DNA of 44,535 bases from positions 1 through 44,535 of IMG/VR virus record IMGVR_UViG_3300030098_005058, one strand, 5' to 3'. This document shows, piece after piece, positions 1 to 44,535 of this stretch. Numbering within the stretch: position 1 is the first letter of the stretch; every line of letters starts with the position of its first letter. A program made the translations under genes and the position numbers. Source of the stretch: a virus. The notes under the pieces are model-generated. The model was given only the letters and a program-made list of their open reading frames with translations, searched no databases and was not told where the DNA came from.

Positions 1-208
1 TCCTGCACCTCTCTATAAGTACCCTCAAGGAGTCGACGCCAACTATAGACATTTTCCGTTTAATAGGTTTTACTATATCTAGTATTCTAAACTCCTCTAC
101 AAACTCCACTATATAATCTACTCCATTTTCTACTGCGTGGAAGTCTAGAGTGATGTCAAATCTAGATTCTGTGTTCTCCTCTATAAAATTATTTATAGGG
201 GTTTTCAT
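1..208 (-). CDS. Partial copy (N-terminal 69 codons) of the 174-aa hypothetical protein
   Basis: This is the 5' part of the gene whose complete copy is 43896-44420. It begins at an ATG (206-208) preceded on the minus strand by an AGGAGG ribosome site and is cut off by the window edge. It differs from the complete copy by one residue (Thr for Ala at position 13); the other four substitutions are synonymous third-position changes. In the circular genome it is the same locus, not a second gene. Confidence 0.85.
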   Translation of the reverse strand, partial: MKTPINNFIEENTESRFDITLDFHAVENGVDYIVEFVEEFRILDIVKPIKRKMSIVGVDSLRVLIERCR

Positions 209-246
209 TTTTCTATATTTCCTCCTGTAGTTTTTAGGTTATGTAG

Positions 247-277
247 AAAAAAAGGGCTGTAGAATATACCAGCCCTT
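247..277 (-). terminator. Rho-independent terminator after the 183-aa gene
   Basis: The arms AAGGGCTG (252-259) and CAGCCCTT (270-277) form a perfect 8-bp stem with a 10-nt loop. On the minus strand the stem is followed at once by seven T (247-253). It sits 33 bp past the stop of the minus-strand gene 310-861. On the plus strand the stem is followed by TTGTTTTT, so it may work both ways. The same element is at 44460-44490. Confidence 0.85.
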
Positions 278-309
278 GTTTTTATCCTGTTTACTATTAA
301 AAGCACTAT

Positions 310-861
310 CTATTCACCTGTAGACTTTATTTCATTTTCTGTAGTAGCATCTTCAGTCTTAGAGTCATCTTGAGTAATCACCTTAAAATTAGGTCTTAAC
401 TCTAGATTACAATTACCTTTGCCTATCTTTCCATCTTTAGAGGTTAGCTTGTTGAAATCAGTGATAAGATTATCTATCTGAGTAAATACTCTTCTTGCTT
501 CACCAGTTAAAAAGTCAGAATGCTTTCCACCAGCTATGGAGTAATTTCTAGTAAATTCATTCCTAGCTTGTATTTCTGCGTTCTTTTTAGCCTGCTCTAT
601 AATCTTAGAGTCGTTAATACCAGCCGTTTTAAGCGTACGTTCGGCGTTATCCATAGCTTGTACTCTGTATTGTTCAAGAGCTGTATTATAAGAGTCTGAT
701 TTTAATTTAACTACATTATTAATTGATTTCATTGTTCTTTCCTTTACTTGCGTAGAGAGAGCAATCTTATTAGTAGAGATTGGACTCTCTACAGGTTTAT
801 AGATTAGGGGTAATTGAGAACCGTTCTCAATAGTTAATTTAGTATTTTTTGCCCTAATCAT
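310..861 (-). CDS. Hypothetical protein, 183 aa
   Basis: First gene of the minus-strand unit, reading away from the 862-1509 control region. The product is not recognised. Residues about 40-105 are rich in Lys, Glu, Gln and Ala and look helical; the C-terminal 25 residues are acidic and probably disordered. Unlike most genes here its ATG lacks a Shine-Dalgarno site, while a TAAATT element ends six bases upstream of the ATG, so a leaderless or very short-leader message is possible. A strong terminator follows, so it may form a short transcript of its own. Its last codons recur at 44522-44535. Confidence 0.7.
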   Translation of the reverse strand: MIRAKNTKLTIENGSQLPLIYKPVESPISTNKIALSTQVKERTMKSINNVVKLKSDSYNTALEQYRVQAMDNAERTLKTAGINDSKIIEQAKKNAEIQARNEFTRNYSIAGGKHSDFLTGEARRVFTQIDNLITDFNKLTSKDGKIGKGNCNLELRPNFKVITQDDSKTEDATTENEIKSTGE

Positions 862-995
862 ACTGAGAATTTAAAGATAATTTTCCAAACTACAAAAAGA
901 AATTTTTATTAGTTATCCTTTGGGGGAATAAAATCTAAAAGTTTTTGATCTGGAGCGTCGCAGCCAGGGAGATTTTGCGAACTGAAATTTCAACT

Positions 996-1010
996 TGATA
1001 ATGATTCTCA
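996..1010. promoter_or_regulatory. Fur-box-like dyad
   Basis: The 15-mer TGATAATGATTCTCA matches the 7-1-7 Fur consensus TGATAAT-N-ATTATCA at 13 of 14 defined positions, and the similarity continues into the flanking CAATCTCAA. It lies 135 bp upstream of the minus-strand gene 310-861. The match is visible in the sequence; use by a host Fur-type repressor is inference. Confidence 0.4.
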
Positions 1011-1144
1011 ATCTCAATAAGAGGGGGGAGCCATATGCCCAAAAAAGAGCCACACACATTATAGCCTATTTTTTATAAAAACCCTGTTTTTTCAAGTTTT
1101 CAACTAATTTTTACTATTTTTAACTTTTTACTATGACCTATAAA

Positions 1145-1172
1145 ATTATAATTTTTGAAAAATATTTGTAAA
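1145..1172 (-). promoter_or_regulatory. Candidate minus-strand promoter, TTTACA-N16-TATAAT
   Basis: On the minus strand TTTACA (1172-1167) is followed after 16 bases by a perfect TATAAT (1150-1145). This fits a sigma-70-type promoter and points to the minus-strand unit, with a start site near 1138 and a leader of about 275 nt before the ATG at 861. In such AT-rich DNA a chance match is possible. Confidence 0.45.
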
Positions 1173-1356
1173 ATTTTTAGATAAGTTCTGAATTCTATGC
1201 TTAGGTTTGCAGATATGGCCGCTATAATAGTTGTTTTTGGCGATATTTTATGGTTTTTTGGAGAGTTTGTGTAAAATACTGGTATACATATGGATATTGC
1301 ACTTTAAAGGCTATTTTAAGCAAATTTAAGCGTTATTTAAAAAAATTCCGCATAGA

Positions 1357-1387
1357 TTAATAGTTAATAGTATTAAAGCTTTAATAG
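1357..1387. repeat. Three TTAATAG copies around a 16-bp palindrome
   Basis: TTAATAG occurs at 1357-1363, 1364-1370 and 1381-1387, and 1371-1386 is the perfect palindrome TATTAAAGCTTTAATA. Such an arrangement fits a regulator or replication-initiator binding site, but the AT bias makes short repeats cheap and no binding protein is known. Confidence 0.4.
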
Positions 1388-1416
1388 TTTTAAACTTTTT
1401 GGCTTTGCCTCCGTAT

Positions 1417-1445
1417 AAGTTAATACATTTTTCTTGAAAAGTCAA
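1417..1445 (-). promoter_or_regulatory. Candidate minus-strand promoter, TTGACT-N17-TAACTT
   Basis: On the minus strand TTGACT (1445-1440) is followed by a 17-base spacer and TAACTT (1422-1417); a 16-base spacer gives TTAACT. The -35 box is five of six to consensus, the -10 weaker. It would also drive the minus-strand unit, far upstream of the candidate at 1145-1172. Confidence 0.35.
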
Positions 1446-1469
1446 GACTTTTTTTATTTAATTTTATAC

Positions 1470-1499
1470 TTGTATTTATATTTTACATATATGTATATT
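1470..1499 (+). promoter_or_regulatory. Candidate plus-strand promoter for the late unit
   Basis: TTGTAT (1470-1475), an 18-base spacer and TATATT (1494-1499) lie just before the first plus-strand ATG at 1510. Transcription would begin within a few bases of the start codon, matching the absence of a ribosome site there. Weak on sequence alone. Confidence 0.3.
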
Positions 1500-1509
1500 C
1501 TTACCAGTA

Positions 1510-1746
1510 ATGAATAAAAGTAGTAAACGTTTGGCTATGCGGCATTGCGCCAATTGGGATGCAGGAAAGTGTCTTGGTGCATTAATTCGCTATGTCAAAG
1601 GGCAAGGACTAATAACAATCATAGACAGCGACATGCACGGTAAAGAATGTTTTATAGACGAGGAATGTTCTTATTTTGAAAATACAGTAAAACCAGGGAT
1701 ACCAGTTGAAAAAACGTACGAAAGAAGAAGAAAAGTATATAAGTAA
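1510..1746 (+). CDS. Small Cys-containing hypothetical protein, 78 aa
   Basis: First gene of the plus-strand unit. The protein is basic at both ends and has paired cysteines (HC-x7-KC near residues 13-21 and CFIDEEC near 47-53), which could bind a metal. The family is not recognised. There is no Shine-Dalgarno site before the ATG. The end overlaps the next small gene by about 40 nt. Confidence 0.6.
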   Translation: MNKSSKRLAMRHCANWDAGKCLGALIRYVKGQGLITIIDSDMHGKECFIDEECSYFENTVKPGIPVEKTYERRRKVYK

Positions 1747-1870
1747 GGTTAAGAGAGCAAAAAAACTAATAGAAGATGCCATTAGTAGAAGGAAACCTGC
1801 TCACGTAACTTATATACCTGGCTCTTCACCTGTATGGGCTGACTACAATAGCGATGAGGAAAATAAATGA
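1706..1870 (+). CDS. Small basic hypothetical protein with TTG start, 54 aa
   Basis: An open frame starts at TTG 1706 after an AGGGA ribosome site about seven bases upstream and ends TGA at 1868-1870, giving an ATGA overlap with the metallopeptidase-like gene at 1867. No other start is possible, since an in-frame stop lies at 1688-1690. The N-terminal half is rich in Lys and Glu, the C-terminal half is less charged (PAHVTYIPGSSPVWADYN). The end-to-start overlaps on both sides support a real gene. Function unknown. Confidence 0.6.
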   Translation: MKKRTKEEEKYISKVKRAKKLIEDAISRRKPAHVTYIPGSSPVWADYNSDEENK

Positions 1871-2172
1871 AAATAGACATAGGTGGACACAATTACAGTA
1901 TAAAGACAATGAAAAATCAAACTACAGGCAAAGAAGGTAATATGTTGCTTGGTAGGCATGATGTTAAGGAATGTGAGATTTATTTAGATGAAGATATGAC
2001 TCATTCCAGAACAGTAGAAACATTTATGCACGAGATTTTGCACGTTATTCTTACAAATACTGGTAATAGTCACGACGAAGGATTAATAGATGGAGTATCA
2101 AATGGATTACTTCAATTAGGTGTAGCAGATTATTTATGGAAAAAAGCAAAAAATTCTAAAACAAGCAAATGA
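1867..2172 (+). CDS. Small HExxH metallopeptidase-like protein, 101 aa
   Basis: Residues 54-61 read MHEILHVI, a classic zinc-protease HExxH site, followed about 12 residues later by E71 in a segment (DEGLIDGVSNGLL) that could give the third, glutamate ligand as in minimal gluzincins. The N-terminal half looks like short beta strands with an acidic loop (IYLDED). The size is near a bare catalytic domain with no substrate domain. The target is unknown; a role in early host takeover or protein turnover would be a guess. It is linked by ATGA overlap to the preceding small gene. Confidence 0.65.
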   Translation: MKIDIGGHNYSIKTMKNQTTGKEGNMLLGRHDVKECEIYLDEDMTHSRTVETFMHEILHVILTNTGNSHDEGLIDGVSNGLLQLGVADYLWKKAKNSKTSK

Positions 2173-2232
2173 TAAAACTATATTATAAGATAGAAGCTTA
2201 TATAATTAGATTTATTATTAGGAGACTAAAAA

Positions 2233-2955
2233 ATGGCAAAATGGTCTGAAGAAGAAATAGCGATGCTTGCTCCGTACGAGACTTCGAATAAAAGTTCGTA
2301 TGTATTGTATACGGAAATGCGGCGAGCTGGCTTTAATAGGACGTATAAAGCTGTAACAAGGAAAATAGATAGCTTAGGTCTTAGAAAGCCTAGTAGTTAT
2401 ACTACTGGTCAAGAAAAAAAGTTAGGTTACCTAGACATAGAAACTACTAGTTTAAAAGCTAATGTTGGTATTATGTTATCGTGGGCAATTAAAAAAAGAG
2501 ATACAAATGATATTTCTTCTGCTTTAATTACAAAAGAAGAGATATTTGATGGAGACTATGATAATAGGATTGTAGAACAACTATGTGAGGAATTAAATAA
2601 CTATGATACTATTTTCACATATTATGGTACTCGCTTTGATATCCCATTTATTAGGACTAGAGCTATAGATAATAATATTCGTTTCCCTATGTATCGTGAA
2701 GTAACACATAAGGACTTATATTATCACGTAAGGTCTAAGTTAAGATTAAGTTCAAATTCTTTAAAAACTGCAACAGAGTTTATGGGTATAAGAGGGAAAA
2801 CCAAGTTAGACCCTAGGGTATGGCGAAATGCGGCTTATGGCGACCAAAAGTCTTTAGAGACTGTTTTACATCATAATATTGCTGATGTTGCTATACTTGA
2901 AAGATTACATAAAAAGATAGAAGACTATTGTCCTCCAACTGTGGTGCCAATATAA
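2233..2955 (+). CDS. DEDDh 3'-5' exonuclease (RNase H fold, YprB-like), 240 aa
   Basis: Residues 66-72 (YLDIETT) are the ExoI motif with D68 and E70; 132-140 (GTRFDIPFI) is ExoII with D136; 213-218 (HHNIAD) is ExoIII with H214 and D218, giving the DEDDh set. Residues 1-55 look like a small helical DNA-binding domain (WSEEEIAML...). The protein should remove nucleotides from 3' ends of DNA or RNA. It has no polymerase domain and none is encoded in the phage, so a repair, nucleotide-recycling or host-degradation role is more likely than proofreading. The start is supported by GGAG seven or eight bases upstream. Confidence 0.85.
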   Translation: MAKWSEEEIAMLAPYETSNKSSYVLYTEMRRAGFNRTYKAVTRKIDSLGLRKPSSYTTGQEKKLGYLDIETTSLKANVGIMLSWAIKKRDTNDISSALITKEEIFDGDYDNRIVEQLCEELNNYDTIFTYYGTRFDIPFIRTRAIDNNIRFPMYREVTHKDLYYHVRSKLRLSSNSLKTATEFMGIRGKTKLDPRVWRNAAYGDQKSLETVLHHNIADVAILERLHKKIEDYCPPTVVPI

Positions 2956-3206
2956 TGTCTAAAGTAAAAAGAAAAAAACCAAAAAAATGGTATGAGCAAA
3001 ACATTACTACTTTAATGACTAATATGGGTATTCTTGTTAACCGATTACATTCTTTAGAATCAACTATTGGTATGTATATTGAAATGAAAAAAGATGGGGA
3101 GAAACTTAAAAAATACATAGAAAATAAAATAGAAATTGAAAATAAGAAGAATAAAAAGCAAGATTCACAGACTGTACAAAAACAAGCAGGAATATCAAAA
3201 GGATAG
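2955..3206 (+). CDS. Small basic coiled-coil-like hypothetical protein, 83 aa
   Basis: The ATG at 2955 shares its A with the TAA of the exonuclease gene (TAATG), which is why this start was chosen. The N-terminus is strongly basic (SKVKRKKPKKWYEQ), the middle has heptad-like Leu and Met spacing, and the C-terminus is a Lys/Glu/Asn helix. It lies just before, and overlaps, the small terminase gene. Function unknown. Confidence 0.65.
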   Translation: MSKVKRKKPKKWYEQNITTLMTNMGILVNRLHSLESTIGMYIEMKKDGEKLKKYIENKIEIENKKNKKQDSQTVQKQAGISKG

Positions 3207-3879
3207 CGATGCTCCTTTAATTCCTTGGCGTGAAGGTAAAACAGGAGATTGGGTAGTTGCTGATGACGGACAAATATGTGAAGTATTAAAAGATGGAATA
3301 CTAACCAATGGCAATGTAAGATATATAAGAACAGTTATTGGTTCTTTTATATGTAAAGACAATGTTGAAATGAAGGGGGAAATGCGTAAAAACATATACT
3401 CCTTCAGTTCAAAGGATTTAACTGCTAGGGAAACTGTTGTAGAAAGAAAAGAGCCTACAACAAAAGAGTTTATGTTTGCAAAGTATGTTGCACAAGGGAT
3501 GGACTTAGTTGAATCTTTTTTAAAGGCATTTCCTACGGATAACGTAAAACACGCTGAACAACAATCTAGATTATTATTAAAACAGGATAGGATAAAAAAT
3601 TTGATTAGAGAAGAAATAGATAAAATTATGAATGAAGCGGAGATTACTCCGTTATATCTTTTAGAAAAAATGAAAGAGATAGTAGAAAAGCCAGATGCAA
3701 AAGATAGCGATAAAATAAATGTCTTAAAAGAATTAATAGATGTTGCTGGTATGAAAGACAAAAATACAAAGCAAGAGTCTATAACTTTGTTTCAAGGGTT
3801 TAGTCAGGAGCAATTAGATGCAATTAACAGAGATGACACAAAGAAACTTGCAAGCGCTAAAAGAGAAATTACACAATAA
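3136..3879 (+). CDS. Terminase small subunit (TerS)
   Basis: A DNA-recognition subunit of the packaging motor is inferred from position directly upstream of terL and from the helical part at residues about 105-215: a helix-turn-helix-like segment (TKEFMFAKYVAQGMDLVESF), a Terminase_2-like stretch with KHAEQQSRLLL, then long helices (LLEKMKEIVE, INVLKELIDVAGM) typical of the oligomerisation core. Residues about 28-90 look like a small SH3-type beta domain. The start is uncertain: TTG at 3136 lacks a good ribosome site and the first 25 residues may not be translated; no ATG is in frame before residue 79. Confidence 0.7.
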   Translation: MKIRRIKSKIHRLYKNKQEYQKDSDAPLIPWREGKTGDWVVADDGQICEVLKDGILTNGNVRYIRTVIGSFICKDNVEMKGEMRKNIYSFSSKDLTARETVVERKEPTTKEFMFAKYVAQGMDLVESFLKAFPTDNVKHAEQQSRLLLKQDRIKNLIREEIDKIMNEAEITPLYLLEKMKEIVEKPDAKDSDKINVLKELIDVAGMKDKNTKQESITLFQGFSQEQLDAINRDDTKKLASAKREITQ

Positions 3880-4048
3880 GCGTTGTGATATATGTTATCA
3901 CAGTATGATAAAGTATTCGGCGCCTATAATTAAACATGGGAAAGAATCAAAACTTTCTAGTATACAATGTATGACTTGTTTGACAGTATATAATAATAAT
4001 TTAGAAATTGAATGGATAGGTATAAGTGAAATAGAGGGAGATGCATAG
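3818..4048 (+). CDS. Small zinc-ribbon hypothetical protein, 76 aa
   Basis: Two CxxC pairs (RCDIC near 23-26 and QCMTC near 50-53) frame a likely zinc ribbon. The ATG at 3818 is preceded by AGGAG with a 7-base spacer inside the end of terS, which decides for this start over the in-frame ATG at 3833. It overlaps terS by 62 nt and shares one base with the next gene. Function unknown. Confidence 0.7.
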   Translation: MQLTEMTQRNLQALKEKLHNKRCDICYHSMIKYSAPIIKHGKESKLSSIQCMTCLTVYNNNLEIEWIGISEIEGDA

Positions 4049-4389
4049 TGTATATAGCTGCTTATGGAACATTAAGAAATTATAATAACCAAAAAGGAAA
4101 GGTTAAAGACTATAGATTAATATTAGCTAGTAACTTTACATTTCCAGCTGCAATTCCATATAAAGACGAGGAAATTACTGTAGAATTAAATCCAGTAGAA
4201 GATTGGGAATTAGGAGGATTTGATGCTTATGAGAATACAGGCGGAGGACTATATACTAGAAAAAAAGTAAATGTTTTAACAGATGATGGGGATAAAGAGG
4301 CGTGGATGTATGTTGCAGGCCCTGCTTTTATTCAGTATCAAAATGTATTTAGAAAAGTACCTAACAATGATTGGGAATGTCAAACGTAA
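4048..4389 (+). CDS. Gamma-glutamylcyclotransferase-like (GGCT/AIG2/BtrG family) protein, 113 aa
   Basis: The N-terminus IAAYGTLRNYN is the family's YGTLR substrate-loop motif, and DAYENTGGGLYTRKKV contains the conserved acidic catalytic position (DAYE, E near residue 71). Length matches the single-domain family. Members cyclise gamma-glutamyl amides to 5-oxoproline with release of the amine, as in glutathione breakdown or removal of a gamma-glutamyl protecting group (BtrG). It starts at GTG 4048 after AGAGGGAG and lies between terS and terL, an odd place for a metabolic enzyme. With the amidoligases and glutamine amidotransferase on the other strand it suggests a shared amide chemistry. Confidence 0.8.
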   Translation: MYIAAYGTLRNYNNQKGKVKDYRLILASNFTFPAAIPYKDEEITVELNPVEDWELGGFDAYENTGGGLYTRKKVNVLTDDGDKEAWMYVAGPAFIQYQNVFRKVPNNDWECQT

Positions 4390-5942
4390 TAACATCTAAT
4401 TTAAAAGATAAAGACAGAATACTAGAACTAGGTAGTAGAGATATTATGTCATTTGGTCAAATGTTTTTGCCAGATGATTTTATGAAAAGTACACCTGCCC
4501 CTTATCACTTTGAATTAAATGATACATTACTTGACGTTAATAAAAAAAGATGTTGTATAATACTTCCTAGGGGTCATTGCAAGTCTACATTAGCAAAAAC
4601 TGCTTTATTATATAAATTATACTATAATCCACAAGGAATGAACGAATTTATAGCTTGGGTCTCCGAGGAGCAGTCACAGGCTATTGACCATATAAAATAT
4701 ATACAATCACATATAGAACATAATCCTGCTTTATTATATTATTTTGGAGATATTAAAGGCAGTAAATGGACAGAAAAAGAATTTACTACTGTTAAAGGCG
4801 ATAGAATAATTGCTAAAGGCACTAACCAGAGATTGCGTGGTAGGTCTGAAATTGGATTAAGATATACAAAAATTGTTTTAGATGACTTTGAATCAGAACT
4901 TAATACTAAAACTCCTGATAGAAGAAGAGAAATTAAAGAGTGGGTTATGTCTACAGTAGAGCCTGCATTAGAAGAGTCCAAAGGAAGGGAAGGAGAGGTA
5001 TGGTTAATCGGAACTATTGTACATTATGATTCTTTTCTACAGAGTATATACGATGGATATGAAACTGCTAAAAAAGAAAAACGTAAGTATGCTTGGGAAG
5101 TTATCTATCATAAGGCAATGGAAAATGGAAGTGCCTTATGGCCTTCATACTTTTCAAAAGAAAAATTAGAGGGTATTAGAAGTAGATTTGAGGATATGGG
5201 ACTTGTTCATAAGTATGCTCAAGAATATATGAATGAAGCTCGTGATATTGACAGTTTAAAGTTTAAAGTAGATAGACTGCAAAATTATAGTGGTGAATTT
5301 AAAGAGAATAATGGTTTTGCTTATATTGTTACAAAAGACGATGCTATCCCAATTAATGTTTATGTTGGAGTAGACTTAGCCTATGAATCAGGTCAAAAGC
5401 ATGACTATCAAATAATAATGGTTGTTGGTATTGATTCGGATAAAAACTACTATGTAATTGACTATTATAGAGAACATTCTCCATTATATGAAATGCCTAG
5501 TAATATACTAGAGTATTGTAAAAGATATTCTCCAGTAAAAAGAGCTAGTGTAGAGTCTGTAGGTGCTCAGGGGGTTATAAAAGATGCAGTAAGAGAGTTG
5601 TCAGGTCAAGATAAAAAGTTTATGCCTGGCATTATAAGAGGGAAAAAGCCGCCAGCTAGAATTAAAAAAGAAGACAGGATAGAGTCCTTATTATGTCCTA
5701 TCGTTAATAGAAAGAAAATGTTTATAAGAAAAGAACATACAGAGTTATTTGATGAAATGTTTCAATTTCCTAAGTCTAAACACGATGACTTGCTAGATGG
5801 ACTTTGGTATGCTTGTATAAATTCAAGAGCGCCTTTAAGTAGAAAGTTTAATGCTACAGACTTTAAGGATAATAAAAAAAGAAATTTAGAAGTTTCCTCT
5901 AAAAAGAGAGTTATCAATTGGATAACAGGGTTAAGAGACTAA
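4377..5942 (+). CDS. Terminase large subunit (TerL), 521 aa
   Basis: ATP-driven DNA-packaging motor with a head-filling nuclease. The ATPase domain has Walker A at residues 63-71 (LPRGHCKST) and Walker B at 166-173 (IVLDDFES). The C-terminal RNase H-like nuclease has D333 in VGVDLAYE and D470/D471 in SKHDDLLDG. Length is normal. The ATG at 4377 overlaps the GGCT gene; an in-frame TTG six bases earlier is an alternative. The general type is the LPRGHxKST class seen in many podovirus and marine phages. A sigma-70-like promoter follows the stop codon. Confidence 0.95.
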   Translation: MSNVITSNLKDKDRILELGSRDIMSFGQMFLPDDFMKSTPAPYHFELNDTLLDVNKKRCCIILPRGHCKSTLAKTALLYKLYYNPQGMNEFIAWVSEEQSQAIDHIKYIQSHIEHNPALLYYFGDIKGSKWTEKEFTTVKGDRIIAKGTNQRLRGRSEIGLRYTKIVLDDFESELNTKTPDRRREIKEWVMSTVEPALEESKGREGEVWLIGTIVHYDSFLQSIYDGYETAKKEKRKYAWEVIYHKAMENGSALWPSYFSKEKLEGIRSRFEDMGLVHKYAQEYMNEARDIDSLKFKVDRLQNYSGEFKENNGFAYIVTKDDAIPINVYVGVDLAYESGQKHDYQIIMVVGIDSDKNYYVIDYYREHSPLYEMPSNILEYCKRYSPVKRASVESVGAQGVIKDAVRELSGQDKKFMPGIIRGKKPPARIKKEDRIESLLCPIVNRKKMFIRKEHTELFDEMFQFPKSKHDDLLDGLWYACINSRAPLSRKFNATDFKDNKKRNLEVSSKKRVINWITGLRD

Positions 5943-5949
5943 AAAAGTG

Positions 5950-5978
5950 TTGACAAATAGAGATTTTGATATTATATT
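5950..5978 (+). promoter_or_regulatory. Sigma-70-type promoter, TTGACA-N17-TATATT
   Basis: A perfect TTGACA (5950-5955), 17-base spacer and TATATT (5973-5978) lie between terL and the small secreted-protein gene. It is the best consensus promoter I found in the window and would start transcription about 20 bases before the ATG at 6006, leaving room for the AGGGAGT ribosome site. Confidence 0.7.
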
Positions 5979-6005
5979 ATATATAGTTTAATAATAGGGA
6001 GTAAA

Positions 6006-6281
6006 ATGCGTGTAATAAAAATAATCTGCGGTGGTTTAATATTTTTTAGTTTCTTACAAGGGGCTGATAGTCTTTCTGTTAAAAGCGCCAAAAAAGATTC
6101 TATTTCTTATGTTAAGAAAAATAAAAAGAAATCTTTAGTTTCCTTTAAAAGAGTATTTGGCGTAAGTGAAATACCAGCGCCATCTATAAAAAAAGAAGAG
6201 ACAAAAGCAAGTAAAGATAAATGCTGTAGCAAGTCTTTAAAGTCTAGTAGAAAAAAAATTAAAACCAAGAGAGGTTCGTAA
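6006..6281 (+). CDS. Small secreted or periplasmic Lys-rich protein, moron-like, 91 aa
   Basis: Residues 1-22 form a typical Sec signal peptide: MRVIK, a hydrophobic core (IICGGLIFFSFL) and a likely cleavage after QGA. There is no lipobox. The mature part is very rich in Lys and Ser with one CC pair near 74-75, so it is basic and probably disordered. It has its own strong promoter between terL and portal, a usual site for host-altering moron genes. Superinfection exclusion or envelope binding are possible, but no family is recognised. Confidence 0.65.
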   Translation: MRVIKIICGGLIFFSFLQGADSLSVKSAKKDSISYVKKNKKKSLVSFKRVFGVSEIPAPSIKKEETKASKDKCCSKSLKSSRKKIKTKRGS

Positions 6282-8305
6282 TAGCAGAATATAATTTAGA
6301 AGAACAAAAGAAAAAGGCTGAAAGGTCTTTAGAAACTTTTAGAAGATGGAGAGATTCCAGAGAAGATTGGGATACAGAAGCCAGACATTCTATAGATTTT
6401 GTTCTAGGTAATCATTACACGTCAGAAGAATCTGATGCTTTATCTGCTGTTGGACAGGCAGATTTTGTTATTGACCGAGTATATGCTGCTGTTGATAAGT
6501 TAAAATCTTTATTAACTTCCCAGTCTCCAAGATTTACAGCAATAGGGAGGGAAGATTCAGATAATCGTTTAGCTATGGTCTGGCGAACGATTTTAGAGTA
6601 TATTTGGGATATATCAGATGGAAGTACTCAGTTCAAACAAGCAGTTCATGACTATGCAGTAGCAGGTCTTGGATATTTTTACGTTTATACAGACCCAGAA
6701 GCAGATTATGGTAGAGGTGAAGTTAAATTCACTTATGTAGACCCATTTAGAATATATGTCGACCCTGCATCAAGAGATAGATACTATGATGATGCAACAG
6801 CATTAATTCTTTCTACAGTTATTACTAGAGGTCAGCTTCTTGATTTATACCCCTCCCTAGAAGAATTTATTGGGGAGATAGAGCCTATGAGCTGGGAAGA
6901 GGATTATCCAGATTCTTCAATGAAAAACTCAGCGAATGCTTTTACTCCTGATGTGGTAAAAGATTATGATTATGGAAATCAAGGCGACAAATATAGAATA
7001 TTAGAGCATTTTGAAAAAGTAAAAATACCTTTTTATAGGATATTTGATTCTCAGACTGGAGCAGAAAAGATTGTTGACTCTGAGCAAATGCAAATGATGA
7101 TGACTCAAAGTCCAGAAGTTTTTGAAAAGGGGCTGGTGCAAGCGGTTGAAGTCCTACAAACACGTATAAAAATAACTTGCTCCGTTGGTTCTTATATACT
7201 TTATGAACGTATATTAAACTCTGATTGTTACCCAATTGTGCCAGTTCCGAATATTTGGACAAATACTCCTTATCCAAAGTCAGATGTTAGTAAGGTAAAA
7301 GACTCTCAGAGATTATTAAATAAATTATTTAGCTTAACTTTATCTCATGCACAGTCTTCAGCAGGTTTAAAGCTTTTAGTGCCTGAAGGAAGTGTTAATG
7401 ATGTTAAAAGATTAGAAATGGATTGGGCAAATCCAAATGCAGTTATTGAATATAACCCAGAATTTGGTGAGCCACATTTTCCACAGCCATCTCCATTGGC
7501 TTCAGAGTTTTATCATTTAATAGATAGAGTTGAGCATTATATAGATTTAAACTTTGGTATACCAGAGTTAATGCAAGGATTTAAAGATGCAGCCCCAGAT
7601 ACAGTAAGGGGAACTGCTATGCTATCTGAAATGGGAGAGAGTAGAGGTAAATCTAAATTAAGAGATATAGAAGGTAGTTTAGCTAGATTAGGAAAAGTTT
7701 TATATGACTTTGCTAAAGGTCATTATACTTATCAAAAAACATTTAGAGTTGTTCAGCCTAATAATGATATGACTGAATTTACTGTTAATACTAGAATGTA
7801 TGATGATAAGCAACAAGAATTAATGTCAATTGAGAACGATATTTCAATCGGTCAACATGACGTTCGTATTATATCAGGTTCAACTTTGCCAAGTAATAAA
7901 ATTGCTGAATACAATATGTATTTAGAGGCTTATAAGTTGAATTTGGTAGATGATGTCGAGGTTTTAAAGAAAACTGAAATCTTTGACAAAGAAGGCGTTT
8001 TGAAGCGTAAGGGAATGTTAATGCAGTTGCAAGGACAGCTGGAATCAGCATCAAAGCAGATTAAAAAACTTGAGGGAGACCTTCAGACAGCAGAGCGTGA
8101 AACACGTCATGCTAGACAAAGAGCTGAACTTGAGAAGTTTAAAGGGGATATTGGTGATATTACACAAAAGTCGAAATATGCTGAAAAAGTAAACATCAAT
8201 AAACTAGATACTGCAGTCACAAAAGCAATTGCCAAAGAAGAACTTAAGATTCAAAAGCAGATGATGGAGAATAGAATGCCCCAAGCTGGGGGAGAAGTTT
8301 CATAA
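6281..8305 (+). CDS. Portal protein, about 674 aa, apparent ATA start
   Basis: Forms the dodecameric DNA gate at the capsid vertex. The first in-frame ATG is at 6575, but the frame is open from 6263, and the extra 98 codons encode a characteristic portal N-terminus (WRDSREDWDTEARHSIDFVL, VIDRVYAAVDKLKSLL, then GRED). The only plausible start is ATA at 6281, seven bases after AGAGAGG and sharing its first base with the preceding TAA. The core has VKFTYVDPFRIYVDPASRD near 145-165 and a long C-terminal coiled coil (about 575-660). Translation from AUA, or a G-to-A variant of an original ATG, are both possible. Confidence 0.9.
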   Translation: MAEYNLEEQKKKAERSLETFRRWRDSREDWDTEARHSIDFVLGNHYTSEESDALSAVGQADFVIDRVYAAVDKLKSLLTSQSPRFTAIGREDSDNRLAMVWRTILEYIWDISDGSTQFKQAVHDYAVAGLGYFYVYTDPEADYGRGEVKFTYVDPFRIYVDPASRDRYYDDATALILSTVITRGQLLDLYPSLEEFIGEIEPMSWEEDYPDSSMKNSANAFTPDVVKDYDYGNQGDKYRILEHFEKVKIPFYRIFDSQTGAEKIVDSEQMQMMMTQSPEVFEKGLVQAVEVLQTRIKITCSVGSYILYERILNSDCYPIVPVPNIWTNTPYPKSDVSKVKDSQRLLNKLFSLTLSHAQSSAGLKLLVPEGSVNDVKRLEMDWANPNAVIEYNPEFGEPHFPQPSPLASEFYHLIDRVEHYIDLNFGIPELMQGFKDAAPDTVRGTAMLSEMGESRGKSKLRDIEGSLARLGKVLYDFAKGHYTYQKTFRVVQPNNDMTEFTVNTRMYDDKQQELMSIENDISIGQHDVRIISGSTLPSNKIAEYNMYLEAYKLNLVDDVEVLKKTEIFDKEGVLKRKGMLMQLQGQLESASKQIKKLEGDLQTAERETRHARQRAELEKFKGDIGDITQKSKYAEKVNINKLDTAVTKAIAKEELKIQKQMMENRMPQAGGEVS

Positions 8306-8377
8306 TATCTGGTTACGTCTCTTTTTAGGCATCATAAGGTGAAACTAAAATAACAAGAGAAAATCAAAGGAAATAAT

Positions 8378-9091
8378 ATGGAAGAACAACAGAATATACA
8401 AGAACAGCAAGTTGCACAACCTGAAGCAGTAGAAGAAACTTCAGTAGATTGGCAAAGCGAAAGTAAAAAGTTTCAATCTATGTATGATAGGCAAACTGCT
8501 GAAAATTCAAAGTTAAAAGAGCAAAATGGTAAATTCCAACAACTTGCTCATATGCTTGAAAGCAGACCAGATGTAGTTCAGGCTATGCGAGATAAGCTTT
8601 CAGGTGATACCCCAGCTCAAGAATCGACACCTAAAGTAGATGAAGATTCTTTTGACCCTTGGGAAGCGTATTCTAGACCAGGCTCTGAGTCTTACAAGCT
8701 CAGACAAAAAGAAAATGAAAAGCTTGTTAGTAATGCAGTTAAAAAACAAATGGCTGGATTACAAATGCAAATGGGAATGCAGAACTTAAAAAATGAGTTA
8801 GGCTCTAAATATGGAATGACTGACCCAAAAGAAATTGATGAATTTGTAAAATTTGCTATGACTCCAAAGGATAGAATTCCAATTGATACACTAGTAGATG
8901 TGTACAGAAAAAACAGGGGAGTAGAACAGCAAAATATGGGAGCAAATGAAAATTTAGAAGCCACTCAAAGAGCTCAAGCAATTCCAAAATCTGCTGGCAT
9001 TCTGCAAGGCGCAAAACCAGAACAGAAATCTAACTTAGATGATGTTTGGAAAAAGGTTGTGAATGCTGGAAGTCGAAGTAATGTTTTATAA
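8378..9091 (+). CDS. Capsid scaffolding protein, 237 aa
   Basis: Position between portal and capsid gene, an acidic Gln/Glu-rich N-terminus, a coiled-coil segment (YDRQTAENSKLKEQNGKF) and a basic C-terminal helix (DDVWKKVVNAGSR) fit a scaffold that binds inside the procapsid and leaves on maturation. No protease motif is seen. Ribosome site AAAGGA precedes the ATG. Confidence 0.75.
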   Translation: MEEQQNIQEQQVAQPEAVEETSVDWQSESKKFQSMYDRQTAENSKLKEQNGKFQQLAHMLESRPDVVQAMRDKLSGDTPAQESTPKVDEDSFDPWEAYSRPGSESYKLRQKENEKLVSNAVKKQMAGLQMQMGMQNLKNELGSKYGMTDPKEIDEFVKFAMTPKDRIPIDTLVDVYRKNRGVEQQNMGANENLEATQRAQAIPKSAGILQGAKPEQKSNLDDVWKKVVNAGSRSNVL

Positions 9092-9115
9092 ATAAAATAA
9101 TTAGGAGATAGTAAA

Positions 9116-10465
9116 ATGGCTACTTATAATGAGGGTCAAGTAAAATTTGGAACTCCTGGTGCCGTTATCGATAGTACGATTCCGTCAAGGCGATTATATG
9201 ACTTTAGTGATAGAGTCGCTGATTTAGCTCCAGAAGAGTCTCCATTTTTTGTATACTTGTCAAAAGTAGGAAAAGTTCCAACAACGGATAGTCAATTCCG
9301 ATTTTTGGAAGATAGAACAAAAATTTCTATGACTGATAGAAGTTTTCTTCTTAAAGGTGCTGTTGCAGCATTAGTTGCTGAAGGTAGTGATGACACTTTA
9401 ATTTTTGACACTGCAGGCGGTGATGGTGTTGACTGGTTAATACCTGGAATGGTAGTTGCTATTGGCGATGTTGATGGTAATAGTGTTCCAACAACTGCAA
9501 ACGTAAGAATAAACACAGTAGATAATACATCAAGTTCAACACAAACAACTTGTCAGGTTACTGTAATATCACACACAGGTACAACATCAACTCTTGCAGT
9601 AGCAGATAATTCAAAATGTACTGTCATTGGTACATCATTTGCTGAAGGTTCAGGTTCTCCAGATGTATGGTCTCAAAAACTAGATAATGATTATGGTTAT
9701 ACCCAAATCTTTAAAACAGCTTGTGAGATGTCTAATACAGCTAGGGCAACAGTTTATCGTGGATATGAAGATGAATGGGATAGATTATGGAATCTTAAAT
9801 TAAGAGAACATAAAGTTGATATTGAAAGAGCAATGCTTTTTGGACAAAGAGGAAGCGCTGGTGGTATTCAGTATACAGATGGTATTGTTGGAAGTACAAT
9901 TGCTGAAGGATATGGTAATGTTGAGTCGGATGGTAATGTATTAACTTATAATGAAGGAGTGCCTTATTACAAATCTAATACAGCAGGTGAATGGACATAT
10001 GATGATATGCTTTCTGATTTTGAAGTAATTTTTGACCCTGCAAGGGGCGGAACCTCTTCTAAATTAGCGTTAGCATCATTACCAGTGGTTTCGCATTTTA
10101 ATAAATTAGGAAGTTCTAATACATTCATAGGTGGAAGCATGGGAACTCACGCTCCATACAATTTTGATAGGAGTCAAGGTTCGTTTGGACATCAAATTAC
10201 TAAAATTGAAACTGTTCATGGTGACATAACTCTTGTAAAAGAGCCTTTATTTAGAGGTTTTGCAGCAGGATTTATGCAACTAGTTGATTTAGACCATGTA
10301 TCGTACAGGCCTCTTATTGGTAATGGTGTAAATCGAGATACCTCAATCACAACTAATGTGCAGCAAGCTGACGAAGATTTACGTAAAGATATGATTCTTA
10401 CAGAAGCAGGTCTTGAGGTTTCTCTTCCTGAAACGCATGCACTTATTAATTTGGAGGGTGTGTAA
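9116..10465 (+). CDS. Major capsid protein, 449 aa
   Basis: The N-terminus with RRLYDFSDRVADLAPEESPF, then VYLSKVGKVPTTDSQFRFLE, resembles capsid proteins of many marine phages with an HK97-type fold. Residues about 85-180 form a Gly/Thr/Val-rich insertion (TSSSTQTTCQVTVISHTG) that looks like a beta-sandwich insert. The C-terminal part (MILTEAGLEVSLPETHALIN) resembles the end of the same group. Located after the scaffold with GGAG eight bases upstream. Forms the icosahedral shell. Confidence 0.85.
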   Translation: MATYNEGQVKFGTPGAVIDSTIPSRRLYDFSDRVADLAPEESPFFVYLSKVGKVPTTDSQFRFLEDRTKISMTDRSFLLKGAVAALVAEGSDDTLIFDTAGGDGVDWLIPGMVVAIGDVDGNSVPTTANVRINTVDNTSSSTQTTCQVTVISHTGTTSTLAVADNSKCTVIGTSFAEGSGSPDVWSQKLDNDYGYTQIFKTACEMSNTARATVYRGYEDEWDRLWNLKLREHKVDIERAMLFGQRGSAGGIQYTDGIVGSTIAEGYGNVESDGNVLTYNEGVPYYKSNTAGEWTYDDMLSDFEVIFDPARGGTSSKLALASLPVVSHFNKLGSSNTFIGGSMGTHAPYNFDRSQGSFGHQITKIETVHGDITLVKEPLFRGFAAGFMQLVDLDHVSYRPLIGNGVNRDTSITTNVQQADEDLRKDMILTEAGLEVSLPETHALINLEGV

Positions 10466-10466
10466 A

Positions 10467-10958
10467 ATGAGAAGTGATGTTTTAAATATAAATAGTAATA
10501 GCTTGGCCTTACCGCCAGATGTTGGTATGGTTAAGATAAAGTCAAAAATAGTCGAATTTACAGCTTCGTCTGCTAATATTGATTCTGGAGCAATTTCACT
10601 CCCTCAGAATTGTATTATCACAAGACTGACAGCTGTAGTTCATACAGGACTTACAGTTGCATCTGGTACTGTAGGAGTTAGCGTAGGTACAGCGGCAGGG
10701 GGAACTCAATTTACAGGAACTCTTGATGCTGATTGCCTTGAAGGTTCTGGAACAAGTGTAGCCGCAGGAATAGGTTCATCTACAGACGATGTTCTTACTG
10801 CTGCTTTAGGTGGCACTGCAATTCTAGGAACTCTTGCGGCATCTTATAGGGCGGCAGCTACAGATGTTCACTTTAGAACGATTGGCGCTGGTGGAGCTTT
10901 CTCAGCTGGTTCAATGTGTTATATAGTTGAGTACATTGAGTTAGATAATAATGACTAA
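10467..10958 (+). CDS. Putative head decoration or minor structural protein, 163 aa
   Basis: The ATG at 10467 follows GGAGGG with about eight bases, directly after the capsid stop, and was preferred to upstream starts inside the capsid gene. The protein is low in charge and rich in Gly, Ala, Thr and Ser with alternating hydrophobics (ASGTVGVSVGTAAGGTQFTG), as in beta-sandwich virion proteins. Position after the capsid gene suggests decoration or a short head spike. Not identified by family. Confidence 0.65.
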   Translation: MRSDVLNINSNSLALPPDVGMVKIKSKIVEFTASSANIDSGAISLPQNCIITRLTAVVHTGLTVASGTVGVSVGTAAGGTQFTGTLDADCLEGSGTSVAAGIGSSTDDVLTAALGGTAILGTLAASYRAAATDVHFRTIGAGGAFSAGSMCYIVEYIELDNND

Positions 10959-10975
10959 ACCGAATAAATAAGGTT

Positions 10976-11082
10976 AACAGTTTTTGAGAACTGTGGGGTA
11001 GGTCAATAAAAGGCTTACCCCAAATCTCATAAAGAATTTTAAAACCAAGATGCCCATGAGATAGCCAAGCTCGGCAAGGCAT
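10976..11082 (+). other. Structured untranslated leader between head genes
   Basis: Several helices lie in the 144-bp gap: ACAGTT/AACTGT (10977-10982 with 10989-10994), GGGGTAGG/CTTACCCC (10995-11002 with 11014-11021, one G-U pair only when read as plus-strand RNA), ATCTCAT/ATGAGAT (11024-11030 with 11056-11062), and ATGCC/GGCAT (11050-11054 with 11078-11082). The last two interleave and could alternate or form a pseudoknot. No T run follows, so it is not an ordinary terminator. It may be a processing, stability or attenuation element before the gene at 11103. Confidence 0.5.
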
Positions 11083-11102
11083 TATAGCACAGGAGAAAAA
11101 AT

Positions 11103-11396
11103 ATGGCATTTCCAAAATACACAGTAGTAGAATCTCAGAATATATCTCTAGGTCAGTTAGGTGCTAAATTTATATCTGACACAGCAGTACATAGTGGAAA
11201 TTTTGTTGCAATAACAATGCTAGAAGATACCGTTTTTAATGCTTTAACTCCAACAGATACAACCACAGGGTATGGAGTCGGCAGTTACAATGGAAACACT
11301 ATGGCTTCAGAGACGATACCTAAAGGAGTAACAATATATGGTCAATGGTCTTCAATAGACTTGGCTTCAGGATTAATTATAGCATATTTAGGTTAA
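11103..11396 (+). CDS. Small structural-type hypothetical protein, 97 aa
   Basis: Begins with ATG after AGGAG about eight bases upstream, downstream of the structured leader. The sequence is beta-rich with many Thr, Gly and Ser (MLEDTVFNALTPTDTTTGYG, then IPKGVTIYGQWSSIDLASG), similar in style to small marine-phage virion proteins with an IPKGVTIYG-type turn. It is probably part of the capsid surface or a fibre accessory; no firm family. Confidence 0.6.
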   Translation: MAFPKYTVVESQNISLGQLGAKFISDTAVHSGNFVAITMLEDTVFNALTPTDTTTGYGVGSYNGNTMASETIPKGVTIYGQWSSIDLASGLIIAYLG

Positions 11397-11397
11397 T

Positions 11398-12243
11398 ATG
11401 TTAGGATTACGAAATAGTCTCTCAACATCTTCATATGTTGGTGGATTTGAAAATAATTACTCATTAGAGTTTGACGCTGCAGATAGTCTTGTTCAATGTG
11501 GAACATTAAATACTTATCTTAGAAATGTTCAAAAGTTCACAATTTCAATGTGGGTTTATCAAGAAGATTTGACTACTTCTGGACAGAACGGTTTATTCGG
11601 TAAACACGAGTCAGACCACCACAGAACATATGCTAAAATTGGGTCTGATGGTAGGATGGACTTTGGGGTTGAAAATGGCTCTGGTAATGACGAAGGTGGT
11701 AGGCTTAGATTAACTAATGCTGATTTATCGAGTGCAGACACTTGGTATCATATTGTTTGTGTATTTGATGGAACACAGAGTGATAGTACTGTATCTGTTC
11801 AAAATAAACTTAGGGCTAAAATTTATATAGATGGTGTTAATAAATCTGTAACTGATTCTGATGAATTTCCTACACACACATCTAATTCAACAGATTATGG
11901 TAATTTTGAAGTAGTAATAGGAAATTTCCAAAATGGAACTAATGATATTTTTGATGGTAAAATAGACGAGGTTGGGATTTGGGATGTAGCTCTTGGAGCT
12001 ACAGCAATAAGCCAGATTTACAATAGTGGTACGCCACTTAACCTTACTGAGCCAGTAGGTACTGGAATTGCTGACTATAATACTACAAATGCAAAAACAA
12101 ATTTACAAGTTTACTATCGCATGGGAGATGGTACTGAGAATGCTACAGGTACTACGATATATGATATGAGCGCAAATAGTAATAATGCATCAATGAGTGG
12201 ATTTGATGAATCGGATTTCGTGGAGAGTACACCAAATGACTAG
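11398..12243 (+). CDS. LamG/concanavalin-A-like lectin domain protein, 281 aa
   Basis: Residues about 15-225 read as one LamG jellyroll: YSLEFDAADSLVQCG, FTISMWVYQED, TWYHIVCVFDG, KIYIDGVNKSV, then the closing IDEVGIWDVALGATAISQIY. The C-terminal part NLQVYYRMGDGTENATGTTI is the usual tail of such domains. In phages these proteins bind glycans as fibre or capsid-displayed lectins. It starts one base after the stop of the preceding gene, so the two may be co-assembled on the virion. Confidence 0.8.
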   Translation: MLGLRNSLSTSSYVGGFENNYSLEFDAADSLVQCGTLNTYLRNVQKFTISMWVYQEDLTTSGQNGLFGKHESDHHRTYAKIGSDGRMDFGVENGSGNDEGGRLRLTNADLSSADTWYHIVCVFDGTQSDSTVSVQNKLRAKIYIDGVNKSVTDSDEFPTHTSNSTDYGNFEVVIGNFQNGTNDIFDGKIDEVGIWDVALGATAISQIYNSGTPLNLTEPVGTGIADYNTTNAKTNLQVYYRMGDGTENATGTTIYDMSANSNNASMSGFDESDFVESTPND

Positions 12244-12469
12244 ATTTGCAAATAGAAAATACGTAATTGTTAATGTTAGCGATATTACTAGCGAAATGAT
12301 TAACAATGCACTTGAAAGAAGTATGGATGTTTTAAGAAAAACAAACGATGAAACTAAAGCAATTTTAAAATGGAATGGAGATACTCCTTCTTGTTTTAGT
12401 GGAATGACTACTTATAACCATAGTGAAATAATGACAGAACTAGCTAAATCGGAATGGACATATGAATAA
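12236..12469 (+). CDS. Hypothetical protein, 77 aa
   Basis: The ATG at 12236 overlaps the lectin gene by eight bases and follows GGAGAG, which decides this start. Short mixed alpha/beta sequence beginning MTRFANRKYVIVNVSDITSE; residues 15-40 look helical (EMINNALERSMDVLRK). Similar small proteins stand beside structural genes in many phages, but I cannot assign a function. Confidence 0.65.
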   Translation: MTRFANRKYVIVNVSDITSEMINNALERSMDVLRKTNDETKAILKWNGDTPSCFSGMTTYNHSEIMTELAKSEWTYE

Positions 12470-12671
12470 AGCAGAAGTTAAATGCGTGCATTGCGATGAG
12501 CCAAATCCAGAGCATTGGTTTTATTGTAGGATTTGCGGAAAGCAAGCAGCTCAAAACAAATATACCAGTAATCTCTGGATGAGAACTGAAAGAGGTAAAA
12601 GAAGTGATATAGAATTTAGTACTATGTCAATAAATGATAGCATATCAAGTATGAATCAAAAACTAAATTAA
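12462..12671 (+). CDS. Small zinc-ribbon protein, 69 aa
   Basis: CVHC (residues 8-11) and CRIC (22-25) are 10 residues apart and form a zinc ribbon, with a disordered polar tail behind. It overlaps the preceding gene by eight bases and precedes a tiny Lys-rich gene. Role unknown. Confidence 0.65.
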   Translation: MNKAEVKCVHCDEPNPEHWFYCRICGKQAAQNKYTSNLWMRTERGKRSDIEFSTMSINDSISSMNQKLN

Positions 12672-12682
12672 GGAGAAATATT

Positions 12683-12790
12683 ATGCCTTACGGAAAAGGA
12701 ACTTATGGGTCTAAAGTTGGTAGACCTTCTAAAGCAGCTAAAAAAGCTGGTAAAAAGAAAATGAAAAAGAAAGGAAAGAAAACCTATTAG
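12683..12790 (+). CDS. Tiny Lys-rich protein, 35 aa
   Basis: AGGAG with a seven-base spacer precedes the ATG. The product MPYGKGTYGSKVGRP is followed by an Ala/Lys tail ending GKKTY. Very basic small proteins with this MPYGKGTYG start occur in other phages beside structural genes as far as I recall; they could bind DNA or the capsid interior. Function unknown. Confidence 0.65.
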   Translation: MPYGKGTYGSKVGRPSKAAKKAGKKKMKKKGKKTY

Positions 12791-12799
12791 GGGATTAAA

Positions 12800-13420
12800 A
12801 TGGCAGTAGATGCATTCGATATACAAGTTCAAGCTTTATTAGGAATTGGTGATACAACTCTTACTTCAATACAGAGCAGGCTAGATACTTGGTTATGTAA
12901 TGGATATAAAGAGATAGTAAATGTGCTACCTCCTTATATGTATGATTCTATAGCTGAAGAGTCTAGTGTAACAGATGCAACTGCATTAAAAGATATGACT
13001 ACTTCGAAGATATTATCTGTAATGAGAATGAGTCCTAGCGGTTATAAGCCTTGCAGGCAAGTTGGCCCTGATATGAGAGGAAGAGTGGAGGATGAGGATG
13101 ACTTGCATTATGCTACGGTAGATGACCCAGTATGGTTTTGGGGAGACCAAGGAAACCTTACTGTAAAACCTAATTCTGCAGATATATTAATTAGACATAT
13201 TAATTATCCTACTAATCTTGATGCTAACACAGATAGTACTGTTGCAGATTTACCAGATGAAGCAGAGCCAGCATTAGTTTTGTATGTAGCTATAAAGGCA
13301 GGGGAATATATGTTGGCAAATGAAGAAGATATAGAATTATTAGTACCTATTATAGCAAATCTAAAAGATGACTATATGAAAAGTATTAATGGATTAAAAG
13401 GAATAACTGCTACTCAATAA
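12800..13420 (+). CDS. Head-tail adaptor-like protein, 206 aa
   Basis: Helical N-terminus (TLTSIQSRLDTWLCNGYKEI), beta middle, and a final helix after DLPDEAEPALVLYVAIKAGE, a pattern typical of adaptor proteins that dock under the portal. Position after capsid genes and before the nozzle protein agrees. It would form a ring joining portal and tail. Confidence 0.6.
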   Translation: MAVDAFDIQVQALLGIGDTTLTSIQSRLDTWLCNGYKEIVNVLPPYMYDSIAEESSVTDATALKDMTTSKILSVMRMSPSGYKPCRQVGPDMRGRVEDEDDLHYATVDDPVWFWGDQGNLTVKPNSADILIRHINYPTNLDANTDSTVADLPDEAEPALVLYVAIKAGEYMLANEEDIELLVPIIANLKDDYMKSINGLKGITATQ

Positions 13421-13432
13421 GGAGATAAATAT

Positions 13433-13783
13433 ATGGCAGTAAATAAATTAAGCGTTAAACAAATAGCAAATAGAGTAAAGGAAATATTTCCTGGCACTCC
13501 AGATGCATATATAATGCAACTTATAAATGATGCTTTGGTAGAGTTAGGAACTTATAATACAAAAGTTTCACACGCTAAAATTAGTACTGTCGCTAATCAA
13601 ATGTGGTATGATTTAAGTGATGGTTCTACTGATTCTAGCAATATGAAATTAGAATTAAATAAAATTGATAAAGTATATTTAATGGATAGTGAGGGAGATT
13701 ATATACAAATACCAAGATTAACTGATACAAACTTATTACTCACAGATGTTACAAGTGAGTCGGCGTTGGAGGCGCCAGATTAA
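13433..13783 (+). CDS. Adaptor-like protein, N-terminal half type, 116 aa
   Basis: Starts with a helix-rich LSVKQIANRVKEIFPGTPDA, followed by MQLINDALVELG and a beta segment MWYDLSDGS. This resembles the first half of tail adaptor proteins whose second half is encoded by the next gene. It ends with TAA overlapping the next ATG. Ribosome site AAGGAG is good. Either two subunits or a gene split from one ancestor. Confidence 0.55.
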   Translation: MAVNKLSVKQIANRVKEIFPGTPDAYIMQLINDALVELGTYNTKVSHAKISTVANQMWYDLSDGSTDSSNMKLELNKIDKVYLMDSEGDYIQIPRLTDTNLLLTDVTSESALEAPD

Positions 13784-14229
13784 TGGCTAGTAATATAACA
13801 TATCCAGATAAGCATGCGGCATGGTTTATAGAAGGAAATAATCTTTGTCTAATTACTAATTTAGATGCTACTGGTAATACTAATTCAACAGGAAGTGTTC
13901 AGTCTGGAAGAAAGTTATGGAAAGCAATACAAGAATCTGTTACAGATGGTATTTTAATATATTATCAGTCTGAGCCTAATAAGGTTACATCAAATTCTGA
14001 TTACCCAGATATTGATAATAATATGCATAAATCATTAGTGGATTATGTTAAAAAATGCTTATATATGGATAAAGCAGGGAAAATGCAAGACCCTGGTCAA
14101 GCTCAACTATCTATAGCTATGGCTAATATGCATGAAAAAAACTGGATTGATGCTAGTAAAAGATTTGGAATGAAAAAGAGAGATAAAACAGGTGGTGTAA
14201 GAACTATAAAACCATTTAATATGTTATAA
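13783..14229 (+). CDS. Adaptor-like protein, C-terminal half type, 148 aa
   Basis: Begins at ATG 13783 after GGAGG. The sequence goes from beta strands (AAWFIEGNNLCLIT, GILIYYQSEPNKV) to YPDIDNNMHKSLVDYVKKCL and a final helix, the layout of the second half of head-tail adaptors (W-x-I...L-x-I, YYxxEP, then a long helix). Together with 13433-13783 it could rebuild one adaptor of about 260 aa. Confidence 0.55.
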   Translation: MASNITYPDKHAAWFIEGNNLCLITNLDATGNTNSTGSVQSGRKLWKAIQESVTDGILIYYQSEPNKVTSNSDYPDIDNNMHKSLVDYVKKCLYMDKAGKMQDPGQAQLSIAMANMHEKNWIDASKRFGMKKRDKTGGVRTIKPFNML

Positions 14230-14429
14230 TGAATACAACAACTAGTTTAAAAAATGTAGAACCTTACTACATATCAAATAAAATGAAGGTAAATGTTTTA
14301 GAAGTTATTGAAAAAAGTGATGGCTCCGCAGAAATAACTATAGATGTGGACAGATATGGTCTGGATATGTTAGTTAAAGAAGGATTTCTATCAATAATAA
14401 ACAAAGGGTTAGACCTCAATAAGCAGTAA
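14229..14429 (+). CDS. Hypothetical protein, 66 aa
   Basis: TAATG overlap with the preceding gene. Mixed alpha/beta sequence (VNVLEVIEKSDGSAEITIDV) with a C-terminal helix. Similar small acidic proteins occur in phages, but I do not recognise it. Confidence 0.6.
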   Translation: MNTTTSLKNVEPYYISNKMKVNVLEVIEKSDGSAEITIDVDRYGLDMLVKEGFLSIINKGLDLNKQ

Positions 14430-14430
14430 T

Positions 14431-14529
14431 ATGAACGGAAAAGGAGATAAAAAGAGACCTATGTTTATTAGCAGAAAAGATTATATTAAGAAATATAATA
14501 AAATTTTTAAAACTAAGAATAAAAAATGA
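14431..14529 (+). CDS. Possible tiny basic protein, 32 aa
   Basis: An ATG starts one base after the previous stop and the frame runs to TGA at 14527-14529. The product (MNGKGDKKRPMFISRKDYI, then a Lys/Asn tail) is basic like the other tiny proteins here. The ribosome site is weak, so this is less certain than its neighbours. Confidence 0.4.
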   Translation: MNGKGDKKRPMFISRKDYIKKYNKIFKTKNKK

Positions 14530-14544
14530 ATATTGAGGTAATAT

Positions 14545-14799
14545 ATGGTAGAAGTATTTGCAGAGTACGGTACAATAGGTGTAATGGTAGTTTTATTTGC
14601 TGGTCAAATAATGTTTTTACAGAAAACTTTAATGGGTAAATTAGAGGAAATAGAGCAAATTACTATCAAGTTAATTGACAGATGGAATAAATCTGATGAT
14701 ATTAGAGATAGAAGGCACGAATCTTTAATACAAGAAATGAATGATATAACTGACGACTTAAATTTTGTTAAAGGTAGAATAAACGGAGGCACGCATTAA
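14545..14799 (+). CDS. Putative holin, small membrane protein, 84 aa
   Basis: One transmembrane segment at about residues 8-27 (YGTIGVMVVLFAGQIMFLQ) precedes a long charged helix (KLEEIEQITIKLIDRWNKSD). This N-terminal-anchor plus coiled-coil plan is common in BhlA/UviB-like holins. It heads a group of small membrane proteins upstream of the endopeptidase gene, which supports a lysis role. Confidence 0.5.
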   Translation: MVEVFAEYGTIGVMVVLFAGQIMFLQKTLMGKLEEIEQITIKLIDRWNKSDDIRDRRHESLIQEMNDITDDLNFVKGRINGGTH

Positions 14800-15614
14800 T
14801 GCACGAAACGCTTGTATATGATTATGCTATTAATCTATTAAGAGATTTTGTTAAAGAAAAAGGTTTTATTGAGGTTCCAGCGCAGTCAAGACTAAATATA
14901 ATGTCTGCCTGCGAAGACCCTAGTACTGTAGCGACTTTCAAAATAGGTGGTCAAGTAATGCCTATGATTCAATCGTCTCAGATGACTTTAGAACATGAAA
15001 TATTACAGAATCAACACTATAAAGGTGTATACTGTATGAGTACAAGTTATCGTGATGAGCCTAATCCTATTAAGGGTAGACATTGTTTAACTTTTCCTTT
15101 ATTTGAAATAGAGTCTTTTGGCGGTATGGAAGATATGATAAAGTTTCAAGCAGAGTTATTAGACTATCTAGGGTTTAAGAATCCAAGTGAAGCTTTATAT
15201 GAACACGTATGCCTCGAATATGGTATAGATATAATAGAAGGTAAGCATGAAAGTAAAATGCAGAAAGATTATGGTGATGTTATAAGTCTTCAGTATTTTC
15301 CTAAACGTGCAAATCCTTTCTTTAATATGAATCACCATAGAGACGATTTGTATGAAAAAGTCGATGTAATTTTAGCTGGACAAGAAACAATAGGTTCAGC
15401 GTCTAGGTCAAGTGACAGGCAAATGATGTATGATAACTTTATGTCAATATCTAATGGGGAGTACTCTCAGAAGCTATTTGATTTATTTGGTAAAGAAAGA
15501 GTCATGCATGAATTAAATACTTATTTATCATTAGACTTCGTTCCAAGATATGGTATGGGGATTGGTGTAACAAGGTTATGCAGAGCTTTAAAGGAGTGTA
15601 AAATTTATGGATAG
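14799..15614 (+). CDS. Class II aminoacyl-tRNA-synthetase-like enzyme (AsnRS/AspRS or AsnA-like core), 271 aa
   Basis: Only a catalytic core is present. Motif 2 is STSYRDEPNPIKGRHCLTFP leading to LFEIE (residues 81-105, with R84 and R94-H95), an AsnRS-type segment GQETIGSASRSSD lies at 194-206, and motif 3 is PRYGMGIGVTRLCRALK (249-265, R259). No anticodon-binding domain is present, as in archaeal asparagine synthetases that descend from AsnRS and in AsnA. It may adenylate a carboxylate and amidate it with ammonia, or act on another amino acid. Start by GGAGG. It sits inside the lysis group and forms part of the proposed amide-chemistry set. Confidence 0.8.
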   Translation: MHETLVYDYAINLLRDFVKEKGFIEVPAQSRLNIMSACEDPSTVATFKIGGQVMPMIQSSQMTLEHEILQNQHYKGVYCMSTSYRDEPNPIKGRHCLTFPLFEIESFGGMEDMIKFQAELLDYLGFKNPSEALYEHVCLEYGIDIIEGKHESKMQKDYGDVISLQYFPKRANPFFNMNHHRDDLYEKVDVILAGQETIGSASRSSDRQMMYDNFMSISNGEYSQKLFDLFGKERVMHELNTYLSLDFVPRYGMGIGVTRLCRALKECKIYG

Positions 15615-15744
15615 TTTGAGAATAACAGGACAAAGTGTTGCTTCAATGGGGTTATTATATTTTGAAGTTATACCTTGGGTACTAGCTGTTATCGTTGGTG
15701 TCTTGCAGGTTGTTTATTTAGTAAAAAAAATAAAGGAAAAGTAA
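15607..15744 (+). CDS. Small membrane protein, 45 aa
   Basis: A single hydrophobic helix (LYFEVIPWVLAVIVGVLQVV) lies between a polar N-terminus and KKIKEK, so the C-terminus is probably cytoplasmic. It overlaps the preceding gene by eight bases and has GGAG about ten bases upstream. A second holin or antiholin is possible. Confidence 0.6.
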   Translation: MDSLRITGQSVASMGLLYFEVIPWVLAVIVGVLQVVYLVKKIKEK

Positions 15745-15745
15745 T

Positions 15746-15919
15746 ATGAAAATTAAGGGAGTTAATATAGACTCATTAAATAAAAGACAAATGAGCGCTA
15801 TGAAAAAACACAGTAAGCATCATACTGCAAAGCATTTAAAGGCAATGGTTTCTTTAATGAATAAGGGGAGTACTTTTACTGAGTCTCACAAGTTAGCTAT
15901 GAAAAAGGTTGGTAGATGA
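15746..15919 (+). CDS. Small His/Lys-rich protein, 57 aa
   Basis: ATG after AAAGGA; the TGA forms an ATGA overlap with the next gene. Two segments repeat the Met-Lys-His style (RQMSAMKKHSKHHTAKHLKA, then LMNKGSTFTESHKLAMKKVG). Related small basic proteins stand near lysis or tail genes in other phages from memory. No function known. Confidence 0.65.
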   Translation: MKIKGVNIDSLNKRQMSAMKKHSKHHTAKHLKAMVSLMNKGSTFTESHKLAMKKVGR

Positions 15920-16203
15920 AAAAGAAAGATTCTAGACTAAAGAAGGCTGGTGTAAGTGGGTACAATAAGCCTAAACGAACTCCTAATCATCCTAAAAAAT
16001 CACATATTGTTGTTGCAAAGGAAGGAGATAAGATAAAGACTATAAGATTTGGTCAGCAAGGAGCTAAGACTGCTGGGAAACCTAAGAAAGGAGAATTAGC
16101 AGCTATGAAAGCTAAAAGAAAAAGCTTTAAAGCTCGTCATAGGAAAAATATTAAAAAAGGTAAAATGTCTGCTGCTTATTGGGCAGATAAAGTCAAATGG
16201 TAA
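15916..16203 (+). CDS. Small basic conserved phage protein (DUF6321-like), 95 aa
   Basis: The C-terminal half has SFKARHRKNIKKGKMSAAYW followed by ADKVKW, a signature I recall from a widespread small phage family of unknown role (DUF6321), preceded by IRFGQQGAKTAG. The N-terminal 40 residues are Lys/Pro rich. The family is highly basic and may contact DNA or RNA. ATGA overlap with the gene before. Confidence 0.65.
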   Translation: MKKKDSRLKKAGVSGYNKPKRTPNHPKKSHIVVAKEGDKIKTIRFGQQGAKTAGKPKKGELAAMKAKRKSFKARHRKNIKKGKMSAAYWADKVKW

Positions 16204-16218
16204 ATTATAGGAGAATAT

Positions 16219-16458
16219 ATGTTAGATTTTTTTAGTTGGTCAAATCTATTTTACTTAATTGCTTTAATCATAGCAGGTATAGCCACAATGATGGCGGCCA
16301 AATATAAATCTATGATGAAAGAAATAGGTGATGTAGCTAAAGTTCTTGAGGAAGCATATGCTGATAAAAAAGTAACTGCTGCTGAAAAGAAGAAAATAAT
16401 GAAAGAAGTACTTGATGTACTTAAAAGTGTAATAAATTTAAAATGGAAGATATTCTAA
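16219..16458 (+). CDS. Small membrane protein, holin-like, 79 aa
   Basis: A hydrophobic segment at residues 8-27 (WSNLFYLIALIIAGIATMMA) is followed by an amphipathic Lys/Glu/Ala helix. Together with 14545-14799 and 15607-15744 it makes three small membrane proteins before the endopeptidase. The gene ends in a TAATG overlap with the next. Confidence 0.6.
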   Translation: MLDFFSWSNLFYLIALIIAGIATMMAAKYKSMMKEIGDVAKVLEEAYADKKVTAAEKKKIMKEVLDVLKSVINLKWKIF

Positions 16459-16949
16459 TGGCGACTACAATAATAGCATCTACTCTTAGAGTAAACATAG
16501 AAGAGCATATAATATTAAATGGTAAGCAACAGGGTGGAACTAACACGCTTAATATTGGTAGCATTAATGAAGTATTTACAAGAATTGTATCGTGTCCTGC
16601 TGAAAGTGAAACTACCTTAATCCATTTTCATAGTTCAGTTGCAGATGGAACTCTTTCTGCTGTAGATATTGATAATGTTAAATACATAAGATTAACTAAC
16701 TTAGATAGTTCTAATCCTTTAACATTAAGTTTGCAGTCAGACGTAGGAGAAGACGACTCTTCTGCCGATGAATCAGCTAGTATATTAATAGAAGCTGGTA
16801 GAAGCTTTATAATGGGAACCCCTAACGATGGAATTGGAATATCAGATGCTAATTCAAATTTAGTTACAGATTTAGTTGATTTAGAAAGTCTTGTAGTTTA
16901 TCCAGGTTCTAACGCAGTAGACGTAGAACTTTTTGTAGCAAGTAGTTAA
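16458..16949 (+). CDS. Beta-rich virion-type protein, first of a tandem pair, 163 aa
   Basis: Start chosen at ATG 16458 rather than 16443 because its MATTIIASTLRV aligns with MASTITAATMSV of the paralogue at 16970, and GGAAGA lies upstream. Shared segments are INEVFTRIVSCPA, VKYIRLTNLDSSNPLTLSLQ and GEDDSSADESASIL. It is a probable beta-sandwich structural protein, perhaps a fibre or decoration component. No family recognised. Confidence 0.7.
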   Translation: MATTIIASTLRVNIEEHIILNGKQQGGTNTLNIGSINEVFTRIVSCPAESETTLIHFHSSVADGTLSAVDIDNVKYIRLTNLDSSNPLTLSLQSDVGEDDSSADESASILIEAGRSFIMGTPNDGIGISDANSNLVTDLVDLESLVVYPGSNAVDVELFVASS

Positions 16950-16969
16950 AATAATATAGGAGTAATCAT

Positions 16970-17464
16970 ATGGCTAGTACCATAACAGCGGCAACAATGT
17001 CAGTAAGTTTAACTGAAAATATTACTTTAAAAGGTAAGAATCAAGGAGCTACTACTAGTTTTTCAATTGCTAGTATTAATGAAATTTTTAAAAGAATAGT
17101 TACATGTCCAGCAAGTCAAGATACTACAATTGCTTTATTTCAAAGTGCTGTTTCTGATAACATAGAATCACTGGGATTAGATACTCAGGATGTAAAATAT
17201 ATTAGAGTTACCAATTTAGATGATACCAATTCTGTAAATCTATCCTTACAAATAGATGCAGGAGAAGATGATAGTGCTGCAGATGAGTCAGCAACAATAC
17301 TATTAGCGGCAGGTCAAAGCTTTGTAATGGGTACATCTCACGATTCAGTAGCAGTAAGCGACGCTAATGCTACTATTGAGACTACATTGCATGATTTAGA
17401 AAGCATATTGATAGACCCAAATGGAAATGCTGTAGATATTGAAGTATTTGTAGCGAGTGCATAA
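16970..17464 (+). CDS. Beta-rich virion-type protein, second of a tandem pair, 164 aa
   Basis: Paralogue of the preceding gene across its whole length: INEIFKRIVTCPA, VKYIRVTNLDDTNSVNLSLQ, GEDDSAADESATIL, then the closing VDIEVFVASA against VDVELFVASS. AGGAG is present upstream. The pair shows a local duplication with divergence, as for two related subunits of one virion structure. Confidence 0.75.
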   Translation: MASTITAATMSVSLTENITLKGKNQGATTSFSIASINEIFKRIVTCPASQDTTIALFQSAVSDNIESLGLDTQDVKYIRVTNLDDTNSVNLSLQIDAGEDDSAADESATILLAAGQSFVMGTSHDSVAVSDANATIETTLHDLESILIDPNGNAVDIEVFVASA

Positions 17465-17859
17465 TGGCTAAATTCAGTAAATCATCTTTAGATAAATTAA
17501 AAACATGTGATAAGAGGTTGCAATTAGTATTTAATGAAGTTATTAAAACAGTTGACTGCTCTATACTTGAGGGTCATAGAGGAAAAACTAGACAAAATAC
17601 TCTTTATTTTGAAGGAAAAACAAAGGTTAAGTACCCTAAAGGTAGGCATAATGCTAGTCCTAGTAGGGCTGTTGATGTCGTACCTTATCCTATCGATTGG
17701 GAAGATAGGGAAAGATTTCATCTCTTCGCAGGATTCGTTATTGGAACTGCATCACAACTAGGAATAAAGCTTCGTTGGGGAGGAGATTGGAATATAAACT
17801 GGTTTGTAGATGATAATAAATTTGATGACTTTCCACATTTTGAGGTAGTTGATGGCTAA
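17464..17859 (+). CDS. M15-family L-alanyl-D-glutamate (D-Ala-D-Ala type) endopeptidase, endolysin, 131 aa
   Basis: Cuts peptide cross-links or stems of peptidoglycan at lysis. Zinc-site features are H62 and D71 in GRHNASPSRAVDVVPYP and H125 in DDFPHFEV with D121/D122 as candidate catalytic residues; RWGGDW at 104-109 is the usual preceding signature. No signal peptide, so it needs a holin, supplied by the small membrane proteins upstream. Length is that of a single-domain phage M15 enzyme. Confidence 0.9.
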   Translation: MAKFSKSSLDKLKTCDKRLQLVFNEVIKTVDCSILEGHRGKTRQNTLYFEGKTKVKYPKGRHNASPSRAVDVVPYPIDWEDRERFHLFAGFVIGTASQLGIKLRWGGDWNINWFVDDNKFDDFPHFEVVDG

Positions 17860-20839
17860 ACAAAGGCTAAATACACCTTTATTTCAAGGAGGCTTGAACA
17901 CATTATTAGACCCTAGAGATATTAATCCTCAAGAGCTATCTATGGCTAAAAATGTTATGTTTGACAAAAATGGAATCATTAGATGCATAGGTAAGGGGTT
18001 ATCTATGAATAATGAATTGCCCTATATAGCTATGGATAACTTATCCCATGGATATGGTTTTTATTCATTTGAATCAGGATATAGTGCAGGATTATATGAT
18101 ACTGGTAGCTCTACTGGTGGAGCTTATTTAGAAAATGAATTATTTACACACGAAGGAATTGATATTAATGGAGAAAATTCATTAAGTAAATACTGGTATA
18201 TGCTTGCTGACTCTACCTCTCAAGTACATCTCTATTCAATAGGTGGACAAAACTGGAGTCAATCTATAAATCTCACAGATAACCCTAATAATGTGTTAAA
18301 GGCTATATATCATACGGCTGATGAAGCTACTAGAATCTCAGACTCAAACATTAGTATATCTCATACCAGTAAAAATAAATGGTTTGGATTCATTAAGAGC
18401 ACTAATTTTTTTAATAGTTCTGCTGTTAATGATGATTACTATTTTAACGGATGGTTTGAGTTAGATAATGATATTAAAAGCCCTACTGAAATAGATTTTG
18501 TGACAGGTGGAGACCCCCTTGATGGAACTAGCGGAAATGCAACTGGGTTTGAAGTAAAAATAGAAGCTACAACTGGTGGTAGTTTAGATTTTACTGAAGA
18601 AATGAATGCAGATAGCACTCAATTAATATATGACTTAGGCGCTACTTTTATTTATGATGGTATACAAGAGTCTTTAATGTTTGAAGTTGAAGATAAGACA
18701 ATACAAGATAGTGGTGGAAATGCAACTGATGAAACCTCAGATAATGCTTTAAACGTTTCAATAGGGTTGAAAACAGGATTTAATCCTAGAATAACTGGAG
18801 GAAGGATATATTATAAAAAAGCTAACAGTAATGAAGACTATGTTTTATTATGTGATATAGATTTTTCTAAAGGTGTTAGAGCTTCACTAGACAACTCTCA
18901 TTTAGATAGTAGTTGGTCTGGAAGTGGAACTACAAATGCAACAATGACTAGCAATGTAGCTCTTGTTACTGCAAAAAATTTAGATACATATACCTCACTA
19001 ACAGAATGGGGAGAAAAGGAGAAAAGAATTTCTATTGGGTGCATGACTGACTATCCTGTAGATAGCAGTTTAGAAGGATTAAAAATTTCAGAAGGATATA
19101 AAAGTTCTACTATAGTGAATAGAAGAGCTTTTATTGCTAATTGTAAATTATATCATGATGAAACTTCTGGAGTTGCTACTGGGGAAAGTTTCGTAGAAAG
19201 AGATAAGATTTACTATTCTGGGTTATGCAGTCGTAATGGTGTTACGTTTGAACCTGCATATGATTGCTTTCCAAGATACAATTATATAGATGTAGTTAAA
19301 GGAGATGGAGAAGAATATACTGTTTTAAAAGGATATGCGGATAGATTGCTAGCTTATAAAAGTAATTCCCTATATATTATTAATGTAGCAGGAAGACCAT
19401 CTCAATGGTTTTTAGAATCTCAACACAAAGGACTAGGAGTTTCAAGGCCATGTCAAGTTGTTGAAAGTGAAGATGGTATTATGTGGGCTAATAAAAATGG
19501 AGCTTATGTTTATACAGGTGGAGAAGTAAGAACCACGACCACAGAAGATATTAGTTTTGGTTCAGATATAGTAAATCTTAGTAAAAGTAAAATTGCTACT
19601 AGAGAGTGGTTTACTGAAGACAAATTAATTAGTGTTGGGTATTTATTAAATAAACAGCAGTTATTAATAATAAGTGATACTTCTAATGGGAATAGCTCTG
19701 TTTCTTATATTTATGATTTTAATACTAACACTTGGTCTCAGGGAACGGAGAATACAGTATTGCCATTAACTGGCTCTACAGGACAGATAAGTAATTTTAT
19801 ATTTAATCATAACTACGATTTATCTTGGGCTTCATTATCAGATATTGTTCCAGGAACAGAGTTAGTTGTTAATGGTAATTTTTCACAAGATGTAGCTGAT
19901 GGAACTTCTGGTTTTATGAATGATGATAACGAATCAGATGGATACGGTCAAACAGTAGATGGTTATACTGGGGTTATGGTTAATACTCCAACTGATAATC
20001 AAAGAGTTTTTGTTGAAATAGGAGTTCCTAATAAATTATACCATAGACACCAAAGAGGAAGTTTAGATGAAGGGTGGTTCCAAACTATGCACGGATATCT
20101 AGAGTATACAATCCCAACGTCTTTATCTGCAGGGGAGACTTATAAAATAAGTTATATAGCTAGTCCAGGTGGAAACAATCCAACTACTTTTTATACTGAT
20201 ATATATAAATCTGGAAGCCCAGTTCAAACAATAAATACTATTGAAGATGTAACTGAACCTACAAATATAATATCTTACCACCTTATCCCTACAGGAGATG
20301 GAGGTTCTTATAAGTTAAGACTTAGAGCAAGTCAAAGCTCTGGTCTTAGCTATGTTAATTATAGAGATTGGTGGTTTTCTAGTTTAAGCGTTACAAGTGT
20401 TACATCTGGCAATTTAATTGATTTTAATAAGTTTAATAATGTTAATACTATTATTGGAGCATTAGATGTAGAAAGATTTAAAATGCCTGCTAATTCTATT
20501 GATATAAGAACTAAAGACTATGATTTTGGAGAACTATCGTTAAAGAAACGAGTGTATGGAGTTTATATCACTTATAGAACAAAAGACTCTACCCAGACCG
20601 CTCCTGTATCTTATGCATTAGATGGTGCTTCTGCTTATAATAATAATTCTAGTAATTGGACAAATCTTACAGGAAATATGAGCAATACATTAGGAGAATG
20701 GAAAGTAGGAAAATTTTATCCTTCATCTCCATTAACGTGCCAAAGCATTAGATTAAAAATAACTAACCCTTCAGAGGGGATAGTAGAGATTAATGATATT
20801 GCTATAGAATACAGAATTAGTGGAAGGAAAGTAGCTTAA
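17852..20839 (+). CDS. Tail nozzle or stopper-like protein, 995 aa
   Basis: The N-terminus AKQRLNTPLFQGGLNTLLDP, with KNVMFDKNGIIRCIGKG just behind, and the middle segments LLAYKSNSLYIINVAG and GIMWANKNGAYVYTGGEVRT resemble beta-propeller nozzle proteins of podoviruses. Residues about 670-850 look like an inserted carbohydrate-binding or jellyroll module (ELVVNGNFSQDVADGTSGF). The ATG at 17852 follows GAGGT and overlaps the endolysin gene by eight bases. The assignment rests on pattern and position. Confidence 0.6.
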   Translation: MAKQRLNTPLFQGGLNTLLDPRDINPQELSMAKNVMFDKNGIIRCIGKGLSMNNELPYIAMDNLSHGYGFYSFESGYSAGLYDTGSSTGGAYLENELFTHEGIDINGENSLSKYWYMLADSTSQVHLYSIGGQNWSQSINLTDNPNNVLKAIYHTADEATRISDSNISISHTSKNKWFGFIKSTNFFNSSAVNDDYYFNGWFELDNDIKSPTEIDFVTGGDPLDGTSGNATGFEVKIEATTGGSLDFTEEMNADSTQLIYDLGATFIYDGIQESLMFEVEDKTIQDSGGNATDETSDNALNVSIGLKTGFNPRITGGRIYYKKANSNEDYVLLCDIDFSKGVRASLDNSHLDSSWSGSGTTNATMTSNVALVTAKNLDTYTSLTEWGEKEKRISIGCMTDYPVDSSLEGLKISEGYKSSTIVNRRAFIANCKLYHDETSGVATGESFVERDKIYYSGLCSRNGVTFEPAYDCFPRYNYIDVVKGDGEEYTVLKGYADRLLAYKSNSLYIINVAGRPSQWFLESQHKGLGVSRPCQVVESEDGIMWANKNGAYVYTGGEVRTTTTEDISFGSDIVNLSKSKIATREWFTEDKLISVGYLLNKQQLLIISDTSNGNSSVSYIYDFNTNTWSQGTENTVLPLTGSTGQISNFIFNHNYDLSWASLSDIVPGTELVVNGNFSQDVADGTSGFMNDDNESDGYGQTVDGYTGVMVNTPTDNQRVFVEIGVPNKLYHRHQRGSLDEGWFQTMHGYLEYTIPTSLSAGETYKISYIASPGGNNPTTFYTDIYKSGSPVQTINTIEDVTEPTNIISYHLIPTGDGGSYKLRLRASQSSGLSYVNYRDWWFSSLSVTSVTSGNLIDFNKFNNVNTIIGALDVERFKMPANSIDIRTKDYDFGELSLKKRVYGVYITYRTKDSTQTAPVSYALDGASAYNNNSSNWTNLTGNMSNTLGEWKVGKFYPSSPLTCQSIRLKITNPSEGIVEINDIAIEYRISGRKVA

Positions 20840-21936
20840 TGGCAATGCAATCAAACTTAAGAAGAGCTTCAAATAAAGCAGTTTTAGAAAGTAGTCCTGC
20901 AGGCAGTAGAGAGAAAGCAAAAGAAAAGCTATTAAAAAGAAAAGGGAATTTAGAAGCAAAAAAGAATTTAATTGCTAAATCGAATATTATAGCATCAAAA
21001 AATGCTATAGTTGGATATGGAGATTCTAATAGAAAATTAGACCCTATGACAAGTTTAGATGTAAATGGAGCTGTACAGTTTAATTCTAAAACAACAATTC
21101 CAGGGAATCCACCACCAGGTTCAGCTGTATTATATGTTACTGGTTCAGGTTTAGCAACAGATGGAGATGTAACTTTAAAGGTTACTAATTCTTCAGGAAC
21201 AACAAAAAGTTTTATATTAAAAGATTTTGATACTGGATTACAAGTATCTGGGGGAGAAGGAGAAAGCGCCGCTGTCGAATTATATGCAGATGAAGGAGAT
21301 GACGCTGCAGATAAATGGAGGTTAATAGCTGTAAATGGTGGAAATTTAGAATTACAATCATACTCAACTGGTAGTTGGGTTGCTTTAGCTTCTTATAGGA
21401 CAGATGGAAGATTGACAGGTGGATGCTTAAAAGATGAAGATGATATGGCTTCAAATTCTGCAGCTCATGTTGCAAGTCAACAATCAATTAAGGCTTATGT
21501 AGATACTAATAAGTATATAGTGGTACATGGAGGTTTTAATTATGGAGTATCTGCAGGAACTAAACAATGGATACCTTTAGCTGGTAGTAGTATATCAGAT
21601 ATATCAGGGTCTTCAACTACAGGTTACCCTGAGTATGTAAATTTTATAGCTCCATATGATGGTAGTCTTGAAAAAATTATATTTAGGTCTGAAGAAGCTT
21701 GCGGTTCAACTGTTGTAGGTTTCCATAGAGGAACTGATGGTAATGAAATGCCTTCTACTACAGCAACTCAATCAGTTACTGTAGATATGACAACAGATGA
21801 CACCTCTTATGAATTTGCTTTTACATCAAGTAATACTTTTTCAAAAGGAAATATTATTGGAGTAAGCTTTGACCCAACTAATGACGCAAATGATGTAGCG
21901 TATACAGTAGTTTTTAAAATGGATATAACAACTTAA
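20839..21936 (+). CDS. Tail fibre or spike protein, 365 aa
   Basis: The basic N-terminus (residues 1-60, many Lys and Arg) could attach to the tail. The middle contains LDVNGAVQFNSKTTIPG and DDMASNSAAHVASQQSIKAY, a motif common in trimeric phage fibres just before receptor-binding parts. The C-terminal 140 residues are beta-rich and would bind the host. TAATG-type overlap with the nozzle-like gene. Confidence 0.75.
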   Translation: MAMQSNLRRASNKAVLESSPAGSREKAKEKLLKRKGNLEAKKNLIAKSNIIASKNAIVGYGDSNRKLDPMTSLDVNGAVQFNSKTTIPGNPPPGSAVLYVTGSGLATDGDVTLKVTNSSGTTKSFILKDFDTGLQVSGGEGESAAVELYADEGDDAADKWRLIAVNGGNLELQSYSTGSWVALASYRTDGRLTGGCLKDEDDMASNSAAHVASQQSIKAYVDTNKYIVVHGGFNYGVSAGTKQWIPLAGSSISDISGSSTTGYPEYVNFIAPYDGSLEKIIFRSEEACGSTVVGFHRGTDGNEMPSTTATQSVTVDMTTDDTSYEFAFTSSNTFSKGNIIGVSFDPTNDANDVAYTVVFKMDITT

Positions 21937-21954
21937 AATTATTTAGGAGGAACA

Positions 21955-22476
21955 ATGAATACAGTTAGTGATTTTTTAAGCCCAGTACAGGCTAAGCTTG
22001 CCTGGTTAGGAAACGTGACGGACTCTATGGAAGCTACGAAGGATTTTGCAGGAGATATTAGTTCGTATGGGAAAGATGTTGCAGAGAAACTTTCAGCAGG
22101 AAGAACGCTAGGAGGGTATGGAGTTCCTGCGCTTATGTATGCACTCCAAGTTACTAATCCTTTACTTTTAGCCGCAGGAAGCATACTTGGTTCTTTATTT
22201 GGTGGAGAAGTAGCAGAGACTCAAATTGAGGCTCCACCTCTAGCAGATATGTCGAAAATAAAATTTGGAATGGATGATTTAGCCGAACTAAGAGATATCA
22301 GGAAAGACTATACTTCTCAGTCTGATTTTTCATATGACTTAATGAGTGCTGTAGATAAAGCTTTACAAGTATATAGCTTAGGTAGTGGTGTTACTAGTTT
22401 ACAAGACTTATTGTCTGGTAAAGGTAGTAAAGGAATCTTTGGCATTGACGATGTACCTATGGACGATTTCGTTTAA
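21955..22476 (+). CDS. Putative internal virion (ejection) protein, 173 aa
   Basis: AGGAGG precedes the ATG. A hydrophobic glycine-rich stretch at about 60-85 (LQVTNPLLLAAGSILGSLFG) lies between helical segments, a plan seen in proteins that enter the host envelope with phage DNA. First of a run of large genes at the end of the structural unit. No family recognised. Confidence 0.55.
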   Translation: MNTVSDFLSPVQAKLAWLGNVTDSMEATKDFAGDISSYGKDVAEKLSAGRTLGGYGVPALMYALQVTNPLLLAAGSILGSLFGGEVAETQIEAPPLADMSKIKFGMDDLAELRDIRKDYTSQSDFSYDLMSAVDKALQVYSLGSGVTSLQDLLSGKGSKGIFGIDDVPMDDFV

Positions 22477-22498
22477 AATTTTATAAAAGGAAAATAAT

Positions 22499-23302
22499 AT
22501 GAATAATAGTATTAGTAATTTTTTTAATATTCCAACACAATATAGTAGTAGTCCTTACTATAAGCAAGCTTTACAAACTTTTTTTAATGACCCTACTATT
22601 GATGATAGGTATAAAAATTTATTTTCTGGAGATTATACTCCAGATGAATTTGCGTATACAATAGCCCCTGCATTAGCTGATTATGTTGAGCCTCCAGAAT
22701 TTGCCACTTTACCTGTATCAGATTATCAAAGGGCAATTACAAAATTTGGTACAGAGATGGAACAATTAGGCTCTCAATTTGGTTCTGATGTCGACACTTT
22801 ATCAGCGGCACTTATGCCTACAGAGACTCAGTTTACAGGTTTAAATATTTCTCCAAGAGAAGCATTAGAAAAAAGGGAAGACTTATTAGGTGCTTATCTA
22901 GATGCTATTAATGTTAGAGATATAGGGCGTCAAACAATAGCAGACAGTCTTTCAACAGACTTAAAAGATATAGGAATAGATTATGAAATGCTATTAGGAG
23001 GCGATATAACAGAGTTTATAAGTGCTATTCCTGAAGAGCTTCCTGACCAATATACCGATATGCTTGCCACGTATGGGAAATATGTAGAAATGGAGGCTGC
23101 TATTAGAGGAGATTTCTCTAAAGAATCAAGCTATGAGGAGGCGATGCAAGAAGCTGAGAATAGAAGATATAATTGGGAAAATGCATATGAAAAAGGAATG
23201 ATATCTCCAGAAGACTATCAGTATGCAGTTAGTATGGGCTGGGCAGAGTCAGGAATAGAAGAACCTAGGTATTTGGCTTTTTCAGGTATGGTCGGAGAAT
23301 AG
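22499..23302 (+). CDS. Putative internal virion protein, 267 aa
   Basis: AAGGA about nine bases upstream. Acidic and largely helical; the C-terminal part is rich in Glu and Met (EEAMQEAENRRYNWENAYEK). Position among the presumed ejection proteins is the only hint at role. Confidence 0.5.
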   Translation: MNNSISNFFNIPTQYSSSPYYKQALQTFFNDPTIDDRYKNLFSGDYTPDEFAYTIAPALADYVEPPEFATLPVSDYQRAITKFGTEMEQLGSQFGSDVDTLSAALMPTETQFTGLNISPREALEKREDLLGAYLDAINVRDIGRQTIADSLSTDLKDIGIDYEMLLGGDITEFISAIPEELPDQYTDMLATYGKYVEMEAAIRGDFSKESSYEEAMQEAENRRYNWENAYEKGMISPEDYQYAVSMGWAESGIEEPRYLAFSGMVGE

Positions 23303-23304
23303 AA

Positions 23305-25155
23305 ATGGCTATTAGATATACTGAACCTAGAAAAGGCCCTTGGCAGACTCTTGAAAGATTAACTCCTCAATGGATGCAATTGTTAGCTGATTTTAAAAAA
23401 ACAGAGTTAGAAACTGAATTACAGAAACAAAAAATTGCATCAGATGCACAATACAAAAGAGATGTTTTAAATCAAAGAGAAAAACAGCATACTGAGACTT
23501 TAGAGCAAAAGAGGAAACAATTTGAGTTAACACAAAATAATAATACCGCTAGAACGCTTATAACAGCAGTAGGGGGTATGGGTTCCGAGGAGGCTAAAAC
23601 AGTACTAGATAATTACTTTGAGAGTAATCTATCGAATAAGACTAGTGAGAGTATTAATAATTCAATGACGGCTTTGAGGGAAGGATTTAAGGAGAAAAGT
23701 AATTTAGAGTCTAACAGACAAAATGCGCTTAACGATATAATTACTGGTAAAAGCAACGACTTCCCACTTTGGATGGGATATTATAACTTAGACCCTAATA
23801 ATTCAGAAGATTTAAAAATTATTAATCAAGGTAAAAATATTTTTACTGAGAGAAAAAATGAAAGAACTAAAGCATTAAACAGTATTAATTCTATTACTAA
23901 TGCTATGGATAAATTTAAAGACCCAGATGGAAAGATTTCACCTCAATTTCTTCCTCAATACAATAAACTAAAAACAGAGTTATTGAATATTGTTGATAAG
24001 ATGAACTTCGAAAAAGTCCCATTAAAGATAGGAGGCATACTTATAAATACAAATAAATTTAACATAATGAGCGATGATGAAATTTTTAATAGCATATCAG
24101 CTCAGATTGAAAACGTTAAACGTCCTGTTGACTATCAAGAATTTGGGCCTAATATTAATTTCCCTACCCAATTATTAACAGAGCCTTTTACTAGTTTATT
24201 TGGAGTTGGAATGCCTGGCTCTGAGACGCAGGCTCCTGCAGATACTAACACTATAGCTCCTACAGATACTACAGTTATGTCTCCTACAGATACTTCTGCT
24301 ACAGCTCCTATGGATACTACAACTATAGATACTACTAGTGTATTACCTACTTTAACAGGTCAAGACAGCTTAAATATTCAATCAGCAATAGATTCTGCTG
24401 CCTTAGCAAATAGGAGAGAGCAAGAGCAAATATATGACGCAGGGGGAGACTTTGTTTATTTACCTATTCCAGGATTTTCAGATTCAAAGGTAAATAAATT
24501 TACTGGAGAAGTAGTTGATGTTACTACTGGAGAAAAAGTAAGAACTTTTAATAAGGCGGATATTGATAGCTTAATGGAGATAAATCCAGGGCTTTATAGT
24601 ACTTTACCTTTTGTTCAAAAGTTTACTAATACTGTAGCACCTGTAGATACTACTGCTCAAGTTGGTACTATTGGAACAATGGGAACTCCTATAGAAATAA
24701 TTTCATCTGGAGCAGGAAAAACTAAAAATGTTATTAGGATAAATAATATAGAAAAAACAGTAACTCCTACCGAAATGGATGTGATTAATAAAACAGGTAG
24801 ATGGAATAGAATGCCTGAAAAACAAAGAAATAAATTTATTAACAGAATAGCTAAAAAGTTTAACATTTCTCCTTCTGAATTAACAGGTATGGAAGGTTCT
24901 CAAATTTTAATAGATAAAAAAGCAGATAATTTTGAAATTACTAGTGAAGGTCTTCTTGGAGGTACTACTATAAAAATTAATAACATAGAAAAACCTGTTT
25001 CTTCTTTTGAATTAAGTATTTTAAGAGGTGAAGATTGGGGTATTGGTGTTAAACAAAGTAAAATAGATAGAACAGTTAAAAAATTAGCAAAAAAGTTTAA
25101 TGTTTCAGAAAGCGATATTAGAAATATGCCTTTTGCAAAATTTATAAAAGAATAA
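23305..25155 (+). CDS. Putative internal virion protein with Pro-Thr-Asp-Thr repeats, 616 aa
   Basis: Residues about 25-75 form a charged coiled coil (LQKQKIASDAQYKRDVLNQR). Residues about 308-347 are a degenerate PTDTT repeat (APADTNTIAPTDTTVMSPTD), probably an extended linker. The C-terminal 170 residues contain two related units: MDVINKTGRWNRMPE and KKFNISPSELTGMEG against FELSILRGEDWGIGV and KKFNVSESDIRNMPF, an internal duplication. It may be the middle component of an ejection apparatus. Confidence 0.55.
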   Translation: MAIRYTEPRKGPWQTLERLTPQWMQLLADFKKTELETELQKQKIASDAQYKRDVLNQREKQHTETLEQKRKQFELTQNNNTARTLITAVGGMGSEEAKTVLDNYFESNLSNKTSESINNSMTALREGFKEKSNLESNRQNALNDIITGKSNDFPLWMGYYNLDPNNSEDLKIINQGKNIFTERKNERTKALNSINSITNAMDKFKDPDGKISPQFLPQYNKLKTELLNIVDKMNFEKVPLKIGGILINTNKFNIMSDDEIFNSISAQIENVKRPVDYQEFGPNINFPTQLLTEPFTSLFGVGMPGSETQAPADTNTIAPTDTTVMSPTDTSATAPMDTTTIDTTSVLPTLTGQDSLNIQSAIDSAALANRREQEQIYDAGGDFVYLPIPGFSDSKVNKFTGEVVDVTTGEKVRTFNKADIDSLMEINPGLYSTLPFVQKFTNTVAPVDTTAQVGTIGTMGTPIEIISSGAGKTKNVIRINNIEKTVTPTEMDVINKTGRWNRMPEKQRNKFINRIAKKFNISPSELTGMEGSQILIDKKADNFEITSEGLLGGTTIKINNIEKPVSSFELSILRGEDWGIGVKQSKIDRTVKKLAKKFNVSESDIRNMPFAKFIKE

Positions 25156-25158
25156 AAT

Positions 25159-28100
25159 ATGTCTCAATATACATATAGATTAAATAATAGAACATACCAA
25201 CTGCCTAATGAGGAATGGAAGGATAGATTTTTAAAAAATAATCCAAACGCTGAACTGATTTCAAATCAACCTGCTGTTATTGATTTAGTTGAGGGAGAGA
25301 AAACGTATTCTTTTTTTCAAGAAGATGAAAACTCTGACTTAGGATACAGGCAATATGAAATACCAGAATCGAAAGTAAAACCATTTCTTGAGTTAAACCC
25401 TGATGTGGCACCAGTACAACCAAAATACTCATATGATATTAATCCAGAAGCATTTTTACCAGAAGAATTTAATGATGGTATCCCAATAGGAATAGGAAAA
25501 AGACTTGCTGGTAGATTTGTACAGCAAGCCGTGCCTTTTCCAGTAGATGATACTATTCCTGAAGCAGTTACTTTAGGTGAAAAAATAACTGATGTTATTG
25601 GTGGTGGTTTAGGAATGATGACAGGCTTTGGATTATTCAAAGGAATTATTGGTGGAGTACGAAATTTAACTGACCCTGCTATGAAAAAAGCTGCAAAAGC
25701 AATGGCTAAGTATACTAAGTTAAAAGACTCTGGTAAAATTAAACAGGCAGAAAAATTCTTATCAAAAGAAAAGGCAAAAAATACTTTTATTAATGAAAAA
25801 GGAGAGATATTAGTTCCATCGGCGACAGGAATTTTAGGTAGAGGAATACCTAACTATACTAAAACTATAGTAGATTTAGCATCTAAAGCCCCTAAAAGTG
25901 CGGAGGCATTAAATGAATTTATCTCTAATGGCCTTTCGTTTGGTCTTCATGGTCAAGTTAAAAGCCATCTTCCTTATTGGGATTTAACAGAAAGAAGTAA
26001 ACAATATCTTAATGATAGTCTTATGGGTTATTTATTTACATTAGCAGGTTCTCCTCAGTTTTTAGAGATATCGAAATTATCTCAAAATGCTATTAGTGCT
26101 CCAATGCTTTTTGGTATAGGTTTTGGCTCTGACAAGGTTATGCCTTTCTCTCCTGGTGGAGAACCTCAAGAAATGACATTAACTGATAGATTTACTCATG
26201 GATTTGGTATGTTATCTCTGTATTATGGAGCACAAGGGTTTAATAAAATACAGATTAGACAAAAGCAAGAGCAAACTTTAAGAAGCTTGGGAATGCCAGA
26301 AAATAAAATTACAGAGTTTATGAAGCAAAACAAAAATGTTGCCGACCAAGTTTTGAAGATGACTTTTAAAACAAGGAGCAGTGACCTTCAGGTTCCTTAT
26401 GTAGGAAAAAGTGGAAGCTTTAAAGATAAAAATGTTGATGTATTAAGAATTGATACTGTTAAAGGGAAAGTGCCTAGGGTTACTTATCAAGATATTAGTT
26501 CTAAAGCAATTAAAGATATGCCACTAAAATCTTTTCTCAGAAGATATCAAAGAGCTAAAAATTTTGGAGAAGGGGATATATTTAATGTAGAATCTATATA
26601 TAATAGAAGTCAGAGAGTATGGGAAGTTACTAAAAAAGATATAAGAGGGAATGAAGTAGGTTCTAAGGAAATATTAGGTGAGAAAACAAAGGCTACAGAA
26701 AGAATTAATGAAATAAAAGATAAAATAAATGATAACAAAGAATTGCATAGAGGAGCTCAGATTCAAGCTAAAAGCAAGGAAAGAGCTTTAGGAGCTTCTA
26801 ACAAAGATGCTCAGTATATGAAAGAGGCTTTGTATCCAGAAAGCCAAGGCTCAACTACTAATATGGGAGTAAAAGAACTAGTTGATTATAATAAGATATT
26901 AAGTCATAGTGTAAGAACTTCGCTATCTGAAAGACCTCATTTAGGATACTTAGAGACAGCTAAAGATAGAAAAGGTATTCTAGGAACATTTGATGCTATT
27001 AGTAGAGATATAATATTAGACCCTGTTACTTATTTGCGTAAAATAGGAGAGAAATCTCCAACTGCAAAAGAACTGAGTTATAAACTAGAATCATTTAGAG
27101 ATATATATGATTTAGAATTAGGCGCATATAGTACTTTACAAAAAAGATTAGAGGAAATGGGATTATCTAAACCTCAAATGAACTCTTTATTTGGAGAAGT
27201 AGACCCATTCTTTAAAGATTATGTTACTGCTCCTATTAAGGACGTTAAGACTAGAAATGACGCTATTAATTTAATAAAAAATACTCTATCAGAAACTGTT
27301 GACAAGGCAGTTGCTTATGGAGTATCTGTTAAAACTGTAAATAAAGCTGGTAAAAGTGTATCAGAACCAATTTGGTCAGCAATTGATACTAATGGAAAAA
27401 TAATAGATGTCAATGTACAGGCAACTATAGGAGCTCAAGGAATAGATGGTAGACAACAGAAAGGCATTCAATACCTAAGACCAGGAGACAAAGTAATTAC
27501 TACTGAAGGTAGGACTGTAGAAATTAAAGAAATTAAACATAATCATATTGTAAAAGACTATATACATAGAATAATTACAAATGAAGCTAGGGATTTATTT
27601 GGTACTAATATTCCTTATCAGCAATATATTATTGATAAAATGGTGAGATATGATATGGAAGCTGTACAAATGAATAAAAAATTTCAAAGTTTAATAAAAA
27701 AATCTAGAAACGCTAGAAGCGAAACTAAAAAGAAAGAATATCTTGATGAAGCTACTAAATATAGTAAACAAGCTATTAGAGAGAGAATGGAGAAAAAGTT
27801 TAATGAATCTTCTGGGTATATTGATGATATAGGAATATATGGTAATCAATACTCTAGGATAAAATCAGAGATACCTCCTGAAATAGGATTAGATATAAAT
27901 GGAAAGCCAATAGAATTAGATAAATTTAATACCTATAAAAAAGGTGATGTTGTTAATGGTAAAACTATTGATAGAATAGTACAAGTATATGAAACTAGCT
28001 TACCTGATGTTTTGTCAAGATATGCTAATAAAATGGCACATATATTATCAGTTACAGGAACTTATGGCTCTGCCTCTCTAACTCCAGAGGGGAAATTCAA

Positions 28101-29982
28101 AGGCTCTCCAGGAATTAAGGGTCAAGTTGCTCAAGAGTTTATAAACAATATAGCTAGAGAAACTAATAGTGAGAAGATTAGTAAATACGTAGAAAGTATT
28201 ATGAAGCACCAAATTCATGGTACTTCAATAGAGCACGAAAGTTCAAATTTATTAATAAGTGGCTTTAATAAAATGATAGGCCCTGTTTCTAATGCGGCCT
28301 TATCTCTTCCAACGTCAGGTATAAAAAATGCTATGTTAGGGCAGGGAGCTAATGCTACAGTTTTTGGTGCTAGAGCTACAGCTAAAGCTATAAAAGAAAT
28401 TTCCACCAAAGAAGGGTATCGCCGTGTATTTGAGGAAACATCTTCTATAGGGGCTATAGAGACTGGAACAAGATTATTAGAAACTCAAAAACTAGTAAGA
28501 TATAACCCTGGACTTATGTATATTACTGAAATAGTAAATAGGATGACCGCAGTAGCTGCTGGTAGAATATCCGCCCAAGAAGCTTTAAGAGTATATAGAG
28601 GAGAAGCTAGTTCTCTAGGATTAGGTATGAGTAAAGGACAAGCCAAACACTTATTATTTAAAACATTTGATTTGCAAAATATGAACCAAATTGTAAAAAG
28701 AGGATACTTTACAGAAATTGAAATGCAAAAAATTATGCAAAGAGCACATAGAATTACACAAGGTCAGCCTACAATAGAATATATGCCAACCGCATTTCAG
28801 TCTAAATTTATGAGACCATTTACTTTGTTTCATAGAATGGCGTACAGGTCTACTAATACATTATATAAGAATGCTGTTGTTCCTGCAGGAGCAGGTAATC
28901 CATGGCCGATTCTTAAATGGGCAGGAGCGGCTTATGCTACAGGAGCAGTTAAAGAGTATTTATATTATTTAGCATCTGGAGCCCCAGAGAGAGATATGTT
29001 TCAAGCAATGCCAAATCAGATTATGAATACTATGCTACAGGGGGAATTATTAGGGATTTTTAGTAACCTTGTAGATGATAGGTCTGGTTATCTTCCTGCA
29101 GTATTAGATTATACCAAAAAAACAGGTGATTTAATAGGAATGCTTCTTGCAGGTGCAAGTACAGGTCTAGGAGGCGACGTTGCTAAAATGCTATCAATGG
29201 TAGATAAGCTAGAGGGAGAACCAGGTAAACCTTTATCCCCTAAAGATAGAGAAAGAATAAAACAACAAGCTTATAAAAATATATTCAAGGGTATGTCTAA
29301 TGAGTCTATAAATTATTTAGAAAAAACTATTCCTCTATTTAATGCTATTAAAAAACAATGGGGTCAAAAAGCAAAGCCCTATAAAACTGAAGCAGAATAT
29401 GTATCAAAACTACAAACTATATATGCTGATGCTACAGGAAAACGAGATATGAAACTTGATAAAGGAAGAACTTATAATGCAAAAACAGAGTTCTATTCTC
29501 AGTTGCAGAATTTATTTTGGGCAGGCTCAGAAGCTGAAAAAAGAAGAATATACGAAGCCTCTGTTATGCTTTTAACTGCTAATACCTTGAATGATAATCC
29601 AGGTTCTCATACCTATCGTTCAGCCTTAACACAATCTATAGCAACAGTATCACAAAAGATTTTATCTACTTCCCCTACTTACTCTACTTCGCACAAGGAA
29701 AAGCAATTAGGAGTTCCATTGTCTAGGAGTAAATATCAAGCATTTTTAAAGTATTTAAAAGAAAACTCTCCTGATGATGTAGATAGAGTTATTAAAGCTC
29801 AGAAAGATTGGGATATGAGAAAAAAAATATGGGATAAAACTATTGCTCCTGTAAAATCTGAACTATTAAAGCACGGATTTAATAGAGAGTACAGAAAACA
29901 ATATGGAGTAGAACCAACTATATATTACCCTAAGAGTATGTACGAACAACCAGAGGCATCTAGGGAAATGTTTAATGAATAA
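25159..29982 (+). CDS. Giant putative ejection/internal virion protein, 1607 aa
   Basis: The largest gene. The N-terminus has two related motifs, YQLPNEEWKDRFLKNNPNAE near 13-32 and QYEIPESKVKPFLELNPDV near 63-81. Hydrophobic Gly-rich stretches occur near 146-170 (TDVIGGGLGMMTGFGLFKGI) and near 1250-1275. No lytic transglycosylase, protease or toxin motif was recognised, and no tape-measure-like heptad pattern runs through it. Size, place at the end of the structural unit and the podovirus-like gene set suggest a genome-ejection protein. Confidence 0.55.
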   Translation: MSQYTYRLNNRTYQLPNEEWKDRFLKNNPNAELISNQPAVIDLVEGEKTYSFFQEDENSDLGYRQYEIPESKVKPFLELNPDVAPVQPKYSYDINPEAFLPEEFNDGIPIGIGKRLAGRFVQQAVPFPVDDTIPEAVTLGEKITDVIGGGLGMMTGFGLFKGIIGGVRNLTDPAMKKAAKAMAKYTKLKDSGKIKQAEKFLSKEKAKNTFINEKGEILVPSATGILGRGIPNYTKTIVDLASKAPKSAEALNEFISNGLSFGLHGQVKSHLPYWDLTERSKQYLNDSLMGYLFTLAGSPQFLEISKLSQNAISAPMLFGIGFGSDKVMPFSPGGEPQEMTLTDRFTHGFGMLSLYYGAQGFNKIQIRQKQEQTLRSLGMPENKITEFMKQNKNVADQVLKMTFKTRSSDLQVPYVGKSGSFKDKNVDVLRIDTVKGKVPRVTYQDISSKAIKDMPLKSFLRRYQRAKNFGEGDIFNVESIYNRSQRVWEVTKKDIRGNEVGSKEILGEKTKATERINEIKDKINDNKELHRGAQIQAKSKERALGASNKDAQYMKEALYPESQGSTTNMGVKELVDYNKILSHSVRTSLSERPHLGYLETAKDRKGILGTFDAISRDIILDPVTYLRKIGEKSPTAKELSYKLESFRDIYDLELGAYSTLQKRLEEMGLSKPQMNSLFGEVDPFFKDYVTAPIKDVKTRNDAINLIKNTLSETVDKAVAYGVSVKTVNKAGKSVSEPIWSAIDTNGKIIDVNVQATIGAQGIDGRQQKGIQYLRPGDKVITTEGRTVEIKEIKHNHIVKDYIHRIITNEARDLFGTNIPYQQYIIDKMVRYDMEAVQMNKKFQSLIKKSRNARSETKKKEYLDEATKYSKQAIRERMEKKFNESSGYIDDIGIYGNQYSRIKSEIPPEIGLDINGKPIELDKFNTYKKGDVVNGKTIDRIVQVYETSLPDVLSRYANKMAHILSVTGTYGSASLTPEGKFKGSPGIKGQVAQEFINNIARETNSEKISKYVESIMKHQIHGTSIEHESSNLLISGFNKMIGPVSNAALSLPTSGIKNAMLGQGANATVFGARATAKAIKEISTKEGYRRVFEETSSIGAIETGTRLLETQKLVRYNPGLMYITEIVNRMTAVAAGRISAQEALRVYRGEASSLGLGMSKGQAKHLLFKTFDLQNMNQIVKRGYFTEIEMQKIMQRAHRITQGQPTIEYMPTAFQSKFMRPFTLFHRMAYRSTNTLYKNAVVPAGAGNPWPILKWAGAAYATGAVKEYLYYLASGAPERDMFQAMPNQIMNTMLQGELLGIFSNLVDDRSGYLPAVLDYTKKTGDLIGMLLAGASTGLGGDVAKMLSMVDKLEGEPGKPLSPKDRERIKQQAYKNIFKGMSNESINYLEKTIPLFNAIKKQWGQKAKPYKTEAEYVSKLQTIYADATGKRDMKLDKGRTYNAKTEFYSQLQNLFWAGSEAEKRRIYEASVMLLTANTLNDNPGSHTYRSALTQSIATVSQKILSTSPTYSTSHKEKQLGVPLSRSKYQAFLKYLKENSPDDVDRVIKAQKDWDMRKKIWDKTIAPVKSELLKHGFNREYRKQYGVEPTIYYPKSMYEQPEASREMFNE

Positions 29983-29996
29983 TTTGGAGAAATAAA

Positions 29997-30776
29997 ATGG
30001 AAAAACTGTTGAAAGATTTTTTAAGAGGTGAAGGGGATGAGGAAATATTTGATGTCTGGTGGGAGTCAGACAATGCTCATAGTGCTATAGACTCTTTAAT
30101 AACTTTAGCTGAACAAGATAGTGCTAAAAGGGAGTCTATAAAAGATATGGCTAGACTTGCTTCTAGTAATTATCGTGCAGCTGTTGCTGGAAAGCCTTGG
30201 TTGGGGATACAGAATATTCGCTCAGGAGAATTAGGAGATTATACAGGGCAATCTATAACTAACAAATTAGATGGAGTTATGTTTTCTCCGCTACCAGAAG
30301 GAGAGGCCCCTTTAGAAAATCCTAATCTGCTAGACATATACCTTGGATATCAAGAACAGGAAATGCCTGAATATTCTGGAAAGATTTTAAAAGATATGGT
30401 TGGATATGAAGACGCCCCTATATACGATATATCCCCTTACTCTAGATTTGAAGGGTTCTTTGGTCAAAATCCTTCTCAGGAAACAGAGTTAAAGGATTTA
30501 ATATTTACTCTTTCTCCAGGAGAAACTATGGATATCCCAGAAGGAATAAAATCAGTATTTGGTAGTAATCTAGATTTAGGTGGTCGCTTTAAGGAATACA
30601 TAGGAAAAGATGAAGAAGGCTCTCCATTTTTCGGTGTACAAGACAAATGGGATTTTGCTGGAGAAGATTATAGTCCATATCAAAGGCTTATGGAAGCCCT
30701 TATGGTAAATCCTATAAACATGTATGGCAGATTTCCAATTGATGAAAATAACCCTATTTATAAATATGGACGCTAA
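29997..30776 (+). CDS. Hypothetical acidic virion-associated protein, 259 aa
   Basis: Last plus-strand gene, preceded by GGAGA. Acidic, with helical N-terminus (MEKLLKDFLRGEGDEEIFDV), and many Pro/Tyr/Gly turns (PYSRFEGFFGQNPSQ) behind. It closes the structural unit and ends 14 bp from the stop of the convergent minus-strand gene. Unknown function. Confidence 0.55.
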   Translation: MEKLLKDFLRGEGDEEIFDVWWESDNAHSAIDSLITLAEQDSAKRESIKDMARLASSNYRAAVAGKPWLGIQNIRSGELGDYTGQSITNKLDGVMFSPLPEGEAPLENPNLLDIYLGYQEQEMPEYSGKILKDMVGYEDAPIYDISPYSRFEGFFGQNPSQETELKDLIFTLSPGETMDIPEGIKSVFGSNLDLGGRFKEYIGKDEEGSPFFGVQDKWDFAGEDYSPYQRLMEALMVNPINMYGRFPIDENNPIYKYGR

Positions 30777-30779
30777 TAC

Positions 30780-30796
30780 ATTTAAAGTCTTTAAAG
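30780..30796. terminator. Weak bidirectional AT-rich dyad at the convergent junction
   Basis: TTTAAAGTCTTTAAA (30781-30795) is a perfect 7-1-7 inverted repeat lying over the stop codon of the minus-strand gene and right behind the plus-strand stop. It contains no GC-rich stem, so it is a weak terminator candidate; collision of the two convergent polymerases may matter as much. Confidence 0.3.
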
Positions 30797-31192
30797 AAAT
30801 AAGTGATTAACTAGTTTTCTAATAGGTAGTAATATCATTTTTGATTTTCCAAAGTCTCCACCAGATGCTTTAGCAGTAAATCCTTTTTTAGTCATTTCCT
30901 TAATTACTTTTTTTAACTTTTCCACAGGGAATATAAAACTAAAAACCATTTTATCTTTATAAGTTAAATTATGAACCCAATACTCAGCCTCTGTAATAGA
31001 TATCCCAGATGGAGTGTTTCCGTTTTTATACTCAATAACTATATTCCCTGTTTTCTTCCATATATCTCTTTCTGTTTTGACTTCTATCTTACTACCACCT
31101 TCTAGTATTTCACAGATTCTTTTTTCATTATTTATACCAAATTCTAAATCTATATCAAAGTTATTGTTTTGAAAGTCTTGATTTAAAGGCAT
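30791..31192 (-). CDS. PD-(D/E)XK nuclease-like protein, 133 aa
   Basis: Residues about 17-60 (LEFGINNEKRICEI, then IEVKTERD and KTGNIVIEYKN) carry an ExK pair and a GN-x-IE strand like those of small PD-(D/E)XK nucleases. GISITEAEYWVH is the continuation seen in phage members of this fold. The rest is basic and helical. GGAGAG precedes the ATG. Last gene of the minus-strand unit; a recombination or DNA-processing nuclease is likely, exact type unknown. Confidence 0.6.
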   Translation of the reverse strand: MPLNQDFQNNNFDIDLEFGINNEKRICEILEGGSKIEVKTERDIWKKTGNIVIEYKNGNTPSGISITEAEYWVHNLTYKDKMVFSFIFPVEKLKKVIKEMTKKGFTAKASGGDFGKSKMILLPIRKLVNHLFL

Positions 31193-31450
31193 TTAATCTC
31201 TCCTATCTTTTTCTCTTCTGTTTAGAATTGCGGCATTTATTCTGTAGTTCTTAACTCTTCTTTCTTTTTTTCTTCTATCTTTAAAGTCGTTTTCATCTCC
31301 AGGGTCTCTGTTGGTTATTGTTTTATCCTTACTTCTCTCGTCATATCCATACGACATAGAGTATGGAGGCCCCCAACTTTTATTTTTACTATTTTCTACT
31401 TTATCAATATCAATATAATCTTCCATATAGGATTCACTGTTTTTACTCAT
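31193..31450 (-). CDS. Hypothetical charged protein, 85 aa
   Basis: Stop directly abuts the next gene's start region. Acidic N-terminus, then Arg/Lys-rich (KDRRKKERRVKNYRINAAIL). No fold recognised, probably partly disordered. AGAGGAT ribosome site. Confidence 0.55.
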   Translation of the reverse strand: MSKNSESYMEDYIDIDKVENSKNKSWGPPYSMSYGYDERSKDKTITNRDPGDENDFKDRRKKERRVKNYRINAAILNRREKDRRD

Positions 31451-31454
31451 AATA

Positions 31455-31709
31455 TTATCCTCTTTTAATATAGTTTAAACTGCTGTCTAAATTCTCATTT
31501 CCTCTAAACTTCTCAACATAAAAAGATTTCTTTTTAGTCGCTTCCCAAGTAACTCTTCTTTCTGTAACAGCTATTATTTTGCTCCAAAACATCAAAAGAG
31601 ATGCTATTATTAAATAACTATTCCCTAAATCTATTCCTGCTTTTAGTATAAATATACATATAAAAATATTTAAAGCACTTCTAATAACTTCTAAAAATAA
31701 AGCTCTCAT
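31455..31709 (-). CDS. Small membrane protein, 84 aa
   Basis: Two hydrophobic segments at about residues 10-25 (SALNIFICIFILKAG) and 30-46 (NSYLIIASLLMFWSKII) are followed by a basic tail. GGAG precedes the ATG, which overlaps the stop of the zinc-ribbon gene (ATGA). Early expression suggests an inner-membrane host-modifying protein; no family recognised. Confidence 0.6.
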   Translation of the reverse strand: MRALFLEVIRSALNIFICIFILKAGIDLGNSYLIIASLLMFWSKIIAVTERRVTWEATKKKSFYVEKFRGNENLDSSLNYIKRG

Positions 31710-31831
31710 TTCTTCTCCTTTTTAATAGGGTATTTTTTATTACATTCACAACAAATATGAATATTATCTTCACGTCTTTTACTGTTTTCTGAGTCGCACA
31801 ACTCACAGCCTTTAACTACCATTTTTATCAT
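31706..31831 (-). CDS. Tiny zinc-ribbon protein, 41 aa
   Basis: CELC (residues 9-12) and CCEC (29-32) make a minimal zinc ribbon in a basic protein. It overlaps the end of the helicase gene and gives an ATGA overlap with the next gene. The start may be ATG at 31831 or at 31822; neither has a strong ribosome site. Confidence 0.6.
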   Translation of the reverse strand: MIKMVVKGCELCDSENSKRREDNIHICCECNKKYPIKKEKK

Positions 31832-33161
31832 GTAGCTTTGCTTCTTCTAAAGAATCGTAAATTAGACACTTGTTACCATTGTACCCCATTCTGACCATAC
31901 CTGTTTCTCCGTATCTATTTTTAGCAACATACACGTTAAACTCAAGTCTATCAACTTCATCATATCTAGAAACCCAAGGATAATGTGCAAACATTGCAGT
32001 TTCAGCATCTTGTTCTAAGAAACCAGATTCTGCTAAATCAGATAATCTAGGAATATTATCTATTCTATGCTCAACATTACGATTTAATTGGGATACAAGT
32101 ATAACAGACATATTCTCAGACTTAGACAACCATTTGTATTTTTTAGATACTTCTCCAATCTTAATCCTTAAGTCTCTATTATCTCTTGATGGAAACTCAA
32201 TTAACCCAACGTGGTCATCAATTACAACATCTGGCTTTATTCTTTTTATTTCTCTAATTGATGAAGGCAGGTCTCTAACATCATCAAACATAAATAAGTT
32301 CTTATACTTCTTGCTTATTCTGTCTATAGTAGAATGCAACTCTATTGCATTTTCATCTATTCCGTGCCTTAAATTACTATAGCTAAGGTTACCAGACTCC
32401 ATAGCTATAATCTTTTTCATCATTTCCACATTAGGCATTTCTCTATTAAACATTACTACAGTTTTACCATTTAGTACTAACCTTCTAGCAATATTCGCCG
32501 CTAACGTAGTCTTTCCATTTCCTGGTCTTCCAGCTACAATAGTAATCTCTCCCCTAGTCATTCCAGATATTAATCTATCAATACTATCATAACCAGTTTT
32601 TTGCAAGTTCTTACCTTTATATATGGAGTCCATAGTTTCTTCTAATAGATTATCTAAATTAAATTCACTATTAGGTCTAAGATTTAACATACTACCTATA
32701 GTTGTATGAGCCTCTTCTAGCAAAACCTCTACACCTTTAGACTCATCATCAGATAGCTGTAAAATCCTGCGAGTTTGTTTAATCAACTTTCTTCTTAACC
32801 AATACTCGTGAACTCTTTTAGCATAGTACTCTATATTAGCTGAGGTAGGAACTTCATCTGGTAATCCACTTATATAATAAAAATCATCTTTATTAGAACT
32901 TCTTTCTTTGTATTCACTATGTATAGTGATAATATCTATAGATTCATTTTTATCTTCAAGGGTTAGTATTGATTTCCATATTCTTTGATTAATGTCAGCA
33001 TAGAATACTTCTGGCGTTGGTATCCAAGCTTTAATTCTAGACAAGCTAGAGTTATCTAGTAAAATACTTCCTAGTAATGCTTTTTCAGTATTAATATCAT
33101 AAGCATTGGCAAAGTCATTTACGTGAAATTGGGGGTAACCTGTCGAGGTACTTTTTCTCAT
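31812..33161 (-). CDS. Replicative DnaB-type helicase, about 449 aa
   Basis: Hexameric 5'-3' helicase that would open the phage replication fork. The N-terminal domain (EKALLGSILLDNSSLSRI) is the DnaB N domain; the RecA-like domain has Walker A VAGRPGNGKTTLAANIAR, Walker B VVIDDH and the SQLNR motif, ending with PRLSDLAESGFLEQDAETAM. Counted from TTG 33179, Walker A is near 215-232. ATG 33161 is taken, but the TTG at 33179 with a close AGGA is also possible. No primase or polymerase gene is present, so host enzymes must follow it. Confidence 0.95.
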   Translation of the reverse strand: MRKSTSTGYPQFHVNDFANAYDINTEKALLGSILLDNSSLSRIKAWIPTPEVFYADINQRIWKSILTLEDKNESIDIITIHSEYKERSSNKDDFYYISGLPDEVPTSANIEYYAKRVHEYWLRRKLIKQTRRILQLSDDESKGVEVLLEEAHTTIGSMLNLRPNSEFNLDNLLEETMDSIYKGKNLQKTGYDSIDRLISGMTRGEITIVAGRPGNGKTTLAANIARRLVLNGKTVVMFNREMPNVEMMKKIIAMESGNLSYSNLRHGIDENAIELHSTIDRISKKYKNLFMFDDVRDLPSSIREIKRIKPDVVIDDHVGLIEFPSRDNRDLRIKIGEVSKKYKWLSKSENMSVILVSQLNRNVEHRIDNIPRLSDLAESGFLEQDAETAMFAHYPWVSRYDEVDRLEFNVYVAKNRYGETGMVRMGYNGNKCLIYDSLEEAKLHDKNGS

Positions 33162-33474
33162 ACTGTTTTCTTTTTTCAAATGTCCTGTTTTCTCCTTTGA
33201 TTACACCTAATAGATATTTAATTCCATATCCAGATTCGTATAATCTTTTTGTACTAAATACACTGATTCCTCTTCTAATTATAATCTGTTGAATATCTTT
33301 TATTTCGTTAAAAAATATATTCTTAAAAGATTCAACCTCTACACCACTCAATCTAGAGAAAATACCATCTATAGCTTTAACAGTTTTTTCTTCCATAGAA
33401 TCTCTAATTTCTTGAACAGTTCTATTATAATCCTTTTCTTTTGTTTTTTTGCCACAAGTTGGGCATTTATACAT
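33115..33474 (-). CDS. Zinc-ribbon protein upstream of the helicase, about 119 aa
   Basis: Starts MYKCPTCGKKTKEKDYNRTV with one CxxC pair, then a helical, charged remainder (FFNEIKDIQQIIIRRGIS). It overlaps the helicase start by about 47 bases and the preceding gene by eight. A GTG at 33489 with GGAG close by is an alternative start. A helicase-loader or recruitment role would fit the position but is not shown. Confidence 0.6.
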   Translation of the reverse strand: MYKCPTCGKKTKEKDYNRTVQEIRDSMEEKTVKAIDGIFSRLSGVEVESFKNIFFNEIKDIQQIIIRRGISVFSTKRLYESGYGIKYLLGVIKGENRTFEKRKQYEKKYLDRLPPISRK

Positions 33475-33925
33475 CTTCACAATTACCACATATCTCCTTT
33501 ACTGCAGGAATATTACCGAATATGCTCTGTCTTAAATATTCTTGAGTTACTCTGCGACTCCTAGAGCTATCCATACTAGAATACCATACCCAATGCTTCC
33601 TGCAATCTTTACAATATCTTGGTTCGTGTTTTTGATGAGGCTTATTACTTCTAGAACCTGATATATTCTCAGATAATAACATATCAGTTGTCATAATCCA
33701 ATCTTTATCTGGTTTAATATTTATTTTGCCACTATCAGTAAAGTTCCAATCACCAAAAAAGTAAGCAACAGAAAGAGCTTTTAGTTTTTCTGCGGCGATT
33801 AATCTTGCTTGGCTTTTATCTTGAGAAAATGTAACAAACTCTCGTACGTCAAGATTGCGTAAATTTTCCCCCTGTCCTCTTTTACTAACTGTATGTCTAC
33901 TTTCTCCGACTCTGGTTTTATCCAT
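33467..33925 (-). CDS. Hypothetical protein with C-terminal zinc ribbon, 152 aa
   Basis: AAGGAT with seven bases precedes the ATG. The C-terminal half has CKDC (residues about 104-107) and CGNC (147-150), a zinc ribbon; the N-terminal third overlaps the resolvase-like gene by 127 bases in another frame, so a later start cannot be excluded, although no good one exists before residue 78. Function unknown. Confidence 0.55.
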   Translation of the reverse strand: MDKTRVGESRHTVSKRGQGENLRNLDVREFVTFSQDKSQARLIAAEKLKALSVAYFFGDWNFTDSGKINIKPDKDWIMTTDMLLSENISGSRSNKPHQKHEPRYCKDCRKHWVWYSSMDSSRSRRVTQEYLRQSIFGNIPAVKEICGNCEDV

Positions 33926-34113
33926 TGCGCTATCCTTTTTCTTGTTTTACATTGTATTTTGTAGCCACCTACAATAATGTCTACCTCAGCTACCTCTCCT
34001 AAAGAGCGACCATCGCTACCCCAGGCTCTAATAGCCTCGACACCATTCTCCTTTGCGATGTCTACACATAGCCTTTCAAATCTATTTCCTTTAGCTTTAC
34101 TCTTACTTGGCAT
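33799..34113 (-). CDS. Hjc-like Holliday-junction resolvase/PD-(D/E)XK nuclease, 104 aa
   Basis: Has KGNRFERLCVDIAKENG, then RAWGSDGRSLGE and EVDIIVGGYKIQCKTRKRI: an E (FER), a D (EVDI) and QxK strand as in archaeal Hjc-type resolvases, and the GSDGRS loop. It would cut branched recombination or packaging intermediates. Length fits a single domain. The ATG overlaps the previous stop by 11 bases, so coupling probably drives translation as the ribosome site is weak. Confidence 0.8.
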   Translation of the reverse strand: MPSKSKAKGNRFERLCVDIAKENGVEAIRAWGSDGRSLGEVAEVDIIVGGYKIQCKTRKRIAQWIKPESEKVDIQLVKEDRGKIYAILTYESLLHFLKIKAKQD

Positions 34114-34315
34114 TGATTTTCAAAGCTAATTCTTTAATTCTTTTTTCTGCTTTGCCTTTCTTAGGAGGTTCTTCATCTAGCCATATGATATTATCTACAG
34201 CATATTTATTAGATACGGAGAAATATCCTGTAGTAACCATAAATGGATATTTTTCTTCTACCATTCCATAGTTATATATGGAGGTTCGATGATTATCTTC
34301 AAAGTTAATTTTCAC
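34103..34315 (-). CDS. Hypothetical protein, 70 aa
   Basis: Begins at GTG 34315 after AAGGAG with a seven-base spacer. Short beta-rich N-terminus (FEDNHRTSIYNYGMVEEKYP) with a basic C-terminal tail. No family recognised. Confidence 0.6.
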   Translation of the reverse strand: MKINFEDNHRTSIYNYGMVEEKYPFMVTTGYFSVSNKYAVDNIIWLDEEPPKKGKAEKRIKELALKINAK

Positions 34316-34460
34316 TCACTGCTCCTTTTTTAGTATTTTTTCTAGATTTAACTTTTCTTTTCTTAGATTTATTTTGACTTTTGACAAACTTTACATTGTC
34401 CATTAAGACAGCTTTCTTTATTTCTCCAAATACAGCTTTAGCTAGTTTCTTTAGTTCCAT
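34305..34460 (-). CDS. Small basic Lys-rich protein, 51 aa
   Basis: ATG at 34460 follows GGAG with six bases, and the frame ends at TAA 34305-34307, overlapping its neighbours at both ends. N-terminal helix (MELKKLAKAVFGEIKKAVLM) with a Lys/Arg-rich tail of nucleic-acid-binding look. Function unknown. Confidence 0.65.
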   Translation of the reverse strand: MELKKLAKAVFGEIKKAVLMDNVKFVKSQNKSKKRKVKSRKNTKKGAVSEN

Positions 34461-34779
34461 TTTCTTCTCCGTTTTTTGTTTCTAAAATCATAGCATGCAG
34501 TAATAAAAGATAATTCCTAGCATCTCTTATTCTTCCAGATATACTTTCGTCGCACGCCTCTGTACCTGTCTGCACATAATTTCTTATAGAATCCATATGT
34601 TTTAGTAGATACACTAGTAGTATTTCCTCTGGCTTTAAGTTTAATCTTTCTCCTACAGATTTAAAATTTTTCAATTTATCATCAGAGGATACAGTATATT
34701 CCTTACCTTTTGAATACATTATCTTATGTTCTATATCCATTTCAGTTTCAGACCAAGCAAAAAAATCTTCTACTTTCAT
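34438..34779 (-). CDS. Helical hypothetical protein, possibly NTP-pyrophosphohydrolase-like, 113 aa
   Basis: Start taken at ATG 34779, preceded by GGAG with seven bases. The segments SKGKEYTVSSDDKLKNF, YLLKHMDSIRNYVQTG and RIRDARNYLLLLHAMI follow a pattern I associate with small all-alpha phage proteins near the MazG/Nmad1-type group (acidic helix, KH..SI, then R-x-x-DxxNYLxLL). Function and catalytic activity are not proven; a housekeeping or nucleotide-pool role is a guess. Confidence 0.5.
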   Translation of the reverse strand: MKVEDFFAWSETEMDIEHKIMYSKGKEYTVSSDDKLKNFKSVGERLNLKPEEILLVYLLKHMDSIRNYVQTGTEACDESISGRIRDARNYLLLLHAMILETKNGEENGTKETS

Positions 34780-34940
34780 ATTATTTCTCCATACCAAGAA
34801 TTAAGAGCATAGTCTCCTAGACTATCTGGGCAGACAGTATGCTCACAAACTTCACACTCATATCCAACTTCAGTTTCGTCTGATGAAGAATCCCCAAACT
34901 CTACTTCTTCCATTGGATATTCACAATTATAACATTCCAT
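34776..34940 (-). CDS. Small acidic zinc-ribbon protein, 54 aa
   Basis: CYNC (residues 3-6), CEVC (29-32) and C37 with H34 give a zinc ribbon in an acidic peptide. AGGAGAG lies about six bases before the ATG and the TGA makes an ATGA overlap with the next gene. Confidence 0.7.
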   Translation of the reverse strand: MECYNCEYPMEEVEFGDSSSDETEVGYECEVCEHTVCPDSLGDYALNSWYGEII

Positions 34941-34941
34941 A

Positions 34942-35157
34942 TTACTCTCCTATTTCGCTAGATAAATCAGCTTCTATAATATTAGTAGAATAATTATTGC
35001 TACGGCAACACTCTGTAGGTATCTTCATAGATTCATTATCTTTTTCTACCAATAACCTTACCGCATCTGCTATACTTCTTATTTCAGTTATTCCTAATTT
35101 GTTGCTATTATGTAGCAAGTCTCTTAGTATCTCTACAGGCTTATTTTCTACTTTCAT
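34942..35157 (-). CDS. Hypothetical protein, 71 aa
   Basis: AAGGAG ribosome site. Helical (PVEILRDLLHNSNKLGITE, then SIADAVRLLVEKDNES) with a polar tail. Overlaps the preceding gene by 17 bases. No family recognised. Confidence 0.55.
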   Translation of the reverse strand: MKVENKPVEILRDLLHNSNKLGITEIRSIADAVRLLVEKDNESMKIPTECCRSNNYSTNIIEADLSSEIGE

Positions 35158-35548
35158 TTGACTTCTCCTTTTTATACCAATATGCTATAGAGTCTTCGTG
35201 CTCTATACCTATTTTTCTTACGTTAAATAATGAACTCATAAGAGATTTATTCTCTCTATACCATTTCTTATATTCTGGTTTATGCTTTCTGCATAAGTGA
35301 ATCTTTAAAGGCATTTTATTAAACCACTCTGGTAGTTCAACCTCATTGCTTCCATTACCATCAAACCTTAACCCACAAACTATGCATTGTTTAGGGCTAA
35401 ATCGTACAAAAGGATTAGTAGAACCTTTTATCTCTTCAACATAAGAATCTGGCGCACAATTCACATTGTACCAGATATCGTCTTTCATTAGCTGATTATA
35501 CCAATCATTTTCCTTAAACTTACTTTTATAAGTAGAAGTTCTTTTCAT
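35141..35548 (-). CDS. Hypothetical protein with a CxxC...CxxxH motif, 135 aa
   Basis: AAAGGAG precedes the ATG, just downstream of the structured RNA at 35576-35758. CIVCGLRF near 55 and LCRKHK near 85-90 could form a treble-clef-like metal site, resembling HNH surroundings, but the HNH catalytic residues are not evident. The C-terminus is basic. Function unknown. Confidence 0.6.
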   Translation of the reverse strand: MKRTSTYKSKFKENDWYNQLMKDDIWYNVNCAPDSYVEEIKGSTNPFVRFSPKQCIVCGLRFDGNGSNEVELPEWFNKMPLKIHLCRKHKPEYKKWYRENKSLMSSLFNVRKIGIEHEDSIAYWYKKEKSNESRK

Positions 35549-35575
35549 TGTTTCTCCTTTACGTTATTAAATCTA

Positions 35576-35758
35576 CTTGGTAGCTTCTAGGCGCCAACCA
35601 CTATTCTTACACACAACAAAAACATTCCTATTAGATTATTTTTTCACTAACAGGTTTAAGTGTTTTGAAATTTGCTACCAAGCATAGTGGCTATGCAGGG
35701 TATCGAGCCCCACATAGCCTTAAAAGGTATGGCGAAAGGAGAGTTAAAGACCATACCT
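35576..35758 (-). ncRNA. Candidate structured phage RNA
   Basis: Minus-strand helices in 5'-3' order are AGGTATGG/CCATACCT (35758-35751 with 35732-35725), a 12-bp hairpin GGCTATG-TG-GGG/CCC-TG-CATAGCC (35719-35708 with 35700-35689, loop of seven), and a 9-bp closing helix CTTGGTAGC/GCTACCAAG (35682-35674 with 35584-35576) holding CCTGTTAG/CTAATAGG (35654-35647 with 35634-35627) and a bulged CAAAACA/TGTTTTTG. Three pairs are G-U only on the minus strand and A-C mismatches on the plus strand, so the minus RNA is the folded one. It precedes the 135-aa gene and has no open frame of note. Confidence 0.6.
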
Positions 35759-35774
35759 ACGAGAGTAAACAAGC

Positions 35775-35966
35775 TTATTCTATATAATAAACAAGGTACT
35801 TACTGTTATTTAAAGGTTTAGATTTAATTTTTAAACCATCATTTCTTAACTCATATATGTATCTAGAAATAACACTAACTCCAAACCTTCGAGCATCAAC
35901 TTGGGTTATTTTTTCTCCGTTTACTAATGCTCTCTTGATGTTCTTTTTTATTCTTAAGGGCGACAT
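35775..35966 (-). CDS. Helix-turn-helix DNA-binding protein, 63 aa
   Basis: IKRALVNGEKITQVDARRFG followed by VSVISRYIYELRNDGLKI reads as a small winged HTH of the HTH_39 type (G-x-x-I-T-x-x-D-A, then the recognition helix and IYELRNDG). It is a candidate regulator of the phage's own operators, such as 38600-38664. The AAGGA ribosome site supports ATG 35966; it overlaps the preceding gene by 71 bases. Confidence 0.75.
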   Translation of the reverse strand: MSPLRIKKNIKRALVNGEKITQVDARRFGVSVISRYIYELRNDGLKIKSKPLNNSKYLVYYIE

Positions 35967-36138
35967 ATGTATTCCTTAGTTTTCTAGTTAATACTCTATC
36001 TTCCCAACTGCTTAACTCATATATATACTTTTCAGCATACAAATCTTGTTTAGCAGTAGTTACATAATTGACTCCTTCATCATAACCTACTAGGTCTATG
36101 AATTTATCCATTATGTCATTCCATTTTTGAATTTGCAT
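35896..36138 (-). CDS. Hypothetical protein, 80 aa
   Basis: Basic C-terminus (KNKKEHQESISKRRKNNPS) and helical middle. ATG 36138 has no clear ribosome site; ATG 36111 after GGAA is an alternative. Overlaps the HTH gene by 71 bases, an overlap larger than usual. No family recognised. Confidence 0.5.
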   Translation of the reverse strand: MQIQKWNDIMDKFIDLVGYDEGVNYVTTAKQDLYAEKYIYELSSWEDRVLTRKLRNTYVALKNKKEHQESISKRRKNNPS

Positions 36139-36140
36139 AT

Positions 36141-36716
36141 CTAGAAAGGAATGTCGCTTAGAACTTTAGTTCCCTCTTTCCATTCATTAACATCAATAGC
36201 CTTTGGAGATACCATTTCATCACCATCTCTACCTAACCATTTATCGTGAACGACTTTGATTTTAACAGGTGTTCCCTTTATCGTATCTTCGTCCATAGTA
36301 GGTAGTCTATATCTACCATCAGACTCTTCTACAGTAAGCCCTAAACCAGAGGCTAGTTCCATATACCTCTTATTTGAACCTGGAGAGTCAGAGAGTTGAG
36401 GGTACTTAGCTGAGTCTGGGTTCTTGAATCGAAAAAATCCTTTTGAAGGAACTTTTCTATCAACGAAAGCCTTGCCAGATACCTTATCTCCGTTAACTCC
36501 ATATTCATTATTTTCATTTTCTTTAGCTATAGTAAATGTAGGAATATAAATATCTGCTAAGAATTTATTCTTAATTACTATGTCTTCTTTGATTTCTAGT
36601 GATTCTACGTGTGCAAGATATTCTCCTGCAGGCATTACACCATCAAAATCCTGTGAAGGGTCATAGTAGGCATCACTACTATTCATATTACCAAGTATAT
36701 CAGTTACATTACTCAT
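36141..36716 (-). CDS. DUF669-like single-stranded-DNA-binding protein, 191 aa
   Basis: VMPAGEYLAHVESLEI at residues about 27-42 is the start typical of phage DUF669/SSB-like proteins, with further strands (ADIYIPTFTIA, KGFFRFKNPD) behind. It sits directly after the Rad52-like gene, as DUF669 genes often do beside annealing proteins. Expected to coat single-stranded DNA at the fork and during recombination. AAAGGAG precedes the ATG. Confidence 0.7.
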   Translation of the reverse strand: MSNVTDILGNMNSSDAYYDPSQDFDGVMPAGEYLAHVESLEIKEDIVIKNKFLADIYIPTFTIAKENENNEYGVNGDKVSGKAFVDRKVPSKGFFRFKNPDSAKYPQLSDSPGSNKRYMELASGLGLTVEESDGRYRLPTMDEDTIKGTPVKIKVVHDKWLGRDGDEMVSPKAIDVNEWKEGTKVLSDIPF

Positions 36717-37335
36717 TATTGCTCCTTTGTTGTTTTATTATTGTTTCTATTCTTTCTATTGTTCTTTTTATGTTTGTCTTATTAATAGTCAAGTTCTTTA
36801 TACCTTCTCTTATTGTGTCCTTAGTACTATCATCTAATTCTTCCATTAAAGATTCTATCATTTCTACTTCTTCATCTGAAAGAGATGGGTCAATTACTTG
36901 CTTTCTATATACGTCATCTGCTATGTTGGTTAACCTATTTACTGCTCTTTTAAAGCCATTTGTATTAGCAGATGCTACATTTTTATCTATATCAACAACA
37001 TTCTCTGGAACGTGCTCGCTACCTCTTTTAAATTGTATACGAGCCGCACCTGGAGAAAAGAATTCTTTAGTATAACCATCTTCATTTATTCTCAAAGTTC
37101 CAGATACTACAACCCACTCAGAACCTAAGAACTGTACAGGGTTATCCCCTGCAGGCGACCAAGACCATAATGGATACTCCTCATTAAGTTTAGACCTTAA
37201 GTAGGCTTCCTCAACATAATCATACCCATCATTTTTCCTCTTAACAAATATATTAGGAGTCGTCTCGCTTGATATTCTTTTCCGTTTCTCTAATATAGAA
37301 TCTTTAATCTCATCTTTTACTATTAGTTTTGCCAT
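36709..37335 (-). CDS. Rad52/Sak-like single-strand annealing protein, 208 aa
   Basis: Segments YVEEAYLRSKLNEEYPLWSW, QFLGSEWVVVSGTLRI, FFSPGAARIQF and NTNGFKRAVNRL follow the order of Rad52/22-type annealing proteins (lN, W-s, then gaa and TxxxKRA). The C-terminal 70 residues are acidic helix. Would pair complementary single strands, with the exonuclease 37689-38564 supplying 3' tails and the DUF669-like protein protecting them. AAAAGGAG precedes the ATG. Confidence 0.75.
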   Translation of the reverse strand: MAKLIVKDEIKDSILEKRKRISSETTPNIFVKRKNDGYDYVEEAYLRSKLNEEYPLWSWSPAGDNPVQFLGSEWVVVSGTLRINEDGYTKEFFSPGAARIQFKRGSEHVPENVVDIDKNVASANTNGFKRAVNRLTNIADDVYRKQVIDPSLSDEEVEMIESLMEELDDSTKDTIREGIKNLTINKTNIKRTIERIETIIKQQRSNNE

Positions 37336-37489
37336 AACTCTCTCCTTTTGTTTTAGATTTTAGATTTTTTCTTTGCCTATATATTTCTTTAATCTCTTCT
37401 TCTGTAAGACAAGTTCTGTTAAGAGGTGTACCAAACTTTCTAGCTTGAGCAAACTCTATAAATTTATCTCTAGATATATTTACTACCAT
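37310..37489 (-). CDS. Small basic hypothetical protein, 59 aa
   Basis: ATG 37489 follows AAGAGG, chosen over an ATG 27 bases upstream inside the preceding gene. VVNISRDKFIEFAQARKFG could be a short helix-rich domain, followed by a Lys-rich tail. Overlaps the annealing-protein gene by 26 bases. Function unknown. Confidence 0.55.
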   Translation of the reverse strand: MVVNISRDKFIEFAQARKFGTPLNRTCLTEEEIKEIYRQRKNLKSKTKGESYGKTNSKR

Positions 37490-37490
37490 A

Positions 37491-37688
37491 CTATTCTGCC
37501 TCTTTTTCAGATACATAATTATTAGCCTTGTCTATAACATCTTTAATATCTGATTGTAAATTAGTTAAATCGTATGAAAACCAAATGCCATCCTCTTTTA
37601 AATAAGTAGCAAGAGCGTCATTCATAATTAACAATTCTTTAAGACTGAATTTCATAGTTACTACTACGTCTCTATCATTTACGTTCAT
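37491..37688 (-). CDS. Small hypothetical protein, 65 aa
   Basis: AAAGGAG precedes the ATG. Alpha/beta sequence (VVVTMKFSLKELLIMNDALA) ending in an acidic helix. It sits between the exonuclease and annealing-protein genes; no family recognised. Confidence 0.55.
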   Translation of the reverse strand: MNVNDRDVVVTMKFSLKELLIMNDALATYLKEDGIWFSYDLTNLQSDIKDVIDKANNYVSEKEAE

Positions 37689-38564
37689 TTAGTTTTCTCC
37701 TTTTATATATGGACATAATTCTCTAACTTCACAATACTTTTGACATTTCATACCATTCCAAGTTTCTTCATCTGTGCATTTACTAGGCAAAGAGTTTGTC
37801 TTTAAAGAAGATAATAGTTTATCTCTTCTTGGTAGAAATTTACCCAATAACATCTCATCTGATATTTTAGGTATCTCTATTAAATATAAATTATTATGTA
37901 CTCCCCTCTCTCTAGAGACTTGTACTCCACCATCTCTAACAGTAGCCTGTACATATATCTTATCAACTATCTTTCCTTGTTTCTCTAAAAGATGTCTGTA
38001 GAAATTTAACTGCCATAGCCAATCTCCATAATCTGCATTTTCCTTATCTTCATAAAATATTTTAACCTTTTTTATATCTCCCTTTTTCCCCCACTTACTA
38101 TTTCTCTTGTATCTTTCGCCTGTAGGAGAATCTCCTAAGTAGAAACTCATACCTAAGACCTGTGCTACCTTATAAGAGCCACAGTTTTTATAGTCTATTA
38201 ATAATCTAGACTCTGGGTCATACAAGTCGGTAATCCCTGTAATACCATAACCTTCTAGTTTAGATTCTACTTCTAGGTCTTCGCCGTATGATTCTAATCT
38301 TTCGTGGTGCATAGTACCAGAGATTCTAAAGGCACACTCTTGTGGGTCTATGTAGTAATTTTTAGTTCTCTTAAGGAAGGATTCACAAGTACCATTAAGT
38401 AATTCTGTAGTACTTGGTTTTCTATCTGGAGCCCTCTGCTCTGAGAGTGCTCTTAGCATAGGTAAGGTACAACCCATTCTTATTAAGTCTACTTTTTTAT
38501 TTTCAAAGCAGTCTTCAAATGTAATTGTATCTCCATTAGGATATTTAAACCCTATAGCTGGCAT
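37689..38564 (-). CDS. Cas4/RecB-like 5'-3' exonuclease with Fe-S cysteines, 291 aa
   Basis: Shows the RecB-type PD-(D/E)XK order: GTMHHERLE (H site), GITDLYDPESRLLIDYKNC (D and D-x-K pair), then WQLNFYRHLLE (QxxxY). A cysteine near residue 60 (GTCESF) and three at the C-terminus (KCQKYCEVRELCPY) match the Fe-S cluster layout of Cas4/AddB nucleases. It would resect double-strand ends for the Rad52-like partner. First gene of the DNA-metabolism block, preceded by its own promoter/operator region and AAGGAG. Confidence 0.85.
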   Translation of the reverse strand: MPAIGFKYPNGDTITFEDCFENKKVDLIRMGCTLPMLRALSEQRAPDRKPSTTELLNGTCESFLKRTKNYYIDPQECAFRISGTMHHERLESYGEDLEVESKLEGYGITGITDLYDPESRLLIDYKNCGSYKVAQVLGMSFYLGDSPTGERYKRNSKWGKKGDIKKVKIFYEDKENADYGDWLWQLNFYRHLLEKQGKIVDKIYVQATVRDGGVQVSRERGVHNNLYLIEIPKISDEMLLGKFLPRRDKLLSSLKTNSLPSKCTDEETWNGMKCQKYCEVRELCPYIKGEN

Positions 38565-38588
38565 TTAGTTCTCTCCTTAATCATAACT

Positions 38589-38616
38589 ATTATAAAGACT
38601 ATATACTAAGTATATA
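38589..38616 (-). promoter_or_regulatory. Candidate promoter with palindrome upstream of the exonuclease gene
   Basis: On the minus strand a perfect TATAAT (38594-38589) lies 25 bases before the ATG region, and TATATACT-A-AGTATATA (38600-38616) is a 17-bp palindrome over the spacer and -35 place. No consensus -35 box is seen, so an activator or repressor may bind the dyad. This would start a separate transcript for the DNA-metabolism block. Confidence 0.4.
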
Positions 38617-38647
38617 TATCTTTTTTCTTTTTTATCTTTAGCCCCCC

Positions 38648-38664
38648 AGTTCGTGAAACGAACT
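38648..38664. promoter_or_regulatory. 7-3-7 inverted repeat, operator-like
   Basis: AGTTCGT-GAA-ACGAACT is a perfect dyad in the gap between the amidoligase and exonuclease genes, followed on one side by a run of six C. No T run follows on the minus strand, so it looks more like a protein-binding site than a terminator. The HTH protein 35775-35966 is one candidate binder. Confidence 0.4.
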
Positions 38665-38717
38665 TAACCCAATTACAAGGGGTAAAGCAACAACTTTTTT
38701 CATTTATTTTAAATAAT

Positions 38718-39995
38718 TTATCCAATTTGTGAATAAATTTGACCTAATTTAGTATCCCTAGAAACAGTATATGGAGTAGAGTTTGGTTCATTAAATTGAT
38801 TTACTCTATCTGTCATATATTTCTTAGCATTATCAGTAAGATTTAGTAAACTAGATACTCTATCTATTGTAGTATTAATCTGTATATCATTTTTCTTAAT
38901 GAAAAAATCTATCATATCTCTATGTCTAATATTACTAGAAGAAGGAGGTTCTCCATTATACCAAGAAGCAATATTGCATAAGTCTATCCCTGTATCTACT
39001 ATAGCAGTACATATCTCTGACCAAGCCTTTATTTTTCTAGGATTCAACGAACCTGTATGATATCTAAACTCTATAGTGCCTAAATATGCTCTTGCGTGTA
39101 AGTTTAGACCGTGATATCTAGTTTCGTTATACTTTGAAGTGCTAGGGCTATCGTCTTGATACCATAAGTCCTGAAAACACTCCCAACTTCTTATACTCCT
39201 AATATCATAACTATTATAAAATATAGGTTTACACCATCTAGACTTTCTTCTTGTCTCTGGTTGCATAGCATAGAGTAATGGTTCTAATTTTCTAGCTACA
39301 TATAGTATATGTTTTAATTCGTTCCAGCCTACATCTAATGCATTAACGTGAACGTGCATACCACAACTTTGACTTATAAAATAGTCAAAGTTCTCTGAAA
39401 CGTATCTATTTAGATTATCTATATTGTTGTATAGTGTATCTCCACTAGAAGGAGGATTACTAATAAACTCTATACCTGTATTTGATAGACTACCATCACT
39501 TACAGCAGACCAGCCATCTACAGAATGACCATCATCTCTCCATACATCTATATCTACTCCTTCTACCTCGCATTCTATCCCTACAAGTCTTCTTCTTTTA
39601 TTTTTCTTGTAAGTTCTACCAATTCGCTCTATAGGATACAATGCATCTGGAGGGTCTCCATAGTCTATTTCTTCCGAAGGATAACAAGATTCACAATAGT
39701 ATTCACCGTTAGATTCGCTCCAATATGAACTGTCTAAATTATCTGTTGTATCACAAGAGGAACACATAAAATAGCCATCACCATAACAGCTCTCGCAAAC
39801 CATACTATCTTGACTTTCTATATAGTAAGCATTATCTCTGTTATCTGATAATCCACAATCATCACATATATAGCAATCTTCATAGAAGCATTCTTCGCAG
39901 TAAGATTCATCATCGTGGGTATACTCTTCAAGTTCTTCCTTCTCAATATCTACCTCACAACTAATACAAAGTACTCTAGGCTCTGTATCACTCAT
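38718..39995 (-). CDS. Amidoligase_2-type enzyme with N-terminal LIM-like Zn array, 425 aa
   Basis: Residues 139-145 (GIECEVE), 167-169 (DGS), 211-221 (CGMHVHVNALD) and 306-315 (GTIEFRYHTG) are the ordered motifs of the putative amidoligase family (PF12224), ATP-dependent COOH-NH2 ligases related to glutamine synthetase. Residues 10-104 hold 13 cysteines in CxxC pairs separated by acidic linkers, a zinc array of LIM-like form. Paralogue of 41666-43384 over about 290 residues. It lies in one run with the glutaminase; AAAAGGAG precedes the ATG. Substrate unknown; a peptide, cell-wall or protein carboxylate is likely. Confidence 0.85.
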   Translation of the reverse strand: MSDTEPRVLCISCEVDIEKEELEEYTHDDESYCEECFYEDCYICDDCGLSDNRDNAYYIESQDSMVCESCYGDGYFMCSSCDTTDNLDSSYWSESNGEYYCESCYPSEEIDYGDPPDALYPIERIGRTYKKNKRRRLVGIECEVEGVDIDVWRDDGHSVDGWSAVSDGSLSNTGIEFISNPPSSGDTLYNNIDNLNRYVSENFDYFISQSCGMHVHVNALDVGWNELKHILYVARKLEPLLYAMQPETRRKSRWCKPIFYNSYDIRSIRSWECFQDLWYQDDSPSTSKYNETRYHGLNLHARAYLGTIEFRYHTGSLNPRKIKAWSEICTAIVDTGIDLCNIASWYNGEPPSSSNIRHRDMIDFFIKKNDIQINTTIDRVSSLLNLTDNAKKYMTDRVNQFNEPNSTPYTVSRDTKLGQIYSQIG

Positions 39996-40008
39996 ATTAT
40001 TACTCCTT

Positions 40009-40302
40009 TTAGGTTATGTTTTTTATACCAAGAAAAGTAAATACTAGTACAGGAATCTCTTTCAACCAACCTATTTCTTTTAGCTTATTATAGAGAGATT
40101 CTTCTGTCTTGTCTTTAGGCTCTTCTAATGTTAGAAGTTCTATTTCTGTTCTAACGAAGTCTAAATATTCTTCATAGGTTTTATCCATTAGAAATGGATT
40201 TCTCTTAGCCTTTTCATATAGTTTCTCTAGTACGTATTTCTTAGATTTATATTTAATAGGACTAGGTATCCCTACAAAAGATATTTTTTTATATTTAGTC
40301 AC
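40009..40302 (-). CDS. Hypothetical protein between the amidoligase and glutaminase genes, 97 aa
   Basis: GTG start at 40302 after AGGAGGGG, eight bases within the end of the glutaminase gene, shows tight coupling. Basic N-terminus (YKKISFVGIPSPIKYKSKKY), then charged helices and a hydrophobic end (EIPVLVFTFLGIKN). Not recognised; its location suggests a partner of the two enzymes. Confidence 0.6.
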   Translation of the reverse strand: MTKYKKISFVGIPSPIKYKSKKYVLEKLYEKAKRNPFLMDKTYEEYLDFVRTEIELLTLEEPKDKTEESLYNKLKEIGWLKEIPVLVFTFLGIKNIT

Positions 40303-41446
40303 AATAATCCCCTCCTAAGAATGTTCTGATTTCGTCATCTCTATCACAAACCTCACATATATTATATTGACCATATATAGTAATCTCTTCCTCTAGGACA
40401 GATTCAGTACAACCATCACAGTTTATCAATTTAGAATATCTAGAAGGCCATTTAGAGTCGCAACTAGGACTATCTTCATTACTACAACCATAACAAGTCA
40501 TATTTTCATTAACATAGAGTAACTTGTCTGGGTCAAAATAACTCTGACAGAACTCGCATTGATACTGAGTATCAGATATATATTGACAATTAGTACAAAT
40601 ACATTCATAATTATATGTATCCTTATCACAGATTCCACATTTTGTAGGCATAGATGTATAAGTACCATAGTTATATTGTCTAGGATTATAGCCATAATAA
40701 TAGTAATTATCATAACTAATCTTCGGAGTAAATTTCTCTGAAGTATATGCAGGCTTCTTAGAAAAATCTCTAGTATCTATTTTAAAGATATATTCATTCT
40801 GTAGGGATTGAGTCTTTAACATTAACCCAGAGGCTCTTAATCCTTCTTCTAATATATCTCTGGTAGATGCCCAAAATAGAGTCTTAGCTTTTTTCCAATA
40901 GGTGAAATTAATAGGTCTAGAGTCATCTCTTAAAAGATATAACTCGTAGGGATTATCCTTAACAAAAGTTAAAGCATAGTCTCCACTTAATTTCTCTACA
41001 CCTTCCTTAACTCCATACTTATCAATAGATGCAAAAATGGCTTCAGAATCTACTTCAATGTCTATATTCATCTCAGATGCTAGACTATCGTGATTTCTTA
41101 AAACTCCATTGTGAGCACCGATAACTCCACCTATACTAAATGGGTGAGAGTTTTTTGCTGATATAGTGCCGTGAGTTGCTAGCCTAACGTGTCCTAGACC
41201 TACAGTAGTATCTCTATTGATACCACTTAAGACAGTATCCCAATCGCTATGACTAGTCATCTCTACACTAGACAACGTAGACTTCCAGATATTATTATAT
41301 CTTGGTGAAATAAGGGCAATCCCTGTACTGTCATCTCCTCTAACTATAGAGGAATCAGCTAGATTGCTAATTACTTCACGGATTTTCTCTATCTGGAAAT
41401 CATTCTGTGATTCGCCTTTCTTAGCGAAACCGAAAATTCCACACAT
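40295..41446 (-). CDS. Class II glutamine amidotransferase (Ntn glutaminase) with C-terminal Zn array, 383 aa
   Basis: MCGIFGFAK gives the Cys2 nucleophile after Met removal. GLGHVRLATHG (83-93), HPF (101-103), AHNG (111-114), DSE (133-135) and GDY (155-157) match the GATase II domain, which releases ammonia from glutamine. No SIS or synthetase domain follows; residues 270-366 hold about 14 cysteines in LIM-like pairs, with a Tyr/Asn-rich linker (245-262) between. It would feed ammonia to a separate ligase: the amidoligases on either side are the obvious partners. AAAAGGAG precedes the ATG. Confidence 0.9.
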   Translation of the reverse strand: MCGIFGFAKKGESQNDFQIEKIREVISNLADSSIVRGDDSTGIALISPRYNNIWKSTLSSVEMTSHSDWDTVLSGINRDTTVGLGHVRLATHGTISAKNSHPFSIGGVIGAHNGVLRNHDSLASEMNIDIEVDSEAIFASIDKYGVKEGVEKLSGDYALTFVKDNPYELYLLRDDSRPINFTYWKKAKTLFWASTRDILEEGLRASGLMLKTQSLQNEYIFKIDTRDFSKKPAYTSEKFTPKISYDNYYYYGYNPRQYNYGTYTSMPTKCGICDKDTYNYECICTNCQYISDTQYQCEFCQSYFDPDKLLYVNENMTCYGCSNEDSPSCDSKWPSRYSKLINCDGCTESVLEEEITIYGQYNICEVCDRDDEIRTFLGGDYCD

Positions 41447-41495
41447 AGTGTTTTCTCCTTTTTTTATTATTAAATAAATCTTTCTTTACTAAATA

Positions 41496-41642
41496 TCATT
41501 TTGTGCTTTCTTTAGATATTCTTTTATTCATATTGTCAATAGCATTTTCCAAATTATCAATAGCACTATATATATCACCACCTTCACGAAGGTCATATAA
41601 GATATTCTCTAAATCTTGAATTACCTCTTTTATTTCTTCCAT
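41496..41642 (-). CDS. Small acidic helical protein, 48 aa
   Basis: AAGGAG with a seven-base spacer precedes the ATG. Single amphipathic helix-pair (EEIKEVIQDLENILYDLREG, then YSAIDNLENAIDNMNKRI). Lies in the gap between the amidoligase and glutaminase genes and may be a subunit or coiled-coil adaptor. No family recognised. Confidence 0.65.
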   Translation of the reverse strand: MEEIKEVIQDLENILYDLREGGDIYSAIDNLENAIDNMNKRISKESTK

Positions 41643-41665
41643 TTTATTTCTCCTTTTTTTATTTG

Positions 41666-43384
41666 TTAGTAAATCATTGATTGCTCCATATAATATAGGT
41701 AGAACTCAGGTATCCCTAGATAATAGAAAAACTCTTTAGGGGTAACGTCGCTACTATCAATAATTATATCTTTTAAATTTTTGTTAATATTAAATGAGTT
41801 CTCTACAATAGATAGGCACAAAGAAATCCAATTCTCTATTTCGTGCATATTAAAAGTAGAGTGATGGTATCTAAACTCTATTGTTCCGTGAACAATCCTA
41901 GAGTGAATGTTTAGTCCTCTATATCTAGAGTCATTATATTTAGCATCATCTACAGAAGTATTAGAAATAGTCCTGTACCATAACTCTGTATAATCTCTTA
42001 GAGTCTTTATATCTAGCAGACTATTTGTATTTATATTAGGCAAAGGTTTACAATAACTATTTCCTTCTCTATTTTTTGGTAGCATATTAAAAATCCATTT
42101 TTCTAATATATATCCCAATGCTAGACAATTTTTCATTTCTTCTAATTGCATATCTAGAGCGTTAACGTGTATATGTAGTCCACAACTATTATTAACATAG
42201 CCTCCAGTATTGCTAATCATATTTGTTAATCTCTCTATATCGTTAAGCAGAGTATCTCCATTTGTAGGAAATTTCATTACATACTCAGAGCCAAAGTCTT
42301 CATCATCAATAGAGGTATCTCCAACTATTCTCCAACCTCTTGGTATAGAGAGTCCTTCCCAATCGTGAACACATTCAATCTCTACTCCAACATTTCTACG
42401 AAATTTATTTCTCTTAAAACTGTTAGATTTCTTATGACTTGCTGGGTTAATCGCTCTCTGAGGTACTCTGTAAAATTCTCTAATAACATCTTCAGAGCAA
42501 TGTTTACAATGAACTTCACCATTTATTTCTAGAGATTTATCAAATTCTAAATCGCCGCATAGTCTACAGAGAACCATTTTACTAGAGCAACTAAGACATA
42601 TAGAGCCGTTCTTTTCTATAATAGTTGCATCTCTATAAGTCATATATTTCCCTGCTTTATTTAGTATTAGATAATCTTTATCACATAGTTTACAATTAAA
42701 TTTAGAATGATGAGCACATTCAGAACAGTAAGTTTCTATATATAGGTTGCCAGTAGATTTATCATTTGTAAGAAACTGATGTCCTCTATGGTCTGATATT
42801 ACCATAGAGTGAATTAGAACTCTCTTATCACAGCTCTTACAAGTTTGTACAGTACAGCTATTTTCTATATTTTTTAATTCTAGATATTCGTAGATTATCT
42901 CTCCAGCAGTAGAATTACTGAGTGTAGCAAAATAATCACAAGCAATTCCTCTAGAGTATTTATTCCAATTATATACCTTCTCTTTTATAGAATTTTTATC
43001 ATCTCTAAATACTCTAATAACTTTTCTACTTTTATCTACTACAGCTATATCATTATATGGTAAGCTACCTCTCTGATTTGCTCCTATTAGCATAACATAG
43101 GCTTTATTATTAGAGCGTATACTAATTACTATCCCTGCTCTAGTCTTATATATATCAGGCTCTACCTCAACCTCTACACCTACTAAATCATTAAGATGTA
43201 ATTCGTAGGAATCAGATACTGTCCCATTAAATATATACTCTTTATCAAACCATATAGAAAAATCTTTCCCAGAATTATCTATTATTCTAACTAGATATTG
43301 ATTTCTGTCTATGTTTTCATCTACTATTGAGCCTCTATAGACTCTATAGTTAAAGAGTACGTAGCATTTACTACCTATATGCAT
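41666..43384 (-). CDS. Amidoligase_2-type enzyme with N-terminal SH3-like region and LIM-like Zn array, 572 aa
   Basis: Motifs match the paralogue at 38718-39995: GVEIEC (333-338), DTS (356-358), CGLHIHVNALD (401-411), GTIEFRYHHS (500-509), with CKP near 445. Residues about 1-125 look like two KOW/SH3-type barrels (KCYVLFNYRVYRGSIVDEN, then DLVGVEVEVEPDIYKTRAGI). Residues 177-296 hold 16 cysteines in CxxC pairs. AAGGAGG precedes the ATG. It is an early gene: only about five small genes separate it from the presumed start of the minus-strand unit past the junction. Confidence 0.85.
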   Translation of the reverse strand: MHIGSKCYVLFNYRVYRGSIVDENIDRNQYLVRIIDNSGKDFSIWFDKEYIFNGTVSDSYELHLNDLVGVEVEVEPDIYKTRAGIVISIRSNNKAYVMLIGANQRGSLPYNDIAVVDKSRKVIRVFRDDKNSIKEKVYNWNKYSRGIACDYFATLSNSTAGEIIYEYLELKNIENSCTVQTCKSCDKRVLIHSMVISDHRGHQFLTNDKSTGNLYIETYCSECAHHSKFNCKLCDKDYLILNKAGKYMTYRDATIIEKNGSICLSCSSKMVLCRLCGDLEFDKSLEINGEVHCKHCSEDVIREFYRVPQRAINPASHKKSNSFKRNKFRRNVGVEIECVHDWEGLSIPRGWRIVGDTSIDDEDFGSEYVMKFPTNGDTLLNDIERLTNMISNTGGYVNNSCGLHIHVNALDMQLEEMKNCLALGYILEKWIFNMLPKNREGNSYCKPLPNINTNSLLDIKTLRDYTELWYRTISNTSVDDAKYNDSRYRGLNIHSRIVHGTIEFRYHHSTFNMHEIENWISLCLSIVENSFNINKNLKDIIIDSSDVTPKEFFYYLGIPEFYLYYMEQSMIY

Positions 43385-43387
43385 ACT

Positions 43388-43519
43388 CTACCTCCTTAGC
43401 TTAGACCTTATCCAATGTAGACATATCGTCGCATACCCTACTAGAGCAAGTAGAGAAGGGTGTCCTTCTCCACATAGCCCTAGAGAGTGAAGGATAATAT
43501 GCCTTAACTCCTCACTCAT
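43388..43519 (-). CDS. Small hydrophobic protein, 43 aa
   Basis: ATG 43519 overlaps the end of the next upstream gene and follows AGAGG. The middle (HPSLLALVGYATICLHWI) is hydrophobic enough for one membrane helix. Its stop lies just before the amidoligase start, and the end also encodes that gene's AAGGAGG. The coding status is less sure than for its neighbours. Confidence 0.45.
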   Translation of the reverse strand: MSEELRHIILHSLGLCGEGHPSLLALVGYATICLHWIRSKLRR

Positions 43520-43652
43520 AGAGTGTAACCTCTTTAGACTTAAGCCTATCTGTAGACTTCTTTCCAAATCCAAACTCTATGATTCTCTTAGTAACTACCT
43601 TTTTCTTCTTAGGAGCCATTAAGAGTTTAACTTGTTTCTTAGCAGATTTCAT
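43512..43652 (-). CDS. Small basic Lys-rich protein, 46 aa
   Basis: GGAGAG precedes the ATG 43652. Lys-rich throughout (KSAKKQVKLLMAPKKKKVVT, then IIEFGFGKKSTDRL). Overlaps the following gene by eight bases. Nucleic-acid binding is plausible, but no family is recognised. Confidence 0.6.
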   Translation of the reverse strand: MKSAKKQVKLLMAPKKKKVVTKRIIEFGFGKKSTDRLKSKEVTLYE

Positions 43653-43688
43653 TACTCTCTCCTTATTCTATTATTAACATAAATTATT

Positions 43689-43868
43689 TTATTTGTCTTC
43701 TATAGGATAACCCATATCTAGCTGTTCACTTACTAGAGATTTATATAGTTGATATAAATTTTCTAAGTGAGTCAAATCTCTTTCATTTACAATAGAGCCT
43801 TGTTTCTCTATTTTATCCTCTAGGTAACTGATAGATTCTTCTACTTCGTTTAATGTTAATTTACTCAT
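43689..43868 (-). CDS. Small acidic coiled-coil protein, 59 aa
   Basis: The ATG at 43868 follows GGAGAG and was preferred over one four codons upstream. Amphipathic helix with Glu/Leu heptads (LNEVEESISYLEDKIEKQG, then LENLYQLYKSLVSEQL). Unknown. Confidence 0.6.
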   Translation of the reverse strand: MSKLTLNEVEESISYLEDKIEKQGSIVNERDLTHLENLYQLYKSLVSEQLDMGYPIEDK

Positions 43869-43895
43869 TATTCTCTCCATTTACTTTCTACATTA

Positions 43896-44420
43896 TTACT
43901 TATCTAAAACTTCCGAATTTCTACCGAACCCTTGTAAGTATTTACCCTTAGCTGTAGGCTTAAAGCATACTCTAGTATCACGCTTTCTCTCAGTGCGTCC
44001 GTTCTCAAAAATTCTCATATCTATCTTTTTAACTTTCTCATAATTAGGTAATCTAGACTTAGTGTTTTTTCTTAATTTGTAATTATACCTGAGAACACGT
44101 TGTCTATCAATGCAGTCCTGTACTAAGTTATCCACGTCTACAAATGAGGTATAAATAGAGTTTGATTCTAAGTCTTTAATAATCAAGTTTCTATTAGATT
44201 TCCTTGCTAGAGTCCTACACCTCTCTATAAGTACCCTCAAGGAGTCGACGCCAACTATAGACATTTTCCGTTTGATAGGTTTTACTATATCTAGTATTCT
44301 AAATTCCTCTACAAACTCCACTATATAATCTACTCCATTCTCTACTGCGTGGAAGTCTAGAGTGATGTCAAATCTAGATTCTGCGTTCTCCTCTATAAAA
44401 TTATTTATAGGGGTTTTCAT
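43896..44420 (-). CDS. Hypothetical protein, 174 aa (complete copy)
   Basis: First part lies in the right terminal redundancy, and the complete reading frame is here. Alpha/beta N-terminal half (FHAVENGVDYIVEFVEEFRI, RVLIERCRTLARKSNRN), and a strongly basic C-terminal half (YNYKLRKNTKSRLPNYEKV, RTERKRDTRVCFKPTAKGK). Basic C-terminus suggests nucleic-acid contact, but no family is recognised. A terminator lies upstream at 44460-44490, so a promoter must be close before the ATG or transcription reads through. Confidence 0.65.
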   Translation of the reverse strand: MKTPINNFIEENAESRFDITLDFHAVENGVDYIVEFVEEFRILDIVKPIKRKMSIVGVDSLRVLIERCRTLARKSNRNLIIKDLESNSIYTSFVDVDNLVQDCIDRQRVLRYNYKLRKNTKSRLPNYEKVKKIDMRIFENGRTERKRDTRVCFKPTAKGKYLQGFGRNSEVLDK

Positions 44421-44459
44421 TTTTCTATATTTCTCCTGTAGTTTTTAGGTTATGTAGAA

Positions 44460-44489
44460 AAAAAAGGGCTGTAGAATATACCAGCCCTT
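44460..44489 (-). terminator. Terminator hairpin, right-end copy
   Basis: Same 8-bp stem as at 252-277 (arms 44464-44471 and 44482-44489), with eight T on the minus strand. One more base in the run than in the left copy. Confidence 0.8.
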
Positions 44490-44521
44490 GTTTTTATCCT
44501 GTTTACTATTAAAAGCACTAT

Positions 44522-44535
44522 CTATTCACCTGTAG
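44522..44535 (-). CDS. C-terminal codons of the 183-aa gene (right-end copy)
   Basis: Encodes only the final four residues and the stop of the gene at 310-861, the rest being off the window edge. It arises from the circular overlap, not a further gene. Confidence 0.8.

Follow-up and report, generated by a model that had tools for sequence, protein, structure and literature searches.

The combination of an amidoligase, a class II glutamine amidotransferase (GATase) and a gamma-glutamylcyclotransferase-like (GGCT) gene is already known in phages. It belongs to the 'peptidoglycan modification cassette' of phiEco32-, LUZ24-, RIO-1- and PA11-type podoviruses, which Iyer et al. 2009 and Hardies et al. 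2013 predicted and PMC5498523 describes. In coliphage SU10, mass spectrometry detected three proteins of this classic cassette, the ATP-grasp enzyme, the GATase and the GGCT-like YtfP, all of them listed as early (PMC4281155). A biochemical function for phage PF12224 enzymes was not found in the literature located.

Here we describe a related locus in IMG/VR record IMGVR_UViG_3300030098_005058, all 44,535 nucleotides of which are referred to as the window. What is new is its architecture, in which zinc ribbons are combined with twin amidoligases. An earlier note on this DNA had proposed a dispersed amide-chemistry system of two amidoligases, a glutaminase, a GGCT and an AsnRS/AsnA-like enzyme. 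Its amide-chemistry reading is borne out by the family assignments and by co-occurrence of the genes, while the AsnRS/AsnA-like member and the label 'dispersed' have had to be given up. The genes at 38718-43384 (Table 1) probably constitute a module of four genes that forms amides at the expense of glutamine and ATP and that may modify a host component early in infection.

Table 1. Features of the window discussed in the text
Feature	Position	Strand	Basis or remark
GGCT-like (GGACT/AIG2) gene	4048..4389	+	PF06094 1.6e-11; overlaps TerL start
AsnRS-like class II synthetase core, outside module	14799..15614	+	PF00152 9e-13
AmidS (short amidoligase, 425 aa)	38718..39995	-	PF12224 E 2.6e-23
Amidoligase_2 catalytic domain, AmidS	38997..39530	-	PF12224 match
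AmidS zinc-ribbon array, residues 10-104	39684..39968	-	three CxxC-x19-CxxC
'small', ~100-aa orphan protein (97 aa here)	40009..40302	-	32/33 related loci
Class II glutamine amidotransferase	40295..41446	-	PF13522 4.3e-17; C-terminal zinc ribbons
GATase zinc-ribbon array, residues 270-367	40346..40639	-	CxxC pairs
48-aa ORF between AmidL and GATase	41496..41642	-	own Shine-Dalgarno; this lineage only
AmidL (long amidoligase, 572 aa)	41666..43384	-	PF12224 E 4.4e-29
Amidoligase_2 catalytic domain, AmidL	41804..42340	-	PF12224 match, conserved residues
AmidL zinc-ribbon array, residues 182-296	42497..42841	-	three CxxC..CxxC pairs

A glutaminase between two amidoligases

Both large proteins flanking the glutaminase belong to PF12224, as the earlier note had held, with scores (102.5 bits for AmidL and 83.6 bits for AmidS) above the curated cut-off of 22. 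They are 36% identical to each other. In AmidL an N-terminal region of ~175 aa is followed by the zinc ribbons and then by the Amidoligase_2 domain, and in AmidS the ribbons are N-terminal with the Amidoligase_2 domain after them. The columns E335, E337, H404, H406, R439, N492, E503 and R505 (AmidL numbering) are invariant in alignments of 14 and of 34 sequences. An AlphaFold model of AmidL, with a pLDDT of ~72-94 in the catalytic half, matched phage amidoligases in BFVD, including those of phage tf and CW02 (best E 3.5e-12). In a PDB fold search with this model the poorly modelled N-terminal half dominated, and no match reached E <= 0.001. With no confident glutamine synthetase match there, a glutamine-synthetase-like mechanism is based on the family and not on structure comparison. 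SH3/Tudor-like matches in the same search can be taken as a lead at most.

The protein between the amidoligases matches both PF13522 and a GFAT-like aminotransferase family of PHROG (5e-37). Its motifs Cys2, RG..STG, GH.R.AT.G, HNG and DS are intact, and C2, R36-G37, H86, R88, H112-N113-G114 and D133-S134 are invariant in 21 sequences, so that its identification as a class II glutaminase stands. The ORFs of the module overlap or nearly do so and have Shine-Dalgarno sites, that upstream of AmidL being AAGGAGG. The gap between AmidL and the GATase measures 218 bp in the window and its sibling and 0-62 bp in other loci.

Zinc ribbons and an orphan gene

Tandem CxxC zinc-ribbon arrays, overlooked in the earlier note, are present on AmidL, on AmidS and at the C-terminus of the GATase. 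AmidL residues C231, C273, C276, C293 and C296 are invariant in 34 aligned amidoligases, as are C297, C300, C318 and C321 in 21/21 aligned GATases. The spacing is CxxC-x~17-19-CxxC with linkers of 7 residues. A LIM domain was considered for the AmidS ribbons and set aside, the PF00412 match (1.8e-4, 22.1 bits) falling below the cut-off of 22.9. The AmidS array of the window is strongly acidic (net -25), and the net charge of the ribbons ranges from -15 to -27 in AmidS, from -4 to -19 in the GATase and from -14 to +3 in AmidL. Because they are mostly acidic, the ribbons are unlikely to be nucleic-acid binders.

This charge bears on the idea of DNA or nucleotide hypermodification, in which a base bearing a carboxylate or an amino acid would be amidated by the ligases. 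The position of the module beside Cas4-like exonuclease, resolvase and DnaB genes would suit such a role, as would that of the classic cassettes by primase/helicase. However, acidic ribbons bind nucleic acid poorly, and the Pfam-scanned proteins of the window include no base-hydroxymethylase, pyrophosphorylase, thymidylate synthase-like or deazaguanine families (proteins 31812 and 17849 were compared with PHROGs only, and many small ORFs were left out of the scan). Hypermodification is thus improbable.

Acidic LIM-like arrays such as those of AmidS are suited to protein binding. Proteins of the host or the phage may be what the ligases modify, by amidation or conjugation of carboxylates at side chains or termini, and the acidic ribbons would then bind the target; we consider this possible if somewhat doubtful. 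The presence of 'small', a conserved protein with no fold match, is compatible with a protein or peptide target. A substrate signature is absent, and the C-terminus of 'small' is only partly conserved: it is commonly N-x-G-hydrophobic (NIGV or NYGIA), whereas the window copy has KNIT.

The 'small' gene starts with a GTG that overlaps the GATase stop, and the one related locus in 33 that lacks it is on a contig that stops within the GATase. The protein has 12 invariant residues in 21 sequences and a hydrophobic C-terminal tail, which is moderate only (best 19-residue Kyte-Doolittle mean 1.1-1.65). Comparison with Pfam, PHROG and known folds gave nothing convincing: DUF5312 was weakly matched by 4/21 members (best 9.7e-5), and a PDB search with the model (pLDDT 74) gave no match of E below 3.9. 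That 40009-40302 is a conserved gene had also escaped the earlier note. It is conceivable, if quite unlikely, that 'small' itself is the acceptor or carrier, a phage modifier whose carboxylate would be conjugated or amidated by both ligases and which the GGCT would remove, in a logic like that of Pup/PafA. Its constant place between the GATase and AmidS, its coupling to both, its appearance together with the second ligase and its usual conserved N-x-G-hydrophobic tail can be cited in favour of this idea.

Conservation in related phages

The order AmidL - GATase - 'small' - AmidS is kept across 34 related records. Two PF12224 matches were found in 31 of these; two of the others are cut by the contig end and one (G007) keeps the GATase, 'small' and AmidS and has lost or never had AmidL, which can therefore be dispensed with in some phages. 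The AmidLs are only ~20-30% identical among relatives, and the module has nonetheless been retained over the long term. In a set selected by TerL, an amidoligase is present on every contig that reaches the site, and lies beside a GATase wherever this can be read. The module genes therefore do co-occur in related phages, as the earlier note had expected. The whole genome is syntenic in the clade, so part of this co-occurrence reflects shared descent, most of all for the GGCT. The zinc-ribbon twin-amidoligase module is described as one of marine phages.

In a sister branch (L195, L198, L199, L201, L213, L215 and L217), as in ctgrD200 (MW202733), an amidoligase with N-terminal CxxC arrays adjoins a class II GATase, as in the window. 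In contrast to the window, there is a single amidoligase, the GATase has few or no CxxC and 'small' was undetected. The GGCT of the sister branch is, like that of the window, between TerS and TerL. The second amidoligase, 'small' and the GATase zinc ribbon thus appear together. In an amidoligase tree, for which a subset of the rows was used, the sister-branch enzymes group with AmidL and AmidS (92/94), and those of the classic cassette stand apart. This placement is in keeping with, though short of proof of, a duplication within the clade.

Synteny of this extent raises the question of whether the genes are unrelated metabolic cargo, kept in order merely because the whole genome is; indeed, the positions of TerL, GGCT, Cas4-like exonuclease and DnaB are likewise conserved. 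Two observations make cargo very unlikely: an amidoligase and a GATase lie side by side or close together in the unrelated phages PaP3, Bas90, phiM6 and Ottawa, and the three features missing from the sister branch go together.

GGCT and genome layout

The gene at 4048-4389 was correctly recognized as a GGCT, given its PF06094 match and its conserved Glu62. Y6-G7-L9 of the YGTL motif and the catalytic E62 are invariant in 15 sequences. The gene is found in 36/37 TerL-selected records, and its position between TerS and TerL is fixed in related records. This placement reflects whole-genome synteny, and the GGCT is therefore a plausible, unproven fifth component of the module. The record is terminally redundant, an observation missing from the earlier note: a sibling contig has one stretch to which both the first and the last ~320 bases correspond, with an exact 77-base match. 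The genome is therefore close to complete and effectively circular, which puts the GGCT just ~4.9 kb from AmidL and makes 'dispersed' a misleading description.

An AsnRS-like gene outside the module

The class II synthetase core at 14799-15614 is genuine, with a PF00152 match, motif 2 (SYRDEPNP..GRH), motif 3 (GMGIGVTR) and a match to phrog_29758 at 7e-76. As a component of the amide-forming system it is ruled out by reciprocal co-occurrence: it was found in 1/41 amidoligase records, namely the near-identical sibling, and among 41 phages with the AsnRS core none carries an amidoligase that scores above the PF12224 cut-off. The gene is located in the late module among holin-like genes. The 'tRNA ligase' of the cyanophages P-SSM2 and P-SSM7 (T4-GC 194/phrog_29758) has a 46-47% identical core with both motifs in common, and there a tRNA-Asn(GUU) gene directly follows. 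A phage tRNA-Asn partner can be discounted here, as the window has no tRNA; ARAGORN found tRNA-Asn in 0/80 IMG/VR AsnRS-core loci.

Proposed mechanism and target

In the mechanism that we propose, the GATase would hydrolyse glutamine through its Cys2 nucleophile to release ammonia, and AmidL and AmidS, with a predicted glutamine synthetase fold, would each use ATP to activate a carboxylate, which is then joined to this ammonia or to an amine. One ammonia source could in this way supply two different carboxylates, or two steps. The simplest role for the zinc-ribbon arrays and 'small' would be to tether the enzymes to one another or to bring them to a target that they share, and the GGCT might act by trimming gamma-glutamyl amides. 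If it resembles the classic podovirus cassette in this respect, the module would be expressed early and modify a host component; its strand and gene neighbours suggest the early timing.

The leading published guess for the target is the cell wall, a possibility to which we give a slight edge over a protein or peptide. The module would amidate carboxylates of the peptidoglycan stem peptide or its precursors, for example the D-Glu alpha- or diaminopimelate carboxylate, and the changed envelope could block superinfection or control lysis, with the GGCT editing gamma-glutamyl bonds. That stem peptides can be amidated, whether by MurT/GatD or by class II GATase enzymes, is well established. Two carboxylates would suit two ligases, the classic cassette of RIO-1-, phiEco32- and LUZ24-like phages has been read in this way, and the tail of 'small' could put that protein at the membrane. 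However, the tail is not strongly hydrophobic, and none of the module enzymes was found to have an envelope-targeting or membrane domain. A TerL scan of bacterial genomes, which might have pointed to a host and its wall chemistry, gave no relative.

Comparison with known systems

Hundreds of GenBank phages have amidoligase and GATase genes (AmidS matched 353 records and the GATase 348), and the product of these genes is reported nowhere in the literature found. The zinc ribbons that the three enzymes have in common, together with 'small', offer handles on the target through interaction partners, and 'small' is a possible substrate. What the window shares with the classic cassette is a class II GATase next to a PF12224 amidoligase, a GGCT gene in the same genome, as in the phiEco32/RIO-1 type, and replication genes nearby. 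Two members of the classic cassette, the PF14395 COOH-NH2 ligase and the ATP-grasp enzyme, are missing from the window's group. A search for PF14395 found nothing in the window or in the 38 IMG/VR records that have an amidoligase and are not of the classic type, and it did match the classic-type G039-G041 as well as PaP3 and Bas90. Similarly, no RimK-like ATP-grasp protein was found in the window or in 25 records of its phage clade, and the search matched 5/5 classic-cassette records. A variant without these two partners implies that the minimal chemistry is a GATase II and a PF12224 ligase, and the sister branch reduces this to one of each. The window's group differs further from the classic cassette in that its GGCT lies in the packaging operon, there are two PF12224 enzymes, all three module enzymes bear zinc ribbons and an orphan gene of ~100 aa is present.

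Enzymes of the module

Profile searches place both amidoligases of the window, the long AmidL and the short AmidS, far above the cut-off for Amidoligase_2 (PF12224), in agreement with the earlier note, which had read two such enzymes on either side of a class II glutamine amidotransferase (GATase). The gamma-glutamyl cyclotransferase-like gene (GGCT) and the class II core resembling asparaginyl-tRNA synthetase (AsnRS) are likewise confirmed as genes. Active-site residues are intact in the amidoligases (E335, E337, H404, H406, R439, N492, E503, R505), as are Cys2 and the glutamine-binding motifs of the GATase and Glu62 of the GGCT. Tandem CxxC zinc ribbons, which the earlier note did not mention, are common to AmidL, AmidS and the GATase, and the GATase ribbon cysteines (C297, C300, C318, C321) are invariant in 21 relatives. 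Residues 1-175 of AmidL match no family; a low-confidence model of it shows much beta structure and weak resemblance to SH3/Tudor/L2-like folds, and this part is absent from some relatives (L111, L116). The earlier note also passed over the conservation of the small gene: of 33 related loci, 32 keep it, and in the last one the contig stops within GATase. The protein could be placed in no PHROG family and not convincingly in any Pfam one, and a fold search likewise yielded no match.

Coordinates of features in the window and of related loci
Feature	Location	Strand	Remarks
AmidL	41666-43384	-	Ribbon N-terminal of catalytic domain
GATase	40295-41446	-	Ribbon C-terminal
Small gene	40009-40302	-	97-aa ORF; GTG start preceded by AGGAGG; overlaps GATase stop
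AmidS	38718-39995	-	Ribbon N-terminal of catalytic domain
GGCT	4048-4389	+	
76-aa ORF	3818-4048		Two CxxC pairs; between TerS and GGCT
AsnRS-like core	14799-15614	+	
AsnRS-like family, other loci	L017:6974-7777; L018:4974-5771		
Late-module protein	16970-17464		Weak Lamin Tail Domain match (PF00932, 9e-4, under cut-off)
Redundant ends	1-323 and ~44213-44535		77 bases exact; ~320 bases via alignment to sibling L139

The window is terminally redundant, since its first and last ~320 bases align to one stretch of the near-identical sibling contig L139; the assembly shows strain variation. This makes the genome near-complete and puts GGCT ~4.9 kb from AmidL on the circle instead of at the opposite end, so that the earlier note's word 'dispersed' is misleading. 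The 76-aa ORF, another small zinc-ribbon-like protein, is kept in a subset of relatives.

Conservation among related phages

Scanning IMG/VR with AmidL and AmidS as queries gave 41 loci. The order AmidL, GATase, small gene, AmidS is held in 34 of them (L003, L099-L131) as far as the contigs reach, and genes for a Cas4-like exonuclease, a resolvase and DnaB lie downstream. GGCT invariably sits between TerS and TerL wherever a contig covers that region. Two PF12224 matches are present in 31 of the 34 records; of the remaining three, two run into the end of a contig, and G007 is genuinely without AmidL. Its contig (G007:C1; L104, L220) retains GATase, the small gene and AmidS, a natural deletion that offers a handle for distinguishing the two ligases.

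A second set of relatives was chosen by TerL to avoid selection by the trait (37 records of at least 10 kb). GGCT occurs in 36, the exception beginning within TerL. An amidoligase match is found in 15 of the 37; judged by contig extent upstream of TerL, the remaining records end short of the site or take in just the N-terminal part of AmidL, ahead of the catalytic domain. Among the apparent exceptions the longest, G054, terminates within the neighbouring Cas4-like gene. In seven TerL-selected loci, here called the sister arrangement, the GATase has 0-2 CxxC, just one amidoligase (with zinc ribbons) comes after it, and no small gene was detected. On the TerL-selected set, sister arrangement included, the core of this phage clade is a zinc-ribbon amidoligase, GATase and GGCT; the second ligase is accompanied by the small gene and by the ribbon on the GATase. 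One IMG/VR record, G055:C1 (63940 bases, L178), has four amidoligase and two GGCT matches, while clade genomes are ~44 kb; it probably represents a concatemer or the joining of two related genomes.

A marine habitat is suggested by how the metagenome identifiers are distributed. A TerL scan of bacterial genomes found no relative from which to name a host.

The AsnRS-like gene

This catalytic-core family (phrog_29758) occupies at least 539 IMG/VR loci. Its cyanophage members in P-SSM2 and P-SSM7 are followed directly by a ~87-nt tRNA-Asn(GUU); ARAGORN found no tRNA-Asn in 80 IMG/VR AsnRS-like loci. Membership of the amide system, as first proposed, is rejected on co-occurrence: a single one of the 41 amidoligase records, that of the near-identical sibling, has the core, and none of 41 AsnRS-core phages has an amidoligase above the family cut-off. 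The family may serve in tRNA-Asn charging, in tRNA-Asn repair or in asparagine synthesis.

Possible mechanism and target

Class II GATases liberate ammonia from glutamine, and ligases of the glutamine-synthetase fold activate a carboxylate with ATP to form an amide. One GATase common to two ligases would suggest two carboxylates or two steps. A cell-wall peptide is the leading, if tentative, guess for the target, and a protein or peptide, also possible, is ranked next. The ribbons are mostly acidic (net charge -15 to -27 in AmidS, -4 to -19 in GATase, -14 to +3 in AmidL) and therefore suit protein contacts better than nucleic acid. DNA is an unlikely target, as none of the window proteins run against Pfam matched a base-pathway family, in line with the first reading, which saw no base-pathway genes.

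Comparison with classic cassettes

Amidoligase, GATase, a COOH-NH2 ligase (PF14395) and an ATP-grasp enzyme, usually with GGCT, are annotated in PaP3, Bas90, CVT22, phiM6 and others, although the exact gene set differs between phages. The published name of this set is peptidoglycan modification cassette, its proposed role being to change the surface of the host after infection (PMC5498523, citing Iyer and Hardies). Its proteins are produced: the ATP-grasp, GATase and YtfP (GGCT-like) proteins of SU10 were detected by mass spectrometry and classed as early gene products (PMC4281155). Unlike the classic cassette, the window has neither the COOH-NH2 ligase nor the ATP-grasp enzyme, both of which were searched for. 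PF14395 is absent from all 38 non-classic IMG/VR amidoligase records, and ATP-grasp from all 25 clade records by a search that was positive in 5/5 classic ones. In a catalytic-domain tree, AmidL, AmidS and the sister-branch enzymes cluster (92/94); a group of six classic enzymes (100/100) and two lone enzymes fall outside. No description of the zinc-ribbon amidoligase architecture was found among the open-access papers searched. The module is real and conserved, but belongs to a kind of system already predicted in 2009, of which it is a variant; its value lies in the reduced, ribbon-tagged architecture and conserved small gene, which provide testable handles.
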